Source: an uncultured Anaeroplasmataceae bacterium (GTDB lineage Bacteria; Bacillota_I; Bacilli_A; Acholeplasmatales; Anaeroplasmataceae). From it: a stretch of DNA of 64,000 nucleotides. Positions 1 to 64,000 of this stretch are shown piece after piece. The DNA lies in NCBI GenBank assembly GCA_949840955.1, contig CATKXV010000002.1, positions 186,001 to 250,000 of the forward strand, in the 5' to 3' direction. Made by a program: the position numbers and the translations under genes. Under the pieces are notes generated by a model that did not search any database, had not been told where the DNA came from, and saw nothing but the letters and a program-made list of their open reading frames with translations. Position 1 is the first letter of the stretch. Every line of letters starts with the position of its first letter.

Positions 1-1526
1 GATTGATTTTGATAATTTAGTGTAGCTTTTAAAGCACCATTTTTTGTATAAATTGCACTATGCATACTACCATTTTTAATTCTTGTTATTAAATTGGAAT
101 CATGTAAAACTGATAAAGTGATTTTTTCACTATTTTCTAAATTTTCAAAATATTCGACATCCATTCCTGTATCAAGAATACCACTAATTTTAAAAGGCTT
201 AGTGCTTTCAGCATTATAGGTTCTAAAATAAATCGTCTTTCCTATAAGATTTTCTTTAGTTACTTCGTTCGGCTCTAGTGTTATTTCTTTATTTTGAAAG
301 CCATAGCGAACAAAGGTTTGATAATAGTATTCTGTAATTAAAACTTCATCATCAGCTTCTGGAAAAGCTCCAGTCATAATAGAAAAATTTAGATCCTTTA
401 AATAGTTTCTATCCGCCTCTATAACACCTGATGGATTCCACATATGGATTCCATCATTTGAAGAGACATCAGAATCTATATAATGATGCTCATAAATAAC
501 CCGATTATGAAGTAAACGATACTCCATTCCACACTCATTTTTTAATTTTTCAATTATTACATCAAGATTCTCTGTCTTTGGATACCAAGTTTCTTTATTC
601 TTTTCAAAACAACTTATAGTTATTGGGTCAAGAAAATTTGATTTTACAAAGCTGTCATAGACAATATCAATTTTCGAATAAAAGGATAATGAAATACAAA
701 ATCCTAGTAAAGTAAAGGAAAAAACCATTAAGAAGATACATAATACCAAACGAACAATACTCATTTTTAAATTTGTAAAGCCCATCTTCAATGACGAAAG
801 TACAGATAACCCCTTCTTATATTCAAAGTCCAATGTCTCCTCTGCTTTCTCCTCTATTCCTTCTGGCTTTTCCACCTGTCTTCCTTCAGATAGTCTTAGA
901 ATATGCTCTGCATACTTTATTGCATATTCCTCATTATGTGTTACTAATATTACTAAATATTCTTTGGATAGCTCCTTTAATACCTCAAAAATCTCTATAG
1001 CTATTTCTTGATCTAATGATCCTGTAGGCTCATCTGCTATTATAATTCTTGGGTTTTTTATGATAGCTCGTGCTATAGCTACTCTTTGTTTCTGCCCTCC
1101 AGATAGCTCATTGATATTTCGATACATTAAATCTGAGATCCCTACCCGGTTTAATACTTCTTCTATTTCTTGTTCCTCGGCTTGTTTTCCTTGGAGCTCT
1201 AGGGCTAAAGCTACATTCTTGTATACATTGAGATTCTCGAATAAATTGAATTCCTGAAAAACAAATCCCACACATGTATTTCGGTAGGCATCAAAGTCTT
1301 TTCCTTTAAATCGTTTAAAGCTCTTCCCCATAAATTGTATTTCTCCACTGCTTGGCTTATCGAGTCCCGCAATGAGATTTAACAGAGTTGTTTTTCCTGA
1401 ACCACTTTTTCCTAAGATTGCATAAAAGCCTTTATTTTGAAAGCTATAGTCTATATCCTCTAGGGCTTTTACTTCCTTTTTCTTTTTTGTTTGATATACT
1501 TTGGTTACATTCTTTAATTCAAGCAT
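1..1526 (-). CDS. ABC transporter, fused ATPase-permease, copy B (3' end outside window)
   Basis: This is the second of two tandem MacB/FtsX-type ABC genes; about 508 codons are visible, open to the left edge. The start at 1526 lies 10 nt after the stop of copy A, with a GGGAG Shine-Dalgarno (SD) overlapping that stop, so the copies are probably translationally coupled. The first 264 or so residues (ATPase, linker and the approach to the first membrane helix) are almost identical in DNA to copy A. The extracellular part has diverged except for a conserved island at about 277-405. The family exports or senses peptides, lipids or antibiotics; the substrate cannot be read from sequence. The C-terminal membrane helices lie outside the window. 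Confidence 0.85.
   Translation of the reverse strand, partial: MLELKNVTKVYQTKKKKEVKALEDIDYSFQNKGFYAILGKSGSGKTTLLNLIAGLDKPSSGEIQFMGKSFKRFKGKDFDAYRNTCVGFVFQEFNLFENLNVYKNVALALELQGKQAEEQEIEEVLNRVGISDLMYRNINELSGGQKQRVAIARAIIKNPRIIIADEPTGSLDQEIAIEIFEVLKELSKEYLVILVTHNEEYAIKYAEHILRLSEGRQVEKPEGIEEKAEETLDFEYKKGLSVLSSLKMGFTNLKMSIVRLVLCIFLMVFSFTLLGFCISLSFYSKIDIVYDSFVKSNFLDPITISCFEKNKETWYPKTENLDVIIEKLKNECGMEYRLLHNRVIYEHHYIDSDVSSNDGIHMWNPSGVIEADRNYLKDLNFSIMTGAFPEADDEVLITEYYYQTFVRYGFQNKEITLEPNEVTKENLIGKTIYFRTYNAESTKPFKISGILDTGMDVEYFENLENSEKITLSVLHDSNLITRIKNGSMHSAIYTKNGALKATLNYQNQ
736..1526. repeat. Near-identical ABC block, copy B of 2810-3600
   Basis: This 791-bp block matches 2810-3600 at a constant offset of 2074 bp with only a handful of substitutions that I can see. 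It covers the ATPase half of the two tandem transporter genes. Such identity next to diverged extracellular halves points to recent duplication or gene conversion. Confidence 0.85.
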
Positions 1527-1536
1527 ACTTTACTCC

Positions 1537-3600
1537 CTATTTAATTTCCATACGTATAGCTTTTGCTGGAGATCTTCTAGTAACCTTAAGAACAGGAATA
1601 AATATGGAAAGAACCGTTGCAAAAATAGCAATTAAAAATAGTATAAAAAATTGTAAAAATTCAAAATGATATACCGAAATAATGAGTCCCCAATCCTTTT
1701 TAATTTTAGAATTAAACAAAATTACACATAAGGAACTGCCTAAATACGATAGAATCAAGCTAAATAAGAACACATAAAATCCTTCACTAGAAAAGATGAA
1801 AAATATATTCTTAGGTCTAGCACCTAAAGCTCTTAAAACACCCATCTCTCGTTTTTTACGTTCGATTGTAAAATTAAGCAATGTAAACAGCAAAACTACA
1901 GCAAATACTCCAAATATTCCTCCTGCAATTCCAGAAAAATATTGGTACGCTAATAGCTTAGTATGGAGCTCCTCTTCTTCCTTAGCTATCCCCAAATTTA
2001 AATAGTATTGAATATCCTCTGAAGATTGTTCCTTTAAATAATCATAGATTTCCTCTACACGATTTCTATTCTGAGGCATTGCATCAATTATTCCGGAGTA
2101 TTCTTCATCTAATAAGTAACTTAGCTCTGGATTGTTTTGAATTGCTCCCTGTCGTACATAAATTAAACTATGATAGCTTGCCTCTTGAATTTGTTTTAAT
2201 AAATTAAAATCATGCTTCAATGGATTACGCTCTGTATCATAATGATATAAATGTTCATATTTAGAATACTCTAATCCTGTATCTAGTATACCACTAATCT
2301 TAAAGCTTGATTCTGCATTGGATATTCCTTTGATGGTTTGTCCAATAATTTTTTCCTTAGTTACCTCATTCGGTTTCAGTGTTATTTCTTTATTTTGAAA
2401 GCCATAGCGAAGAAAGGTTTGATAATAGTATTCTGTAATTAAAACTTCATCATCAGCTTTTGGAAAAGCTCCAGTGATAATAGAAAAATTTAAATCCTTT
2501 AAATAGGCTTCATCCACTTCTAAAATATGACTAGAATGATCTAAGGATAAACAATCTGATACAAATGATGGTCTAAGACCTGTTCCAGAATATTCCATAG
2601 GATATAAATAGAATCCTTTAAAGTTAAACCCTAATTCTTGATTTATATGATTTTTAAAATCTTCATCTATAAAATTCTCATTTTTTAGAACAACAAACGG
2701 ATCCTCATACTGATTCTTCACTACACTATCCAATATAATGTCCTTTAGAGAAAAGGAAGATACCGTTAAGCTAAAGCCTACACAGGAAAAGGCCATTGTT
2801 GTTAGCGCAATACATAATACCAAACGAACAATACTCATTTTTAAATTTGTAAAGCCCATCTTCAATGACGAAAGTACAGATAACCCCTTCTTATATTCAA
2901 AGTCCAATGTCTCCTCTGCTTTCTCCTCTATTCCTTCTGGCTTTTCCACCTGTCTTCCTTCAGATAGTCTTAGAATATGCTCTGCATACTTTATTGCATA
3001 TTCCTCATTATGTGTTACTAATATTACTAAATATTCTTTGGATAGCTCCTTTAATACCTCAAAAATCTCTATAGCTATTTCTTGATCTAATGATCCTGTA
3101 GGCTCATCTGCTATTATAATTCTTGGGTTTTTTATGATAGCTCGTGCTATAGCTACTCTTTGTTTCTGCCCTCCAGATAGCTCATTGATATTTCGATACA
3201 TTAAATCTGAGATCCCTACCCGGTTTAATACTTCTTCTATTTCTTGTTCCTCGGCTTGTTTTCCTTGGAGCTCTAGGGCTAAAGCTACATTCTTGTATAC
3301 ATTGAGATTCTCGAATAAATTGAATTCCTGAAAAACAAATCCCACACATGTATTTCGGTAGGCATCAAAGTCTTTTCCTTTAAATCTTTTAAAACTCTTC
3401 CCCATAAATTGTATTTCTCCACTGCTTGGCTTATCGAGTCCCGCAATGAGATTTAACAGGGTTGTTTTTCCTGAACCACTTTTTCCTAAGATTGCATAAA
3501 AGCCTTTATTTTGAAAGCTATAGTCTATATCCTCTAGAGCTTTTACTTCCTTTTTCTTTTTTGTTTGATATACTTTGGTTACATTCTTTAATTCAAGCAT
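1537..3600 (-). CDS. ABC transporter, fused ATPase-permease, copy A
   Basis: The 687-aa protein is one half of a presumed homodimeric or heterodimeric MacB/FtsX-type transporter. Residues 1-225 are the ATPase: Walker A GKSGSGKTT at 39-47, signature LSGGQ at 141-145, Walker B ending in DE at 165-166. A linker and one membrane helix (about 255-280) follow, then an extracellular domain of about 270 residues, then three C-terminal helices of the FtsX permease type (about 560-680). A good SD (AAGGAG) precedes the ATG. The gene heads a two-gene operon with copy B. In Bacillota such fusions often serve bacteriocin or cell-envelope antibiotic defence, but nothing here fixes the substrate. Confidence 0.88.
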   Translation of the reverse strand: MLELKNVTKVYQTKKKKEVKALEDIDYSFQNKGFYAILGKSGSGKTTLLNLIAGLDKPSSGEIQFMGKSFKRFKGKDFDAYRNTCVGFVFQEFNLFENLNVYKNVALALELQGKQAEEQEIEEVLNRVGISDLMYRNINELSGGQKQRVAIARAIIKNPRIIIADEPTGSLDQEIAIEIFEVLKELSKEYLVILVTHNEEYAIKYAEHILRLSEGRQVEKPEGIEEKAEETLDFEYKKGLSVLSSLKMGFTNLKMSIVRLVLCIALTTMAFSCVGFSLTVSSFSLKDIILDSVVKNQYEDPFVVLKNENFIDEDFKNHINQELGFNFKGFYLYPMEYSGTGLRPSFVSDCLSLDHSSHILEVDEAYLKDLNFSIITGAFPKADDEVLITEYYYQTFLRYGFQNKEITLKPNEVTKEKIIGQTIKGISNAESSFKISGILDTGLEYSKYEHLYHYDTERNPLKHDFNLLKQIQEASYHSLIYVRQGAIQNNPELSYLLDEEYSGIIDAMPQNRNRVEEIYDYLKEQSSEDIQYYLNLGIAKEEEELHTKLLAYQYFSGIAGGIFGVFAVVLLFTLLNFTIERKKREMGVLRALGARPKNIFFIFSSEGFYVFLFSLILSYLGSSLCVILFNSKIKKDWGLIISVYHFEFLQFFILFLIAIFATVLSIFIPVLKVTRRSPAKAIRMEIK
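2810..3600. repeat. Near-identical ABC block, copy A of 736-1526
   Basis: Partner of the block at 736-1526. A second, shorter conserved island links 2378-2506 with 277-405 at an offset of 2101, so the two genes differ by a 27-nt indel between the islands. Confidence 0.85.
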
Positions 3601-3623
3601 CTCTCTATATCTCCTTTTGGCCT

Positions 3624-3652
3624 ATTATATCATATAAAATATATTTCGTAAA
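3624..3652 (-). promoter_or_regulatory. Promoter of the ABC transporter pair
   Basis: Read on the minus strand: TTTACG, 17 nt, TATAAT. The -10 is at 3624-3629 and lies 23 nt before the copy A start codon. The -35 is a partial match. Confidence 0.65.
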
Positions 3653-3696
3653 ATAGAGGATGAAAATTTCTTTTTTACTCTTTTATATTCCTATAT

Positions 3697-4374
3697 TTAT
3701 TCATAATAGTCTACTCCTTTAACATTACAACAAATATAAGCTGTCACAGTTTTCATCTCAAGTCTGTCATCACCAAACCAAAGTTTTTGATATTGCTTAA
3801 TTGTAATATTCGTTACAACAATATCTCCCATAAGCATCAATTGAACACCTTTTTTTCCAATAGGAATATTATCAAATGTATGACTTGCATAGTTTTCTGC
3901 TAAACACGTAGTCCATAATTCTGGATATACCCCTATATGATGAAATGATCTTCCATCCTTATTTGTACTTGTTGTATTCTCATCATTACAAAGACCTAAA
4001 CCATTAAATAAAGTATACATATAACCATCCTTAATATTCGCTTCATTAAAAGCAATAAAAGTAGGATACTTTTCTGTTATATTTTTATTAACTGTAAATG
4101 GTGTTGAAGAATAAATTTCATAATAATCTGTTAAAGCACAAATTTTTTGATTTTTTCTTAAATCGGCAACTCCTGAGGTTTCTACTACCAAATAGTTATC
4201 TATAATACCAGATTTGTAATTTTTGCTTTTGTACGACTTTTTAAAACTAAGTTGGTAATAAATATCTTGTGAATCAACCTGGCCTTTAATTATTGAATCC
4301 AACTCTTTTGCTTTAACGCCAAAACTTAAAAATAAAATACCAATAAATAATACTACTAAACTAAATTTTTTCAT
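3697..4374 (-). CDS. Secreted protein of unknown function
   Basis: The 225-aa product has a clear signal peptide (KK, hydrophobic stretch over residues 5-18, likely cut after VKA at about 22). It has no lipobox cysteine and no later membrane helix, so it is probably released or wall-associated. The mature part is rich in Tyr, Asn and Lys and has several cysteines, including a CC pair near the C-terminus, which would allow disulfides. I recognise no domain. It has its own promoter and a GGAGCG SD, and sits between the ribosomal terminator and the ABC transporters, with no sign of an operon. Confidence 0.75.
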   Translation of the reverse strand: MKKFSLVVLFIGILFLSFGVKAKELDSIIKGQVDSQDIYYQLSFKKSYKSKNYKSGIIDNYLVVETSGVADLRKNQKICALTDYYEIYSSTPFTVNKNITEKYPTFIAFNEANIKDGYMYTLFNGLGLCNDENTTSTNKDGRSFHHIGVYPELWTTCLAENYASHTFDNIPIGKKGVQLMLMGDIVVTNITIKQYQKLWFGDDRLEMKTVTAYICCNVKGVDYYE

Positions 4375-4399
4375 ATTTTTTCGCTCCTTTTCTAATTTA

Positions 4400-4429
4400 A
4401 TTATACACTAAAATCATCAAAATTCGCAA
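4400..4429 (-). promoter_or_regulatory. Promoter of the secreted protein gene
   Basis: TTGCGA, 18 nt, TATAAT on the minus strand, with the -10 at 4400-4405, 25 nt before the ATG at 4374. Confidence 0.6.
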
Positions 4430-4577
4430 AAAACAGTTCGACATATTTTGTCAAAATTTTTACTTGGGATTAATATTACAACACTCATGAGTTGTACCAC
4501 CTATTTATATTTCTAATTTCAGACAGATGCAAAGAACTAAATATTTTATAAAAAAAGTTTATCTGTTGTTATATTCT

Positions 4578-4629
4578 ATAGAAAAAAGACTTATCTTATT
4601 GTGCTTTAACACTTTTCGATAAGTCTTTT
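4578..4629 (-). terminator. Rho-independent terminator of the ribosomal supercluster
   Basis: A 12-bp perfect stem (4584-4595 with 4618-4629) is followed on the minus strand by a run of six T. It lies 17 nt after the rplQ stop and closes the long ribosomal transcription unit. Confidence 0.78.
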
Positions 4630-4646
4630 CTTCCGTTTTTTAAATT

Positions 4647-5021
4647 TTATTCAACCCACTCAATTATTGCCATTGGAGCTGCATCTCCTCTACGGAAACC
4701 CGTTTTAATTACACGAGTGTAGCCTCCATTACGGCTAGCAAATTTAGGGGCAATTTCACTAAATAGCTTTTGGATAGCATATTGTCCATCTTCTGCTTTT
4801 TCAAAGCGGATGAAGGATGCTGCTTGACGACGGGCATGAAGCTTTTGTTCATCAGTACCAGTAGTCTTGCCTAAAGTTACCATTTTGTCAGCTAATCTTT
4901 TTAATTCCTTAGCCTTTGTTTCAGTAGTCTCTATTCTACCATTTAAGATTAAATCCGTGATTAAATCGCGAAGTAATGCTTTTCTTTGTGCAGAATTACG
5001 ACGTAGTCTACTATATGCCAT
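4647..5021 (-). CDS. rplQ: 50S ribosomal protein L17
   Basis: The 124-aa L17 sits near the exit of the nascent-peptide tunnel of the large subunit. The N-terminus ([20 protein letters not shown]) is the family hallmark and the length is usual for Bacillota. An AAGGAGG SD precedes the ATG. It is the last gene of the supercluster, 19 nt after rpoA, and is followed directly by the terminator. The usual followers in Bacilli (ecfA, truA, rplM-rpsI) are absent here. Confidence 0.97.
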
Positions 5022-5040
5022 TTTCTTGTCCTCCTTATGA

Positions 5041-6000
5041 TTAATCTTTCTTAAAGCCTAATCCTAAGGCTTCTAACTTTTCTTTTATTTCTTTTAATGA
5101 CTTTCTACCTAGGTTACGAACCTTCATCATATCTTCTTCGCTCTTAGCAGCTAATTCTGCAACTGTATTTAAGCTTGCACGCTTTAAGCAGTTGTAAGAA
5201 CGAACAGATAAATCTAGTTCATCGATTGTCATTTCTAGTTTACGATTTTGAGTGTCATCCTCTGTTTCAGTCATATAATCTGTAACAGAAGCCTTTTCAC
5301 TTAACTCTACTACAACCTGTAAATGCTCTATCATCATCTTTGAAGCAATAGCTAGTGCTTCTTTAGCAGTTATAGAACCATTTGTTTGTACCTCTATCTC
5401 AAGCTTATCAAAGGAAGCTACATTCACATTTTCTACACGAGTTTTTTCAACATTGAATGCAACATTGACAATTGGTGTATAAATAGAATCAATAGAAATA
5501 ACGCCTACAGATTGATTAAATTCTTTATTTTGAGCAGAACTTACATATCCAACACCCTTGCGGATAGTTAAGAACATATGTAAATCTCCCCCTGCAGCTA
5601 CAGTAGCAATGTGTTGATCTGGATTAACGATTACAACATCATTTCCATGAATAATATCACCTGCAGTAACTTCGCCTTCTCCACGATGAATTTCTACGAC
5701 AGCTTCAAAGTTTGGATCATCACTATCTACAGCTAAAACTACACGTTTTAAATTCAAGATAATGGTAATAACATCTTCTACTACACCATCTACATTTTGA
5801 AATTCATGCTCAGCACCTTCAATTTTAACATTAACGAAGGCTGCTCCTGGTAAAGAGGATAAAAGCGTTCTTCTTAACGCATTACCTAAGGTAATACCAA
5901 AGCCTCTTTCTAATGGGGATACAACGAACTTTCCATAGTTCCCTTGATCAGCAATTTCTTCAATGCTTGTTCTAGGTTTTTCGAATTTTAAATCTTTCAT
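5041..6000 (-). CDS. rpoA: DNA-directed RNA polymerase subunit alpha
   Basis: Alpha nucleates core polymerase assembly and contacts UP elements and activators. The N-terminal dimerisation domain carries the [20 protein letters not shown] block; the C-terminal domain carries [14 protein letters not shown] and the helix-hairpin-helix region [15 protein letters not shown] place the start at the ATG at 6000 (319 aa, MKDLKFEKP) because a perfect AGGAGG lies 9 nt upstream. A longer reading frame from 6084 would overlap rpsK and adds 28 residues without homology. Confidence 0.97.
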
Positions 6001-6049
6001 TAATGGGCCTCCTATAAATTTTTGGTTAACTTCAAAAAAATACTTCTTC

Positions 6050-6433
6050 TTATCCTCTTGGACGCTTTGGTGGGCGGCATCCATTATGTGGAACTGGAGT
6101 CACATCAGTAATCGCTGTAATCTCTAATCCTGCAACAGTTAATGAACGAATTGCTGCCTCACGTCCTTGACCTGGACCCTTTACTGAAACCTCTACCTTT
6201 GATACACCTGCATCTACAGCTGCCTTTGCAGCTGCCTCGCTACACATTTGTGCGGCAAAAGGAGTTGATTTACGACTACCCTTAAAGCCTAATGCACCTG
6301 CACTGCTCCAAGAAATTACATTTCCATTAGGATCAGTAATAGTAACGATAGTATTATTGAAAGTCGAATGAATATGAGCTACACCTGTAGGGCAGTTTCT
6401 TTTCACACGACGCTTAGTAACTTTACGTGCCAT
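6050..6433 (-). CDS. rpsK: 30S ribosomal protein S11
   Basis: S11 (127 aa) lies on the platform of the small subunit, near the E-site mRNA path. Diagnostic features are [18 protein letters not shown] near the N-terminus, the central [12 protein letters not shown] block and the basic C-terminus [12 protein letters not shown]. An AAAGGAGG SD precedes the start. Downstream there is a 49-nt gap to rpoA. Confidence 0.97.
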
Positions 6434-6451
6434 AATATTTTTCCTCCTTTA

Positions 6452-6817
6452 TTACTTCTTCTTATTCGCAATAGTATGTCTTGGACCCTTACGAGTACGA
6501 GCATTATTTCTAGTGTTCTGTCCACGTACAGGTAAATTCTTTCTATGACGAATACCTCTATAGCATCCAATTTCCATTAGACGCTTAATATTTAGGGCAA
6601 CCTCTCTACGAAGGTCTCCCTCTACCTTATATTTTGCAATCTGAGTACGAATTGCTTGTAATTGCTCTTCTGTTAAATCTCTTGTACGAATGTCCTCAGA
6701 TATACCTGCATCTGCTAATATCTTTTTAGATGTAGGCTCACCAATACCAAAAATGTATTGTAATGAAATGACTATGCGCTTTTCATTTGGAATATCTACT
6801 CCTGCAATACGTGCCAT
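6452..6817 (-). CDS. rpsM: 30S ribosomal protein S13
   Basis: S13 (121 aa) sits at the top of the 30S head and makes bridges to the large subunit and contacts with P-site tRNA. It opens with [14 protein letters not shown] and ends in the basic tail [15 protein letters not shown], both typical. The SD is AGGAGG. It is followed by rpsK after 18 nt, the usual alpha-operon order. Confidence 0.97.
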
Positions 6818-6835
6818 ATTTATTTCCTCCTACTT

Positions 6836-6949
6836 TTATCCTTGTCTTTGTTTATGCTTTGGGTTTTCGCAAATTACCATAACACGGCCCTTGCGCTTAA
6901 TAACCTTGCATTTATCACAAATTGGTTTTACTGATGGTCTTACTTTCAT
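6836..6949 (-). CDS. rpmJ: 50S ribosomal protein L36
   Basis: This short 37-aa gene reads [20 protein letters not shown] and so on. It keeps the zinc ligands Cys11, Cys14, Cys27 and His32, so it is the zinc-bound form. L36 stabilises 23S rRNA folding near the GTPase centre. It fills the gap between infA and rpsM, as in most Bacillota, and has a GGAGG SD upstream. Confidence 0.95.
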
Positions 6950-6967
6950 CTTTAATACCTCCAATTA

Positions 6968-7189
6968 TTATTTATGTCTGTAAGTTATTCTGCCACGTGT
7001 TAAGTCATACGTTGATAACTCAATCGTAACTTTGTCCCCTGGTAAGATGCGTATGTTGTTCATACGGATTTTACCAGAAACGTGTGCTAAGACTTGATGA
7101 TCATTTTCAAGTTTAACTATAAATTGTGTATTAGGTAGTACCTCTAGTACCTTACCTTCCATTTCAATAACGTCGTCTTTTTTTGCCAT
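6968..7189 (-). CDS. infA: Translation initiation factor IF-1
   Basis: The 73-aa OB-fold protein binds the A site of the 30S subunit during initiation. It begins [14 protein letters not shown] and contains the family blocks [16 protein letters not shown] and [18 protein letters not shown] precedes the ATG. It lies between map and rpmJ, the standard position. Confidence 0.97.
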
Positions 7190-7202
7190 TCTACAATCTC
7201 CT

Positions 7203-7952
7203 TTATAGTGTGGTTAAAATCTCATAACCATTTTTACGCACAACGATCGTGTGTTCAAAATGGGCACTCTTCGATTTATCCCTTGTAACAGTTGTCCAAC
7301 CGTCATTGAGGATTCGAACTTTTTTTGTGCCTGCATTAATCATTGGCTCTATTGCTAAAACCATACCTTCCTTTAAAATTGGTCCAGTTCCGGGCTCTCC
7401 GAAATTGAATATTGCAGGATCCTCGTGAAGGTTTCTACCTACACCATGTCCTGTAAATTCTTCCACAACACCAAAGCCAAAGGATTTTGCATAATTTCCT
7501 ATTGCCGCACTAACATCACCTAAATGAGCACCCTCACGAACCTGCTCTAATCCTTTGAACAAGGAATCATGAGTCACTTGCATTAAAAGCTCATCCTTAG
7601 CACTGATTGCTCCTACTGCATAGCTCCATGCTGAATCTCCATGGTATCCTTTGTAGCAGGCTCCAATATCAAGAGCAATAATATCGCCCTCTTTTAGGAT
7701 TTGCTTTTTACTTGGCATTCCATGAACAACAACCTCATTCACAGAAGCACAAACAGCAGAGGGGAAGCCACCATATCCCTTAAAGGATGGCGTAGCGTCA
7801 TGACTTAAGATAATTCTTTCACAAATATCGTTCAACTCCTGAGTGGAGATTCCTGGACGAACCTGCTTTTTCATTTCCTCATGACATAACGCAACAATGC
7901 GTCCCGCCTCTTTTAATAACGCTATTTCACGTTCGCTTTTGATTTCAATCAT
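7203..7952 (-). CDS. map: Methionine aminopeptidase type I
   Basis: The enzyme removes the N-terminal methionine from nascent proteins in the cytosol. At 249 aa it is a plain type I form with no N-terminal zinc extension. Metal and catalytic motifs are visible: His in VVHGMPS, Asp in IALDIGA, Asp in YHGDSAW, His in [13 protein letters not shown], Glu in AIEPMI, and the final Glu in HFEHTIVV. It starts 4 nt after adk with only a weak SD (AGGTG), which suggests coupling to adk. Confidence 0.96.
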
Positions 7953-7955
7953 ATG

Positions 7956-8600
7956 TTAAGCACCTAATACCGCTTTTATATCCTCAAAAACTTTATCTAA
8001 TGCTTGATTGCCATTGACTGTTTTTAATAAATTTCTTTCCTTATAGAATTCTAATAAAGGAGCCGTTTGTTTATCATATACGCTTAAACGATTTTCTGCG
8101 GTTTCTAATGTGTCATCATTTCTTTGAATTAATGGTGTGCCACATGCATCACAGATTCCTTCTTTTTTAGGGGCATTGAATTCTACATGAAATGTAGCTC
8201 CACACCCTTTACATATACGACGTCCAACCATTCTTCTTACTAAAATATCAGATGGAACATCTACATCTAAAACAGCATCAAGGACAATCCCTTTTTCTTT
8301 TAAAAAGCCATCTAAGCTTTCTGCTTGAGCAATTGTACGAGGGAAGCCATCTAATAAGAAGCCCTTCTTACAATCATCCTCTAATAATCTTTCTTGAACA
8401 ATTCCAATCGTTACCTCATCAGGAACTAACGCACCCTTGTCCATATATTCTTTGGCTGTTAAGCCTAATTTGGTTTGATTCTTAATCGCAGCTCTAAACA
8501 TATCTCCAGTAGAAATATGAGGAATACCATAATAATCCTTTATATTTGCTGCCTGAGTTCCTTTACCAGCGCCAGGTCTACCCATAATTAATAATTTCAT
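7956..8600 (-). CDS. adk: Adenylate kinase (zinc lid)
   Basis: Catalyses ATP + AMP = 2 ADP and sets the energy charge. The P-loop [10 protein letters not shown] is at residues 7-16 and the AMP-binding DGFPR motif is present. The lid domain has two CxxC pairs (CKGC and CDAC), the structural zinc site found in Gram-positive enzymes. The length of 214 aa is standard. An AAGGAGG SD lies upstream, between secY and adk. Confidence 0.97.
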
Positions 8601-8616
8601 ATGAGTTTCCTCCTTA

Positions 8617-9927
8617 TTAATCTAAGAATCCTTTATAATCCTTTGTTTCTGATGCTGTTTCAATTTGACGGAATGTCTCAATAGCAACACCAACCACAAT
8701 GATTAGAGATGTACCACCAATTGTAATAGAGCTTGCCTCACTAGAAGTAAATCCAAAGGAAGCTGATACAATGATAGGTACTAACGCAATAATAACTAAA
8801 TAGGTTGCACCAATAAGTGTGATTCTAAATAGCATTCTTGATAATTGAATCTTTGTATCCTCTCCTGGACGATAGCCTGGAATAAATGCTCCCTGCTTGT
8901 CTAGGTTATCGCTGATCTTATCTGGATCAACTGTCATAAAGGAATAGAAGAAACTAAAGAATACAATCAAAATAATATAAAGGATACAACCAATAGGCTT
9001 TGAGTTAGAGAAAACCTCATTTACCCAAAATGCAGCTGTTGACCCACTTGTAGTTAATCCCATTATACCAATAATGGTAAGTGGAATACTCATTAATGTG
9101 GATGCAAAGATTACTGGAATAACGTTTGCACTATTTAGCTTTACAGGAATATCTGAGCCCTGAGAAGCCTGACGGTTTGCATACTGTACTGGAATCTTTC
9201 TTACTGCACCCTCAAAGAATACAACCGCAAGTATCATTCCGATATATAATACAACAACTAAAATATATAGGAATACATTTAAGCCTGTTATATTTGCTCC
9301 TAAATACTTATTTCCTAAGGTACTAAACATTCCAGGAATGGATGAAATAATACCAGCAGAAATAATCATAGATGAACCATTTCCTATACCATGACGTGTA
9401 ATCAAATCTGCTAACCACATAGTAAATGCGGAACCAGCTGTGATAACCACTGCCATATAAATATAGAAAGCCCAATAATAATTTTTATATTGAATCAAGG
9501 AATCAACTAAAATATTTTCTGGCTGTGCTCCAAGACCAAAGATTAATACTAAGGCTTGAACCATAGCTAAAACAATTGTTACATATCGTGTAACACGACC
9601 AATTTTTACCTTACCTACTTCTCCTTGTTCGCTCCATTCCTTAAGCTTTGGTATAAGCATTTGAAGCATTTGAACAATAATGGATGAAGTAATATAAGGA
9701 GAAATACCTAATGCTAAAATGGAGAAATTTGATAAACCTCCACCGGAAAAGGCATTCAAAACAGTTAAGAAATCATTACCTGCAATTGTTCCACGAATAC
9801 TTGTTGTAGATACAAGTGGAATTGGAATATAAGTACCAATCTTAAATACCAAAAGAATTGCAAAGGTAAAGATGATTTTTTGTAATATTTCTTTATTACT
9901 TAAAATCTTTTTTAGCTTCTCAAACAA
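8617..9927 (-). CDS. secY: Preprotein translocase subunit SecY
   Basis: SecY forms the protein-conducting channel with SecE and SecG. The 436-aa protein has ten predicted helices and the conserved plug and pore blocks ([22 protein letters not shown], and RHGIGNGSS). The cytosolic loop near the end has [12 protein letters not shown]. The start codon is TTG, directly after the rplO stop, with a GAGGTG SD inside the rplO end, so translation is probably coupled to L15. Confidence 0.96.
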
Positions 9928-10365
9928 TTAAATCACCTCTACAGTACCACCAGCATTTTCAATAGCTGATTGTGCTGATTTAGAAATTTTATTAACCTTC
10001 ACAGTTAATTTCTTTGTTAATTCTCCTTGACCTAATACTTTAACACCATCTAGGGTTTCCTTGATTAAACCTGCTTTAAGTAAGCTTTCTGTATCAACAG
10101 TAGCTCCATCCTCAAAGCAATTTAATTTTTCAATGTTTACAATTGCATAGAATTTGTGTGAATGACTATGGAAGCCAATCTTAGGTAAACGTTGGAATAA
10201 AGGTAATTGTCCTCCCTCAAAGCCTGGACGAACTCCACCACCTGAACGAGCATTTTGACCTTTAGATCCTTTACCAGCTGTTTTACCAAGACCACTACCA
10301 ATACCACGACCTACACGCTTCTTTGCATGTCTTGCGCCTGCATTTGGCTTTAATTCATTTAACAT
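9928..10365 (-). CDS. rplO: 50S ribosomal protein L15
   Basis: L15 (145 aa) binds 23S rRNA late in assembly. It has the glycine-rich, basic N-terminal tail with [18 protein letters not shown] choose the ATG at 10365 ([13 protein letters not shown]) because AAGGAGGT lies 7 nt upstream, inside the end of rpmD; an in-frame start 27 nt earlier would overlap rpmD and has no good SD. Confidence 0.96.
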
Positions 10366-10378
10366 GTCTGGCACCTCC

Positions 10379-10552
10379 TTATTCTTGGACAACCTTTACC
10401 ATATGTGCTATAGTAACGATCATACCACGAATTGCTTCATTTTCCTCTTTTGTAACTGTTTGGCCAATCTTTTTTAAACCCAAAGCCTTTGCAGTTGCAA
10501 CCTGATTTGGCTTACGGCCAATTAGACTTTTTACTAAAGTTATTTTATACAT
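10379..10552 (-). CDS. rpmD: 50S ribosomal protein L30
   Basis: The 57-aa product ([20 protein letters not shown], then [11 protein letters not shown]) matches bacterial L30, which sits near helix 38 of 23S rRNA. The gene is in the usual place between rpsE and rplO, 5 nt after the rpsE stop. The SD (AGGG) overlaps the end of rpsE, a sign of coupling. Confidence 0.95.
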
Positions 10553-10557
10553 ACTGA

Positions 10558-11073
10558 TTACCCTAGAATTTCAGCAACTGTTTTTCCACGTCTTAAAGCA
10601 ACCTGTTCAACAGTTTCTAAACTCTTTAACCCTTCTATTGTAGCTCTTACTACATTAATAGGTGTAGCTGAACCCAATGATTTTGATAAAATATCATTAA
10701 TTCCGGCCAATTCAACAACGGCACGTACTGGACCACCAGCGATAACTCCAGTACCTTCACTAGCTGGTCTTAGAATAACACGACCTGCTCCATAAATACC
10801 AGTTACCTCATGAGGAATCGTAGTTTTCACAGTAGCAACAGTAATCATATTCTTTTTTGCATTTTCAACGGCCTTTTTAATTGCTTCTGGTACTTCCTGA
10901 GACTTACCTGTACCAAAACCAACACGTCCCTTCTTATCGCCGATTACAACTAATGCAGCGAAACGGAAACGTCTACCGCCTTTAACAACCTTTGTTACAC
11001 GATTGATGGTAACAACACGCTCTTCAAACTCTGGTTGTTCAACTTCCTTACGTTCTTTACGATCTTGACGCAT
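10558..11073 (-). CDS. rpsE: 30S ribosomal protein S5
   Basis: S5 (171 aa) lines the mRNA entry region and affects decoding accuracy. The N-terminal dsRNA-binding-like domain begins with [19 protein letters not shown]; the C-terminal half carries the [20 protein letters not shown] loop. AAGGAGG precedes the ATG by 9 nt. Confidence 0.97.
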
Positions 11074-11088
11074 AAGAATTTATCCTCC

Positions 11089-11448
11089 TTAGAATTTTAA
11101 TCCTGCAGCTCTTGCTGCTTCAGCTAAAGCCTTAACACGACCATGATATAAATATCCACCACGATCGAAAACCACAGCCTCAATCTTTAAATCTAATGCA
11201 CGCTTTGCAATTAAAGCACCAACCTTAGTTGCAGCCTCTACATTTGAACCATTTTTTACCTCTGCTAATTCTTTAGAAGAAGCATAGCACAATGTAATTC
11301 CTTTTGTATCATCGATAACTTGTGCATAAATTTGCTTATTAGAACGGAAAACATTTAATCTAGGCTTTGTAGCAGTTCCAGATAATGTTTGACGAAGACG
11401 TAAGTGTCTTTTTTGACGACTTGCATTTTTAGATACCTTATTAATCAT
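11089..11448 (-). CDS. rplR: 50S ribosomal protein L18
   Basis: L18 (119 aa) helps attach 5S rRNA to the large subunit together with L5. The family signature [20 protein letters not shown] and the C-terminal [20 protein letters not shown] are both present. SD AAAGGAG. It lies between rplF and rpsE as expected for the spc operon. Confidence 0.97.
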
Positions 11449-11465
11449 ACTAATACTCCTTTCTA

Positions 11466-12008
11466 CTACTTCTTAGCAGTTTTTCCTTCCTTACGACGAA
11501 TATGTTCATCAGCATACTTAATACCCTTGCCTTTATATGGCTCTGGCTTACGTACCTCACGAATCTCAGCCGCAAATTGTCCTACGAGTTGCTTATCAAT
11601 ACCAGAAACAATAATCTGTGTATTCTTTGGTAATTCCACCTCTAAGCCCTTTGGAATTTCTAGCTCAACAGGATGAGAATAACCAGCAGAAACAACAACC
11701 TTATTTCCTTGCTTAGCTGCACGATAACCAACACCGTTTATTTCTAATACTTTTTTAAATCCTTCAGATACACCAACCACCATATTATGTAACAAAGCAC
11801 GAGTCGTACCATGCATCATCTTCATGGTTTTTGTATCGTTTGGACGCTTAACTACACATTCGCTACCTTCTGTAGCAATTTCTAGCTCACTATTGAATTG
11901 AAAGCTTAACTCACCCTTAGGGCCTTTAACGTTAACAAAATTGCCTTCAGCAACATTAACGGTAACGCCGGCAGGTAATGTGATAGCCTTATTACCAATA
12001 CGAGACAT
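11466..12008 (-). CDS. rplF: 50S ribosomal protein L6
   Basis: L6 (180 aa) has two repeated domains and sits near the factor-binding site of the 50S subunit. It starts [15 protein letters not shown] and ends with the conserved [15 protein letters not shown] block and a lysine-rich tail. A GGAGGTG SD is present. The length and order are normal. Confidence 0.97.
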
Positions 12009-12042
12009 TTAAAACACCTCCATATTTTTTAAAATTAATTTT

Positions 12043-12435
12043 TTACCAAACGTAAGCTAATACTTCTCCACCGATTTTTTGCTTACGAGCTTCTTTATCT
12101 GTCATTATACCCTTAGAGGTAGAGATAATTGCAACACCTAATCCGTTTAATACTCTTGGTAAATCTTCAGCTGTAGTATAAACAGGAAGACTTGGTTTTG
12201 AAATTCTCTTTAACCCACGAATAACTCGTTGGTGATCCTCTGTGTATTTTAATGTTACGGTTGTAACACTCTTAACGTCCTTTGAAACCTTGAAATCAAC
12301 AATGTAGCCTTCATTTTTTAAAACATTTAACATAGCCGTTTTTGTTTTAGAAGATGGAAGCACAACCGTTTCATGACGCATTGCATTTGCATTCCTGATG
12401 CGGGTTAGCATATCCGCAATTGGATCTGTCATCAT
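12043..12435 (-). CDS. rpsH: 30S ribosomal protein S8
   Basis: S8 (130 aa) is an early 16S rRNA binder and, in some bacteria, a translational repressor of the spc operon. It reads [16 protein letters not shown] and contains [20 protein letters not shown]. Two ATG codons stand in tandem; the first (12435) is better spaced from the AAGGAGG SD. Confidence 0.97.
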
Positions 12436-12460
12436 ATGAATTAATCCTCCTTATAATAAA

Positions 12461-12646
12461 TTACCAGCTGGCTTTTTTAACGCCTGGAATTTGTCCTTTG
12501 TATGCTAATTCACGGAAACAAATACGACAAAGCTTAAACTTTCCGATTACGGCGTGTGGGCGACCACAACGCTCGCAACGTGTATATGCACGTGAACTAT
12601 ACTTAGCTTTTCTATGATTTTTAACAACCATTGATGTTTTTGCCAT
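12461..12646 (-). CDS. rpsN: 30S ribosomal protein S14, zinc type
   Basis: This 61-aa S14 carries two CxxC pairs (CERC and CRIC), so it is the zinc-dependent Z form typical of Bacillota and Mollicutes rather than the longer zinc-free form. It sits in the 30S head. No second S14 gene is in the window. Confidence 0.96.
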
Positions 12647-12663
12647 AGTCTATTATATCCTCT

Positions 12664-13203
12664 CTACTTTCTAAAAGGCATACCCATTAATTGTAATAAT
12701 GTACGGCCTTCCTCATCTGTTTTAGCTGTAGTAACGATAACGATATCCATACCACGAACCTTTTTAACCTTATCAAAATTAATTTCTGGGAATATTAATT
12801 GCTCTTTAACTCCTAGAGTATAATTACCACGACCGTCAAAGCTATTTCCATTTACTCCACGGAAATCACGTACACGAGGTAAAGCAATGGATACAAGCTT
12901 ATCTAAGAATTGATACATTCTTTCTCCTCTTAAGGTTACCTTGCAACCAATTGGCATACCCTCACGTAATTTGAAGTTAGCAATAGAATGCTTTGCCTTA
13001 GTAACCACTGGCTTTTGTCCAGAAATTTGGGTTAATTCCTCAACTGCATCATCTAATACCTTAGAATTTGCAACTGCATCACCAACACCCATATTGATAA
13101 CGATTTTCTCAACCTTTGGAATTTGCATAGAAGACTTGTATGAGAATTTTTTTGCTAATTCTGGTTTAACAGAATTTTGGTATTTTTCTTGTAAACGATT
13201 CAC
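12664..13203 (-). CDS. rplE: 50S ribosomal protein L5
   Basis: L5 (179 aa) binds 5S rRNA in the central protuberance. Family blocks are [36 protein letters not shown] and the C-terminal [15 protein letters not shown]. The start codon is GTG (13203), with AGGAGGT 7 nt upstream. Confidence 0.97.
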
Positions 13204-13216
13204 CCTTAGCTACCTC

Positions 13217-13558
13217 CTACTTAAATTCATAATCAGATTTCTTAGAAACTCTGATTTTCTTTCCATTTTCATCAATTTTGATGCCAACACGTGTAGGCTT
13301 ATTTACCTTTGGATCTAATAGCATAACATTAGATGCATCAATAGGGGCTTCCATTTGAACAATTCCACCATTTTGATTTGCCTGAGTTGGCTTTTGATGC
13401 TTCGTTACCTTGTTTACGCCCTCAACAACCACACGATTGGTTTTTGGATAAACCTTTAATACCTTACCAGTAGTAGGAACTAGGTTACCCTTTTTGTCTT
13501 TTGTAAATCTATCTTTACCAGCAATGACAACTACTGTATCTCCAGTTTTAATTTGCAT
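13217..13558 (-). CDS. rplX: 50S ribosomal protein L24
   Basis: L24 (113 aa) is an assembly initiator of the 50S subunit. It has a KOW-type start ([13 protein letters not shown]) and the region [29 protein letters not shown] precedes the ATG. Its gap to rplN is 15 nt. Confidence 0.97.
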
Positions 13559-13573
13559 TTAATGTGCACCTCC

Positions 13574-13942
13574 TTATAGTACTTCGGGTGCTAAAGAAAT
13601 GATTTTCATATAATCCTTATCACGTAATTCTCTAGCAACTGGTCCGAAAATACGAGTTCCACGTGGGGTTTTATCCTCACGAATTATAACAGCTGCATTT
13701 TCATCAAATTTGATATATGAGCCATCTTTTCTTCTTAAGCCAGCCTTTGTACGTACAATAACTGCCTTAACTACATCACCCTTTTTAACAGCGCCATTTG
13801 GAGCTGCTGACTTTACAGAGCAAACTACAATATCACCCACATTTGCGTAACGATGTAATGCTCCACCTAATACCTTAATAATTAATAATTCACGAGCGCC
13901 GCTATTGTCAGCAACCGCTAATCTAGTTTCTTGTTGAACCAT
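13574..13942 (-). CDS. rplN: 50S ribosomal protein L14
   Basis: L14 (122 aa) lies at the subunit interface and contacts 16S rRNA helix 14. [19 protein letters not shown] and the C-terminal [20 protein letters not shown] are diagnostic, and the length is exactly that of most orthologues. Confidence 0.97.
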
Positions 13943-13969
13943 GTTAGTACCTCCTTTCAGGACCCGATA

Positions 13970-14230
13970 TTAAATAGTTTCCTTAGCCTTAACTACCTCA
14001 ACCAATGTATAACATACAGTTTTTGATAGTGGTCTAGTTTCCATGAATTTTACAACATCTCCAACCTTTGCAGTGTTGTTTTCATCATGTACATGAAACT
14101 TATGTGACTTCTTTACACGCTTCTTATAAAGCTTTGCTACACCAAAAGTATCAACATTTACAACGATTGTTTTATTCATTTTATCAGAAACAACTGTTCC
14201 TGTAAAAAATTTACGACTATTACGTTCCAT
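13970..14230 (-). CDS. rpsQ: 30S ribosomal protein S17
   Basis: S17 (86 aa) is an OB-fold primary 16S rRNA binder. It opens [20 protein letters not shown] and has [13 protein letters not shown] and the [10 protein letters not shown] block near the end. An AGGAGG SD precedes the ATG. Confidence 0.97.
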
Positions 14231-14241
14231 GCTGTATCCTC

Positions 14242-14505
14242 CTATTCTGCTCCATTGCTAGATGCATCTGTAGCCTTCTTAGCACGAGTTCTCTTCTTAG
14301 GAGCTTCCTCCTCAAGATTATAAGAGCCTTCTGTTAAGATTGTTTTCATTCTAGCAATGTCTCTTTTTACTTCACCCATACGAGCAGGCTTTTGTAGATT
14401 ACCTAGAGCAGCTTGAAACTTAAGATTAAATAATTCTTCTTTCAAATCGACAATTTTCTTTTCAATTTGCTTTTTTGTTAATTTACGAATATCTTGTGCC
14501 TTCAT
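14242..14505 (-). CDS. rpmC: 50S ribosomal protein L29, extended
   Basis: L29 sits beside the exit tunnel and helps dock trigger factor and SRP. The core ([20 protein letters not shown] through [15 protein letters not shown]) is typical, but at 87 aa the protein is about 20 residues longer than the usual 60-70. The extra C-terminal tail ([19 protein letters not shown] and on) is charged and probably disordered. The start overlaps the rplP stop by one base (TAATG). Confidence 0.95.
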
Positions 14506-14927
14506 TATTGCTCGTCACCTACTTTTTTTACAATTTTAGTTGAACAAGGAAGTTTATGAGATGCCAAACGTAAAGCCTCACGAGCTACATCCTCAGGAAC
14601 TCCTGCAACCTCAAATAAAATTAATCCTTCTTTAACAACAGCTACCCAAGTTTCAGGAGCACCCTTACCAGAACCCATACGTACAGCAAGAGGCTTTTTT
14701 GTCTTAGATAGATGAGGGAATACCTTAATCCATACCTGTCCTTGACGGTTCATATGACGAGTAATAGCAACACGGGCTGCTTCAATCTGATGATTGGTTA
14801 GCCAACAGCCTTCTGTAGCAAGTAGACCAAATTCACCAAATGCGATTTCAGTACCACCCTTAGCCTTTCTACCCTTATAATAAACTCTATGAGGACGACG
14901 ATATTTTACTCTCTTAGGAATTAACAT
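14505..14927 (-). CDS. rplP: 50S ribosomal protein L16
   Basis: L16 (140 aa) helps organise the A-site and peptidyl transferase region. [14 protein letters not shown], the middle block [21 protein letters not shown] and [17 protein letters not shown] are family features. The SD is AGGAGG, and the next gene overlaps by one base. Confidence 0.97.
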
Positions 14928-14929
14928 AA

Positions 14930-15679
14930 TTATTTACCTCCTTTAGAGCTTTTCTCTTTTGCCTCTTTATTTTGAGGCTTTTTATTTGCTGGTTTCGCAG
15001 GACGAGCAGGTCTTTTTTCATTCAAGCTTCTTGGAGCCATCTCGAAAATTTCACCCTTATATATCCAAACCTTAACACCTAATTTACCATAGGTGGTATG
15101 TGCCTCAGCTACTGCATAATCTACATCTGCACGTAAGGTTTGTAGAGGAACCTGTCCCTCATTATATCCTTCACTACGCGCCATTTCTGCTCCACCTAAG
15201 CGTCCAGAAATTAATGTCTTAGCACCCTTAGCGCCAGCCTTTAAAGCTCTTTGAATTGCAACCTTTTGAACACGACGGAATGAAGCACGTGCCTCAAGCT
15301 GCTCAGCAATTGATTTTGCTACTAATGTTGCATCTAATTCAGGCTTCTTGATTTCTACAACATTTAATATAATTTCTTTCTTTGTCATATAGACTAATTC
15401 TTTAACAACTTTGTTCTTTGTTTCAGCCTCATGACCTATAACAACACCTGGCTTACCAGTGTGTAGTGTAATCTTAACACGATCCTTATTTGTTCCCTTT
15501 AAGCGTTCAATAATAACACGTGAGATTGAAGCCTTTTTATATACTGTATTTAAATATTCACGAATCTTTAAATCTTCAATTAAAAGATCTGCAACATCGT
15601 TTTTACCAGCATACCATGCAGCATCCCAATCACGATTAATACCAACACGTAAACCTGTAGGACTTACCTTTTGACCCAT
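14930..15679 (-). CDS. rpsC: 30S ribosomal protein S3
   Basis: S3 forms part of the mRNA entry helicase. It starts [20 protein letters not shown], has a KH-domain GxxG-like segment ([10 protein letters not shown]) and the C-terminal block [14 protein letters not shown]. At 249 aa it is longer than the usual 205-235 because of a Pro/Lys-rich, probably disordered tail after residue 220. Confidence 0.97.
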
Positions 15680-15691
15680 GTGACTTCCTCC

Positions 15692-16033
15692 TTACTTGCT
15701 TTCTTTTTCAGCTACGATTATTGTAATATGACAAGTTCTTTTTTGAATAACGTCTCCTCTACCTTTAGCACGAGGTAACATTCTCTTCATACGAACACCA
15801 TCATTAACGTAGGCTGTTTTTACATAAAGATTACTAGAATCCATATTGTAATTGTGCTCTGCATTAGCACATGCAGAATTTAAAACCTTTAATACCACTT
15901 CACAAGCTTGCTTATTCGTTAGCTTTAAGATAGCCTTTGCCTCAGCTACATCCTTATTACGGATTAAATCTACAACTAGACGAGCCTTACGTGGAGTGAT
16001 ACGAATTGTACTAGCAATTGCTTTTGCTTCCAT
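15692..16033 (-). CDS. rplV: 50S ribosomal protein L22
   Basis: L22 (113 aa) extends a beta-hairpin into the exit tunnel, where macrolides act. Visible features are [21 protein letters not shown], the tunnel hairpin [14 protein letters not shown] and the end [19 protein letters not shown]. Confidence 0.97.
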
Positions 16034-16053
16034 TATTATCCTTCTCCTTTAGA

Positions 16054-16332
16054 CTATTTCTTTGCTTTCTTATCATCTGCGCCATGTCCGCGGTAAGTTC
16101 TTGTAGGAGCAAATTCACCTAACTTGTGACCTACCATATCCTCTGTAATATATACAGGAACATGTTCACGTCCGTTATAAACTGCAATGGTAAAACCGAT
16201 AAATGCAGGGAATATTGTTGATCTACGAGACCAAGTTTGAATTACTTTTTTCTCATGGTTATCCTTTTGTGCTTCAATCTTCTTCATTAAATGATCGTCG
16301 CAAAAAGGGCCTTTTTTAATTGAACGAGCCAT
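16054..16332 (-). CDS. rpsS: 30S ribosomal protein S19
   Basis: S19 (92 aa) lies in the 30S head near S13. It begins [20 protein letters not shown] and contains [18 protein letters not shown] and [16 protein letters not shown], all conserved. An AAGGAGG SD is present. Confidence 0.97.
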
Positions 16333-16350
16333 AATAATATTTCCTCCTTA

Positions 16351-17184
16351 TTATTTGTCGTTTCTTCTACGTACGATAAGTTTTGTAGAAGCCTTTTTCT
16401 TATTACGAGTTTTTAAACCAAGTGCTGGCTTACCCCATGGAGTAACAGGTGTAGGTTGGCCGATTGGACACTTACCCTCTCCACCACCATGTGGGTGATC
16501 ATTAGGGTTCATTACAGAACCACGAACCTCAGGACGTAAACCCATATGACGAGCCTTACCTGCTTTACCAATTCTAACCAATTCATGAGATTCATTACCA
16601 ACCTCACCAATTGTAGCCTTACAAGTAGCTAAAATCTTACGAACCTCACCACTTCCAAGACGAACCAATACATAATTTTCTACACGTCCTAATATTTGAG
16701 CAGAAACACCAGCGCTACGAGCAAGCTGTCCACCCTTACCAGGATGTAATTCAATATTATGAATTAGACTACCAACAGGGATTTCATTAATAACTAATGC
16801 ATTACCTGGCTTAATATCAACACCACTACCAGATTGTAATACATCTCCAACCTGCAATCCCTTTGGGGCTAGGATATATCTCTTTTCTCCATCTGCATAA
16901 AATAATAACGCAATGTTTGCACTTCTGTTAGGATCATATTCGATGGTTTTAACCGTTGCAGGAACACCATCCTTATTTCTTTTAAAATCAATAATACGAT
17001 ATTTTTGTTTATTACCGCCGCCTTGATGACGTACTGTAATCTTTCCTGAATTGTTACGTCCACCCTTTTTGTGCTTAGGGGCTAATAAAGACTTTTCAGG
17101 AGCATCTGTTGTGATTTCATCAAAGGTTGATACAGACATATTACGTCTACCATTTGATGTTGGCTTATATTTTCTAACTGCCAT
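16351..17184 (-). CDS. rplB: 50S ribosomal protein L2
   Basis: L2 (277 aa) is needed for subunit joining and peptidyl transfer. The N-terminal OB part has [20 protein letters not shown]; the C-terminal half has the near-universal block [19 protein letters not shown] with the histidine implicated in catalysis. Length and order are standard. Confidence 0.98.
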
Positions 17185-17203
17185 GTTAATAATTTCCTCC
17201 TAA

Positions 17204-17491
17204 TTAGATTTCGAAGGCGTCAATCTTGTTATCCTTAGCTAATTTACAGATGGCCTTCTTATATGCTGGAGCATATCCTTCATATTTACCAACCTTTTTA
17301 CGCTTAGGTAATACATTGATTGTATTTACGCTTTCAACCTTTACTTTGAATATTTCTTCAACAGCATTCTTAATTTCAATCTTGTTAGCACTCTTAGCTA
17401 CCTTAAAGGTATACTTATTGAATTGCTCCTTTAATGCCATTGTTTTTTCAGTAATGATTGGACCTTGAATAATATCAAATGCTTTTGTCAT
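17204..17491 (-). CDS. rplW: 50S ribosomal protein L23
   Basis: L23 (95 aa) is the main docking site at the tunnel exit for trigger factor and SRP. It has the family start [15 protein letters not shown] and a [11 protein letters not shown] segment. The ATG lies one base after the rplD stop (TAATATG), so coupling is likely. Confidence 0.96.
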
Positions 17492-17492
17492 A

Positions 17493-18122
17493 TTACTTCA
17501 ATTCCTCCTCATAGTAAGCTACTGCACCAGCTGTTACTACCATCTTATCATAGCATAAGATTTCATAAACGCTTGCGTTATCTACTGGTGTAAGGAATAC
17601 ACCTGGAATATTTCTAGCAGATAAAATAGCTTGTTCTGTTAATTCTTCACGAGTGCAAACAACCATTGCCTTGCCCTCTACCTTAATATCACTTAAGAAC
17701 TTTAAGAAATTCTTAGTTTTAATTTCTTCAAATTTAATTGCATCAACTGCAACCATTTTTTCCTCTTTTACCTTATAAGATAAAACAGATTTTAAACCCA
17801 ATTGCTTAACTTTTTTATTTAATTTAAAAGCATAGCTTCTTGGTGTTGGACCAAACACAACTCCACCACCACGCCATTGAGGAGCACGGATAGATCCTTG
17901 ACGAGCACGTCCAGTACCCTTTTGTCTCCAAGGCTTACGTCCACCACCGCGAACTTCACTACGACCCTTAGTATCATGAGTTCCCTGACGCATTGCTGCT
18001 CTTTGGCAGTTTACCACATCATAAACAACTTGACGATTAGGTTCAATGCCGAAGATTTCATCGCTTAGCTTTAAATTCTTAATCTTTTCTCCAGCTTGAT
18101 TTAATAATGCTATAGTTGGCAT
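17493..18122 (-). CDS. rplD: 50S ribosomal protein L4
   Basis: L4 (209 aa) sends a long loop into the exit tunnel. That loop is visible as [20 protein letters not shown] and [20 protein letters not shown]. In some bacteria L4 also represses the S10 operon through the leader RNA; whether this one does is not shown by the sequence. SD AAAGGAG. Confidence 0.97.
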
Positions 18123-18136
18123 AGTAAATCTCCTTT

Positions 18137-18778
18137 CTAATTCGCTTTTACAGCTGTTTTGATCATCACTAAACCCTTCTTAGGTCCTGGTACGTTACCA
18201 CGAACTAAGATTAAGTCTCTTTCTGTATCTACAGCAGCAATAACTAAATTTTGTAATGTTACGGTTTCATGTCCCATATGACCAGGCATTTTCTTACCCT
18301 TCATATTTCCTTTGATTGGACCCATTGAACCAACGATACGATGACATGCAGATGTACCATGACTCATTCTTAAACGAGAATGATTGTAACGCTTAATCGT
18401 ACCAGCAAATCCTTTACCCTTTGAAGTACCCGTTACGTCCACTACATCACCTGCAGCAAATATATCACACTTAATTTCTTGGCCTACATTGTAAGATAGT
18501 AACTCATTTCCTTGTGCTTCGGAGAAACGGAATTCTCTTATGAAGCGCTTAGGAGCAGTGTTAGCCTTAGCAACGTGGCCCTGTTCAGGTTTATTAGATA
18601 ACTTTTCTCTCTTATCTAAGAATCCAACTTGAACAGCTACATATCCATCATTTTCTACTGTTTTTTGTTGTAGAACAACATTAGCAGTTGCATCAATGAT
18701 AGTCACTGGAACTAAATTTCCAGCTGCATCGAAAATTTGAGTCATGCCCAATTTTCTACCTAAGATTCCCTTAGCCAT
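18137..18778 (-). CDS. rplC: 50S ribosomal protein L3
   Basis: L3 (213 aa) is an early assembly protein whose loops reach the peptidyl transferase centre. [17 protein letters not shown] at the start and [18 protein letters not shown] plus [14 protein letters not shown] are characteristic. SD AGAGG, 14 nt from the rplD start. Confidence 0.97.
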
Positions 18779-18813
18779 TGAAATTTTTCCTCTTTTCTTT
18801 CTTTATTTTTATT

Positions 18814-19119
18814 TTACTTCAATACGATATCAATACCAGAAGGTAAATCAATATGCATTAAAGCATCAATTGTTTGTGGAGTTGGATCCACAATCTCGAT
18901 TAATCTCTTATGAGTTCTACGCTCGAATTGCTCACGAGAATCCTTATTTACGTGAGGAGAACGTAAGATTGTAAAGATTTCCTTTTCTGTTGGAAGAGGT
19001 ACTGGACCATTTACCTTTGAACCAGTCTTCTTTACGCTATCAACAATTTTCTTTGCTGATAAATCTAATAATCTGTGATCATAAGATTTTAAACGAATTC
19101 TAATTTTTGATTTTGCCAT
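18814..19119 (-). CDS. rpsJ: 30S ribosomal protein S10
   Basis: S10 (101 aa) is part of the 30S head and also a NusA/NusB-type antitermination partner. I start it at the ATG at 19119 ([19 protein letters not shown]), 9 nt after AAAGGAG; the frame is open for 25 codons upstream, but those lie in the leader RNA and encode nothing conserved. It is the first gene of the whole ribosomal unit. Confidence 0.97.
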
Positions 19120-19250
19120 TTTTTTAAACTCCTTTCGCCTATAATCTTTGTATAGACTTGCTCCATGAGAAAACCCAACACATTGCAATGACAACGCTCT
19201 TCAGTGTGTCGGCAACCTCCCACTTCACAGCTAATATGCTTAGTCGATAA
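19120..19250 (-). promoter_or_regulatory. 5' leader of the S10 operon
   Basis: About 130 nt separate the predicted transcription start (near 19251) from rpsJ. The minus strand carries the segment GTGGGAGGTTGCCGACAC and a small palindrome CATTGCAATG, so hairpins are likely. A GTTGCCGACAC-like block before rpsJ looks familiar from other Bacillota, which would suggest a conserved leader, but this is from memory. Confidence 0.5.
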
Positions 19251-19258
19251 GCCTTATT

Positions 19259-19287
19259 ATTATAACGCAAATCCAATAAAATTGCAA
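19259..19287 (-). promoter_or_regulatory. Promoter of the ribosomal supercluster
   Basis: TTGCAA, 17 nt, TATAAT on the minus strand (-10 at 19259-19264, -35 at 19282-19287). The consensus -10 and ideal spacing fit strong constitutive transcription of about 30 genes. Confidence 0.82.
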
Positions 19288-19337
19288 TAGTTAATTTTGT
19301 TTTTAAATTTTTTTTATTTATAGTTGAATTTATAACG

Positions 19338-19360
19338 AAAAGGGTAGGTTTTCCCTACCC
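19338..19360 (-). terminator. Terminator of the LRR gene at 19412
   Basis: Stem GGGTAGG with CCTACCC (19342-19348 with 19354-19360) and a 5-nt loop, followed on the minus strand by TTTT. It separates the LRR gene from the ribosomal promoter. Confidence 0.65.
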
Positions 19361-19411
19361 ACCCTTTTTACTTCTTGCAGTATTTATTTTTCTATTTTTG
19401 ATTCCTTAAAA

Positions 19412-20494
19412 TTATGATTTGCTTGGCAGATCTACATTTTCATAAACAAAATCACATTCATAGAAGGAAGAATCATTAATTTTAGAATACTTAAAATCCA
19501 TCGTTAATCCAGTGACATAAACAAATGAATAAGCTTTAATTTGAGTCGTATTAGGTAATATTAAGCTTTTGCCTCCATAATCACCAAAGAAGGCACCCTT
19601 TGCTATAGTTGTTAAAGAACTAGGAAATTCCTTTGTAGACAAATTACAAGGATAATAATATAAGGTTTCCCTATTTTTATCATATATTGCACCATCTACA
19701 CTTGTATAAAATATATGATTTTCACTTATATTTAATTTTAAAGGTTTCGTACTAGCTCCATAAAAAATATGGAATTTTGTTTTATCTTCAATTGTTAATT
19801 CTTCAACATCTTTATTCAAATAGATAAAAAATTTTCTCATCCCACGCTCCTCTGAAGAAATGGACCAGGAGTCTTTTACATACAAAACACCATTTTCATA
19901 GCGTAGATATTTTTCTTCTGTCTCTATAATCTCGATGCTTTTAAGTGTCGTATTACGAAATGCAGAAATTGTTGGGGCATATGAATCCCCTAATCGAGTA
20001 CGAGATGATATTTTCAAAGCAAATTCCCCACAATTCAAAAAAGCATCATTATATAAATGCGTTGACCCTAGGATGACACTTTTCAAATTTTCACAATTTT
20101 TAAAAGCATTTTTATATATGTCGACAAATATAAGCTGATTTGTATTCACTAAAGAAAAATTTTCAATCGTACTATTTTCAAAGCAACCACTTGATACACT
20201 ATCAAGATGGTAGGCTGTTATGGTAGTGATTTTTTTATTATCTTTAAATGCATTTTCTTCAATTTCTTTTATAGGTAATCCCTTAATAAAATCAAAAGTA
20301 TATTCTGATTTTTTAGCTTTTTTTCCATCTAGAATAACTGCATATCTTCGTGGCACGATTCCATAACGCACACCATCTTTTTCAAAAATTTCTTGATATT
20401 TAAAATGGTCATAAATAAAATACACTATAATGCTTATTGAAAAAACCAATACAACAATTGCTATAATTATCACTTTCTTATTTATCCTGCTCAT
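19412..20494 (-). CDS. Membrane-anchored BspA-like LRR protein
   Basis: The 360-aa protein has a short basic N-terminus and one hydrophobic helix (residues 8-27) with no lipobox, so it is probably anchored in the membrane with the rest outside. From about residue 75 on, repeats of the LRR_5/BspA type appear (NAFKDNKKITTI, NAFKNCENLKSVILG, KGAFFGDYGGKSLILP). Such proteins often bind host or neighbour cells, which is inference here. The SD (AGGAGG, 20526-20531) lies 31 nt before the ATG, with a hairpin in between. It resembles the larger LRR protein at 44285-48504 in repeat type only. Confidence 0.75.
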   Translation of the reverse strand: MSRINKKVIIIAIVVLVFSISIIVYFIYDHFKYQEIFEKDGVRYGIVPRRYAVILDGKKAKKSEYTFDFIKGLPIKEIEENAFKDNKKITTITAYHLDSVSSGCFENSTIENFSLVNTNQLIFVDIYKNAFKNCENLKSVILGSTHLYNDAFLNCGEFALKISSRTRLGDSYAPTISAFRNTTLKSIEIIETEEKYLRYENGVLYVKDSWSISSEERGMRKFFIYLNKDVEELTIEDKTKFHIFYGASTKPLKLNISENHIFYTSVDGAIYDKNRETLYYYPCNLSTKEFPSSLTTIAKGAFFGDYGGKSLILPNTTQIKAYSFVYVTGLTMDFKYSKINDSSFYECDFVYENVDLPSKS

Positions 20495-20501
20495 ATATTC
20501 T

Positions 20502-20531
20502 AATCAATATTTTTAATTGATTTTTCCTCCT
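20502..20531 (-). promoter_or_regulatory. Distant SD with bridging hairpin before the LRR start
   Basis: AGGAGG sits at 20526-20531, too far from the ATG at 20494. Between them is a perfect 7-bp hairpin (20502-20508 with 20516-20522). If it folds, only 3 + 7 = 10 unpaired nt separate SD and start. No closer SD or in-frame upstream start exists. Confidence 0.55.
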
Positions 20532-20903
20532 TTTTTTATAATTGAATTATTTTTTATTTATTTAATTGATAACGTTCCCCATTTCACACAAAAATGATTC
20601 ATCTTATAACTGCTTGATAACAAAAAATTTTTTAAAAAAATAACCAATAGTATGATTATCCAAATCACACACACGAAGAACTTCTATTTCGCTCATATCA
20701 ATGAATACAATAAAGAAGATATAAAAACTGTTTTTTGAGATGACTAAAGATAGTGCATTTCACATAGAATTACTCAAATATTCACTTTTCTATATCCTTT
20801 CAAGTTAATTTCATTATAACTTATTATTGAAAGAAAAACAACCCAATCGTCTCGCTATTCGTTCGACAATATCCGACATTCAGCTTATTTACTAATTTAT
20901 TAA
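20532..20903. other. Gene-free AT-rich stretch
   Basis: Between the LRR gene and the pullulanase terminator I find no open frame, RNA gene or convincing promoter. The LRR gene promoter should lie here on the minus strand, but no -35/-10 pair stands out. Confidence 0.5.
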
Positions 20904-20958
20904 ACAAAAAAGAGAATGAATTTTATTTTATATTTCAAAAATAATAGTTTCATTCTCT
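20904..20958 (-). terminator. Terminator of the starch operon
   Basis: A perfect 10-bp stem (20911-20920 with 20949-20958) with an AT-rich 28-nt loop, followed on the minus strand by T6. It stands just after the pullulanase stop and ends the long operon. Confidence 0.75.
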
Positions 20959-20966
20959 CTAATTCT

Positions 20967-23615
20967 TTAATTTAAATCCTTATAGGCAATAATTGTTTGA
21001 TATCCTTCTATACTTGTTTCACTTGTTAAAGAAGCCCCTGTATTCAGCGTATCTAAATAAAGCGTGTATCCATTTAAATCTACAGTCTTTGCTTTAGAAA
21101 CTCCATTGCTGTGAACAATACGATACGTACGATTTGCTTCTGTATCAACTAAATCATACCATAATAAGCTGCCATCCTCATTTTGATTCACAGAAATTGC
21201 TTTACATTCTGTGCCACTCTTACCAAACAAATTCGCATTTTGTTTTAAAGCAATGAGCTTCTTATAATTTTCAAAATAGGATAAATGGTCAACCTTAAGC
21301 TCATAATTCAACTCATTTACCTTATAGGATGATTCATAGGAATTATCATTCCCACCCTTAGTTCTTAAGAATTCTTCTCCCGCAAGCATAAACGTAATTC
21401 CTTGAGAGGTAAACACGATAGAGTTCGATAGCATAGCCATTTTCTTTATTGTATCCTCATCCTTGATACCAGCAGCCTTTATTCGGTCATATAAGGTGTA
21501 GTTATCATGACATGTAACATAGTTCACACACTTATCTGGAGCATAGGTAGAGTTATTTGCTAAAACCTGCCCCTTAATTCCTGCGGTAATATCTTTAACA
21601 TCATTTTTAGAAGAAACCTTAGTTGAATTTGTAATCCAGCCCTTAGAGGTTTTACTATTTAATCCACCCTTAATTAATGCATCTCTCATTTTATCATTAA
21701 AGCAGCCATAGCCTTGGTATAAATTCATATTGGCTTGTAATGCTGGTGTATCAATTCTTGTGTCTAATGCAACGGATCCTGCTGCCCAAGGCTCGCCATA
21801 TACCGTAATATTTTCATTGACTTGATCATGTAAATTCTTTGTTAGAGCATTCATTGTCTTTATATCATGAATTCCCATTAAATCAAATCGGAATCCACCC
21901 AATTTATATTCACTCGCCCAGAATTCTGTTGAATCAATCATAAATTTTCTAAACATAGGCATTTCTGAAGCTGTTTCATTTCCACAGCCAGATCCATTAG
22001 CAGCTACTCCATCCGTATATCTAAAGTAATACTTTGGCATTAAAACATCAAAATTAGATTTCTCTAAACCACTTACATGATTGTAAACAACATCCATAAT
22101 TATATTCATTCCAGCTTGATTATAGGCCATAACCAATTCTTTAAATTCCTTAATTCGAGCATATCCATCAGCAGCATTTGAAGAATAGCACCCCTCTAAT
22201 ACATTATAATTTAATGGGTTATATCCCCAATTGAACGCTACCTTTCCGTCCTGTTCTTCATTTGCCTGATCAAAAATAGGCAACAACTGAACAGCATTCA
22301 CTCCTAGCTCCTTAATATGGTCGAATCCCGTTTTTACAGTAATTCCACCCTTAGTATAGGTTGTTCCAGCCTCATAGAACCCCTTAAATTTCTTTGCATT
22401 TGCTGCACTTCCTGTCCAAGTGCTACTGCTTGTTAAATCCGCTATATGGGTTTCATATACTGTTAAAGACGTTGATGAAATAGAATGAATCTTCACCTCA
22501 TCCCATCCCATTGGATTAGCCTTAGCAAAATCAACAACCATTCCTCTTAGACCATTTAAGCCAGCAGATTTTGCATAAGGATCCACAACTTCCATATCTG
22601 TATAGGTTGAATTAGAAACTACATAGGTATAATATTTGCCCTCTTGGTCTCCATTTAAAGTATATTCCCAGGTTCCCTTTGCTCCCTTAGTCATTATATA
22701 CTCTTCATATAAATCATTTCCACCCAATTTAGCAGGTGTTCCAGTAGTATATATTCTTAATCTCATACTATGAGAGATTGGGGACCAAACTCTAAAGACT
22801 GTATTATCCTTTGTATAAATCGCACCCAATTGTCCATCATAGCTATATGCATCATTAAATAGCTTACTCTTATAAATTCCTTGGAAATCAGCAATCTTAG
22901 TTAATGTTTTGCCAGATTTTTCAAATACAACTTCTACCTTATATTCTTTACTTAAATCTGGTAATTCAGTACCTAAGCTATATACTGCTTTCTTTGTAGT
23001 CTGTTCTACTAGATTTGTTTGCTTAGGATCCTCATTTGTAAGAAGGACCTCATCTCCAGCTGTGATTTTATAGCTTGAATAGTCTTTATTGGTTGTGAAC
23101 TCTATTCGTATATCCTTAGCACTTGTAGAATAACTAAACCCAAAAGTTACAATCATATCATTCACTTCCCCATCAGCATTAGCATATATGTTTGGATCCT
23201 TACTTTTTAAATAAACATGATAGTACCCTTCAGAATCAAATTTAAATTCTTTTAAAGCAATAAATCGATCTGAATCATAATCCTTTGTCCAAGAATCCAG
23301 CTTACGAATGATAAATCCTAGCTTCCCATCCTTCGTCGCACCAAGCTCCTCAAGGGTGTATGTACCATAAGCTCCATAATCATCTGTTCCTGAGAACTCA
23401 TATAAAGCACCATCCTTGCCATCGCTCCATAACCATAAGCCCCATGTATCATAAGCTCCATCTGGTCGATTATAATGAATTTTTATCCCTACTGGCTCTG
23501 TCACTTCCTCTGGAGGAGTGGGGGTAGGAGGTGGAGTAGGTTTCTCATCCTTATTACAACCCACCATAGTAACAGATAAAATAAGTAATAAAAATAATGA
23601 TAAAATTTTTTTCAT
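20967..23615 (-). CDS. pulA: Pullulanase, type I, surface lipoprotein
   Basis: The enzyme hydrolyses alpha-1,6 branches of pullulan, starch and glycogen. The 882-aa protein has a lipoprotein signal (lipobox VGC, Cys at about 20) and a Pro/Thr linker. Next come a CBM41 starch-binding domain (HYNRPDGAYDTWGLWLW), an N-terminal CBM48-like domain and a GH13 barrel. The pullulanase mark is FNWGYNPLNYNV; catalytic residues are the Asp in FRFDLMG, the Glu in VYGEPWAAG and the Asp in CHDNYTLYD. It is the last gene of the operon, and acts outside the cell to debranch glucans for the Mal importer. SD AAGAGG. Confidence 0.93.
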   Translation of the reverse strand: MKKILSLFLLLILSVTMVGCNKDEKPTPPPTPTPPEEVTEPVGIKIHYNRPDGAYDTWGLWLWSDGKDGALYEFSGTDDYGAYGTYTLEELGATKDGKLGFIIRKLDSWTKDYDSDRFIALKEFKFDSEGYYHVYLKSKDPNIYANADGEVNDMIVTFGFSYSTSAKDIRIEFTTNKDYSSYKITAGDEVLLTNEDPKQTNLVEQTTKKAVYSLGTELPDLSKEYKVEVVFEKSGKTLTKIADFQGIYKSKLFNDAYSYDGQLGAIYTKDNTVFRVWSPISHSMRLRIYTTGTPAKLGGNDLYEEYIMTKGAKGTWEYTLNGDQEGKYYTYVVSNSTYTDMEVVDPYAKSAGLNGLRGMVVDFAKANPMGWDEVKIHSISSTSLTVYETHIADLTSSSTWTGSAANAKKFKGFYEAGTTYTKGGITVKTGFDHIKELGVNAVQLLPIFDQANEEQDGKVAFNWGYNPLNYNVLEGCYSSNAADGYARIKEFKELVMAYNQAGMNIIMDVVYNHVSGLEKSNFDVLMPKYYFRYTDGVAANGSGCGNETASEMPMFRKFMIDSTEFWASEYKLGGFRFDLMGIHDIKTMNALTKNLHDQVNENITVYGEPWAAGSVALDTRIDTPALQANMNLYQGYGCFNDKMRDALIKGGLNSKTSKGWITNSTKVSSKNDVKDITAGIKGQVLANNSTYAPDKCVNYVTCHDNYTLYDRIKAAGIKDEDTIKKMAMLSNSIVFTSQGITFMLAGEEFLRTKGGNDNSYESSYKVNELNYELKVDHLSYFENYKKLIALKQNANLFGKSGTECKAISVNQNEDGSLLWYDLVDTEANRTYRIVHSNGVSKAKTVDLNGYTLYLDTLNTGASLTSETSIEGYQTIIAYKDLN

Positions 23616-23633
23616 AAAAACCTCTTAAATATT

Positions 23634-24362
23634 TTATATTTTGTCAAACGAAATATTCTCATATTGACAATCAATTTTAGTTAACATATAAGTCGTTGTA
23701 TCCTTCGCGTAAAAGCTCTTTGTTTCTAAACGAAGTAGCATTCCATGGGAATTTACTGTAAAGGAATGCATCGTAATGATTTCTTCCCCTTTATCATTTT
23801 TTGCACTTGTATTCACAGAAAAAGATAATTCCTTTTTGTCCTCACTCAAACTAAAGCATTTATAATACTTTGCAACATTTAATAAAATATAATCTCCATA
23901 ATACATCCCACCACTATGATAAGATGCACTAAAATCCTTAAAGAAAAACTCCTGAATCAACAGATTAAATTCCTCTTCATTTGAAGCTTTTGTTGTGAGC
24001 TCTTCATCCTTATTCTCTAGGTATAAAAAGGATTCCTCTTCGAAATAGCAGAGAACCTCTTTTAAATGATAATCAAATTGATCCTCATAATCTCCATAAT
24101 ATGAGCCACTAACCTGTCGCTTTTCTTGGTAATATTGTTTCTCTTTATCAAAGCAAATTGTATTAACTATAGAACCATCTAAAGTTCCTTGAATATAATG
24201 GCTTGTCTCAGAAGAGCATTTTCCCATTACTGTATTTTCAAATGATTTTTCATAAGTAATGTCGGTGACAAAATCCTTTATATCCCCCTCTGGTAAAGAG
24301 GGCTGACATGAACAAAAGCACAACAAGCATAATACCAAAATAAGTACTGCGTATTTCTTCAT
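23634..24362 (-). CDS. Lipoprotein of unknown function (starch operon)
   Basis: A 242-aa product with a lipoprotein signal peptide ending in LCFCSC, so the mature protein starts at a cysteine near residue 18-20. The rest is acidic and rich in Tyr, Ser and beta-strand-like segments; I recognise no domain. Its C-terminal third (strands around HSFTVNSHGMLLRLETKSF) weakly resembles the end of the upstream lipoprotein, so the two may be distant paralogues. The start is 3 nt after that gene's stop. Co-transcription with pullulanase and the Mal transporter suggests an accessory role in glucan capture; this is inference from context. Confidence 0.75.
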   Translation of the reverse strand: MKKYAVLILVLCLLCFCSCQPSLPEGDIKDFVTDITYEKSFENTVMGKCSSETSHYIQGTLDGSIVNTICFDKEKQYYQEKRQVSGSYYGDYEDQFDYHLKEVLCYFEEESFLYLENKDEELTTKASNEEEFNLLIQEFFFKDFSASYHSGGMYYGDYILLNVAKYYKCFSLSEDKKELSFSVNTSAKNDKGEEIITMHSFTVNSHGMLLRLETKSFYAKDTTTYMLTKIDCQYENISFDKI

Positions 24363-24365
24363 GTT

Positions 24366-25016
24366 CTATGCCTTAAACGTATAGGCTGCTGATCCATAGC
24401 AGCTTTTACTTTTTTCATCCCAGCTTGAATTGATTGTTTCAAACTTTTCTGCTACCAAATACCCATTCTTGTCATATTCAATTGTAACGTTCCATTTTCC
24501 ATGACACTCTATTTCACTAGGATTAACAATCTGCAATGCCTTGTTCACTCCAAAGGCCTTAAGATAAAATCCACCATCTTCTCTTAAATAATAATATACA
24601 CGGTCTAAATATCCACCATTTGGCTGATAAATACAGCTTTCTAAAACAAGCTTAGTACTTTTTGTAGAGCTATAGTTTCCGTTTTCATCCTGAATAAGCC
24701 AATTTTCTTTTGTTATATGTAAGGGAACATTTAGATAATAAGAGGAGGAGTCGACATTGTATTGCTGCTTTGAATCAACAAAATCAAAGGTAGAGTTCAC
24801 GCTTTTCGGCACCTCTAGGTCAGAAAGGTCAAAATAATTCAAGGTTCCACTACAAGTATATGTCGTATATACTTTAGAATCATCCATTTTGTTGATGACA
24901 TCACTTAAAATAATATCCTCTGAAACATATCCCGATTGAGGATTTTTTTCTGTACTACATCCTGTGCAAAGCAAAGCAAAGGGAAATAGTATTAAGAAAT
25001 ATTTCAATATTTTCAT
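24366..25016 (-). CDS. Lipoprotein of unknown function (starch operon)
   Basis: The ATG at 25016 (216 aa) is preferred over a GTG three codons earlier because AAGGGTG lies 6 nt upstream of it. The signal peptide ends in the lipobox LLCTGC. The mature part carries alternating polar and aromatic residues typical of beta-sheet proteins, with three further Cys. No known family is evident. It lies 14 nt after the MalK-type gene and just before a second small lipoprotein, so the pair may form one surface complex with the amylase and pullulanase. Confidence 0.75.
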   Translation of the reverse strand: MKILKYFLILFPFALLCTGCSTEKNPQSGYVSEDIILSDVINKMDDSKVYTTYTCSGTLNYFDLSDLEVPKSVNSTFDFVDSKQQYNVDSSSYYLNVPLHITKENWLIQDENGNYSSTKSTKLVLESCIYQPNGGYLDRVYYYLREDGGFYLKAFGVNKALQIVNPSEIECHGKWNVTIEYDKNGYLVAEKFETINSSWDEKSKSCYGSAAYTFKA

Positions 25017-25030
25017 ACGATTCACCCTTT

Positions 25031-27568
25031 CTAGTAAATCTTAATATCCATAGCCTTTTCTGTAATATGTGTCTTAGTTACATCAAATTTAATTTTCATA
25101 TTCGTTATGTCAATTTTTTCATCAACTAAAACATATATTTCTTTTTGGCCTGTTCCATCATTTACATGACATTTCATGTATTTTTTATTACCATAATCTA
25201 AATATCGGTCAAACACAAGATCCAAGCCCTCTTCTTGATTTAGGATATAAGCATCGTGAGGTACTTCCAAAATATATTGCTTTGTAAAGACCTTTATTCC
25301 TAAGCTTTGAATCATTTTATTATCAATTTCATCACAAGAAAGCTCAACCAAATTATCTACCTTAAAGAAGAAAATAATATTGGCTCTCATCATTTCCTCT
25401 TGATATGCCTTATTTATTTTTTTGTATTCCTGCTTAAATTCCTTCGTCAATTTTTTCACAGGATAAGCTTCATTATAGCATTGTTCCTTAAGATCATTAT
25501 ATTCCTTTACCAAAGCATCTTTATTTCTTTTAAAGTTTCCCTTTAGCGCATTAACTTCTGTTTCATAGGATACTGCTTCTAAATTGATACGCTTATTTAA
25601 CTCATTTTGAAGCTCAAGCTTATGATTCATCTTAAATTGATGCAATTCCTCTAAACGATTTCGATAAGCATCTCGTTCCTTATTAATTTCTTTAAAGGCA
25701 TTAAAGGATTTAATTTCTTCCTGCTTGATATGCTCATAGGTTTCATTAACTTCCTTTGTGATTCTTTCATTTTTAGCTGTATGCTCCTGTTTTAAATCAG
25801 ATAGGTTCTTCTTCAAGTCCTCCTTTAATTGTGCAACAGCCGTCATTACTTCAGCTTTTTTCTTTGTTAATTGCTCTTGATTTTTAGCTACAATCGCTTT
25901 AGAATCAACATTTCCTACAGATGTACAAGCCTCATTATATTCTGCTTCTAGTTTTTCTAAAAGTGGCTGATATTTTTCATTTACTGCATTCACTCTTCTT
26001 GTTATCTCAGCATCATACTTATTTCCAACAAAGGATTTTGCTGTAGCGTGATTGATATAAATTGCATTTAATCTATCCATTTCAGTTAAACTATTTTGAA
26101 CAATTTGACCATTTGCTGTAAAGGTTAGCATTGCAAAATCAAGCTGAATCTCATATTTCTTTTCCGGATCAATCCTAGTATCTCCAACAGAAAAAATCGT
26201 ATTATCTCCAAGCTTCAATCCAATAACAGTAACATCCCCAACCTCAGTAACACTATCAATGCTGTGTCCTGAGTCTTTTTCCTCAAGGCGAATGGCTTTC
26301 GTAGGAATTTCAATGTCATATGTGCCATCCTCAAGCTGAATCGCATCTGGTAAGTCAACTTTAAGTGGCTTAACAATTTTATGATTTTTTATCTCAGCAT
26401 TGATTAGGTTTGCAACTGGAACTCTTGGATTAATGGTTTCTTCTGTTTCAGCATCAAAAATATGCATTTTCTCTAAGCGTAGCGCTGCTTCAACAACATC
26501 TCCTTTTTCCAGATTATAATTGGAGGTTCCTTTAATAATAACTCTAGTTGTAGATTCGATTAGACCTGTCTTTTCTAAATCAATATCTCCATAAATTAAA
26601 GTTTCATTACCAAGCTCCTCAAAATGAGAAATTCGTACCTTTATTTTTGCTGAGGAAGCTTTAACTATTTCTGGTTCTAAGGAAATGTCCTCACATCGTA
26701 ATCCGACAATCACTGGAGAGCTTCCATTTAAATATCGAGGCTGAACTCTAGCTAATGCTACCGCTGGAATAAGTAAGCTGTTTTCACTCTCCGTAAAATT
26801 AACGGTAACATTTTTGCCATTTTTATGTAATGCAGCCTTAAAGAAATTCATTTGTGGCGTACCAATAAAGCCTGCAACAAATAGATTTGCTGGGTAATCA
26901 TACAAATGCTTAGGAGTATCAATCTGCATAACCTTACCAAGCTTCATAACAACAACTCTAGTACCAAGTGTCATAGCCTCCACTTGATCATGTGTTACGT
27001 AAATAAATGTTGTTTTCAATTCCTCATGTAGCTTAGAAATTTCACTACGCATTTGTGCTCTAAGCTTAGCATCTAGATTGGATAACGGCTCATCCAAAAG
27101 CATTACCTTTGGATTTCTCAATATTGCTCTACCTAAGGCAACCCTTTGTCTTTGACCACCAGACATAGCTTTTGGCTTGCGATCTAAATATTCAACCAAA
27201 TCTAATATTTTAGCAGCCCACAAAACCTTTTTATGAATTTCAGCACTTGGAACATGTCGAAGCTTCAATCCAAATGCCATATTCTCATATACTGTCATAT
27301 GAGGATATAGCGCATAATTTTGGAACACCATCGCAATATCTCTATCCTTAGGCTCAACATCATTTACAATCCGATCATCAATATATAATTCGCCAGCTGT
27401 AATTTCTTCCAATCCAGCTATCATACGAAGTGTAGTAGATTTTCCACATCCAGATGGGCCAACGAATACAATAAATTCTTGATCCTTAATATCCATTGAA
27501 AAATCTGAAACAGCCTTTGTCCCATTTGGATAAACCTTATAAATATGTTCTAATCTTAACCCTGCCAT
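25031..27568 (-). CDS. Oversized MalK/MsmK-type sugar ABC transporter ATPase with coiled coil
   Basis: Residues 1-240 are a typical CUT1 ATPase: Walker A GPSGCGKST at 37-45, signature MSGGQ at 135-139, Walker B ending DE at 159-160. A TOBE/OB regulatory region follows (about 240-375). Then come about 470 residues that ordinary MalK (about 370 aa) lacks: a second TOBE-like stretch (about 400-495), a long Lys/Glu-rich coiled coil (about 515-725) and a C-terminal domain of about 120 residues. Enlarged sugar ATPases occur in Mollicutes, as I recall. It would energise MalF and MalG encoded upstream. It lies 17 nt after the amylase stop. Confidence 0.88.
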   Translation of the reverse strand: MAGLRLEHIYKVYPNGTKAVSDFSMDIKDQEFIVFVGPSGCGKSTTLRMIAGLEEITAGELYIDDRIVNDVEPKDRDIAMVFQNYALYPHMTVYENMAFGLKLRHVPSAEIHKKVLWAAKILDLVEYLDRKPKAMSGGQRQRVALGRAILRNPKVMLLDEPLSNLDAKLRAQMRSEISKLHEELKTTFIYVTHDQVEAMTLGTRVVVMKLGKVMQIDTPKHLYDYPANLFVAGFIGTPQMNFFKAALHKNGKNVTVNFTESENSLLIPAVALARVQPRYLNGSSPVIVGLRCEDISLEPEIVKASSAKIKVRISHFEELGNETLIYGDIDLEKTGLIESTTRVIIKGTSNYNLEKGDVVEAALRLEKMHIFDAETEETINPRVPVANLINAEIKNHKIVKPLKVDLPDAIQLEDGTYDIEIPTKAIRLEEKDSGHSIDSVTEVGDVTVIGLKLGDNTIFSVGDTRIDPEKKYEIQLDFAMLTFTANGQIVQNSLTEMDRLNAIYINHATAKSFVGNKYDAEITRRVNAVNEKYQPLLEKLEAEYNEACTSVGNVDSKAIVAKNQEQLTKKKAEVMTAVAQLKEDLKKNLSDLKQEHTAKNERITKEVNETYEHIKQEEIKSFNAFKEINKERDAYRNRLEELHQFKMNHKLELQNELNKRINLEAVSYETEVNALKGNFKRNKDALVKEYNDLKEQCYNEAYPVKKLTKEFKQEYKKINKAYQEEMMRANIIFFFKVDNLVELSCDEIDNKMIQSLGIKVFTKQYILEVPHDAYILNQEEGLDLVFDRYLDYGNKKYMKCHVNDGTGQKEIYVLVDEKIDITNMKIKFDVTKTHITEKAMDIKIY

Positions 27569-27585
27569 ATTCTTTCTACTCCTTT

Positions 27586-29190
27586 TTATTTAACTATGGC
27601 TATACTAAGAGGAGGCATTTTAATACTGCCACTCTTTTGCATACCAATATATTTTTCATCACTTGCATCTACAACAATCTGCCCTGTTACCTCTGTGAAG
27701 CCTTCTGCTTTAAAGTCAACAATCAAATCAGCATCTGTAGAAAAGTTGAATATAATTCCAATTTTACTAGAGTCATATTCTTTAGAAATAAATAACAATT
27801 TTTTATCTTCGTTATCCATTTCAATAAGTTCAATTTTACCTCTAGCTATTTCTGGATTTTGATTACGGACAAGTAATACTTTTTTATAAAAATTATAGAT
27901 TGAATTACTATCCTCTATTTGCTCTTTCACTGAAGGATATGGGTAATCTTTATTCTTTGTATTATCAACAAAGTTACAATCCCCGCTATCTTCTCCCCAA
28001 CGAATTGGAATTCTTACATCCTCATCACGATTAGGACTTACATTTGTTCCTACTAAGCCGACCTCATCTCCATAATAAGTAAAGATTGCACCATTCATCA
28101 TAGCCATTAAAGCAAATTGGTATTTAGATAAATGTGGGCTAGAAGGAGAGGTGTATCGAGGAGTATCATGATTATCTATGAATGGGGCCGGAATATATCC
28201 ATTAGCCATTTCAACATTACTTAGTAAGCCACTATAATATGTACTTAATCCAGAACGATTTGTGAAATTAAGCATTGGACTTCTACTAGAAGAAACACTT
28301 GCTGGAAAGTTGAAAAATGAATCACAGCCACTAGTATAAAAATCTTCTATAATCGATTTAGAATCCCAACACTCTCCTACAATATATGCATCTGGTTTAA
28401 CCTCTTTTGTCCATTCATTAATCTTACCTAGCAATTCTATACTTTTCTTATTATTTCCTATATAATAGTATTTTACAGCATCCAACCTAAAACCATCAGC
28501 ACCATTATCTAACCAAAACTTAATAATCTTTTGAAACTCTTCTCTAACATAAGGACTATCACAATTAAATTCTGGCATATTTGAAGAAAAATTGCCTTCA
28601 TAATAAAATTTTCTTCCTGTAGGCCTATATGCCGTTACTCCATTAGGAACACTGGCCTTATCAGGATAAAAATTATAAAAATCTGCATATATCTTATCTT
28701 GGTCTGTTAAAACTAAATTGTTCAATTTCTTATTATATGCAGCTGTAGCTTTCTTAAAATACGTGCTGTTTAATCCAGAATGATTTAAAACTAAATCTAT
28801 AATCAATTTTATATCTCTTTTATGACATTCTTCTGACAATCTTTTAAAATCCTCTAAGGTTCCATAAGCAGAATTTACATTATAATAATCATTAACGTCA
28901 TATCCATGATAAGAATCAGAAGGATGAATCGGCATCAACCATATGCCATTATATCCCAAATCCTTGATATAATCTAGTTTAGCTGTAACTCCGTTAAGAT
29001 CTCCAATTCCATCTTTGTTTGTATCATAAAAACTTCTAACAAAGATTTCGTAATAATTTCTATAATTATCCTCAACTTTTGTATTCAATTCTAAATTCTC
29101 TTCTATTTTCTCACCATAAGGTCCTTCCTTACTACAACCAACACAGAAAAGACCTAAACACATTACAATACACATCAATATCTTTTTCAT
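27586..29190 (-). CDS. GH13 alpha-amylase family lipoprotein
   Basis: The ATG at 29190 (534 aa) stands one base after the malG stop (TAATATG) and gives a proper lipoprotein signal with lipobox CVGC. The GH13 barrel begins at YEIFVRSFYDTNKDGIGDL. Catalytic residues are the Asp in GFRLDAVKYY, the Glu in VGECWD and the distal Asp in FIDNHDTPRY. The calcium/substrate motif DLVLNH is present. A C-terminal beta domain ends the protein. It probably cuts starch or maltodextrins at the cell surface; oligo-1,6-glucosidase or neopullulanase activity cannot be excluded from sequence alone. Confidence 0.9.
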   Translation of the reverse strand: MKKILMCIVMCLGLFCVGCSKEGPYGEKIEENLELNTKVEDNYRNYYEIFVRSFYDTNKDGIGDLNGVTAKLDYIKDLGYNGIWLMPIHPSDSYHGYDVNDYYNVNSAYGTLEDFKRLSEECHKRDIKLIIDLVLNHSGLNSTYFKKATAAYNKKLNNLVLTDQDKIYADFYNFYPDKASVPNGVTAYRPTGRKFYYEGNFSSNMPEFNCDSPYVREEFQKIIKFWLDNGADGFRLDAVKYYYIGNNKKSIELLGKINEWTKEVKPDAYIVGECWDSKSIIEDFYTSGCDSFFNFPASVSSSRSPMLNFTNRSGLSTYYSGLLSNVEMANGYIPAPFIDNHDTPRYTSPSSPHLSKYQFALMAMMNGAIFTYYGDEVGLVGTNVSPNRDEDVRIPIRWGEDSGDCNFVDNTKNKDYPYPSVKEQIEDSNSIYNFYKKVLLVRNQNPEIARGKIELIEMDNEDKKLLFISKEYDSSKIGIIFNFSTDADLIVDFKAEGFTEVTGQIVVDASDEKYIGMQKSGSIKMPPLSIAIVK

Positions 29191-29191
29191 A

Positions 29192-30148
29192 TTATCCCTT
29201 AACTGCTCCACCAGTTACACCTTCTACATAATATCTTTGTAATAAGAAAAATAATATTACAATAGGAATAGATACCGTTACGCCTGCAGCACAGAAAATA
29301 GGGAAGTATGCTGTTCCAGCTTCTTTCGTTAACATTTGCTGTAAACCAACGGCAACATTAAACATCTTAACATCCCCAGCAGCAATTACTGATGCAAACA
29401 TATAATCTCCCCAAGGAGCTAAAAACGCCATTAATACGGTATACACAATGATTGGCTTAGACAGTGGCATGATAACACGCCAAAAAATTGTATTTTTATT
29501 GGCACCATCAATCATTGCAGCTTCATCTAAAGATTTAGAAATTGTATCAAAGAATCCTTTAGAGATATAATAGTTCATAGCACTTCCGGCAATATAAACT
29601 AAGATTAAACCAAAAATTCCTGGAACCCCTGAAGATAATCCTACAGACTGTAAGATAAAATATGTAATTATCATTCCTAAAAACCCAGGGAACATTCCAA
29701 TAACTAAAATCATCTTCATATACTTCTTTCTTGTTTTAAATTGCAATCTTGAAAATGCGTAAGAAGTCATAAGTGTTAATGTTGTTTGTAGTATTGCAAC
29801 AGCTAAGGCTATAAGGAATGTATTGATTAACCATCGCCAAAATGGATATACCTCGGCAGGATGAATTTCCTTTCCAGCTAAATTCATCACTAAGGATGTA
29901 TCAAATAAGGCTCTATAATTATTGATTGTCCATTGTTTAGGAATAATTAATTCTGCACTATAACTTACTGCAAAGGATTGAATTACCAAATAAATAAATG
30001 GAAGTAACCATAGAATAGAAATCACAACTAAAACAATATAAATTATTGATTTTTTTATGGTTTCCTTTGTTTTCATCGAACTTGAGGTTTTTTCATTGTA
30101 AAATAAGCCTTTCTTGCTTGGTTTATATTTCAACTCATATCTAGCCAT
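29192..30148 (-). CDS. malG: Maltodextrin ABC transporter permease, MalG type
   Basis: The 318-aa protein has six predicted helices and the EAA loop (EAAMIDGANKNTIFWRVIMPL) that docks to the ATPase. The N-terminus is extended and basic. The start overlaps the malF stop by one base (TAATG), so the two permeases are translated together. The C-terminal sequence VEGVTGGAVKG is usual for MalG/MsmG permeases. Confidence 0.92.
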   Translation of the reverse strand: MARYELKYKPSKKGLFYNEKTSSSMKTKETIKKSIIYIVLVVISILWLLPFIYLVIQSFAVSYSAELIIPKQWTINNYRALFDTSLVMNLAGKEIHPAEVYPFWRWLINTFLIALAVAILQTTLTLMTSYAFSRLQFKTRKKYMKMILVIGMFPGFLGMIITYFILQSVGLSSGVPGIFGLILVYIAGSAMNYYISKGFFDTISKSLDEAAMIDGANKNTIFWRVIMPLSKPIIVYTVLMAFLAPWGDYMFASVIAAGDVKMFNVAVGLQQMLTKEAGTAYFPIFCAAGVTVSIPIVILFFLLQRYYVEGVTGGAVKG

Positions 30149-31686
30149 TATTGAAAATCCCCCTCATTCTTTACAGCATTTGTTCTACTATAAGTAATTA
30201 AAGATAATCCACCAACAATGATGAAAATACATAATCCTATAACAGATGCTAAGCCATAATTTTTATTCACTTGTTGCATAGCCATTTTATACAACCAGGT
30301 AATTAACAAGTCGGTTTGTCCCGCACCATAAACATTACCAACAATAGGCGCACCATTTACATTCGTAAAAATTGGTCCTCCCCCTGATAATAGGAAAATA
30401 ACATTGAAGTTATTTATGTTTCCTACAAAGGAGGATATGAGGTACGGTCCTGTAACAAATAGCATATACGGTAAGGTTATTTTCATATAAACCTTAAAAG
30501 GACTAGCTCCATCTATTCTTGCAGATTCATATAGGTCCTGTGGAATATTCATTAACAATCCTGAGCACATTAGCATGGTATATGGAATACCTATCCACAT
30601 ATTAACAATAATTATTGTAATTTTACCTATAAATGCATCCTCTAAAAATGGTATATTTTGCGTGATTAAACCCATTGATTTTAATAAATAGTTTAATGCT
30701 CCTTGATCTTTACTTAAAAATTTAGATAAGAATAATAAAGATATAAACTGAGGAACAGCGATAGTGGTTATCAAGATCGTTCTCCAAACTTTCTTTCCCT
30801 TTATTCCCTTCCTATTTATGATTATAGCAACAATCATTCCTAAAAAATAATTTGTAAAGGTTGCAAAAAATGCCCAAATTAAAGTCCAAAGCAAGACTTG
30901 TCCAAACACATAGCTAAATTCATAACTATTGCTTCCCATTCCAAACAATTTCTTAAAATTATAAACCCCTACCCAATCAAACAACTCCTTAGGACTTTGA
31001 TAGGAGGAGGAATAGTTGGTAAAGGCAATGACTATCATAAAAATTAATGGTACTATCGTAAAAATTACAAGACCAGCAGTTGGAAGTGCTAAAAGAACCA
31101 AATGGTAGTTTTTTCCAACCAAGCTTTTAACAAGTTCTTTTGAAGTTCTTCTTTTACCAATAGAATTTAAATTTTGCAAATTCATACTGTCATTCAATTG
31201 TCCATACCATAAGAACAAAAATATTCCCGCTAAAACAACAAAAATAATCATATTTAACAACAATAAAAAGCTATTATCGTTGGTTACAGTAATTGGAAGC
31301 CCTAAGTCTGGGTGGATATAACTTGTTTGTGCAACAAATCCAAAGGATCCAATTCTTATTAGAGTTGGAATACCTGTTGTTATAGTGAAATAGATAAAAG
31401 CAATTTGATATAATAATACTAAAATCCCCTTCAAATAATACTTTCGAATAATCATACCAAATCCCATAACTAAAAACGATACTCTCGTTTTCCAATCACC
31501 ATCTACAGCAAAATGAAAGATATTTTTAAAAACTCCTATAAATTTATGATATAAGCCTACAAAAAAGTTTGGTATTTTTACCTTGAAAAATTCAAAAATA
31601 GATTTTGGTATACTGAGCAAAAAAGCAAAAATTCGATGAAAAATACGCTTATACCATGGTAGAGATAAATATTCAATTGCAGTCAA
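30148..31686 (-). CDS. malF: Maltodextrin ABC transporter permease, MalF type
   Basis: At 512 aa it is longer than most Gram-positive MalF proteins (about 290-450) because about 190 residues precede the permease core: an amphipathic segment, then extra membrane helices. The core has six helices and the EAA loop ESARIDGASPFKVYMKITLP. The start codon is TTG with GAGGTG 6 nt upstream. A strong hairpin lies between malE and this gene, probably lowering its expression relative to the binding protein. Confidence 0.92.
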   Translation of the reverse strand: MTAIEYLSLPWYKRIFHRIFAFLLSIPKSIFEFFKVKIPNFFVGLYHKFIGVFKNIFHFAVDGDWKTRVSFLVMGFGMIIRKYYLKGILVLLYQIAFIYFTITTGIPTLIRIGSFGFVAQTSYIHPDLGLPITVTNDNSFLLLLNMIIFVVLAGIFLFLWYGQLNDSMNLQNLNSIGKRRTSKELVKSLVGKNYHLVLLALPTAGLVIFTIVPLIFMIVIAFTNYSSSYQSPKELFDWVGVYNFKKLFGMGSNSYEFSYVFGQVLLWTLIWAFFATFTNYFLGMIVAIIINRKGIKGKKVWRTILITTIAVPQFISLLFLSKFLSKDQGALNYLLKSMGLITQNIPFLEDAFIGKITIIIVNMWIGIPYTMLMCSGLLMNIPQDLYESARIDGASPFKVYMKITLPYMLFVTGPYLISSFVGNINNFNVIFLLSGGGPIFTNVNGAPIVGNVYGAGQTDLLITWLYKMAMQQVNKNYGLASVIGLCIFIIVGGLSLITYSRTNAVKNEGDFQ

Positions 31687-31710
31687 TTAGATCACCTCTT
31701 TCAAATAGTT

Positions 31711-31746
31711 AAAGTATGGCATTGATATTACTCAACGCCATACTTT
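31711..31746 (-). promoter_or_regulatory. Intercistronic hairpin between malE and malF
   Basis: A 10-bp perfect stem (31711-31720 with 31737-31746), extended by TTGA/TCAA after one mismatch. It is followed on the minus strand by only TTT, so it is more likely an RNA-stabilising or partially terminating element than a full terminator. Confidence 0.65.
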
Positions 31747-31765
31747 TTATTTATTATTCTTACTA

Positions 31766-33055
31766 CTATTCTGAAGATTTAACAGCTGTATTGTAAGTAT
31801 CAATAGCAACCTTTAAAGTTTCATCTGTAAAAGTCAATCCAGCAATGCTTTGATTTCCTTCAACCTTTCCCTCTACAGAATAAGTACCATCCTTAATACC
31901 AGCTACTAGCTTAGTAGCAGCATCCCAAAGATTCGTTGGAGTAGAAGTCTGAGCATGTGCAAACTTTAATTGTTCACTTAAAACAATCATATTAGGATCT
32001 GCTTTTATATCCTCTCTCTTTAAAGAATCCACATTACAAGGTCCCCATGATAATTCATCATATCGCTTGTTTTGACATTCTTCACCAGCTAAGAACATAG
32101 CTAAATCATGTGCAGCAGTTAAACGTTTCACATCATTTTGAGCTCTTAAAGGATTAACACCTAATAGCTTACCACCAGCAAATGCACCTATATTTTTAGT
32201 TTCACCATCAATTGTAATGGTTGGCATTATTGCACATGCATAGTTTTCACCTAAAGCTGTTTTATATTTTGTAATATTCCAAGTACCAGCAATTCCACCA
32301 ACAATTCCATTGGTATCACTTGGAACACTATCAGGATCATTCAAATATGCTGGGCTTTTCATAATCTTAACAAGAGCCTTAGCTCCCTTTAATCCTTTAG
32401 TAGTATCAAAATCTGCGGTTACACCTGCAACCTTACCATCTCTATCAAATTCAATACTATAATCAGCACCAAAGGTAAACATAACTCCTGCTCCCCAGAA
32501 AGCTGTTTCTAATGGATAAGCAATCTTAGCATTTTTTTCTTCAGCAATTTCTAAGATTCTTTCCATGCTCTTAACATCTTCACTTGTGAAAACGCGTTTA
32601 TCATATTGGAAATAATATGTATTATCTCCTGTATATGGATAGCCATAATATTTTCCATTTAATGTAGCATTACTCTTTCCAAAATCATTTATTTTTGTAT
32701 CAATAAAATCCTTATAGGTAGAACGAATTTCTGCTAAAGCTCCCTTATCGTAAAGAGTAGCTAATTTATCTGGTGCATATTCATACACATCTGGTGAATT
32801 GGCTGCAGTCCAGTCAATAATTTCACTATCCACCAGATCAGGACCATGAGCAACATAATCAATTACATAATTCGTGTCATCTCCTGATTCTTTCTTCATA
32901 GTCTTAAAATTTTCAATAAGCTTTAAGGTAAAATCCTTGTCAGATTGTGTTCCTGAATATACAAGCTCAACCGTATTTCCTTTATTTCCACCATCACAAC
33001 CTGCAACACCAAGAGCTAAAGCTCCCAATGCCATAAATGCAAATATTTTTTTCAT
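31766..33055 (-). CDS. malE: Maltodextrin-binding lipoprotein, MalE type
   Basis: The 429-aa extracellular solute-binding protein (family 1) has a signal peptide with lipobox VAGC (Cys at about 20). Residues 30-50 contain the domain-opening strand and KDFTLKLIENFK; the fold includes the YGYPYTGDNTYYFQYDK segment and the hinge region GKLLGVNP. It hands linear glucans to MalFG. Its start follows AGGAGG by 6 nt, and it is followed by the malE-malF hairpin, which fits higher expression of the binding protein. Confidence 0.92.
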   Translation of the reverse strand: MKKIFAFMALGALALGVAGCDGGNKGNTVELVYSGTQSDKDFTLKLIENFKTMKKESGDDTNYVIDYVAHGPDLVDSEIIDWTAANSPDVYEYAPDKLATLYDKGALAEIRSTYKDFIDTKINDFGKSNATLNGKYYGYPYTGDNTYYFQYDKRVFTSEDVKSMERILEIAEEKNAKIAYPLETAFWGAGVMFTFGADYSIEFDRDGKVAGVTADFDTTKGLKGAKALVKIMKSPAYLNDPDSVPSDTNGIVGGIAGTWNITKYKTALGENYACAIMPTITIDGETKNIGAFAGGKLLGVNPLRAQNDVKRLTAAHDLAMFLAGEECQNKRYDELSWGPCNVDSLKREDIKADPNMIVLSEQLKFAHAQTSTPTNLWDAATKLVAGIKDGTYSVEGKVEGNQSIAGLTFTDETLKVAIDTYNTAVKSSE

Positions 33056-33074
33056 TATTTCCTCCTAATTATAA

Positions 33075-33746
33075 TCAAAATTTTTCAATTTCATTTATGA
33101 TTTCTTTTTTATTAAACCCTAATACATAATCCTTAACATCATGTTTAGGCGTTAAATTGGACTGTATGAAAATAGTTTTTATTCCCAATTTCTTTGCAGG
33201 AATCATATCACATTCATAATCATTTCCAATCATTACTACCGTGCTGATACTTAAATTAAATTTCTCGATCGCCTTTAGAAAAAAATTTTCATTTGGTTTT
33301 TTTATCTCATATTCTGAAGATATAGCTACACCAGTAAAGTACTTTAAGATTTTTAATTTCTTTAATTCAGGCATTGTAAAGGAGGCTTGGGCATTAGATA
33401 ATACATATAATCCATACCCCTTCTTCTTTAAATTTTTTAGCATAGCCTTAACTCCAGAATAGAGTCTAAGATATGTCGTAGAATACCTTCTAAAATCCTT
33501 AGCAAATTTTTTTGCCAAGTTGTCATCCACATGTAAAAGCTCACCAAACGCATCTAGCAAATTGATTTCTTCTTTTTTTTGATTTAGATGGAAGCAAATC
33601 TTTTTATACTGGTTTTTTAGTTCAATTGGAGTGTAGGAATGATATTTTCTCCATTTCTTAGCTAAGCCTTTCCAAAAGATCAGTGATTCTTCATCCGTTT
33701 TTATATCAATCAATGTACCATATAAATCAAACATTATATTTTTCAT
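33075..33746 (-). CDS. HAD-superfamily hydrolase (phosphatase)
   Basis: The 223-aa protein starts with the HAD motif I DLYGTLID, where the first Asp is the nucleophile. Motif II appears as LSNAQ, motif III as the Lys in EIKKPNENFF, and motif IV as MIGNDYECD. The cap is a helical C1 type. It could be a phosphoglycolate-, sugar- or nucleotide-phosphatase; a role in dephosphorylating beta-phosphoglucomutase-type sugars would suit this locus but is inference. It ends in TGA, rare in this window, and has only a weak SD (AAGGT). Confidence 0.85.
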   Translation of the reverse strand: MKNIMFDLYGTLIDIKTDEESLIFWKGLAKKWRKYHSYTPIELKNQYKKICFHLNQKKEEINLLDAFGELLHVDDNLAKKFAKDFRRYSTTYLRLYSGVKAMLKNLKKKGYGLYVLSNAQASFTMPELKKLKILKYFTGVAISSEYEIKKPNENFFLKAIEKFNLSISTVVMIGNDYECDMIPAKKLGIKTIFIQSNLTPKHDVKDYVLGFNKKEIINEIEKF

Positions 33747-33791
33747 ATTTACCTTCGAATCAAAAAATTTAATTTAAGTATCAGCTGAATT

Positions 33792-33832
33792 GGTATCAGA
33801 ACCTCACCTATACTGGCGAAGCTCTGATAACC
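33792..33832 (-). promoter_or_regulatory. Intercistronic hairpin after the repeat lipoprotein
   Basis: A long imperfect stem (GGTATCAGAACCTC against the complementary 3' arm ending CTGATAACC, with a bulge and wobble pairs) lies 19 nt after the lipoprotein stop. There is no T-run, so it looks like a 3'-end stabiliser or attenuator rather than a strong terminator. Confidence 0.5.
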
Positions 33833-33850
33833 CTTATTAAATTGAAAGTA

Positions 33851-35083
33851 TTATGCCGCTTTAGGTGTAGCTACACCAGCAACAATGTCATAGTCTGCTG
33901 TTTGAGCAAGCTTGCCATCCCAGCTTGGCTTTTCACCCTTAGGCATAAGAACGAATAAACCACCTGTTGTACCTGTAGGCGCATTAAATTTACCTTCTGC
34001 ATCTACTGGAATAAACGCTTGAGCAGAGCCACCCCATACCCATGCATAAACATCATACTCACCTTCAGCTGGCATTTCAGCGCCATCCTTAAGGTTTGCC
34101 TCAATCGTAGTTAAATCACATGTAGCTGAAGCAAATGTAAATACATGTGCAGCACCATTTGCATCCCATGCAACTGAATAGTCAACCGTTTGAGCTAACA
34201 TAGAATCCCAATTTGGTTCTGTTACATCTGTAGGGAATAACACGAATAAACCACCTGTAATGTCTGTAGCAGTTTCAAATTTACCAGCAGCATCTACACT
34301 AGCCCAAACACCAGTTCCAGCAGTGCCGCCCCATACCCATGCATATGTAATAAATTCTCCTTCAGCTGGCATTGTAGCACCATCTTTTAAATTATCTGCA
34401 AAGGTTGTAACATCCACAGTGAATTCATAAGTATCTCCAATTTCAGGAAGCTCATCTGTAATAATACCATCTCTTATAAATAAATCATTGGATTGGCCAA
34501 GCTTAGCTGGAGATTCCCAACTAGGATTTTGAGTACCCTTTTCAAAGAATACAAATAAGAAGTTTGTACTTCCTGTTGGAACAGTAACAGATCCGTCCTT
34601 ACAAGGAACAAAAATATCTGTTGGGTTTCCACCCCATACCCATCCATATAACTCATATTCAGCAGGTAATTCATCAATATCCTTTAAGTTATTTTGAACA
34701 AGCTCCATAGTATAGGTTACTTTATCTCCTTCAATCTCTTGAATAGGTGCTGCAATAACGATATTCATTGTTACAGTAATACCCTCATAAACAACCTTTA
34801 TTACATGAGCAGTTTCACTTGCAGTAGATAGCTTTGCATAATCCTCTGCAGGAATCATATCCTTTGTAACTTTAACTTCCTTAGTAGTACCATCACTCAT
34901 TGTAACTCTTAAAGTAATATCAGCAATCTTCTGATCTACCTCTGTTGTTAAAATAGAATTTGGTACAGTGTCTGGAATAACACTTACCTTTTCAACCTTT
35001 ACTTCTCCACTACATGCAACAAATAAGCCACATGTTACTAAAAGCGCAACGGCTGAAAAAAGTCTTCTTAAATTTTTTTTCAT
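33851..35083 (-). CDS. Surface lipoprotein with three WGG repeats, putative starch-binding
   Basis: I start it at 35083 (410 aa) because the signal peptide MKKNLRRLFSAVALLVTC with a lipobox-like FVAC follows, and GAGG lies close upstream. Residues 30-130 look like an Ig-like/bacterial adhesive strand domain. Then come three repeats of about 85 residues, each with NLKD, MPAE-like, YAWVWGG (first repeat YGWVWGG), a Thr-Gly turn, GLFV and PxWD followed by LAQT. Aromatic clusters of this kind suit binding of alpha-glucans, and the gene is the first of the starch operon. No family name is certain. Confidence 0.8.
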   Translation of the reverse strand: MKKNLRRLFSAVALLVTCGLFVACSGEVKVEKVSVIPDTVPNSILTTEVDQKIADITLRVTMSDGTTKEVKVTKDMIPAEDYAKLSTASETAHVIKVVYEGITVTMNIVIAAPIQEIEGDKVTYTMELVQNNLKDIDELPAEYELYGWVWGGNPTDIFVPCKDGSVTVPTGSTNFLFVFFEKGTQNPSWESPAKLGQSNDLFIRDGIITDELPEIGDTYEFTVDVTTFADNLKDGATMPAEGEFITYAWVWGGTAGTGVWASVDAAGKFETATDITGGLFVLFPTDVTEPNWDSMLAQTVDYSVAWDANGAAHVFTFASATCDLTTIEANLKDGAEMPAEGEYDVYAWVWGGSAQAFIPVDAEGKFNAPTGTTGGLFVLMPKGEKPSWDGKLAQTADYDIVAGVATPKAA

Positions 35084-35306
35084 CTTTCCTCTTTCTCCTG
35101 GCATTTTTTTTGTCTTACGGATTTTGCCATATCCACTTTTTCAATTTGTGTAAGACTCACAAATTGCTCAAAACGAGCTTTATATTAAAACCTAAAAGTA
35201 AGTTTTAATTCCAAAACGTGATAATACCCCCCCCGGGCATAAAATGAAGAAAAGAAATTTTCTTCTCCGGGAGAGGCATTTTTAATTTATTTCATCCATA
35301 GTTTAT
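35084..35306 (-). ncRNA. Structured 5' leader RNA of the starch operon
   Basis: About 220 nt separate the promoter from the first gene. Element 1: an 8-bp stem with a 4-nt loop (35246-35253 with 35258-35265) closed by a CTCCCGG/CCGGGGG stem (35267-35273 with 35230-35236). Element 2: a perfect 9-bp stem (35142-35150 with 35058-35066 of the next hundred, that is 35158-35166), whose loop 35151-35156 pairs perfectly with 35112-35117 as a 6-bp pseudoknot. A GGAT/ATCC hairpin lies inside. A TGGCA/TGCCA pairing (35125-35129 with 35099-35103) abuts the AGGAG at 35095-35099. The layout looks like a cis-regulator acting on translation. Confidence 0.6.
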
Positions 35307-35312
35307 ATTTCT

Positions 35313-35341
35313 ATTATATCAAAGATTGTTAGCGTTTTCAA
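35313..35341 (-). promoter_or_regulatory. Promoter of the starch operon
   Basis: TTGAAA, 17 nt, TATAAT on the minus strand (-10 at 35313-35318, -35 at 35336-35341), about 220 nt before the first gene. A catabolite-type operator overlaps the -35. Confidence 0.8.
35327..35340 (-). promoter_or_regulatory. cre-like / LacI-family operator in the starch promoter
   Basis: TGAAAACGCTAACA (minus strand) fits the CcpA cre consensus TGWNANCGNTNWCA at every defined position. It covers part of the -35 and the spacer, where a bound repressor would block RNA polymerase. It also holds the octamer AAAACGCT seen twice in the malQ promoter, so the local LacI protein, CcpA, or both may bind. Confidence 0.65.
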
Positions 35342-35369
35342 CAGAAACGTCAATAGTTGACATTTCTGT
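35341..35369. promoter_or_regulatory. 29-bp inverted repeat next to the -35
   Basis: Arms ACAGAAA/TTTCTGT and GTCAA/TTGAC are mirrored around a 3-nt centre with one mismatch between them. It touches the -35 of the starch promoter. It could be an operator or activator site, or the end of the malQ transcript, though no T-run follows on the minus strand. Confidence 0.5.
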
Positions 35370-35411
35370 ATCTTTTACGCGAAAAGGAGAAAACACAACA
35401 ACTGCATTATA

Positions 35412-36914
35412 CTAATTTGTTCTGTTATATTTTAAAATATAACCCTTGATTCGAGCTGCAAGCTTATCTGACATTTGATTTTTCAAAATACGATAGCTCC
35501 AATTTTTAGTTGAAACTGTAGATGGCAGATTCATTCTTGCAGATTCATCCTGTGATAAAAGATCCTGAAAAGGAATAATACAGGTATTGGCTATAGAAGC
35601 AAAAGCAAGCTCCACGATGGTTTCTGTTACTGCTTCATAGCTATGATCCTTAACTTCTACCCCCAGCTTTAAGCATTCCTCCTTTAAATCACTCATAAAG
35701 GTATTTAAAGCATCTGGTTCTAAATCCAATATATATTGATACATCGGCATATTGTCATGTGTACCTGTATAAACAATATAATTCTCTTTAAAATTAGAAG
35801 GCTTATGCTCATTATCTCTACTTCCATCAAAAGCAAATTCTAAAATCTTCATTCCTGGATATGCGGTTTGCTTTAAAAGATTTCTTACATCATCATCAAT
35901 AAAGCCTAGATCCTCAGCAACAATCCGAAGCTCTAATTTATCCTTAAATAAATCAAATTTTGGACCATCCATCCATTCCCCAATACGTGCATTAGGCATC
36001 CCTGCTGGTATAGCATAATATTGAGCAAAGCCTCTAAAATGATCTATTCTTAAAATATCGTATAAATCAAAGGCCTTTTGAATCCGTTCGTTCCACCATT
36101 GATAGTTTGTTTTTTTCATGTATGTCCAGTCATATACAGGATTTCCCCATAGCTGTCCATCCTCTGTAAAGCAATCTGGAGGACACCCAGCAACGAGCTT
36201 AGGCTCGTGCTTTTCAGTTAAAACAAATAGCTCTGGATATTTCCAAACCTCTACGCTATCATAAGCAACATATAATGGCATATCTCCCATAATTTCTATA
36301 CTCTTAGATTTTGCATATTGGTGAAGAGCATTCCACTCCTCTAAAAATTCATATTGTGTCCAAATCCAAAATAAATATTCTTGCCTATGCTTCGTAAGAA
36401 TTTCTTCCTCTACTTCCTTAGAATATCTTTGATATCTTTCATCCCAAAGATTCCAAGGATGATATTCATGCATAGCCTTAATTGTCATGAAAATCGCGAA
36501 ATCCTTATAATTTCCTTGGTTTTCAAAGGCAATAAAGCTATAATCATTGCAATCAAATTTTTCAAAGGCTAATTTCAAAACCTTTATTTTTTCTGTAAAC
36601 AACAAGCTATAGTTTACTTTTACTTCATAATCACTAAATTTTCTAGTCTCATAATCCTTTTTCTTCAGCAGCCCTTTTTTGTGTAAAACATCAAAGTCAA
36701 TCAAATAGTAATTCAAGGCTGTTGATGAAACAGATTGATATGGCGAATCCCCATAATTGGTTGGTACAAGGGGTAAAACCTGCCATATCCTTAGCCCTGC
36801 CTTTTCCATCCAATCTACAAAATCGTAAGCGACAGATCCTAAAGTTCCAACACCGTATGGTGATGGCAAAGAAGTGATATGTAAAAGAACTCCTGCATTT
36901 CTATTGAAATTCAT
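35412..36914 (-). CDS. malQ: 4-alpha-glucanotransferase (amylomaltase)
   Basis: MalQ transfers glucan chains between maltodextrins and releases glucose in the cytosol. The ATG at 36914 (500 aa, MNFNRNAGVLLHITSLPSPYG) follows AAAGGAGG by 7 nt; an earlier in-frame start lacks an SD. GH77 features are SLPSPYGVGTLG, PTNYGDSPYQ, catalytic Asp in LRIDHFRG, Glu in RIVAEDLG and the distal Asp in THDNMP. It is divergent from the LacI regulator and has its own two-operator promoter. Confidence 0.95.
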   Translation of the reverse strand: MNFNRNAGVLLHITSLPSPYGVGTLGSVAYDFVDWMEKAGLRIWQVLPLVPTNYGDSPYQSVSSTALNYYLIDFDVLHKKGLLKKKDYETRKFSDYEVKVNYSLLFTEKIKVLKLAFEKFDCNDYSFIAFENQGNYKDFAIFMTIKAMHEYHPWNLWDERYQRYSKEVEEEILTKHRQEYLFWIWTQYEFLEEWNALHQYAKSKSIEIMGDMPLYVAYDSVEVWKYPELFVLTEKHEPKLVAGCPPDCFTEDGQLWGNPVYDWTYMKKTNYQWWNERIQKAFDLYDILRIDHFRGFAQYYAIPAGMPNARIGEWMDGPKFDLFKDKLELRIVAEDLGFIDDDVRNLLKQTAYPGMKILEFAFDGSRDNEHKPSNFKENYIVYTGTHDNMPMYQYILDLEPDALNTFMSDLKEECLKLGVEVKDHSYEAVTETIVELAFASIANTCIIPFQDLLSQDESARMNLPSTVSTKNWSYRILKNQMSDKLAARIKGYILKYNRTN

Positions 36915-36957
36915 AGTTCTTCCTCCTTTATTCAAATTATCGTACACTGTATTTCAT

Positions 36958-36986
36958 ATTGTAAAGCGTTTTTATACTCTATGCAA
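36958..36986 (-). promoter_or_regulatory. malQ promoter
   Basis: TTGCAT, 17 nt, TACAAT on the minus strand (-10 at 36958-36963, -35 at 36981-36986), 44 nt before the malQ start. Confidence 0.72.
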
Positions 36987-36993
36987 GCGTTTT
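36964..36993 (-). promoter_or_regulatory. Two LacI-type operators in the malQ promoter
   Basis: AAAACGCT occurs at 36965-36972, abutting the -10, and at 36986-36993, touching the -35. The centres are 21 bp apart, two helical turns, so two dimers would sit on the same DNA face. The same octamer is in the starch-operon promoter. The LacI-family gene starts 120 bp away in the other direction. Confidence 0.65.
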
Positions 36994-37066
36994 TTTATCC
37001 AATTCGAAACTTTTCAAAAAACGAATATTTTTTTCGAAATTTTTTCGATAAATTTACGAAAAAACA

Positions 37067-37095
37067 TTGATTTTACAAGGTAAATCCACTATAAT
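37067..37095 (+). promoter_or_regulatory. Promoter of the LacI-family regulator gene
   Basis: TTGATT, 17 nt, TATAAT (-10 at 37090-37095). Transcription would start near 37102, leaving only about 12 nt before the ATG, so the SD would be at the very 5' end of the mRNA. Confidence 0.72.
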
Positions 37096-37113
37096 CAAGT
37101 AGAGGTGTTTTCT

Positions 37114-38118
37114 ATGAAAATAAAAGATATCGCTAAAGAATTACATTTATCCGTCTCTACTGTCTCTAAAGCACTCAATGGTGCATTTGACGTTTCTAAG
37201 GAAACGAAGCAGGTGGTATTAGCTTATGCTAAGGCTCATGGATATAAATCAAGAGATGAGCGCTTGACTGTAAAAACCATACGAAGATTATGCTTTATTT
37301 ATGATAATGTCGAACCAACAAGTCAATCGAATATTATCATTCCCCTAGGCTTAGCATTTTCCAATTACGCAAGAGAGCATAACTTTGAGGTTATCCAAAC
37401 TCCTATACAAAATATAACAACTAGCTATAATGAATTTATGAGTCAAAACAATTTTGATGGTGCCTTTATTGCAGGCTTAAACTATAAAAGCCCACTTCTA
37501 AACGAATTAAAAGGCACAGTATATCCTACTGTGCTTTATGATAATATTATGCTTGGAGATATGATTGCAACCATTCACAATGAAAATATAAACACCATAT
37601 CAAAGCTGGTTGAAATTTTAAAACTAAATCATCATACCAATATCGGCTTTATTCATGGAGATAAAAATTCCTTTATCAGCAATGAACGCTTTGCTGGATA
37701 CATTATTGGCCAAATGATGAATCATATTGAATATAAGCCAGAATATGTTTATTATGGCGATTTTAGTGAGGAATCTGGATATAAGGCAGCAGAATATTTT
37801 GTAAATACAGATGTAACTGCTGTCGTTTGTGCAAGTGATTTGATGGCGATAGGCTTAATTCGAGGCTTAGAATCCTTTGGACTAAGCGTTCCTACAGATA
37901 TTTCAGTAACAGGTTATGATGATATTGATATTTCTAAATATATTCGACCTGCCTTAACAACCGTAAAGCAGGATTTGGATTTGATTGGAGAAAAGGCCTT
38001 TACCCTTTTAACAAGCTTATTAATGAATCGTTCTAGCCAAAGAGTCGTGATTAGTGGGGAATTGATTCATAGAAATTCCATTGCTCCTATGCGTCCAAGG
38101 ACAAAATCAGATTCTTAA
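37114..38118 (+). CDS. LacI-family transcriptional regulator
   Basis: The 334-aa repressor starts at the ATG at 37114; a GTG three codons earlier is part of the SD (AGAGGTG). The LacI helix-turn-helix and hinge are at residues 1-50 (KIKDIAKELHLSVSTVSKALNG). A periplasmic-binding-like effector domain follows, with the family's VVCASDLMAIGLIRGLESFG and the ISVTGYDDIDISKY block. Context makes it a MalR-type sensor of maltose or maltodextrin for malQ and the starch operon. Its 3' end overlaps the convergent glmM by 32 bp. Confidence 0.9.
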   Translation: MKIKDIAKELHLSVSTVSKALNGAFDVSKETKQVVLAYAKAHGYKSRDERLTVKTIRRLCFIYDNVEPTSQSNIIIPLGLAFSNYAREHNFEVIQTPIQNITTSYNEFMSQNNFDGAFIAGLNYKSPLLNELKGTVYPTVLYDNIMLGDMIATIHNENINTISKLVEILKLNHHTNIGFIHGDKNSFISNERFAGYIIGQMMNHIEYKPEYVYYGDFSEESGYKAAEYFVNTDVTAVVCASDLMAIGLIRGLESFGLSVPTDISVTGYDDIDISKYIRPALTTVKQDLDLIGEKAFTLLTSLLMNRSSQRVVISGELIHRNSIAPMRPRTKSDS

Positions 38119-39379
38119 GTCGCTCTTTAAAATTCATTACTACCTCTGTAGTTTTTGCCATAACACTAATTCGTATACAATCCTCTGTCCCTGAAGGGCG
38201 AACAATGATTTTACAATCATTTGAAGCTTCGTCCTTCATTTTTTTTATTTCCTGTTGTAAAATATTTCCCATTACGATATCCTTGTGTGCCACCTGAATG
38301 TTCTGAAGATGATTGGGATATAAATCAATTTCTCTACTCCAATCCTCTATTTTTGTATGGGTTTCCTCTAAAATGCGAAGTATGAGCATGGCATTTCTTA
38401 TACCATCTCCTATAAAGGAGGCATCAGATAAAATAATATGACCGCTATTTTCTCCTCCTAAGGATAAATCATATTTTTTAATAGCTTCTAAAATATATTT
38501 ATCTCCAACTGGAGTTTCAATGACATCAATTCCTTTTTTTCTTAAGGCGAGAATAATTCCTGGGTTGCTCATAATGGTTAAAGCAACTCTATTCTGCTTT
38601 AAGGCATTGTTTTGTTTTAAATAGCAGGCCATAATATAAATAAGTACATCTCCAGAAATCTCTTCTCCTCTTTGATTTAAAAATAATACACGATCCCCAT
38701 CCCCATCAAAGGCAATACCCAAATCACAGTGCTTCTCTTGAACTATTCGAGCAAGTGACTCTAAATGCGTTGAGCCACAATTTTTATTAATATTTTTTCC
38801 ATCTGGCGTATTTCCTATAATTTCCAGCTGGGACGTTACTAGTCCAAAAAGCATAGGTGCTGTTTTATAGGTAGCTCCATTGGCACAATCCAAACCAATC
38901 CTTATCGATGTTGGAACAATATCCTTAGATAGCATCAAATGATATTCCTTAATTGCTTTTGAATTGTAATAAAAATAACCGATGCTCCTTGACTCAGGGG
39001 AAGGCTGATCCAGCAGCTCTTCAATTTGCTGCTCCATTTCTGCTGCAAGCTTTTCCCCTTTCCATATGAGCTTTATCCCATTATCCGAAAAAGGATTATG
39101 GGAGGCTGTAATCATAATGCCAATAGAGGAATGAATTTTAGTCAAATACATCAGACCTGGTGTAGAAATCACTCCAACATATTCTACATTCAGCCCTTGA
39201 GAAAGACACCCTGCAATCATTTGAAATGCAAGCATATCCTTAGATTCCCTTGTATCTGTTCCTATAAGAACATGCTTCACACCCAAAATAGGAATCAATT
39301 TACTTAATTTTAAAACAAACTCTAGGCTTAAATCCTTTAATGGCTCTCCACGGATTCCATCTGTTCCAAAATACCTCAT
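38087..39379 (-). CDS. glmM: Phosphoglucosamine mutase
   Basis: GlmM interconverts glucosamine-6-phosphate and glucosamine-1-phosphate for peptidoglycan synthesis. The 430-aa protein starts MRYFGTDGIRG, has the phosphoserine loop TASHNP, the metal loop DGDGDR and the C-terminal phosphate-binding IIVRPSGTEDCIRI. It is slightly shorter than the usual 445-450 aa. Its start overlaps the stop of the GlmU-like gene by ATGA, so both steps are co-translated. Confidence 0.94.
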   Translation of the reverse strand: MRYFGTDGIRGEPLKDLSLEFVLKLSKLIPILGVKHVLIGTDTRESKDMLAFQMIAGCLSQGLNVEYVGVISTPGLMYLTKIHSSIGIMITASHNPFSDNGIKLIWKGEKLAAEMEQQIEELLDQPSPESRSIGYFYYNSKAIKEYHLMLSKDIVPTSIRIGLDCANGATYKTAPMLFGLVTSQLEIIGNTPDGKNINKNCGSTHLESLARIVQEKHCDLGIAFDGDGDRVLFLNQRGEEISGDVLIYIMACYLKQNNALKQNRVALTIMSNPGIILALRKKGIDVIETPVGDKYILEAIKKYDLSLGGENSGHIILSDASFIGDGIRNAMLILRILEETHTKIEDWSREIDLYPNHLQNIQVAHKDIVMGNILQQEIKKMKDEASNDCKIIVRPSGTEDCIRISVMAKTTEVVMNFKERLKNLILSLDA

Positions 39380-40500
39380 TCCTCATCCACCCTTTTATAT
39401 CCATATTTTTTAGCATATTGCTTCTTTATAATTTGTGGAGGTCTAGCAATAGAAAAATCACCCTGATGTAAGCTTGTTACAATCGTGGAGCCTGCCGCAA
39501 TAAAGCTATTACTCTCTATGCGAATGGGTGCAATTAAATTGGAATTACACCCAATAAAAGCATTATCTCCTATCCATGTAGAATGCTTTGCCTTCCCATC
39601 ATAGTTTACGGTAACCACTCCACAACCAAAATTCACTCCATTCCCACAAGAAGTATCACCTATATAGGTCAAATGAGAGGCATAGGTTTTTTTCCCTGTT
39701 GTACTATTTTTTACTTCCACAAAATTGCCAATCCTATTCCCATCGCCTATAGAGGTATGATTCCTTATATGTGCAAAGGGTCCAATAACAGAATCCCTAC
39801 CTATACAGGACTCCTCAATTACACTATGAGATACCCTAACATTTTCCTTTAAAATAGAATCATATATTTCACAATTCGGACCAATATGAACAGAATCATA
39901 ACAAATGGTCTTCCCCCAAATATAAGCTCCTCCCTGAATTACAGCAGTTCCTAAGAAATAGACATCTGGTCCAAGAACAACCGTATCCGGCTGCATCATA
40001 TATATTCCACGCTTTACCCAACGCTTTTTGATTTTTTCCTCTAGTTCCTTTGCATATTCAGAAATAAGCTCTACCGTATATACTCTTTTTACACTGTTTA
40101 TAGACACTTCAAAATGCTGAAGCATATCAAACTCTGTCAAGGAAGTATAAGCCTTCAAATCCTTTAGCTTTACCCAAGCAAAGCAAATTTGATGCTTTTT
40201 TATCATACCACTTTTATTTGTTGAAGTATGGAAGATTGTGGGTAAGCTTCCCGCTTTTTTATATTTCAAATAGCTTTCCTTCAGTATCCTATTGCTGTAT
40301 AAAACAACATCCTCTGGAAGAATCAGCATATCCTCTTCTTCATCCAAATCAAAGGTGGCTTCTAATAGAGCACCCATATCTATCGTATAGATGTGTGTCT
40401 TTATAAAAGACTCTAGTTCTTCTTTTATATAATCCTTTAAGGCTTTTCCCAATACTGTAACCTGCTGTAAGCTACGCTTTGATACAATAACTGCATGCAT
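39376..40500 (-). CDS. glmU: GlmU-like glucosamine-1-phosphate acetyltransferase without a working uridylyltransferase half
   Basis: Normal GlmU is about 455 aa and has two activities. Here (374 aa) the N-terminal 160 residues contain neither the LAAGxGTRM nucleotide loop nor other pyrophosphorylase motifs. The left-handed beta-helix from about 165 onward keeps the acetyltransferase residues: Arg in FAHIRNH, Lys in FVEVKNS, His and Tyr in ASHLTYIGD, Asn in GVNFGCG, and VNYDG. The expected reaction is acetyl-CoA + GlcN-1-P to GlcNAc-1-P, directly after GlmM. UDP-GlcNAc formation would need another enzyme. It ends in TGA within an ATGA overlap. Confidence 0.85.
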   Translation of the reverse strand: MHAVIVSKRSLQQVTVLGKALKDYIKEELESFIKTHIYTIDMGALLEATFDLDEEEDMLILPEDVVLYSNRILKESYLKYKKAGSLPTIFHTSTNKSGMIKKHQICFAWVKLKDLKAYTSLTEFDMLQHFEVSINSVKRVYTVELISEYAKELEEKIKKRWVKRGIYMMQPDTVVLGPDVYFLGTAVIQGGAYIWGKTICYDSVHIGPNCEIYDSILKENVRVSHSVIEESCIGRDSVIGPFAHIRNHTSIGDGNRIGNFVEVKNSTTGKKTYASHLTYIGDTSCGNGVNFGCGVVTVNYDGKAKHSTWIGDNAFIGCNSNLIAPIRIESNSFIAAGSTIVTSLHQGDFSIARPPQIIKKQYAKKYGYKRVDEE

Positions 40501-40540
40501 CTTTATCCCCTCGTATCATTACATAGTATATTAAAAAGGT

Positions 40541-40565
40541 AAAAAGAAAAGACCAAAATTGGTCT
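40541..40565 (-). terminator. Terminator of the two-component operon
   Basis: Stem AGACC/GGTCT within the palindrome at 40550-40565, followed on the minus strand by TTTTCTTTTT. It separates the response regulator from the glmU-like gene. Confidence 0.68.
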
Positions 40566-40578
40566 AAAGAAAATAAGT

Positions 40579-41364
40579 TTATTTATGATACATTTCATCC
40601 AGCATTTGCTGATATTCTAAGGACCAGTCATAGCTAGTCAAAAATTCTCCATAATAGAATTCATTCCTACCTTCTAAGGAATTCCAATAATCACAATGAA
40701 TGTCCTTTTTATTTAAAAACAATACCGCTCTTTTAAAATCCACAAGAGCTTCCAGCTGATAATCCTTTAAGGTTTTCCTTAATCTCCAAACCGCATCACG
40801 ATATAAGCTTTTCGCTAGTTCAAGAGGCTTATCAGGCCAAAGGTGACAAATGGCATCTGACATAGTTAAGGACTTTCCATTGTATGTAATTAATAAGGCT
40901 AGTAATTCCTTTGATTTAAAGGAGCTAAATTTAACGACATTATGATTCACAAAAACATCAAAGGAACCAAAGGTAATGACCTTTATCTGCATTGGAGCTG
41001 CTTGTGCATTCATTTTTTCAATATAGCAATTGATATCATAGGGCAAAAAGGGCTTATAGCAAAAGCCTAATAAGGCATCTGCGAGCTTTTCTTTAATGGC
41101 TTGTTCATCATGAGTATATGCTGTAATAAATACAATCTTTAAGCCTGGCGCTATTTCAACAAGCCTTTCAGCCAATTCTACCCCATTGATTTTAGGCATA
41201 TTGATATCTAAGAATGCCCCTGAAACCTCATTGCTTTTTATATATTCTATAGCATCTAACGGATTATCTAAGAAAAACTTATATTCAATCTTTATGTCAT
41301 TTACAACCTCAACCAAGAAATCAGCTAAAGCAATTATTTCATCATCAACAACAATAATTTTCAT
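40579..41364 (-). CDS. Response regulator with SARP-type DNA-binding domain
   Basis: The 261-aa protein has an intact receiver: acidic pocket Asp7/Asp8, phosphoacceptor Asp53 (FLDINMP), Thr81 and Lys104. Residues 122-215 are a winged helix of the SARP/OmpR type (FGSFDVFVNHNVVKF, AICHLWPDKPLELAKSLYRDAVWRLRK). The C-terminus is short, so the bacterial transcriptional activator (BTAD) domain of full SAPR regulators is mostly missing. Its start overlaps the kinase stop by 4 nt (ATGA), so it is the kinase's partner. It probably activates promoters with the direct-repeat box at 44086 and 48529. Confidence 0.85.
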   Translation of the reverse strand: MKIIVVDDEIIALADFLVEVVNDIKIEYKFFLDNPLDAIEYIKSNEVSGAFLDINMPKINGVELAERLVEIAPGLKIVFITAYTHDEQAIKEKLADALLGFCYKPFLPYDINCYIEKMNAQAAPMQIKVITFGSFDVFVNHNVVKFSSFKSKELLALLITYNGKSLTMSDAICHLWPDKPLELAKSLYRDAVWRLRKTLKDYQLEALVDFKRAVLFLNKKDIHCDYWNSLEGRNEFYYGEFLTSYDWSLEYQQMLDEMYHK

Positions 41365-43211
41365 TGGTTCGTCTCCTTAAATTTTATGGTAATTGTGGTT
41401 CCCTTTAGGCGTATACTTTTGATATCCACCTCTGCCTCCAGCATGAGCTTAAATCGCTCCTTAAAATTTGAAATTCCTTTAGAATGAGAAGAAATTTGTG
41501 CCACATCAAAGCCTACCCCATTATCCGATACAAGGATATAAATCCACTGTTCCTCCTTATAGGAACGAACCTGGATATAGCCCTCCTCTTTTTCGTTTAC
41601 TCTACTATATTTAATCGCATTTTCTACTAATGGCTGTAAAGATAGAACGGGTACAAAAAAATCCTGAAACTGTATATCCAAAAGTAGTGTAAATTTTTTA
41701 TCTAATCTTACATTTTCAAGCTCAACAAAATTAATAATATTCACAAGCTCATCCTCAAAAGGAATCATATCCTTATCTAAGGCATCAACATTTGTACGCA
41801 AATGCTTAGAAAAGCGAATTAAGGCCTCATCTGCTACATTTACATCCTTATGATATAAATTTTTAATTGCATTTAAGGAATTAAAAATAAAATGTGGCTT
41901 GATTTGTTCTCTTAATATTTCCTGCTTGAATAGGATATGCTCTACCTCTCCCTTATTCAAATCCTTGATTCGTGAAAAATATAACAAAAAGACATTCACC
42001 ATAAGAATCGTACAAAAAATAGCCTCATACCCATAGGAGCTATAAAGAATCATTTCAGAAATATCCATCATCTCTACAATTCCCATATCTAAAATAACTG
42101 AAAACAAAATAAAAAAATATGGACTTTGCTTCCGCTGATGGATAACACTTTTTCCCATTCCAACATAATAAGGAAGCGTAGCTATAAATAATAGAATCCA
42201 AGAAATCCATGTATAATTCGTTCCAATCAAAAAAAGATCTAAAATAAAAATGGGTATCCCGATAAAGGAATAAATTTTATGGTATAGCTTTAAATGCTCT
42301 ACTTCTTTAATTTGATAGACATATACAGCAAGCTGTCTTAAAATCAGAATATAGGATATAAAGGATAAGCTTTGAAATACATAGAAGTTTGTTTTAATAT
42401 TTAAATTCCTCAATAGATTCATCATATCAATAGAAAACAAATAATGAATTAATAACAAAATTAAAATGTTAAAAATGGAAAACCGATCCTGTAAATTACG
42501 ATAGGAATTAAAAATAGAAAATCCGATCAATGCAGAAAAGAAAATAAGACCTAATACAAAGCTTGGAAAAAAGCTAACAAAGGTTTGGTAATATCCACTA
42601 TACCCATCGGTTATAACGCCAGGCATTTGAGTAATGCCACCATGCATATTCATTCCAACTTCAATTACAACCTCTACTATTCCTGTAGCTGGCACCTCAT
42701 AGAACATATCAAAATCCATTTTATAGCCATTTTTATTTTCCTTAAAATTTTTAGAAGCTACCCCTACACATCCAGCCAAAACGCCATTATAATAAACTCG
42801 ATAAGCCGAATCTCCTCCACCACTCTGATAGGTAGGACATAGCCTCGTTCCCTCAGATAAATGGATTAGGGTTGTTTTATAGGAGGCATAGCCTTTTTTA
42901 CCTAAGGCTTTTCCATCAACAGAAAGTCCTGTCCATTTTCCAGGGATTTGAATATAAGCATCCATATCCCCATCATCCTGATCTGTAATAATCCAACGAT
43001 TATAATAGAATTCCCATTGCCCCGTCATATTGATGGAATGGGATCTCTTTTTTTCTAAATTGTATCCCATAAAGTCAACTACACCATAGGAGTTTTCAGG
43101 ATAATTATAAATTTCATGATTAAAAACAGAATAAAGCAAGGCAATAAAAAATCCAAGAAACAGGCAAAAAAATGAAATCAAAAAAATAAAAACCAATTTG
43201 AGCTTTTTCAT
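41361..43211 (-). CDS. LytS-like sensor histidine kinase with extracellular domain
   Basis: The ATG at 43211 (616 aa) is preferred; AAGGGGTG lies 5 nt upstream, and the reading frame before it encodes no known domain. One N-terminal helix leads to an extracellular domain (about 45-205) with the galactose-binding-like start GQWEFYYN and YIQIPGKW, as in 7TMR-DISM kinases. About seven helices follow, then a LytS/His_kinase core: the phosphorylated His in PHFIFNSLNAI, N-box QPLVENAIKYS and G-box SDNGVGFD. The external domain suggests binding of a carbohydrate or ligand, which is inference. It lies between the two regulators of its operon. Confidence 0.88.
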   Translation of the reverse strand: MKKLKLVFIFLISFFCLFLGFFIALLYSVFNHEIYNYPENSYGVVDFMGYNLEKKRSHSINMTGQWEFYYNRWIITDQDDGDMDAYIQIPGKWTGLSVDGKALGKKGYASYKTTLIHLSEGTRLCPTYQSGGGDSAYRVYYNGVLAGCVGVASKNFKENKNGYKMDFDMFYEVPATGIVEVVIEVGMNMHGGITQMPGVITDGYSGYYQTFVSFFPSFVLGLIFFSALIGFSIFNSYRNLQDRFSIFNILILLLIHYLFSIDMMNLLRNLNIKTNFYVFQSLSFISYILILRQLAVYVYQIKEVEHLKLYHKIYSFIGIPIFILDLFLIGTNYTWISWILLFIATLPYYVGMGKSVIHQRKQSPYFFILFSVILDMGIVEMMDISEMILYSSYGYEAIFCTILMVNVFLLYFSRIKDLNKGEVEHILFKQEILREQIKPHFIFNSLNAIKNLYHKDVNVADEALIRFSKHLRTNVDALDKDMIPFEDELVNIINFVELENVRLDKKFTLLLDIQFQDFFVPVLSLQPLVENAIKYSRVNEKEEGYIQVRSYKEEQWIYILVSDNGVGFDVAQISSHSKGISNFKERFKLMLEAEVDIKSIRLKGTTITIKFKETNQ

Positions 43212-43256
43212 TTTTTCACCCCTTTTCTTTATTATACATTTTAACAAGGAAAAAGG

Positions 43257-44054
43257 CTAGGATTTCATATCAATTTTTCTTTTTATCGTAATCCGATCAA
43301 GCTCAGATTGAAACTCTAGCGACCAATCATAGCTAGATAAAAATACACCATTGTACTTATGATCATTAGGATACTTTAAATATTCCCAATAATCACAAAT
43401 GATATTCTCCTTACATAAAAAAATTTGAGCTCTTTTAAAATCAATAATATGACTAATTTCATATTCCCGTAAAGTTTTTCTAAGCTTCCATATTGCATCA
43501 CGATATAATCTTTTTGCAAGCTCTAAATGCTTATCTGGCCATAAATGACAGATGGCATCCGACATATGTAAGGATTTCCCATTGTATGTAATCAGTAAGG
43601 CAAGAAGCTCCTTTGACTTTACCGATTTAAATTTGACAATTTTTCCATTAACAAACACATCAAAGGATCCAAAGGTTTTTATATTAATTTCCTTTTTTTC
43701 ATATCTTTGTAAATCATCTAAATAGACCTCTATTTGCTTTAAGCTAAGTGGCTTACTACAAACACCCAATATATTTTCCTTGAATTCCTCCTGATACCTT
43801 GATTCTATAGCCCCTAAAAATACCAGTCGTAGGTCCTTATGCACCTCAAGAAGCCTTCGGACCAATTCAAAGCTATTCACAGATAAAAGGTTACTGCTGA
43901 TAAAAACACCATCAACATCATTCTCCTTGATATAATTTAGGCTGTCTAATGCATTTTCCTTGAAAAATTTATATTCAATTGTATATTCATTTACAAGAGT
44001 CTCTAAAAAGAAAGATAAGGATACCATATCTTCATCTATAATTAAAACCTTCAT
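43257..44054 (-). CDS. SARP-type response regulator with pseudo-receiver
   Basis: A 265-aa paralogue of the regulator at 40579. The winged helix (about 122-210, GSFDVFVNGKIVKF, AICHLWPDKHLELAKRLYRDAIWKLRK) is nearly the same. In the receiver, position 53 is Ser instead of the phosphoacceptor Asp (FISSNLL), and the conserved Thr81 is Gly; Asp7, Asp9 and the late Lys remain. Phosphorylation by the usual route is therefore unlikely; the domain may act by dimerising with its partner or be constitutively on or off. It is the first gene of the operon, 25 nt after a promoter with the SARP-like box. Confidence 0.85.
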   Translation of the reverse strand: MKVLIIDEDMVSLSFFLETLVNEYTIEYKFFKENALDSLNYIKENDVDGVFISSNLLSVNSFELVRRLLEVHKDLRLVFLGAIESRYQEEFKENILGVCSKPLSLKQIEVYLDDLQRYEKKEINIKTFGSFDVFVNGKIVKFKSVKSKELLALLITYNGKSLHMSDAICHLWPDKHLELAKRLYRDAIWKLRKTLREYEISHIIDFKRAQIFLCKENIICDYWEYLKYPNDHKYNGVFLSSYDWSLEFQSELDRITIKRKIDMKS

Positions 44055-44085
44055 ATCACTAACTCCTATATTTTGGTTTTTCCTT

Positions 44086-44116
44086 ATTCTAGCATTTCAA
44101 GTGCTAAAAAAGTGCC
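44086..44116 (-). promoter_or_regulatory. Promoter with SARP-like direct-repeat box (regulator operon)
   Basis: On the minus strand: GGCACTT, 4 nt, AGCACTT, 7 nt, TAGAAT (-10 at 44086-44091). The heptamers start 11 bp apart and occupy the -35 region, where no sigma-70 -35 hexamer is found. The same arrangement recurs at 48529-48559. SARP activators are known to bind such heptamer repeats at this distance from the -10. Confidence 0.75.
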
Positions 44117-44189
44117 AAAACCAAATTGAATAAGCTTTATAAATGAAAAAGAATCACAAAAAAATAAAACTGTAAAAGATATTTTTATA

Positions 44190-44247
44190 AAAAAAGATAA
44201 CCCCTATAAAGTAGAATACATACCTTTTGTGTACCTACTTTATAGGG
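44190..44247 (-). terminator. Terminator of the LRR lipoprotein gene
   Basis: A perfect 13-bp stem (44202-44214 with 44235-44247), followed on the minus strand by ATCTTTTTTTAT. It lies between the LRR gene and the promoter of the regulator operon. Confidence 0.78.
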
Positions 44248-44284
44248 TTTATTCTCGTTTCAATTATAAGGATTCTTTCCTATT

Positions 44285-47200
44285 TTACCAGTTGACAGGA
44301 TATCCATCAACATAGTGCCAATAATTTCCACTATTTGCTGGTTCTTCTTCTGAATAAAAGTTAACTTTGGCTGTAGTTAATGGAGCATTATTCATTCCTT
44401 TTGCTACTTTTTGCCATTCCTCATAAGTTCCTGTATAAAAAATTTCTGACAAATTCGTACAGCCATCAAATGCAGAATTTCCAATCCATACAACGCTTTT
44501 TGGTAAGATAATTCTACTTAAAAAGGTGCTTCCAATATAAGCATAGGCATGGATAATTTTTGTCTGATTATGAATTTCTAAAGTACTTACTGTTCTATCT
44601 GGTTTAACAAATATAACATACGGATTTTCTTCATTTCCCAAATATAATCCATTCTTATATTCATTATAGACTAAATTTTTACATTTATCTAAACCATCAT
44701 CTGAGGAGTTCATATATAAGGAACGAAGGCTATCTGGTATGCTTAAATGAGTTAATTGATTGCAGCCACTAAATGCATAATCCGCTATCATAACCATACC
44801 CTCAGGTAAAATTATCGTGGTTAAATTCCTGCATCCCATGAAAGCCTTGCTAGTTACACCTAAGCCCCCAGTAACGATAACTTCTTTAAGACTAGCTGGA
44901 ACAGATTTACTATTATCAGATGCCTTGTTAGCTCCAAAAATATAACCGAAATGCATATATTGACTATCGGCACCACCTCCAATAAAAGGTATAGTTATAC
45001 TTCCTAAATTAGCACATCCTATAAAGGCAGCCAGTCCAATACTAGTTAAACTGCTAGGTAAAGACAGGTTACTAAAGCCACAATAAGCAAATGCCCTTTC
45101 TCCAATACTCAATAAAGTGTTTGGCAACTCAATATCAACTAGATTGTTGCAGTTAGAAAAAGCATACCGTTCTATACCAGATAAAGTAGAAGGTAGTAGT
45201 ATTTTCGTTATATACTTACAGCCAGAAAATGCTCCTGCTGGTATAATTTCTTCTTTTGTAATGGCAACCTCAGTTAGGCTTTCAGGCACTAAGCTGTTAT
45301 CCCCAAAAAGATATCCAAAGGTTTTATTCTCAGTATCATTTATACTTTTACCTATAAACGGAATTGATATTTTTTTAAGATTCTTAGCATTTTTAAGTAT
45401 TCCACTTCCAAACTGTTCAACCGTATCAGCGAACTCTAAAGTTTCTAAATGTATTAATACACCTATAACCTCTGTTTGATTTTTATTATAAATAATTCCA
45501 TTTGTTATACTATAATAAGGATTCTCATTAGATATTTCTAAATTCTTTAAATTAGAGCATGTATCAAATGATCCAATTTCAATATCTTTTAAGGTTGCTG
45601 GAAGCATTAAATTTACTATGGAAGAATAATCTTTTAAAGTTTTCTTGTCTATAGCCTCTCCTCCCAATAATACGATGTCCGTTATTGTTTTTATAGGAAA
45701 TAAATCCAAGGAATGAATAGATAAGGATACTTTTATCAATTGATTACAGCCTGTAAATGCATCCGGACAAATAACCTTACAATCCTTAGATATTGTTACT
45801 TCTGTTATGCTTTTATCCATAACATCTACTAAAAGTACTTTAGGATTGTTGCTATTCCCTAAATAGGAAATTCCATCTTCCTCAAAATACTGTAAAGAGG
45901 TGCATCCTATAAACATTTCAGTTCCAATTTTTTCTAATGTATCAGAAATACTTAATTCTGTTAAAGAGGCACAATCCTTGAAGGCTTCATCTGCTAGATT
46001 TTTTACTTGAGTTAAAATAATACTTTCTAGGGCTTGATATACATCCTCTCCAGTAAAGCTAGATAGAGATAATGCTGTATCCAAATCTGTACCAAGATAA
46101 GGTGTGGTTATCTTTTTTAAATTCGTACATCCTTCAAAAAGTGAAGTGCCAAATTTTACGATACTATCAGGAAAAGCCACAGCTTCCAGTGCTGTACAAT
46201 CCTTAAAGGCATTAGAAGCTACTTCTGTTAGTAATGCACCTTGTACAGTGGAATCTATATGAACCTCTTTTTGATTCCCCTTATAGGAAATCAAGCAGGC
46301 AGTATTCGCATTTGTAATAATATATTCAAAATCATTTTCACTTACCAGCTCTTTAAAATTCAATATGAATATTACATCATGGAAATCACAATCCTGCCAA
46401 AGAGATGGTAGACTTTCATATGAAGTATAGATATAAGCTTTTGCACAATTTGTAAAGGCATTTTTATCTATGGTTACAATGGAGGTTCCAACATGAAACT
46501 CAAGTGTATTTTTTGTTGCAACAACGATTCGATCCTTATTTTCATTATATAGAACTCCATCCTCTACAACGAAATACGTGTTTTCTGCATCAACCTCTAT
46601 ACTTTCAACGGCTTCTACAAAGGCATTTTCATAGATTGTATGAATATTTTTCCCAATATAAATTTCCTTTGTGGCATCTATGTGCTCTATCGTTGTTACA
46701 GGATATACCTTGCCATAAAGCTTTACTTCATCTGGTAGAATCCCATTAAAATTACTTGTAGTTCCTTGAACAATCAGCTCATTATTCTTTATAACATAGC
46801 GTATTCCATTTTCAATAATAGGTGTTGCAACACCATATACTGTATTAAATTTTTTGGTTGTACCTGCAATATGATTCCATTTATATGAGAATTGATTTGC
46901 ATAGGATTGACTAAAGGCACAATGTATCGTAACTGTGTTTGGTAATACATTAAGCACATTCGCTCCAAAAGCAAAATCCTGCATTGTAACAATCGTAGAA
47001 GGAAGCCATATATCTGTTACCTTTGTACAGTATGAAAAGCTTACTACAAATTCAGTAGCCCCTTCTGCAATATAAAGGGTCGTTACCTCAGACATAAAGA
47101 ACTCTACAGAAGCAACCTTCTTTCCCACAAGAGCACTTGGAATGGTAACATCTCCAACAACCTGACTTCCACTTGAAGATAGGGTGATCCAAGAATCATA

Positions 47201-47512
47201 TTCCGAAATATTAAAATTCTTTGAATATGCCTTATACTCCACACTATCCTCTCGAACCGTTTCTTCATCATAAAAATAAATCGGCATCAAAATATTTTGA
47301 TTCGTATCTGGATAAATGGATGAGGATAGCATTAGGACATAGTCCTCTCTTTCCATGATATTATAGGCAGTATCTCTACCCAAATTTTTCTCATCCACAT
47401 TTTCATACAAAACGTCTACAGGAATAATGTCCTTCTCAACATAGGTAAGAGTATCTCCAAGCTTTTCCTTTTCATAGGTACGATAGCCATTAGGATCTGT
47501 GCCTAATTGCAC
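44285..47512 (-). CDS. BspA-like LRR protein, C-terminal part of a split lipoprotein
   Basis: The frame encodes up to 1075 residues (its first possible start is a GTG at 47512) made mostly of LRR_5/BspA repeats with the pattern AFxxCxxLxxIxLPxxLxxIG, for example NAFTNCAKAYIYTS and AFIGCANLGSITIPF. It ends in an YHYVDGYPVNW-like aromatic tail. There is no signal peptide, and no SD precedes the GTG. It overlaps the end of the upstream lipoprotein gene by 10 nt in the -1 frame. Together they look like one surface protein of about 1,400 residues broken by a frameshift; the split may also be a sequencing error. Confidence 0.8.
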   Translation of the reverse strand: MQLGTDPNGYRTYEKEKLGDTLTYVEKDIIPVDVLYENVDEKNLGRDTAYNIMEREDYVLMLSSSIYPDTNQNILMPIYFYDEETVREDSVEYKAYSKNFNISEYDSWITLSSSGSQVVGDVTIPSALVGKKVASVEFFMSEVTTLYIAEGATEFVVSFSYCTKVTDIWLPSTIVTMQDFAFGANVLNVLPNTVTIHCAFSQSYANQFSYKWNHIAGTTKKFNTVYGVATPIIENGIRYVIKNNELIVQGTTSNFNGILPDEVKLYGKVYPVTTIEHIDATKEIYIGKNIHTIYENAFVEAVESIEVDAENTYFVVEDGVLYNENKDRIVVATKNTLEFHVGTSIVTIDKNAFTNCAKAYIYTSYESLPSLWQDCDFHDVIFILNFKELVSENDFEYIITNANTACLISYKGNQKEVHIDSTVQGALLTEVASNAFKDCTALEAVAFPDSIVKFGTSLFEGCTNLKKITTPYLGTDLDTALSLSSFTGEDVYQALESIILTQVKNLADEAFKDCASLTELSISDTLEKIGTEMFIGCTSLQYFEEDGISYLGNSNNPKVLLVDVMDKSITEVTISKDCKVICPDAFTGCNQLIKVSLSIHSLDLFPIKTITDIVLLGGEAIDKKTLKDYSSIVNLMLPATLKDIEIGSFDTCSNLKNLEISNENPYYSITNGIIYNKNQTEVIGVLIHLETLEFADTVEQFGSGILKNAKNLKKISIPFIGKSINDTENKTFGYLFGDNSLVPESLTEVAITKEEIIPAGAFSGCKYITKILLPSTLSGIERYAFSNCNNLVDIELPNTLLSIGERAFAYCGFSNLSLPSSLTSIGLAAFIGCANLGSITIPFIGGGADSQYMHFGYIFGANKASDNSKSVPASLKEVIVTGGLGVTSKAFMGCRNLTTIILPEGMVMIADYAFSGCNQLTHLSIPDSLRSLYMNSSDDGLDKCKNLVYNEYKNGLYLGNEENPYVIFVKPDRTVSTLEIHNQTKIIHAYAYIGSTFLSRIILPKSVVWIGNSAFDGCTNLSEIFYTGTYEEWQKVAKGMNNAPLTTAKVNFYSEEEPANSGNYWHYVDGYPVNW

Positions 47513-48504
47513 GAATAGCGTTCAATTTCAACTGTATAGAGTCCATAAACATTTAGATCATAATCATAGAAATTGTTATTCGCATCTTTAATTCGTACAT
47601 AATAGAAATTGTTCCCATGCTGAACTTGAGGATATCCCATAGATAATTCCGTGGAAGACCAGACATCAGAGGAATTTTCATTTTCTCTTCCCTCAGCACT
47701 CTTATAATAAACAGCTTTATACCCTGAAGGTAGCGTAATATGACTTTGAATCTTAAAGGACGTTGCCTTGTTGTTCTTTAAAACAAAATCATAAAGATAA
47801 TATTTTTTAGCTGTAGCTTCATCCATTTTTATCTCATCATAGAATCCATTAAGAACAATATGCTCATCGATATATTTTAATCGCTCTAGCGTATATGTCT
47901 GATTGAGCTTAGTTATTCTAAATTCCTCTGTTGCTGTAGAGATAGGAACCTCTTGATAATGCGTTTCATTTTCTATTTTCACTTCCACATTTTCATATGC
48001 CGTTAATGTTACCATAGTCCTTCCTACTGGTAAATCAGCCAATGAATAGGAGCCTTGTGTTTTTTCTAATTCAACTGTCTTGCTATTTTCTCCAGGTGAA
48101 ACTAAGGTTAAGACATATTTGCTAGCACATTTCAATCGGCTAAAGCTCAATATACCATCCTTAGAAATTTGAATAAAAGTGAATTCCTTTCCATCAATCA
48201 TTTCCTTATTATTTGGATCTACCGCATCACAGCGAGTACAATATCCATTTTTATAAGAATGATTTAAAGCTGGAATATCTTCAAATTCCTCCTCTTTACA
48301 TCCACTGCATTTCCGAATCTTTTTTCCCTTATCCGTACATGTAGCAGCCTTTTCTTCCACCCAATTCCCCCAAGAATGAATATGCTCCTCTACGGGTGGA
48401 TTTACAGGTGGATTATCCTCTGAAGGAGGAGTCTTTGTTGAACAGCTACCTAAATATATTAGTAATAAAACAAAAGAAAGTACAATACCATATTTTTTCT
48501 TCAT
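47503..48504 (-). CDS. Lipoprotein, N-terminal part of the split LRR protein
   Basis: The ATG at 48504 (333 aa) follows GGAGG by 5 nt. The signal peptide has the lipobox YLGSC. A Pro-rich linker and a cysteine-bearing HSWGNW / HSYKNGYCTRC repeat region follow; this motif type appears in cell-surface proteins of gut Bacillota. The middle is beta-rich, and the frame stops with TAG after a TVEIERY-like strand. The sequence in the -1 frame then continues with QLGTDPNGYRTYEKEKLG. Its promoter has the SARP-like box, so the two-component system very likely controls it. Confidence 0.8.
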   Translation of the reverse strand: MKKKYGIVLSFVLLLIYLGSCSTKTPPSEDNPPVNPPVEEHIHSWGNWVEEKAATCTDKGKKIRKCSGCKEEEFEDIPALNHSYKNGYCTRCDAVDPNNKEMIDGKEFTFIQISKDGILSFSRLKCASKYVLTLVSPGENSKTVELEKTQGSYSLADLPVGRTMVTLTAYENVEVKIENETHYQEVPISTATEEFRITKLNQTYTLERLKYIDEHIVLNGFYDEIKMDEATAKKYYLYDFVLKNNKATSFKIQSHITLPSGYKAVYYKSAEGRENENSSDVWSSTELSMGYPQVQHGNNFYYVRIKDANNNFYDYDLNVYGLYTVEIERYSCN

Positions 48505-48528
48505 ATATGCCTCCAAAGTTTTTTACCG

Positions 48529-48559
48529 ATTATACCATTTGAAGTGCTAAAAAAGTGCC
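48529..48559 (-). promoter_or_regulatory. Promoter with SARP-like direct-repeat box (LRR lipoprotein)
   Basis: On the minus strand: GGCACTT, 4 nt, AGCACTT, 7 nt, TATAAT (-10 at 48529-48534). Both heptamers, the T4 spacer, the start of the 7-nt spacer (xAAATG) and the -10 position match the regulator promoter at 44086-44116. Confidence 0.78.
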
Positions 48560-48659
48560 AATGGATTTGAGGTCTTATAGTTAGATATTAAAAAATATTG
48601 AAATGTTGTGTATAGAATTAGACGTTTATAAGAATACCCTTTATCGTTTCGTTGGGATA

Positions 48660-48687
48660 ATAAAAATCAGCCTTAAATTAAGACTGA
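48660..48687 (-). terminator. Terminator of the Fic gene
   Basis: A stem of ten pairs with one mismatch (TCAGCCTTAA region, 48667-48687), followed on the minus strand by TTTTTATT. Confidence 0.6.
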
Positions 48688-48743
48688 CATTTATTGAAAT
48701 TATTTAATTTTTCAAAAGTCCCTATAATAGGATTTCTATCGTT

Positions 48744-49634
48744 TTAATATTGTACCTTAAAATAATCAAGGTAAATTTTGAATTTGTCTTGCGCCATTAA
48801 GCAAGTGTCCCGCAAATAGCCGCGCTCGTTTTGCCATTCCTTTAATCCACGATAATAGAACAGTTTTACTTCTTCATCGATTATAAAAGGAACGATATTA
48901 TATTTTAAGCACTCTTTGAATAAAAGCAATCTGCCGATTCTGCCGTTGCCGTCCTGAAAGGGGTGTATACACTCAAACTTATAATGAAAGTCCAAAAGAT
49001 CATCGAACGACTTTTCTTTCTTGCCATTGTATTCAAAAAGTAATTCTTTCATTTTTTTGGCAACTTCTTCGGGTTGCGCCGTGAACGTATCACCTACGGT
49101 ATTGGGTAATCTCTTATAATCACCCACGGCAAACCAGTCTTGCCGAGCGTCTGTCGTTCCGCTCTTTAAAGTGCGATGCAATTCTTTTATAAATGTTTCC
49201 GTAATTACTCTTTTTGCGTTCTCTATAATAAGGTCGATACACTTAAAGTGATTTGCAGCTTCTACAATGTCGTCAACCTTTACCGGGTCACCGTCAATGC
49301 CAATTGTGTTCGTTTCAAAAATATAGCGCGTCTGGTCGTGAGTTAGGCGACTGCCTTCGATATGATTTGAATTGTACGTTAATTCGATTTGAATTTTATG
49401 ATAAATACCACCCGAAAGTTTCACTTTTTTTTCTGCGGTAAGAACTTCCAACAAGGTAGTAGGCAATTCAACTTTTTTATTTGCTCTGTCGGGCTTTTGT
49501 GCATCTTCGGGAATATTCCAAGTTTTGCCCGTTAAAAACGCACCATCAACTTTGCCCATAGCACAATAATTCCGAACGCTTCGCTCGGATAGATTCCATT
49601 TCTTTGCTATTTCCTTTACCGACAAATATTTCAT
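48744..49634 (-). CDS. Fic-domain protein with N-terminal DNA-binding helix-turn-helix
   Basis: Fic enzymes transfer AMP or other phosphate groups from nucleotides to proteins. The 296-aa protein has an excisionase-like helix-turn-helix (MKYLSVKEIAKKWNLSERSV), the inhibitory helix motif SxxxEG at SNHIEG before the core (class II type), and the active-site loop HPFQDGNGRIGR. The inhibitor motif in cis suggests it is held inactive until a signal arrives. The gene uses more G/C-ending codons than its neighbours (many GCG, CCG, CGC), a sign of recent arrival. No partner antitoxin gene is adjacent. SD GAGGTG. Confidence 0.9.
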   Translation of the reverse strand: MKYLSVKEIAKKWNLSERSVRNYCAMGKVDGAFLTGKTWNIPEDAQKPDRANKKVELPTTLLEVLTAEKKVKLSGGIYHKIQIELTYNSNHIEGSRLTHDQTRYIFETNTIGIDGDPVKVDDIVEAANHFKCIDLIIENAKRVITETFIKELHRTLKSGTTDARQDWFAVGDYKRLPNTVGDTFTAQPEEVAKKMKELLFEYNGKKEKSFDDLLDFHYKFECIHPFQDGNGRIGRLLLFKECLKYNIVPFIIDEEVKLFYYRGLKEWQNERGYLRDTCLMAQDKFKIYLDYFKVQY

Positions 49635-49654
49635 ACAATAGCACCTCGTTTATA

Positions 49655-49683
49655 AGTATATCACATTATCGGCAAAAACGCAA
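49655..49683 (-). promoter_or_regulatory. Promoter of the Fic gene
   Basis: TTGCGT, 17 nt, TATACT on the minus strand (-10 at 49655-49660). Confidence 0.62.
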
Positions 49684-49749
49684 TAATAAAGCACTAAAAT
49701 TCAAATATTTTTGCCGTTGTCGGAAGAAAAAGTTGTTTGGTGTTGTACA

Positions 49750-49790
49750 AAAAAATGGCTGAAAAAACGGGGCAATTCTCCCATTTTCAG
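49750..49790 (-). terminator. Terminator of ogt
   Basis: A stem of CTGAAAA and GGG/CCCC pairs with a small bulge, followed on the minus strand by CATTTTTTTG. Confidence 0.55.
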
Positions 49791-49801
49791 TCCAAAAAAG
49801 C

Positions 49802-50299
49802 CTAATTTTCACTTTCAAAAAGTAATAATGCTTTTTTCTTTTCTATGCCTCCATTATAGCCTACAAGCGTTCCATTTGTTCCAATCACACGATGACAAGG
49901 AACAATAATGGAAATCGGATTTTTTCCAACTGCTTGGCCAATCGCTTGGGCAGACATTTTTACCTTGCCCACCCTTTTCGCAACCCTTTCCCCTAATCTT
50001 TTATAGGTGGTGGTTGTTCCATATGGAATAGTACAAAGCTCCTCCCATACAGCATTTTGAAATGGACTTCCATCCCAGTGAAGAGGCAAGCTTGAAATGC
50101 TTGGATTTTTCTTTTCAAAATATTGTGTTAGCCATTCCTCTGCTTGCCGAAGAATTGTTGTTTCCTTTGTAGAACAGGTCGATAAATCTACGGAATTCAC
50201 TCCTGCTTGCCCCTCAATCCAAAGACCGCATATATGCGTTTCATCACATAAAATTGTGATTTCACCAATAAATGAATTCATTTTTTTAAAATAAAACAT
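49802..50299 (-). CDS. ogt: Methylated-DNA-protein-cysteine methyltransferase
   Basis: This suicide repair protein removes alkyl groups from O6-methylguanine. The 165-aa product has the active-site motif IIVPCHRVIG with the acceptor cysteine, and the DNA-binding YGTTTTYKRLGE region. It starts at the ATG at 50299 with GGAGG 5 nt upstream. The GGAGG stands next to the terminator hairpin of the preceding gene. No ada-like regulator is nearby. Confidence 0.94.
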   Translation of the reverse strand: MFYFKKMNSFIGEITILCDETHICGLWIEGQAGVNSVDLSTCSTKETTILRQAEEWLTQYFEKKNPSISSLPLHWDGSPFQNAVWEELCTIPYGTTTTYKRLGERVAKRVGKVKMSAQAIGQAVGKNPISIIVPCHRVIGTNGTLVGYNGGIEKKKALLLFESEN

Positions 50300-50314
50300 A
50301 AAAACCTCCGATAT

Positions 50315-50343
50315 AAAATGGCATAGAGTTTCTATGCCATTTT
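50315..50343 (-). terminator. Terminator of the M16C peptidase gene
   Basis: A perfect 13-bp stem (50315-50327 with 50331-50343) with a 3-nt loop, followed on the minus strand by a short AT tract. It begins 2 nt after the peptidase stop. Confidence 0.7.
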
Positions 50344-50345
50344 GG

Positions 50346-53246
50346 TTATTTTATCAAATTTCTTATTTCCTTAAATAGCTTTGAATTGGAATCAATTTTA
50401 TTTGTATTTCCAATAACACAAAGATTATCTAAAGCCAAGGCCTCTTCAAACAAAGGAGCTAAGGCTGTAATATCCTGCTGGGTAGCATGAATGGCTTCCT
50501 TACGAATTTTCGTTTGTAGCTCATAGGTATTCCCTTGTAAATAATTGCTTTGGGCCTTAGAGCCTTTATCGCTAACATGCATAACAATATCTAATCCACC
50601 AATAGCACCAATTTTATATTTTAATAAATCCTCTTCTGTTGGATGAAAGCTTTTTATGTAAGAAACAACATCCTCATATACCTTTTTTGTTCTTTCAATT
50701 TCAGGATCACGATAAGACGTAAAGCCAATCCCTCCTGTAGCTGGTGTATTTAGCATACAGCCATAGGCACCCCCATGGACACGTACCTGCATCCATAAAT
50801 AATCTAGGCTTAGCGCATTGTTTAAAACAAGCATACTTCCATGGAATGGAGCCTTATATTCTCCTGATTTGGATACGAAATTCACATCAAACTGTGTCTT
50901 GATTCCTTCACTATTGGTATGAGGCGTAAAGGTTGACTTCAATGGATAAGAATCCTTACCTAGTGCGGTATTGTAAAATTCCCAAACGACAGGAAGCACC
51001 TTTTGATATGCATCCTTACTTCCTGTAAATCGTAATAAAAATTTATCCTTTGTAAAAATCTTTTGAATTAGGTCTTTTAATGTATGAACCAGCTGTTCTT
51101 TTTGATTTTCAAAGCTGTTATAAAGCTCATGAATGAAATCAATATAGCCTATTCCACTGATAGAATCAGACAAATAGCTATGCTCATCAAAATTAGAGGA
51201 TGCACGGATAAGGCTTACTACATGACCTCGATTGGCAACACTCATCTCAAGGCCGGCATTTAATTCGCTTAAGCGCTCATATAATCGTTTATAATCATCA
51301 AACTTAGTCTCTAGTAAAATTTCTTGAATCAATGAAGTAATAACAGAAACGTTCTCCTCTAAAGCACTAAAGGATATGGATAGATTGACTTTTGTTTGTC
51401 TTTCAACTGTTTTATATGGAGAAACATGGAAGGTTATGCCACCAGAGTAATTTTGAAGCATTTGGTTAATTTCAAAATAGGATTTCTTTTCTGTAGAAAG
51501 ATTGGTAAATAAATCACATAAAAGCTGAACATACGCAATCGTTGTTCCATCAATTCCAGTTAAATCAAAGGAATAGTTTACATAATCAATCCCATTTGTG
51601 AAATATTCACTAAATAAAGCAGGAAGTGGATCTTCTACCTTTACACAATTCAATTTTTCTGGCTCTGGATTTAAATCCTCTATCTGTAATTTTGGTAGTG
51701 TGTCAATTTCCTCTTGGGTTGAAGGTGTGGATTGATATAATGCAAGAGCCTGATTCTTTTCAATAAGCTTCTTCAATTCCTCCTGACTTAAGGAATCCTT
51801 ATATTTTGCAAGCTTTTCAGTCAATGCCTTTTCTTTTTCCTCAGCACAGGTATAGGAAGGACATAATTTTACAAAGCTTTTATGCTTATTATTTAGGATA
51901 TACTCTGTAATAATATGTTCAAAATAGCCGTTCTTTAAATCTTCTCTTAATTCCTGATAATACTTTAGATTCTCAAGCTTAGAAAAAGGCTGTTTTTCAT
52001 CATATAGCCATGAGTTTAAGCAATACATTTCGATTTCTAATCCCTTAGAGAAACGACCAAACTTTCCCTCACGAACCTTAAATTCCTGGAAATTAATCAA
52101 GGATTGAATCGCATCATGATCTAATCCCTTAGCAAGAATATCCTTTAAAGTAGAATCCACCAATTGAATGAATTCCTCTTCTCTTTTTTCATCTGCGTTA
52201 ACAACAATAATTCCTAAAAAAGGCTGTAGAATACCATCATCAAAGGCAGCCATAGCATCTGCACCTAGCTTAGCATCAATTAATGCCTGCTTTAAAGGTG
52301 CTCCTGGATTATTTAGCAATACATCAACTAAAGTGGATGTAGCAATCATAAGCTTTGGGTCTAATGTGGTTGGAAAGGCAACATTATAGGATAAGAAGCT
52401 CTTATTCTCTAGAGGAAGCTCTTTGGCTACTGGATAATAGCTAGTTTGATATACTGGCTTCTCAAAGCTCTTTTGATATTGAAGTGTTGTATCAAAGCTA
52501 ATCTCCTCAAAATCCTTTAAATAGGCTTCATCTAACCATGCCATACGCTCTTCCATATCACAATTTCCATAAAGGAATATGTAAGCATTTGTTGGATGGT
52601 AATATTTAGAATGGAATTCTTTAAATTCTTCATAGGTTAAATCCGGTATATAGGTAGGATCTCCACCAGATTCAAATCCATATGCAGTATCTGGATATAA
52701 GGAATGCATTAAATTTCTAAATAAAATTTGTTGTGGATCAGAGAAAGCCCCCTTCATTTCATTATATACAACGCCATTATATACAATGGGGTCCTTTTCA
52801 TCTGTTATATGATAATGCCAGCCCTCCTGCATAAAAATTTCTTCATGACGATAGATTTGTGGATAAAATACTGCATCCATATAAACACTCATTAAATTTT
52901 TGAAATCCTTATCATTTTGGCTTGCACAAGGATACATTGTTTTATCTGGAAAAGTAAACGCATTTAAAAAGGTATTCAATGAGCTTTTCAGCAATTCAAC
53001 AAATGGATCCTTAACTGGATATTTTTTAGAACCACATAAAACAGAATGCTCCAAAATATGAGTCAATCCACCATTGTTCATTGGTGGTGTTCTAAAGGCT
53101 ATTGAAAATACCTTATTTGTATCATCATTTTCAATTGTACAAATGCGAGCCTTTGTTTTATTATGTTCATAAATGGTGACCTCTGATTGAATATCTTCTA
53201 TAAACTTACTTGTTATCTTAGTATAATTTTTCATTTTTTTTAGCAT
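50346..53246 (-). CDS. M16C-family zinc metallopeptidase
   Basis: The 966-aa protein belongs to the presequence-protease/insulinase-type M16C group, which degrades short peptides in a closed chamber. The inverted zinc motif HxxEH is HILEH at about 64-68, with the distal Glu in the NEMKGAF region. The second, inactive half follows a hinge around 480-520. There is no signal peptide, so it is cytosolic. Start choice is uncertain: ATG codons at 53246 and 53234 both lack a clear SD. Confidence 0.9.
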   Translation of the reverse strand: MLKKMKNYTKITSKFIEDIQSEVTIYEHNKTKARICTIENDDTNKVFSIAFRTPPMNNGGLTHILEHSVLCGSKKYPVKDPFVELLKSSLNTFLNAFTFPDKTMYPCASQNDKDFKNLMSVYMDAVFYPQIYRHEEIFMQEGWHYHITDEKDPIVYNGVVYNEMKGAFSDPQQILFRNLMHSLYPDTAYGFESGGDPTYIPDLTYEEFKEFHSKYYHPTNAYIFLYGNCDMEERMAWLDEAYLKDFEEISFDTTLQYQKSFEKPVYQTSYYPVAKELPLENKSFLSYNVAFPTTLDPKLMIATSTLVDVLLNNPGAPLKQALIDAKLGADAMAAFDDGILQPFLGIIVVNADEKREEEFIQLVDSTLKDILAKGLDHDAIQSLINFQEFKVREGKFGRFSKGLEIEMYCLNSWLYDEKQPFSKLENLKYYQELREDLKNGYFEHIITEYILNNKHKSFVKLCPSYTCAEEKEKALTEKLAKYKDSLSQEELKKLIEKNQALALYQSTPSTQEEIDTLPKLQIEDLNPEPEKLNCVKVEDPLPALFSEYFTNGIDYVNYSFDLTGIDGTTIAYVQLLCDLFTNLSTEKKSYFEINQMLQNYSGGITFHVSPYKTVERQTKVNLSISFSALEENVSVITSLIQEILLETKFDDYKRLYERLSELNAGLEMSVANRGHVVSLIRASSNFDEHSYLSDSISGIGYIDFIHELYNSFENQKEQLVHTLKDLIQKIFTKDKFLLRFTGSKDAYQKVLPVVWEFYNTALGKDSYPLKSTFTPHTNSEGIKTQFDVNFVSKSGEYKAPFHGSMLVLNNALSLDYLWMQVRVHGGAYGCMLNTPATGGIGFTSYRDPEIERTKKVYEDVVSYIKSFHPTEEDLLKYKIGAIGGLDIVMHVSDKGSKAQSNYLQGNTYELQTKIRKEAIHATQQDITALAPLFEEALALDNLCVIGNTNKIDSNSKLFKEIRNLIK

Positions 53247-53332
53247 ATAATCGTCTAAATATTATATGAATCCTTTCTTCATTTTTTAAGCTGAGATTAG
53301 ACTCCTCAGCCTTTTATATATGTATAACCATC

Positions 53333-53899
53333 CTATTTACTAGAATATTGTGAGGCAATCTTATAAAAGGGAACATCACATATAAAATCCTCAATGGCTT
53401 GTTCAGCTATGGAGATAGCCTTTTTTATTTCTATTGCTTCCTCATCTCTAAATTTCTGTAAAACCCAATCGATTACAGGAATCACATCGCTCCTGCCTAT
53501 TCCTATTTTAATTCTCTTATATTCCTCTGTCCCTATAGCAGCAACAATACTTTTATGACCATTGTGTCCACCAGCACTTCCTGTAGCTCGTAAACGAACT
53601 CTTCCCACCTTTGAATCCAAATCATCGGATATTAATAAGATATCGGATACATCAATCTTGTAATACCTCATCACGGCATAAACACTTTCTCCGGATAAAT
53701 TCATATAGGTCATAGGCTTCAATAAGAAAGCTTTCTTCCCCTGAAGTGTAATACTCGCCAGCATACCCTTTAATTTGGGCTCTAGTCGAAAGGTAACATT
53801 TTGATGCTCTGCAAAGGAATCTAGTGTCATAAATCCTGCATTATGCCTTGTATTTTCGTATGGTTCTCCTGGATTTCCCAAACCAACAATAAGCTTCAT
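53333..53899 (-). CDS. pth: Peptidyl-tRNA hydrolase
   Basis: Pth recycles tRNA from prematurely released peptidyl-tRNA. The 188-aa enzyme has [23 protein letters not shown] with the catalytic His, Asn in LLKPMTYMNLSG, Asp in ISDDLD and GGHNGHKSI. The start shares one base with the prs stop (TAATG). It completes a prs-pth pair found in many Bacillota. Confidence 0.96.
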   Translation of the reverse strand: MKLIVGLGNPGEPYENTRHNAGFMTLDSFAEHQNVTFRLEPKLKGMLASITLQGKKAFLLKPMTYMNLSGESVYAVMRYYKIDVSDILLISDDLDSKVGRVRLRATGSAGGHNGHKSIVAAIGTEEYKRIKIGIGRSDVIPVIDWVLQKFRDEEAIEIKKAISIAEQAIEDFICDVPFYKIASQYSSK

Positions 53900-54882
53900 T
53901 ATAGCAATTCTCTTTTCGTTTTATCATAGGAATAGGTAAATAATCCAGATAGTGGCTCATCGGATAAGATTCTTAAAATTCCATGGCCTAATAATGTACC
54001 AACAGAAAGAACCTTAATTTTATCAATTTTCTTATCATCGTCTAAACGAATGGTATTGGTAATAATCATTTCCTCTAAACAAGAATTTTGAATACGCTCA
54101 ATTGCTTTTCCAGAAAGAACTCCATGAGTACATACAGCATAAACAGATTTCGCTCCAGCATTTTTTAAAGCCTCAGCTCCTGCGGTAAGTGTCCCTGCAG
54201 TATCACACATATCATCAATAAGAATGCAATTTTTTCCTTCAATATTTCCTATGATATTCATAATTTCTGCCTTATTAGGTTCTGGTCTTCTTTTGTCTAT
54301 AATGGCAATGGTTGTATCTAAAACCTTAGCTAATTCTCTTGCACGAGTCGTTCCTCCATGATCTGGAGAAACAACAACAACATCCTTTAGATTCTTGTCT
54401 ATTAAATAATTTGCAAGAATTGGAAGACCCATAAAATTATCCACTGGGATATTAAAGAAGCCCTGAATCTGTGCTGCATGAATATCCATACAAATCACCC
54501 GATGTGCTCCTGCGGTTTGTAATAAATCCGCAACTAGCTTAGCAGTAATCGGCTGGCGACTTCTTGTCTTACGATCCTGCCTGCTATATCCATAATAGGG
54601 TATAACCAAATTGATTGTCTTTGCAGACGCTCTTTTTAAAGCATCACACATAATTAAGATTTCCATCAAATGATCATTTACAGGCTTTGATGTTGGCTGA
54701 ATAATAAACACATGATGACCTCTTACAGTTTCGTTGATTTGAACATTAATTTCACCATCAGCAAAATGCATAATTTCACAATTGGATAAGGGAACTCCAA
54801 TAGATGAAGCGATTTCCTCTGCTAAAGGTCTGTTGGCAGACAAACTGAATATTTTAATTTTTTTTCCTAATAAGATTGCCAT
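53899..54882 (-). CDS. prs: Ribose-phosphate pyrophosphokinase
   Basis: Makes PRPP from ribose-5-phosphate and ATP for nucleotide, His and Trp synthesis. I choose the ATG at 54882 (327 aa, [20 protein letters not shown]), with GGAGG 9 nt upstream, not the longer frame beginning at 54933. The PRPP signature is [14 protein letters not shown]; the phosphate loop [10 protein letters not shown] and [12 protein letters not shown] are also present. Confidence 0.96.
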
Positions 54883-54918
54883 GAGAAAATATCCTCCAAG
54901 TCTCATTTTCTTAAGCCT

Positions 54919-54927
54919 ATTATAACA
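54919..54927 (-). promoter_or_regulatory. Possible prs promoter, extended -10
   Basis: TGTTATAAT on the minus strand, an extended -10 with no clear -35. It could drive prs-pth in addition to transcription from the maf promoter. Confidence 0.45.
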
Positions 54928-54975
54928 TAACAAAATATCACAAAAAATATGAAAGGGTTATCATACAATAATATT

Positions 54976-55962
54976 TTAACAAATTTTTTTGAAATAATCC
55001 TCTAAAATTGTCAACACATCATCAAAACTTTTTTGTTTGTTACACAGATCTTTAATTTTAGCACTAGAAGGCATTCCCTTTAAATACCAGGCAATATGCC
55101 CCCTCATTTCAAGCATTGCAATTTTATCTCCCTTTAATGCCAATAAAAGTGAATAATGTCTTTGAATTGTCTCAAAAATTTCATTTACCCTAGGCTTATC
55201 TATAAGGATTCCTTGAGAAAAATATGAAAGTAATTCTCGAAAAATAAAAGGATTCCCTAATGCTCCTCTTCCAATAGCAATCGCATCTACTCCTGTATAC
55301 TCTAGCATATGCCTTGCAGAAGCAACATCTACAATATCTCCATTGCCTATCACTGGGATATGAACCGCCTCTTTTACTCTTTTAATCCAATCCAAATCTG
55401 CTTTTCCCGTATAAAATTGACTCCTTGTTCTACCATGTACAGTTATAGCACTAGCCCCTGCTTTTTCAATAAGCCTTGCAATTTCTACAGCATTGATATG
55501 CTCAAAATCCCATCCGATACGAATTTTAACCGTAACGGGCTTAGATACCTTTTGAACGACATTGCTTACAATATCATAAACAAGCTTAGGATCCTGAAGT
55601 AAAGAAGCCCCTGCATGAGATTTTTTAGCCACCTTATTCACAGGACAGCCCATATTAATATCAATAATATCCGCATCACTATACCGATCAATATATTGTG
55701 CTGCTGAAACAAGGCTTTCCACATCTCCCCCAAAAATCTGCATACTTATGGGATGCTCTTTCTCATTTACCCTTGTCATTTTTAATGTTCTTTCGTTTTG
55801 AAATCCTATCGCTTTATCACTTACCATTTCAGCAACCACAAGCCCACATCCCATTTCTTTACAAAGAATACGAAATGCTTCGTTTGTAATCCCTGCCATC
55901 GGAGCTAAAACCAATTGGTTTGGTATAACAACATCTCTAATCTTCCATTCCATAAATCTCAT
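54976..55962 (-). CDS. dusB: tRNA-dihydrouridine synthase
   Basis: A flavoprotein that reduces uridine in tRNA. The 328-aa TIM barrel has VLAPMAGITNEAFR near the start, the DINMGCPVNKVAKK loop with the catalytic Cys, and GNGDI plus IGRGALGNPF for FMN. It overlaps the end of maf by 26 bp. The codon at 55962 or the ATG at 55953 could be the start; neither has a strong SD. Confidence 0.94.
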   Translation of the reverse strand: MRFMEWKIRDVVIPNQLVLAPMAGITNEAFRILCKEMGCGLVVAEMVSDKAIGFQNERTLKMTRVNEKEHPISMQIFGGDVESLVSAAQYIDRYSDADIIDINMGCPVNKVAKKSHAGASLLQDPKLVYDIVSNVVQKVSKPVTVKIRIGWDFEHINAVEIARLIEKAGASAITVHGRTRSQFYTGKADLDWIKRVKEAVHIPVIGNGDIVDVASARHMLEYTGVDAIAIGRGALGNPFIFRELLSYFSQGILIDKPRVNEIFETIQRHYSLLLALKGDKIAMLEMRGHIAWYLKGMPSSAKIKDLCNKQKSFDDVLTILEDYFKKIC

Positions 55963-56506
55963 CTATTACTTTCTTAATTTCTTCCATCGGTAAACCGATG
56001 ATATTGCTTAAAGATCCCTTATAGGAGGCAATCAATTCTCTTCCCTTTCCTTGAATTGCATAGCTTCCTGCTTTTCCAAAGCATTCCTTCGTTTGTATAT
56101 ATTCTTCTATTTGTAAATCAGATAATTTTTTAAAAGTAACCTCAGAAACACAAACAAAATTATAAACCTTTTCTTTATAAAGAATTCCAACGCCACTCAT
56201 AACCTGATGTGTTTTTCCAGACAAGGCTTGCAGCATATTCCAAGCATCCTGACGATCCTTCGGTTTTCCAAATATGACAGAATCTAATACAACAATTGTA
56301 TCACAACCGATTAGAATGTTGCCATAATATTTTTCCTGCTCATAAGATGCTTTTTTCAAGCCTAAGGCTTTTACATTCTCATAGGGTGTTTGATTTGGAT
56401 TCATTTGTTCATCTATATCTGATGGAATAACATCAAATAGATAATTGGCTTGATTCAGCAGATCCTTTCTTCTAGGTGAAGCACTCCTCAATATAATTTT
56501 TTTCAC
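55937..56506 (-). CDS. maf: Maf family nucleotide pyrophosphatase
   Basis: Maf proteins hydrolyse dTTP/UTP or modified nucleotides and affect septation. The 189-aa protein starts at GTG with AAAGGAGG 9 nt upstream. LRSASPRRKDLL and GCDTIVVLD (with the catalytic Asp) fit the family, as do the conserved KPKDRQDA and YAIQGKGRE blocks. It is the first gene of the maf-dusB-prs-pth unit. Confidence 0.93.
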   Translation of the reverse strand: MKKIILRSASPRRKDLLNQANYLFDVIPSDIDEQMNPNQTPYENVKALGLKKASYEQEKYYGNILIGCDTIVVLDSVIFGKPKDRQDAWNMLQALSGKTHQVMSGVGILYKEKVYNFVCVSEVTFKKLSDLQIEEYIQTKECFGKAGSYAIQGKGRELIASYKGSLSNIIGLPMEEIKKVIDEIYGMED

Positions 56507-56535
56507 AACTAAAAGCCTCCTTTTTAGACCCTCTC

Positions 56536-56564
56536 ATTATACCATTAATTGATATCTATCGCAA
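56536..56564 (-). promoter_or_regulatory. maf promoter
   Basis: TTGCGA, 17 nt, TATAAT on the minus strand (-10 at 56536-56541, -35 at 56559-56564). Confidence 0.75.
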
Positions 56565-56581
56565 TTGTATTATACATTATC

Positions 56582-56640
56582 CTTCTATAGCTTTCTTCTT
56601 ATTTTCAATGCCAAATTTAACTTTTTTTCATAAATATTTT
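56582..56640. repeat. 59-bp direct repeat, left copy
   Basis: Matches 58188-58246 at an offset of 1606 bp with five substitutions; 28 bases in the middle are identical. The two copies flank the AlbA_2 regulator gene with its promoter and terminator. Confidence 0.75.
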
Positions 56641-56730
56641 AACATTTTCTATTTATTCCTCAAGCCTTTTGTAATTTAGCTTATCTCCTTTTGAATTTTG
56701 CCCATATTTTGCTTTATTCATTTCATTAAA

Positions 56731-56763
56731 ACAAAAAATCACCGATTACAGCACCAGTGATTT
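56731..56763 (-). terminator. Terminator of the AlbA_2 gene
   Basis: Stem AAATCAC/GTGATTT (56736-56742 with 56757-56763), followed on the minus strand by TTTTGTTTT. Confidence 0.68.
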
Positions 56764-56776
56764 ATTTTATTATATG

Positions 56777-58105
56777 TTAATTTACAATCCATTTTCCATT
56801 TTTGTAAGAGGTTCGCCCTTGAATACTGCCTTCTTTTTTTAAATTTTGTATTGCTCTATCTATCGAACGTAATGACATATTTAATTTTTCTGCAATTTGT
56901 GGCCGGCTTATTTGAAGATTAGATTTAATTAAATTTAAAACTGCTTCCTCTAATTTTATTTCGCCATTTATTTCGCCATTTATTTCGCCATTTATTTCGC
57001 CATTGGCAGTATTAAACCCTGTTCTATCAAACGGAATTGTTACTGTAATAAAACTTTCAGAAAATTCATACGCTTTTTCGCCATACTCTCTCACAATAAT
57101 TGGAACACCATGTCCTGAATGTTCTACAATATCACATTGCATAAATATGTTCATCAATTCTTCATTAACTGGTTTTGTCTTTCCTGCCAAAAAATCTTCC
57201 TTTGTCATTCCCTTAGGGATACCACCATAAGACATAATTTCTAATCTGTCATCAAACCAATATACAGCTGGAGGAATACCATCTGTCCATTTATTATGGA
57301 CACAGGCATTTACCCATGCTTCTTTGAAAGCCTCAAAATTAAATAATTTCTTTTCTCTTCTTGGACTAACACTTAAATCAACATAAGTATCATTTAACGC
57401 ATCACAGTAATTTAATACCTTTTCTAATGCACTAATCAAGCATGTATTTCCATATTCATTTCTTTTTAGAAAATTCGATTTATCCATTCCTTTAAATATT
57501 GCAATTTTAATAGAATGCATATTTTCATCCGATAAGATTTCTGCCATCATATTAAACTTACCACTAGGTGCTAACAATTTGAAGTTATCATAAAACGTTT
57601 CTTCATTGATATGAATATTATTGTTTGTTAAATAATTTTTTAGTATTCTGAATGTTAAATCTTTTCTGCCTGTTTCTTGATTGATTAATTTAGGCTCTGG
57701 AGTTCTGTGAAGATTCTCATATCTTTCACTTATTTCAGCATCACTTAAACCTCTACAGCTTGTTCCAACTCTTATAAAGCATCCTGACTCGCTTAATCCT
57801 TTGGACTTAATATAGTAAAGTTCTGTTCCTTTACTAACTTCTACCTTTACAATTAGCTTACCTTCTTCTAATACAGCACTTGGCTTAACAAAGTTTTTAC
57901 AAGATGGATTTATACCATCTACTATAATATTTGAAATTGATTTTAATACCTCATCTACATTTTGAATGCCAACAACCTCGCCATCGTTAGTAACACCAAT
58001 ATAGATGATTCCATCGTGAGTATTTAGAAACGCTACTACTTCTTTAACAAAAGTATCATTTAGTTTTTCTTTTAACTCGATAGATTCAGTTTCAACAAAC
58101 TTCAC
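56777..58105 (-). CDS. AlbA_2 (Schlafen-like) ATP-binding regulator with HTH
   Basis: The 442-aa protein has the AlbA_2/divergent AAA_4 domain at its start (ESIELKEKL, FLNTHDGIIYIGVTNDGEVVGI). A C-terminal helix-turn-helix follows (RPQIAEKLNMSLRSIDRAI). Between them lies a run of four NGEI-type units coded by 12-bp repeats. The start is GTG with AGGTGATA upstream. Members of this group act as regulators, sometimes in mobile or defence contexts. The gene sits alone between two 59-bp direct repeats, which suggests insertion as a unit. Confidence 0.82.
   Translation of the reverse strand: MKFVETESIELKEKLNDTFVKEVVAFLNTHDGIIYIGVTNDGEVVGIQNVDEVLKSISNIIVDGINPSCKNFVKPSAVLEEGKLIVKVEVSKGTELYYIKSKGLSESGCFIRVGTSCRGLSDAEISERYENLHRTPEPKLINQETGRKDLTFRILKNYLTNNNIHINEETFYDNFKLLAPSGKFNMMAEILSDENMHSIKIAIFKGMDKSNFLKRNEYGNTCLISALEKVLNYCDALNDTYVDLSVSPRREKKLFNFEAFKEAWVNACVHNKWTDGIPPAVYWFDDRLEIMSYGGIPKGMTKEDFLAGKTKPVNEELMNIFMQCDIVEHSGHGVPIIVREYGEKAYEFSESFITVTIPFDRTGFNTANGEINGEINGEINGEIKLEEAVLNLIKSNLQISRPQIAEKLNMSLRSIDRAIQNLKKEGSIQGRTSYKNGKWIVN
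56955..57002. repeat. 12-bp tandem repeat, four units
   Basis: TTTATTTCGCCA repeats four times without mismatch inside the AlbA_2 gene, encoding four Glu-Ile-Asn-Gly units. Unit-number change keeps the reading frame. Confidence 0.92.
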
Positions 58106-58125
58106 ATTATCACCTACTTGTTTTG

Positions 58126-58154
58126 ATTATACCATAAAGGAATGCATATTTTAA
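58126..58154 (-). promoter_or_regulatory. Promoter of the AlbA_2 gene
   Basis: TTAAAA, 17 nt, TATAAT on the minus strand (-10 at 58126-58131). The -35 is weak. Confidence 0.5.
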
Positions 58155-58187
58155 GGGTCTATTTATATTCTTTTTTTAAACTTCCTT

Positions 58188-58246
58188 CTTCTATAGTTTT
58201 CTTCCTATTTTTAATGCCAAATTTAACTTTTTTTCATAAAAATTTG
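58188..58246. repeat. 59-bp direct repeat, right copy
   Basis: Partner of 56582-56640. Its right end coincides with the -35 of the sigma-factor gene. Confidence 0.75.
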
Positions 58247-58272
58247 TAAAAAAGAAAAGAATATGCTATAAT
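58244..58272 (+). promoter_or_regulatory. Promoter of the sigma-factor gene
   Basis: TTGTAA, 17 nt, TATAAT (-10 at 58267-58272). It looks like a normal housekeeping promoter, not an autoregulated ECF one. Confidence 0.7.
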
Positions 58273-58307
58273 TTGCAAACAAAAAAGGGAATAAGGAAGT
58301 TAAAGAA

Positions 58308-58829
58308 ATGGTAGAAAAGCAGTATATAAATAGCCTAATACTTCGGATAGCAAAAGATGATGAAAAGGCACTAGAGGAGCTTTATCAGATCATGAATCCC
58401 GTAATGAAGCAAATAGCGCAAAGAATCTTAAATAAACCCGAGCATGTAGATGATGTACTAGCAGAATCATTTTTAAAAATATATCAAAAAGGGAAATCGT
58501 TTAAAAGAGAGTATAATGGAATCGATTGGATCTATGGGATAGTAAGGAATCAAGCCATAGATTATAACCGATGGATGAATAGAGATATAAAAATAGAACC
58601 GGAGGAATGTAGAAGCCTAAGCTATGCAGAAACAGGGAGAGTAACCCAAAAGGAAGAGCTAAGATATGCATTAAAGAGATTAGAAAGAGAAGAATATGAG
58701 ATAGTGACATTAAAGATATGGGAGAGATGGACATTAAGACAGATAGCAAAGAAATATGATTATACTGTAGCTAAGGTATATCGCATCTATGATGAGGCTT
58801 TAAGGAAGCTTAGACAGATGCTGGAATAG
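58308..58829 (+). CDS. ECF-like sigma-70 family factor
   Basis: The 173-aa protein has region 2 (about 20-90: VDDVLAESFLKIYQKG and WIYGIVRNQAIDYNRW) and region 4 with a helix-turn-helix (about 115-165: EREEYEIVTLKIWERWTLRQIAKKY). Regions 1 and 3 are absent, as in ECF factors. No anti-sigma gene follows; the next gene is a sensor kinase with its own promoter. Its target promoters are unknown. The SD is weak (AAGGAA, 11 nt from the ATG). Confidence 0.86.
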   Translation: MVEKQYINSLILRIAKDDEKALEELYQIMNPVMKQIAQRILNKPEHVDDVLAESFLKIYQKGKSFKREYNGIDWIYGIVRNQAIDYNRWMNRDIKIEPEECRSLSYAETGRVTQKEELRYALKRLEREEYEIVTLKIWERWTLRQIAKKYDYTVAKVYRIYDEALRKLRQMLE

Positions 58830-58857
58830 AAGGAAAATGGAATGTTTCAAGTAATAT

Positions 58858-58886
58858 TTGTCTTTTTCTAAAGAAAGGGGTATAAT
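58858..58886 (+). promoter_or_regulatory. Promoter of the kinase-glycan operon
   Basis: TTGTCT, 17 nt, TATAAT (-10 at 58881-58886), 32 nt before the kinase start. Confidence 0.72.
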
Positions 58887-58918
58887 GGTATCGATAACAA
58901 TTAAATGGGAGGTTCTTT

Positions 58919-59755
58919 ATGGTGTGTGTAGTAATTCTTCAAGAGATATATTTTTATTTGTTATTAACCATTTTAGTATTGTTTATCTTAACTATCCTAG
59001 GTTATTTTGTCTATTCCATAATTAGGAAGCATCAATTTGAAAACAATATTAATCAAAATACGGATTATTTTTCTAGATTAGCTCACGATCTTAAATCTCC
59101 TCTTGCAGCAATCGATGGATATGCTTTTCTATCAAAGCAATGTGTAAATGATCCTCAAAAGATTTTAAATTATTTAGACAGAATAGAATTTTCCTCAAAG
59201 TATATGCAAGAAGTGATTGATGATACTGTCACCTTATCGAAAATAAACAAAAATAAAGAGGAAATATCTATTGTAAGAGTGAATTTAAAGGATCTGATAA
59301 ACTTATGCCTCAATACGATTGAAGTCCAATTGAACAATAGGAATATTCAATTGGAAAAGGACATAGATGTTCAGCATTACTGGGTTATGACAGATGGGCT
59401 ACATCTAACTAGAATTATCATGAATCTATTGAATAATGCTATGAAGTATACAAATGAATTTGGGAAGGTATGGTTTCAGGTAAAGGAGATTGAAAAAAAT
59501 TACAACTTATCCTTATATCAATTTATAATCAAGGATACTGGGTGTGGAATGAGTAAGGAATTTCAAAAGAGAGTATTTGAACCCTTTGTTCAGGAGCGCA
59601 GAATCAGCACCAATATTCCAAGCTCAGGACTTGGATTATACATAGTTAAAAAATTTGTAGATCTACTTCATGGAGAAATCATTGTAGAATCAGAAGAAAA
59701 TGTTGGGAGTTGTTTTACCATAAAATTGGAATTACATCATTTAATAAATGAGTAG
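58919..59755 (+). CDS. Orphan sensor histidine kinase
   Basis: The 278-aa kinase has one N-terminal membrane helix (about 5-35), almost no extracellular loop, a HisKA helix with the phospho-His in RLAHDLKSPLAAIDG, and an HATPase domain (NLLNNAMKYTNEF N-box, IKDTGCGMS G1, SSGLGLYIVKKF G2). Nothing between the helix and the His-domain looks like PAS or HAMP. No response regulator is adjacent. It begins after GGGAGG, and the SDR gene follows 12 nt later, so it is the head of a glycan operon. Confidence 0.88.
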   Translation: MVCVVILQEIYFYLLLTILVLFILTILGYFVYSIIRKHQFENNINQNTDYFSRLAHDLKSPLAAIDGYAFLSKQCVNDPQKILNYLDRIEFSSKYMQEVIDDTVTLSKINKNKEEISIVRVNLKDLINLCLNTIEVQLNNRNIQLEKDIDVQHYWVMTDGLHLTRIIMNLLNNAMKYTNEFGKVWFQVKEIEKNYNLSLYQFIIKDTGCGMSKEFQKRVFEPFVQERRISTNIPSSGLGLYIVKKFVDLLHGEIIVESEENVGSCFTIKLELHHLINE

Positions 59756-59767
59756 GAGTTGATTGTT

Positions 59768-60550
59768 TTGGCAAAAATATTTATTATAGGAAATGGATTC
59801 TTAGGAGAGCATTTATGTAAATATTTTACAGAAAAATATCCTAGTGATGAGATTACTTATTTTACGGATGATTTTAATTTAAAGATTATTGATGTGAAAA
59901 ATTATAAAATTTCACATGTAGATGCTCTTTCAAAGGAAGAGTGTGTTGATATTTTAATCAACCTAAATCCAACATTTGAGTTTATTCAAATGCTTGTTCA
60001 TCAGTTTCAGGCTGTTAAGCATTTTCATCAAGTACTTATAAAGAAAAACAAAAGGATAGAAGCCTTTCTTCAATCGTGTGATTTTACTGCTACGATGAGT
60101 TATTCTTGCCAATTATATGGGCCAGGACAGCATGAAAAAGAGCTTTTACCAGTATGGATTTTACGACTTTTAAAGAATAAAACCGTTGAAATAAAAAAGA
60201 ATTACGAAAGAAATTGGCTTTTTATCACAGATTATTGTGAGGCTATTGATGTTATCCTTCAAAAAGGAAAAAATAAAGAAATTTACAACATTTCATCAAA
60301 TGTAAAGGTGTTAGATACAGAAATTGTACATGGGATTATAGAAATGTTAAATAAAACAGATAATTTGATAAAAATTGACGATGAAAGGATTTATAATCAA
60401 ACATTAGAGGGTACGAATTTAATAAAATTAGGCTGGGTGGCGAAGCATACATTAGATAACGCTCTTTTATTAACTATAAAATGGTATTTATTAGATAGTT
60501 TTGGAGAGCAAATCAAAAGCGTCATTCAGCTGGCTTCAAAGAAACGTTAA
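59768..60550 (+). CDS. Extended-SDR-like protein lacking the catalytic Tyr-Lys motif
   Basis: I start it at the TTG at 59768 (260 aa, AKIFIIGNGFLGEHL) because AGGAG lies 9 nt before it, while the TTG at 59759 directly adjoins the SD. The Rossmann loop GNGFLG is intact. The sequence resembles RmlB-type dehydratases downstream (QLYGPGQ, FITDYCEAIDVIL, EIYNIS). The YxxxK catalytic pair and about 40 residues of the usual active-site region are missing. It may be inactive as an SDR and serve as a binding or scaffold protein; it may also have lost a segment. Confidence 0.75.
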   Translation: MAKIFIIGNGFLGEHLCKYFTEKYPSDEITYFTDDFNLKIIDVKNYKISHVDALSKEECVDILINLNPTFEFIQMLVHQFQAVKHFHQVLIKKNKRIEAFLQSCDFTATMSYSCQLYGPGQHEKELLPVWILRLLKNKTVEIKKNYERNWLFITDYCEAIDVILQKGKNKEIYNISSNVKVLDTEIVHGIIEMLNKTDNLIKIDDERIYNQTLEGTNLIKLGWVAKHTLDNALLLTIKWYLLDSFGEQIKSVIQLASKKR

Positions 60551-60564
60551 TTGGAGAGGGGAAA

Positions 60565-61968
60565 ATGGTTGCTACAATTTTGGATAAATATCAACAATTA
60601 AATAAAAGCATTTTAAATATTGCCAAAATGAAATATTTTAATGAAATATATGCAAGTGTCTTAGCATTGATCACAGTTATAGGCTGGAAATTTAATACAC
60701 TTGCAGGTATGGTTGTTATGATTCTTGCAGCAACAGCCGCTTTACTTTTAACTAAGGATTTAAAATATGTTATACCCAATTGTATTTATTTTATCTTTAT
60801 GTTTAGTGAAGGCTTTTCGAATGATACCTTTCCCATACCCATCATTATATTTGGAGGAATTTTTGCAGTTGTCCTATTGATTTTTTCTTTTAAAGATGGA
60901 ATAAAATTAAAAAAAATGAAGTCTTTACTAGGTTTAGCAGGACTAGCTATAATGACAATCATCCCTATTATTTGGTGCAGAGCACCTAAAGGAAACGAAG
61001 TCTTTTATTTTTTGTTTTTTGGGAATTTAGGATATTTATTGCTTTATATGATTATGAGTAATGGGATAAAGGATAATGGGATAGATTTACTCGCTGTGAG
61101 CATGTCTTATTTAGCAATCATCCTCACATGTGAATGTGCATTAAAGGTGTATGAATTAAGAAATACAGTAGATAGTATATTAAAACTATGGTATTACCTA
61201 GGCTGGGGCTTATGTAATGAGGCGGGAATTATGATTTGTGTTTCTCTTCCCTTTGTCTTTTATTTATTAAACAAACAAGAAAAGATTAGTGGAATTTGCT
61301 TTCAAAATTTTAAAATTATGATTGGTGTTGTAGGAATTATTCTAACAACAAGTAGAGGAGCTTATCTTTTTGGTTTTATTGAAATCTTTATATTATATCT
61401 ATTGCTGTTGTTCACTGCTAAAAGAACAAGAGTTTATCAAAATTTATTTTTTGTATATACAGTTCTATTATTTATTGTTGCACTCTGCCTAAAGGATAAA
61501 ATCACTCTTGTTTTAGAAGAAGTAATGAATTTGGTTTTTAATGAAGGTTTTGATGATAATGGAAGAATGGAGTTATGGCACTCTGCTTATGCGTATTGGA
61601 TAGAAAGCCCAGTAACAAAGATATTTGGAGCAGGAATGCTATGCGAAATTAAGGAATGGAATTCTGCTGTAGGATGGCAGGTAGTACCTGTGGTTTTCCA
61701 TTCAACCTTCTTCGAAACTCTTGCCTCAAGCGGTCTTATAGGGGTTCTATTTTTAATTATTCATTTTATACAGAAATATAAAAATTTATATAAGCATAGC
61801 TTGAATTTATTTTTGATTTTAGGCATTGGCTATTTTATAGTAGATATCTATGGAATGATAGATAATACCTATCATATGTATTATTATATGCTACCCTTAA
61901 TGGTTACTATGGCAGTCATTGATGTGGAAATATACAACAAAAGTAAAAATGAAATTATAACAAGTTAA
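60565..61968 (+). CDS. O-antigen ligase/Wzy-like polysaccharide polymerase
   Basis: The 467-aa protein has about ten to twelve hydrophobic helices and a large extracellular loop (about 330-375) as in the O-antigen ligase/polymerase superfamily. Polymerases of this group join lipid-linked repeat units outside the membrane. Its identity is inferred from topology and position with a sugar transferase, not from a motif. A perfect terminator follows. Confidence 0.75.
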   Translation: MVATILDKYQQLNKSILNIAKMKYFNEIYASVLALITVIGWKFNTLAGMVVMILAATAALLLTKDLKYVIPNCIYFIFMFSEGFSNDTFPIPIIIFGGIFAVVLLIFSFKDGIKLKKMKSLLGLAGLAIMTIIPIIWCRAPKGNEVFYFLFFGNLGYLLLYMIMSNGIKDNGIDLLAVSMSYLAIILTCECALKVYELRNTVDSILKLWYYLGWGLCNEAGIMICVSLPFVFYLLNKQEKISGICFQNFKIMIGVVGIILTTSRGAYLFGFIEIFILYLLLLFTAKRTRVYQNLFFVYTVLLFIVALCLKDKITLVLEEVMNLVFNEGFDDNGRMELWHSAYAYWIESPVTKIFGAGMLCEIKEWNSAVGWQVVPVVFHSTFFETLASSGLIGVLFLIIHFIQKYKNLYKHSLNLFLILGIGYFIVDIYGMIDNTYHMYYYMLPLMVTMAVIDVEIYNKSKNEIITS

Positions 61969-61975
61969 ATAAACT

Positions 61976-62016
61976 AGACATATTTTTGTAAAATAGTATA
62001 AAAATATGTCTTTTTT
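61976..62016 (+). terminator. Terminator of the kinase-SDR-polymerase operon
   Basis: A perfect 12-bp stem (61976-61987 with 62000-62011) followed by T6. Confidence 0.8.
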
Positions 62017-62047
62017 GAGGTTAAATTCGTTTTATTTGTTGTTTCAC

Positions 62048-62076
62048 TTGGTTAAAAATGGTAAAATAGTTATACT
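62048..62076 (+). promoter_or_regulatory. Promoter of the second glycan operon
   Basis: TTGGTT, 17 nt, TATACT (-10 at 62071-62076). Confidence 0.65.
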
Positions 62077-62108
62077 AGAAAAGTGTCTAAAGAAAGGAGA
62101 TGAGGCAG

Positions 62109-62627
62109 ATGCTAGAATTTTTATTTGGCTTTATAGAACGAAATATTTTTTTCATATTCCTGTGTGTACTAGCATTAGGTATAGCCTCAGCTTATTCTAA
62201 AGGCATAAAATTTTTGTTTTTATCGATTTTAGGAATATCTGCAATGTATTTTGCATTACTTTGCTTTTATAGATTAGGGTATGGAATAGAGCTATTATAT
62301 AATTGGTCCTGTAAGTATGTGATTCGGATTTGTTATTTTATCGATTATTATAGTTTCCTTTGCTTGAATCATTCGATTTTTTTAACAAAAATTATGGATT
62401 ATTTTTTAATTCATTCTAATGGAAATCTTTTGTTTTATTTTATCCATTTCACAGTTTTACTAGGGTTTCTTATTTTAGCAATAGAAATAATCATACCTAA
62501 AATTAAATTTATCTATGTTCAAAAGATTAAAATAAATATGAAAGAAATAAATAAAAAACCTTATTTTTACAATACTATTAATAGAGTACAATCTAAATTT
62601 ATTTTGAATTCTGTTTTTAGATGTTAG
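62109..62627 (+). CDS. Small multi-helix membrane protein, unknown
   Basis: The ATG at 62109 (172 aa) is chosen because AAGGAG lies 9 nt upstream; an ATG at 62100 directly adjoins the SD. About three hydrophobic segments (residues 8-28, 35-52, 105-130) and a basic C-terminal tail rich in Lys and Asn are visible. I recognise no family. The gene heads an operon with a sugar transferase and a nucleotidyltransferase, so a role in glycan export or assembly is plausible. Confidence 0.65.
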   Translation: MLEFLFGFIERNIFFIFLCVLALGIASAYSKGIKFLFLSILGISAMYFALLCFYRLGYGIELLYNWSCKYVIRICYFIDYYSFLCLNHSIFLTKIMDYFLIHSNGNLLFYFIHFTVLLGFLILAIEIIIPKIKFIYVQKIKINMKEINKKPYFYNTINRVQSKFILNSVFRC

Positions 62628-62676
62628 AGAAACAAATAATTAAAATTTAAAAATTTTGATTAGGAGTTGTTATGTT

Positions 62677-63318
62677 ATGAATGATTTAGAGATAGTTGAA
62701 GTCAAGTATAAAAAGAAACGCTTTTATCAATTTTTGAAAAGACTTGTAGATTTTTTTGGAGCATTGCTAGGGATTATTTTACTATCTTGGTTGATGATTA
62801 TATTAGCAATTTTAGTAAAGTGTACTTCAAAAGGACCTGTTTTTTATGTGTCTGATAGAATTGGTAAAAATGAGAAGCCATTTAGATTTTATAAATTTAG
62901 ATCAATGAGAGTTGGGGCAGATGCTGAAGTAGAACAGCTTATGGCTCAATCTGAGCGAGAAGGAACATTTAAAATGAAAAATGATCCAAGAGTAACTCGA
63001 TTTGGAAAATTTCTAAGAAAAACGAGCTTAGATGAGCTTCCACAATTATTTAATGTTTTGAATGGAACAATGAGCATTGTTGGTCCAAGACCTGTGGTTC
63101 AAAGAGAATTGGATTTAATGGATGAATACCAAAGACAAAGATTTTTGGTAAAGCAAGGAATCACCTGCATTTGGCAATGCAGCGGTAGAGCCAACACATC
63201 TTTTAAAGAACAAATATTAATGGATTTAGAATATGTTAATAAACGTGGCTTTTGGTATGATGTTTACCTTGTTTTAAAAACGATTCCGGCTGTATTATTA
63301 GGGAAAGGATCTGTTTAA
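62677..63318 (+). CDS. Undecaprenyl-phosphate sugar-1-phosphate transferase
   Basis: Transfers the first sugar-phosphate to the lipid carrier, starting each repeat unit of a surface polysaccharide. The ATG at 62677 (213 aa) has AGGAG 10 nt upstream. One membrane helix (about 22-45) precedes the bacterial sugar transferase domain: FYKFRSMRVGADAE, NDPRVTRFGKFLRKTSLDELPQL, and SIVGPRPV. This short form lacks the extra helices of WbaP. The sugar cannot be named. Confidence 0.93.
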   Translation: MNDLEIVEVKYKKKRFYQFLKRLVDFFGALLGIILLSWLMIILAILVKCTSKGPVFYVSDRIGKNEKPFRFYKFRSMRVGADAEVEQLMAQSEREGTFKMKNDPRVTRFGKFLRKTSLDELPQLFNVLNGTMSIVGPRPVVQRELDLMDEYQRQRFLVKQGITCIWQCSGRANTSFKEQILMDLEYVNKRGFWYDVYLVLKTIPAVLLGKGSV

Positions 63319-63320
63319 TT

Positions 63321-64000
63321 ATGCAGGCAATCATTTTGGCTGGAGGTTTTGGTACAAGACTTAAAAGTGTTGTTTCTGAGGTTCCTAAGCCAATGGCTCC
63401 AGTGAACGGAAGACCTTTTTTGAGTTATGTATTAGATAGTTTAAATAAGCAGGGCTTTCAAAAGGTTGTTTTAGCTGTTGGATATCAAAAGGAATGTATT
63501 ATGGATTTTTATAAGAATCGTTATAAAAATATTTTAATTCAGTATTCTATAGAAGAGGAACCCTTGGGAACTGGGGGCTGCTTAAAGCAGGCTATGAGTT
63601 TCATTGATGATGAATTTGTGTTTGTTTTAAATGGAGATACCTTTTTTGATATTGCCTATGAAGATATGGCAAAGCCGAAAGAGCTTAGTATTGCTTGTAA
63701 AAAAATGATAAGCTTCGATCGCTATGGAGAAGTAAAATTGGATTCGAATTTAAGAATTACAAGCTTTGAAGAAAAAAGATTTGTAGATGAAGGCTTTATC
63801 AATGGTGGAATTTATTATCTTCCCAAAAATATATTTTCAAACTATAGCTTTCCAAAAAAATTTTCAATAGAAAAGGATTTTTTTGAAAAGTATATGGAAC
63901 AGCTGAATATTAAAGGCTTTTTAAGTGATGCTTATTTCTTGGACATTGGTATTCCTGAGGATTATCATCAGGCTCAATCTGATTTTCAAGGAAAAAAAGC
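63321..64000 (+). CDS. hddC: HddC-like heptose/sugar-1-phosphate nucleotidyltransferase (3' end outside window)
   Basis: The visible 226 codons encode a nucleotidyltransferase: MQAIILAGGFGTRL at the start, VPKPMAPVNGRPF, the metal-binding Asp in VLNGDTFFD, and GYLP-like product-site motifs. The short form and VSEVPKPMAPV block resemble HddC, which makes GDP-D-glycero-D-manno-heptose. Other sugar-1-phosphate nucleotidyltransferases of this family remain possible. It begins 2 nt after the sugar transferase with an AAAGGAT SD. The rest lies beyond the window. Confidence 0.78.
   Translation, partial: MQAIILAGGFGTRLKSVVSEVPKPMAPVNGRPFLSYVLDSLNKQGFQKVVLAVGYQKECIMDFYKNRYKNILIQYSIEEEPLGTGGCLKQAMSFIDDEFVFVLNGDTFFDIAYEDMAKPKELSIACKKMISFDRYGEVKLDSNLRITSFEEKRFVDEGFINGGIYYLPKNIFSNYSFPKKFSIEKDFFEKYMEQLNIKGFLSDAYFLDIGIPEDYHQAQSDFQGKK

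Follow-up and report, generated by a model that had tools for sequence, protein, structure and literature searches.

A genus-restricted poly-G hairpin and an unconserved pseudoknot in the putative leader of an Anaeroplasma-group starch operon

Gene control in the anaerobic mollicutes of gut and rumen is poorly known, and starch use is central there. Several described systems invite comparison with a structured leader in front of sugar transport genes. The candidate RNA motifs malK-I, malK-II and malK-III reportedly stem from a 2017 list of 224 candidate RNAs. In Escherichia coli, REP hairpins between malE and malF are mRNA-stabilising intercistronic hairpins. The porA promoter of Neisseria carries a G-tract in its spacer, and the tract length sets promoter strength.

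The locus described here comes from an Anaeroplasma-group draft genome of 2.1 Mb. A starch/maltodextrin operon is encoded on the minus strand within the window, i.e. the whole 64-kb stretch of DNA that was analysed; the coordinates given below are window positions, and the features of the operon and its leader lie on this strand. In the direction of transcription, malQ for a 4-alpha-glucanotransferase (35412..36947) precedes the leader. It is followed by an orphan lipoprotein gene of 410 aa (33851..35083) as the first gene 3′ of the leader, a HAD-family hydrolase gene (33075..33746), the gene of a MalE-type sugar-binding lipoprotein (31766..33055), two permease genes, a GH13-type amylase gene and a MalK/UgpC-type ATPase gene. 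The ATPase (25031-27568) comprises 845 aa, with an ABC match over approximately residues 1-379 and a tail of about 460 aa. A LacI-family regulator gene (37105-38118) is located upstream of malQ in divergent orientation. In the preferred reading, an Anaeroplasma-type mollicute takes up malto-oligosaccharides by way of this operon, and the element is the operon's 5′ leader. Regulation by sugar would reside in a promoter operator, an upstream poly-G hairpin would be a constitutive mRNA-stability or insulating element, and a downstream pseudoknot would not be a switch. The probability of this reading as a whole is put at roughly 45%.

The original prediction could not match the leader to a known family, and a covariance-model search bore this out: at gathering score, none of the 4227 families of Rfam 15 was matched, the malK motifs included if that release contains them, and permissive thresholds yielded no family either. 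The leaders of the relatives belong to no Rfam family either. The sole Rfam match in the window is an S10-Clostridia ribosomal protein leader (RF03136, 45.7 bits) at 19135-19236 on the minus strand.

A SigA-type promoter, TTGAAA-17-TATAAT (35313..35341), agrees with 11 of 12 consensus positions and has a TG before the -10 hexamer. Its spacer contains the operator TGAAAACGCTAACA (35327..35340), which fits the cre/LacI-family consensus TGWAANCGNTNWCA with 0 mismatches. This is the single match of the consensus in the 64-kb window, where 0.08 matches are expected by chance. A matching promoter occurs at the equivalent place in the related genomes G005 and, read by eye, G008. The operator counterparts are TGAAAGCGCTAACA and TGAAAACGCTACCA (1 mismatch), respectively, so that a full promoter with operator lies upstream of the hairpin in three genomes, including that of the window. 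No good promoter was noticed between malQ and the hairpin in G001, G004, G007 and G009; the hairpin would thus be intercistronic there. Judged from the site, regulation by sugar most likely takes place at the promoter, on DNA via the operator. The candidate regulator binding in the promoter spacer would be the LacI-family protein encoded upstream of malQ or CcpA.

The transcript would carry a 14-bp hairpin with a mixed C/U pyrimidine arm, a G-run arm and a nested hairpin inside. In the window, this is the second, strong upstream hairpin that had been predicted (35223..35280; folding z-score against shuffles -5.0). It consists of the 5′ arm AATGCCTCTCCCGG (35280-35267), the nested hairpin GAAGAAAA/TTTTCTTC (35265-35246) and the 3′ arm CCGGGGGGGGTATT (35236-35223), which includes a G8 run (35227..35234). 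Six other genomes of the Anaeroplasma group have a malQ-HAD gap that could be read (G001, G004, G005, G007, G008 and G009), and the hairpin is present in every one, each time with a G10 run and with the HAD gene directly 3′ of it. In G008, the HAD gene is on a second contig, whose overlap with the first amounts to about 50 bases. In the relatives, ATRYCYYYYYYYC[A/G]G is followed by a variable nested hairpin, then by AATTATACT (one of them has AAATATACT), G10 and TATAYT.

The hairpin of the relatives has 14 pairs with one G bulged, and 84 of 84 pair cells in the six sequences are standard. The G arm is invariant among them, and the other arm retains pairing in 6 of 6 variable columns. The changes exchange C and U opposite G, and replace A by G opposite U. 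In the region enclosed by the arms, where the alignment is uncertain, 2 of 35 variable columns are transition-only. Shifting the partner by 1-3 columns as a control lowered pairing to 50-79%. Addition of the window's genome contributes one pair series, A-U, G-U and G-C; both arms are shortened together in this genome (8 Y + 8 G vs 9 Y + 10 G). In all seven sequences, the folding energy is -24.5 to -34.5 kcal/mol for the sense strand and -11.0 to -19.4 kcal/mol for the antisense strand. U pairs with G, but the corresponding A and C of the complementary strand do not pair; the full structure therefore forms only on the strand transcribed towards malE.

A covariance model built from the six relatives, without the window copy, found this copy as the best match in 10 kb (20.3 bits, E 0.002). 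The copy went unreported under the stricter filters of a whole-genome search and is therefore a divergent, reduced member. Strong matches (E below 1e-15) among 160 genomes of the order were confined to the six relatives. A pattern search through 257 Gb from 84,980 species genomes returned five contigs, all from the Anaeroplasma group. The hairpin-bearing records are named Anaeroplasmataceae bacterium, uncultured Mollicutes bacterium and Anaeroplasma bactoclasticum. Pairing is thus kept through base changes, as in a conserved structured leader RNA. On this comparative evidence, the hairpin is homologous across the genus, is always placed between malQ and HAD-malE, and is selected as RNA, as the pairing-preserving changes and the strand asymmetry show; the comparison comprises seven sequences of one genus and just one double-sided compensatory change. 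The poly-G hairpin is a genuine genus-restricted leader RNA with a probably constitutive function. Conserved in the genus and with an invariant G10 (G8 in the window's genome) amid an AT-rich genome, it is a regulatory element that lends itself readily to testing.

The hairpin would most likely serve mRNA stability or insulation. As a very stable barrier, it would shield the downstream mRNA from 5′ exonuclease or set it apart from malQ. A point against this role is the strictly kept G10, which exceeds the needs of a plain stabiliser. In an unlikely alternative, Anaeroplasma starch operons would possess a distinct type of cis-regulatory RNA, a Y9/G10 hairpin with a G-run of fixed length and a C/U arm pairing in any register. 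Protein, G-quadruplex or ribosome contact would open it or hold it closed and so set transport gene expression. Ligand binding by the hairpin is disfavoured because its interior is unconserved and reduced to a simple nested hairpin in the window's genome. A strong leader hairpin at a constant place before a sugar operon could also be read as a transcription attenuator acting ahead of the transport genes, downstream of malQ or of the promoter. Such a role is very unlikely: no U-tract directly follows the hairpin (TATATTTACG, TATTATCACG), which speaks against a terminator function, and no conserved antiterminator partner was noticed. A terminator scan selected a terminator-like hairpin of malQ and other small stems, not the poly-G hairpin.

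G-runs of at least 8 are distributed non-randomly in the genus. Besides intragenic ones, most directly precede TATAAT, with TTGACA 17-20 nt upstream. The pattern TTGACA-N8/9-G(7-11)-TATAAT gave 39 sites in 14 genomes from three genera of the family, and the reversed control pattern gave 0. The tract comprises 7-11 G in the strict pattern and up to 13 in looser matches, and the spacers are mostly 17-19 nt long. Many genes behind these promoters encode lipoproteins or secreted proteins. The genome of the window (G000) has sites at C1:224482-224511, C2:13598-13627, C2:33064-33095 and C3:136109-136138 (listed for the minus strand); those in relatives are L191-L220. By analogy, they look like phase-variable promoters of the porA type. 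A literature search found no report of G-tract promoters for the group, and the set, to which the work on the hairpin led, is apparently undescribed in these genomes. A number of contigs (L156, L159, L166 and L171) break off at a G-run or no more than about 50 nt from one, a pattern suggestive of tract lengths varying within the sampled populations.

The run in the mal hairpin could accordingly be suspected to be a contingency tract, in which slipped-strand mispairing alters the length and, with it, both the hairpin and starch operon expression. The genus does possess porA-like G8-G11 tracts in promoter spacers. In addition, contig C76 of G008 starts right after the mal G10 and overlaps the contig spanning it, as expected if tract length varied. 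However, the mal run counts exactly 10 G in each of the six relatives, against a range of 7 to 13 for promoter tracts, and both arms have changed length together in the window's genome. Whatever the register, G can pair with the C/U arm, and one G more or less therefore hardly changes the hairpin; the run also lies outside any conserved reading frame. A frame through it was rejected, being open in G004 and interrupted by a stop in G007. The constant ten in the relatives disfavours length switching, and the contig start in G008 leaves some doubt; a contingency tract is judged quite unlikely.

G10-TATATT might instead be an activator-dependent or decayed G-tract promoter, kin to the TTGACA-N9-G(8-11)-TATAAT promoters, and not an RNA element. 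The layout is identical, a G-run followed by TATAYT. Yet a -35 hexamer would have to stand 16-20 nt upstream of the -10 hexamer, with the tract between the two, and none of the seven sequences has one there; G10-TATATT was rejected as a promoter on this ground. The search pattern that collected the G-tract promoters likewise fails to match the mal locus. Moreover, some 50-65 nt upstream (42 nt in the window's genome) lies the 5′ arm, which is conserved by pairing, and a full promoter is already present upstream in three of the genomes. This explanation is highly improbable.

Two further G-run loci were noted. A second hairpin with a pyrimidine arm and G10 at G000:C1:145733 (L173, L226) follows a TTGACA-17-TATAAT promoter and precedes an LPG_synthase_TM gene. 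It was rejected as a second example, since the orthologue in G005 lacks the G-run. In the genus designated g4, the HAD gene after glgP (L081-L085: G048, G043, G044, G047 and G041) seems to use an AUA start in five of five species. A purine run (G8, G9, GGGGAGGG or GGGGGAGG) is placed 5-6 nt upstream as Shine-Dalgarno sequence, and no well-placed AUG, GUG or UUG was noticed.

The downstream half of the leader (35084-35213) contains the elements from which a pseudoknot had been predicted, all on the minus strand. Stem 1, CAATTTGTG/CACAAATTG (35142..35166), has 9 bp and a 7-nt loop, AGTCTTA. The loop bases GTCTTA pair perfectly with the downstream TAAGAC (35112..35117), forming a stem 2 of 6 bp, or 7 bp if the closing C joins. 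The proposed alternative pairing of TGGCA (35129-35125) with TGCCA (35103-35099) is likewise present; it adjoins the Shine-Dalgarno sequence AGGAG (35099-35095), and the helix alone amounts to -4.2 kcal/mol. A hairpin ATTAAAAC...GTTTTAAT (35184..35209) is found, like stem 1, in the window's genome only. With two helices of 9 and 6 bp and loops of 1 and 24 nt, the geometry is that of an H-type pseudoknot. Among dinucleotide-shuffled leaders, 0.17% contain a perfect stem of 9 bp or more together with a loop helix of 6 bp or more; once stems of 8 bp are admitted, the share is 0.6%. Both strands of the window together hold two such motifs; one per window is ordinary, its position in a leader less so.

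The folding z-score of the pseudoknot half is -1.3 (97 nt) or -2.0 (130 nt), depending on the ends, and that of the whole leader is -3.3. The surplus stability of the leader therefore comes mainly from the upstream hairpin with its far lower score. A long structured leader before the starch operon, as first proposed, is thus retained, but its conserved part is the poly-G hairpin and the pseudoknot is unconserved. Nested alternatives in the pseudoknot half lie within about 1 kcal/mol (-12.0, -12.9 and MFE -13.0 kcal/mol, pseudoknot energy not included). DNA searches for this half found no homologue in its own genome or the genus, and a search of phage records was empty. The pseudoknot is missing in the six relatives with a readable malQ-HAD gap, in which the distance from G-run to HAD start is only about 35-55 bases. 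The AATTATA and TTTTTAAA stretches common to the six hairpins are lost in the window's genome.

The set had been thought to resemble a cis-acting switch. As a translational switch, the H-type pseudoknot (35166-35112) would use its loop helix to keep TGGCA from TGCCA, and a ligand would open or shut the Shine-Dalgarno sequence. The short first and long last loop, the rarity of the motif in shuffled leaders, the competing helix next to AGGAG and the closeness of the computed alternatives fit this mechanism. Its absence from the relatives, the downstream gene without homologue, the z-score of just -1.3, the second motif in 64 kb and the missing Rfam match weigh against it. Both pairing partners come from one genome and no homologous sequence was found for this half, so no covariation or compensatory change is visible. 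Nor is there a conserved aptamer core with conserved unpaired bases, as in metabolite riboswitches. Lacking comparative support and folding little beyond shuffles, the switch is improbable. Most likely, the pseudoknot is not a ligand switch and would at most tune access to the ribosome-binding site of the lipoprotein gene. The lesson is negative: an attractive single-sequence pseudoknot proved to be the unconserved part of the leader.

The lipoprotein encoded next to it contains three YxWVWGG-like repeats. It had no match in Pfam, NCBIfam or PDB sequences and no relative in GTDB contigs (pattern method). A protein search in 54 other genomes of the family gave one weak N-terminal match and no worthwhile relative. 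An AlphaFold model made without alignment (pLDDT 44) was too poor for use. The protein is possibly a starch-binding surface protein. In the six relatives, malQ, the hairpin, HAD and malE succeed each other without the lipoprotein gene. Because the hairpin is directly followed by HAD and malE there, with no pseudoknot, the gene and the pseudoknot half evidently constitute, from the gene orders compared, an insertion or replacement in the window's genome.

Among the known systems, the malK-I, malK-II and malK-III motifs are likewise cis elements near maltodextrin transport genes. The element described here, known just from Anaeroplasma-group genomes, stands before HAD-malE or a lipoprotein gene. 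H-type pseudoknot riboswitches such as preQ1-I and SAM-II also pair a hairpin loop with bases just upstream of the Shine-Dalgarno sequence, whereas the present pseudoknot, from one genome, has no Rfam match, conservation or known ligand link. Promoters of the porA type share with the mal hairpin a G-run of similar length directly before a TATAAT-like hexamer. In contrast, the mal hairpin has no -35 hexamer, and its run is base-paired in the RNA and constant at 10 in six relatives. The operator is ordinary: in cre/LacI-family control of sugar operons, a 14-bp TGWAANCGNTNWCA site overlaps the promoter in the same way, with no notable difference. The mRNA-stabilising REP hairpins of E. coli malE-malF resemble the poly-G hairpin as stable hairpins at a gene boundary of a maltose operon, with freely varying loop sequences. 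The poly-G hairpin differs in its unbroken G-run of fixed length, set against a C/U-mixed arm, and is not repetitive in the genome.

Follow-up and report, generated by a model that had tools for sequence, protein, structure and literature searches.

Two promoters in the genome of an uncultured Anaeroplasmataceae bacterium lie 4.4 kb apart and share an element that looks like a binding site. One stands before an operon encoding two response regulators and a histidine kinase (RR1-HK-RR2), the other before a gene for an LRR lipoprotein. Do these regulators activate both their own operon and the surface protein through this box? All positions below are those of the window, which is the whole stretch of 64,000 nucleotides that was analysed.

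The paired promoter element and its genes

The features involved are listed in Table 1. Common to both promoters are 31 nt of the form GGCACTT-TTTT-AGCACTT-N4-TGn-TAnAAT.

Table 1 Features of the regulator operon, the LRR lipoprotein gene and their promoters (window coordinates).
Feature	Position	Strand	Description
RR2 response regulator	40579..41364	-	Intact receiver (FLDINMP); same DNA-binding domain as RR1
HK membrane histidine kinase	41361..43247	-	His_kinase + HATPase_c; likely ATG 12 codons inside the listed ORF
RR1 response regulator	43257..44054	-	Degenerate receiver + DNA-binding domain predicted to be SARP-type
RR1-HK-RR2 operon promoter element	44086..44116	-	GGCACTT 44116-44110, TTTT, AGCACTT 44105-44099, GAAA, TGC (extended -10), TAGAAT 44091-44086
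Hairpin then T-rich tract, 3' of LRR gene	44188..44258	-	MFE -27 kcal/mol, z -5.0
LRR lipoprotein gene, second fragment	44285..47512	-	LRR_5/BspA repeats, different frame
LRR lipoprotein gene, first fragment	47503..48504	-	Signal peptide with lipobox, N-terminal region; stop after frameshift
LRR lipoprotein promoter element	48529..48559	-	GGCACTT 48559-48553, TTTT, AGCACTT 48548-48542, CAAA, TGG, TATAAT 48534-48529

An earlier sequence-only reading of this DNA had described two promoters of the same layout, and this held exactly, at the minus-strand sites of Table 1. Its statement that neither has a -35 nearly held. A -35-like TTGGCA overlaps the upstream repeat of the box, but at 21 nt from the -10 it is too distant for ordinary sigma-70 use. 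What had been missed is the TGn of an extended -10, which has a fixed place in both promoters and is present in 21 of 21 sites from the genus. Also missed were the loss of the phospho-Asp from RR1, the frameshift in the LRR gene, and the family-wide code, all of which are described below.

In a pattern search with GGCACTTN4AGCACTT, the window holds no match at fewer than three mismatches besides the two promoters. Across the whole genome (2.10 Mb) only these two match at fewer than two mismatches, and the next best sites have two. By chance, 0.0065 exact double heptamers would be expected in 2.1 Mb of the window's composition. The two copies are identical over TT and the 18-nt repeat core, and their flanks are only 9% (upstream) and 36% (downstream) identical. 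Given such unrelated flanks, the promoters are not a recent copy of one another.

Sigma-70 -35/-10 pairs show no excess in the region (17, versus 22.5 in shuffles), and none falls at the boxes. An ECF-type -35 was also considered, since GGCACTT resembles GGAACTT. This was rejected, since the heptamer occurs twice and the -10 belongs to the extended sigma-70 type.

In RR1, Ser replaces the phospho-Asp (FIS.) in all seven species that have the operon, while the DNA-binding domain is still well conserved. Lacking the phosphoacceptor, RR1 is an atypical pseudo-receiver protein. A phosphoacceptor Asp was the receiver criterion for a response regulator; it is met by RR2 and also by RR3 (FIDLKMP), the regulator of a paralogous system. 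The extracellular region of the kinase has no Pfam match. Elsewhere in the window, a gene for a protein of 417 aa (33851-35104), beside a sugar ABC transporter operon, also lacks one.

The LRR gene is split by a frameshift at 47503-47512 in this genome, and is a single open frame of 1219-1488 codons in six congeners. This could be a real loss or an assembly error; the data do not distinguish the two. Given the strong hairpin and T-rich tail that follow the gene, its transcript and the one from the RR1 promoter are probably separate.

At G000:C8 (about 1.9-61.7 kb, loci L074-L103), the same genome has a frame that stays open for 16,208 codons and contains dozens of LRR_5 stretches; the frames beside it run to 5,592 codons and about 2,100. 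The genome pattern search found no box before any of these frames.

Distribution of the box

The operon is present in 7 of 11 congeneric genomes, with RR2 cut by a contig end in one of them (G003). A degenerate form of the box occurs with no mismatches at both the RR1 and the LRR promoter in all seven of these species. The four congeners without the operon have no box at zero mismatches to this pattern. Across the sites of the genus, conservation is 0.91-0.96 inside the box and 0.49-0.82 in the flanks; at the RR1 and LRR promoters of these seven species the values are 0.94-0.96 and 0.57-0.82. The -10 of the LRR promoters is always TATAAT, and that of the RR1 promoters always TAGAAT or TAAAAT.

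It had been claimed that the window's only SARP-type regulators lie in this operon. That is true for the window; the genome as a whole however encodes one more, RR3, which has a variant box (AACACTT-N4-AACACTT) and an LRR gene to itself. RR3 sits behind its own kinase in four genomes, including this one. Most sites of its type read AACACTT-N4-AACA(C/G)T-N8-TATAAT. Such a box is found just before RR3 in all three readable loci (in the fourth genome the contig breaks off at this point). In all four RR3 genomes it also precedes a second LRR lipoprotein gene. This second gene adjoins RR3 in G000, the window genome, and in G001, and is on a separate contig in G003 and G005, so that there the link is in trans. 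The heptamer differences between the two systems go together with differences in the recognition helix, which is LYRDAVW.LRKTL in RR1 and RR2 and LYR.SRW.LIDTL in RR3.

At the second LRR gene, a terminator-like hairpin upstream of the box ends directly at the first Ts of that box (AAAGGGAAAGC..GCTTTCCCTTTAACACTT, in L026/L070 and L027/L071). Terminator tail and putative activator site therefore seem to overlap.

Searching 160 genomes of the order gave 18 pattern matches, all at these regulator and LRR genes, and none for a reversed-pattern control. Among 296 genomes of the class, with at most one mismatch, the box occurs in 10, and the reversed control again in none. A second control, with one extra base between repeat and -10, matched two genomes, neither with the regulator, and hit no true site.

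Close relatives of the regulators, defined by a profile of them at E <= 1e-40, are found in 20 of the 296 class genomes. All 10 box genomes are among these 20 (Fisher 1.5e-13). The value is 1.0e-8 once the genus and G239, which has a site already known beforehand, are left out, and 1.8e-4 when counted by genus. The genomes of the class are related, so these values can only serve as a guide.

Outside the genus, the box lies directly before homologous HK-RR operons (G285, G326, L175) or adjoins one (G239/L178). It also precedes LRR_5 lipoproteins (L177, G304), in G304 with the regulator on a different contig, and in G231 a pair of lipoproteins of which the second has LRR_5. Three sites from the class search have no clear target gene (G251, G215 and one in G285; two of them are in genus g72).

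The sequence-only reading had proposed a search of genome and relatives, and would have been refuted by a box that is frequent at unrelated loci or absent from orthologous promoters. The first was not found in the searches of genome, genus, order and class, and the second not in any of the seven species with the operon.

No box is recognisable in half of the regulator-bearing genomes of the class. Heptamers specific to each paralogue might account for some of these. An identical box-like site, AGCACTTTTTTAGCGCTTTTATTAATAAAAT, lies at position 1501 of L266 and L268, from two species of one regulator-bearing genus. No open frame of at least 70 codons follows it, and it is conceivable that it serves a small RNA or small protein.

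The geometry of the box extends further than its letters. Outside the genus, 88 regulator loci were scanned for identical 5-mers, each with at least two G/C, before TGnTAnnWT. Repeats with a period of 11 are strongly enriched, at up to 17 matches versus 0-2 at periods 10 and 12. Two more heptamer types occur in a neighbouring genus, and each goes with a separate group of regulators. One, CACATGT-TTGT-CACATnn, precedes genes for S41-peptidase lipoproteins and for a small membrane protein; the other is TGCAnnT-TTGT-TGCAnnn. With other heptamers and other targets in this genus, the LRR target belongs to some lineages, and the box geometry is the feature of the family. In five loci there (L243, L245, L246, L247, L250), a CACATGT-type box comes after a related HK-RR pair, together with a conserved gene cluster for a small membrane protein, an S41-peptidase lipoprotein and a short lipoprotein.

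Predicted fold of the regulators

The regulators had also been called SARP-type. Here the sequence profile alone is undecided, with AfsR at E 0.0087, EmbR at 0.017 and the OmpR-family DrrB at 0.005. Trans_reg_C stays below its curated cut-off, at E 0.0072-0.023 for RR2 and E 0.025 for RR1 (15-17 bits versus 26.2); the best score among 53 relatives is E 1.5e-06.

The full-length model of RR2 has a pLDDT of 92.8. Fold searches with it returned mostly receiver domains and were of little use for the effector, which was modelled alone instead (pLDDT 94.7). This domain matches EmbR (2ff4, Z 14.3) and AfsR (8k60 and 8hvr, Z 14.2 and 13.7). SARP alignments overall range from Z 14.3 to 13.6 over 133-138 residues, with an rmsd of 2.5-2.6, versus Z 10.0 over about 93 residues for the best PhoB/OmpR match. 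The modelled structure thus meets the criterion for a SARP-type (ODB) DNA-binding domain, as a prediction.

A complete BTA domain is absent. Only some 35 residues with one terminal helix follow the winged helix, and Pfam gives no BTAD match. The claim is supported by the predicted structure despite this shortened activation domain; with BTA cut to about one helix, this would work like a SARP system without being a full SARP. SARP boxes are 11-bp direct repeats of which the 3' repeat lies 8 bp from the -10 (PMC10936776), and both promoters fit this arrangement, with the 3' repeat at about 8 bp. SARPs activate transcription through contacts with RNA polymerase (sigma R4, beta flap, alpha CTD).

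Proposed circuit, rival readings and known systems

The reading judged likely is that of a dedicated two-component regulon, in which phosphorylated RR2, perhaps with RR1, activates its own operon and the LRR lipoprotein gene. The sites, their conservation and their co-occurrence with the regulators are data; the SARP-like fold is a model prediction; binding, the sign of regulation and the roles of RR1 and RR2 are inferred. In this mechanism HK would phosphorylate RR2. RR2~P, possibly with the pseudo-receiver RR1, would then occupy the -35 position as a head-to-tail dimer that contacts both heptamers along one DNA face. From there it would recruit RNA polymerase to the extended -10 promoter (TGnTAnAAT), replacing the sigma-70 -35 contacts. 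The predicted outcome is positive feedback on the operon and higher expression of a single surface lipoprotein of the BspA-type LRR kind. Heptamer and target would be particular to each of the paralogous kinase-regulator systems.

Autoregulation and control of the LRR gene, as proposed earlier, are thus supported by comparative genomics, with binding, direction and the acting regulator still inferred. As for the compact, self-contained regulon that had been proposed, a small circuit of this kind is suggested by the way the box accompanies the regulator family across genomes. There are no binding, transcript or expression data, and repression through the same site is not excluded. Counterpoints are the regulator genomes without a box, the three sites without a target, the S41-peptidase lipoprotein that replaces LRR as target in another genus of the family, and the LRR frameshift here.

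The regulators might instead bind the box and repress, for instance by blocking access to the extended -10, with phosphorylation bringing relief. The box does abut the -10, an extended -10 can function without a -35, and this reading accommodates the sites, the comparative data and the folds just as well. Against it, no usable -35 exists, the geometry is that of SARP activators (PMC10936776), and the RR1 promoter has a non-consensus -10 in all seven species, as is expected of an activator-dependent promoter. Repression is therefore considered unlikely. Less likely again is recognition of the box by some other factor, either a different regulator or an alternative sigma factor, with the SARP-type regulators as mere targets. 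It is true that a regulator need not bind the site that precedes its own gene. But the box follows the presence of the regulator across 296 genomes, and its sequence differs between the RR1/RR2 and RR3 systems within one cell, also in trans. In addition, the -10 is ordinary sigma-70, and 11-bp direct repeats suit this DNA-binding fold.

That the shared element is a recent promoter duplication, or a chance repeat in AT-rich DNA, can almost be ruled out. The proximity of the copies and their identical core would fit such an origin. The 0.0065 expected per genome, the dissimilar flanks, the conservation in seven species and the variant copies on separate contigs do not.

Returning to the two-component regulon, a bolder version may be entertained as a speculation. 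The asymmetry between the GG and AG half-sites is constant, which fits an RR1-RR2 heterodimer; RR3, a single regulator, has near-identical half-sites (AACACTT, AACAsT). The phosphorylatable RR2 and its phospho-independent paralogue RR1 could then read the two half-sites as a pair, the helix sequence might predict the heptamer throughout the family, and there could be one surface lipoprotein per system.

A SARP-like response regulator family of uncultured gut Bacilli hereby gains a predicted binding site, a predicted regulon and a testable recognition code. It is also linked to BspA-type surface lipoproteins in a wall-less bacterium, where such a switch would alter the cell surface. Because the box occurs in genomes only together with the regulator, it is usable for target prediction in many genomes. 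The RR1/RR2 and RR3 systems, paralogues within one cell, offer a natural experiment in how targets are kept apart after a regulator has been duplicated. In the open-licence literature searched, neither this family of regulators nor its box turned up for Bacillota.

The LRR protein resembles known BspA-type surface proteins, with LRR_5 repeats behind a lipoprotein signal. For genes of this type, no two-component regulator that is dedicated to them and has a box of its own was found described in the open-licence literature searched.

With OmpR/PhoB regulators, these proteins share a receiver and a winged helix. PhoB binds the Pho box, whose units of 7 conserved and 4 AT-rich bp form an 11-bp repeat, as a head-to-tail dimer. 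The differences are the weaker structural match, the sub-threshold Trans_reg_C scores of RR1 and RR2, and a kinase of the His_kinase (PF06580) class.

The Streptomyces SARP promoters (AfsR with its afs box, DnrI, ActII-ORF4) likewise have two 11-bp direct repeats with the 3' repeat beside the -10, and an upstream repeat over the -35 position in an overlong -35/-10 spacing. Their regulators also carry an OmpR-type DNA-binding domain, and the model here is closest to AfsR and EmbR. Unlike in Streptomyces, the domain is here the output module of response regulators from two-component systems of Bacilli, with BTA reduced to about one helix. The promoters have a conserved extended -10, and the predicted targets are surface lipoproteins instead of antibiotic clusters.
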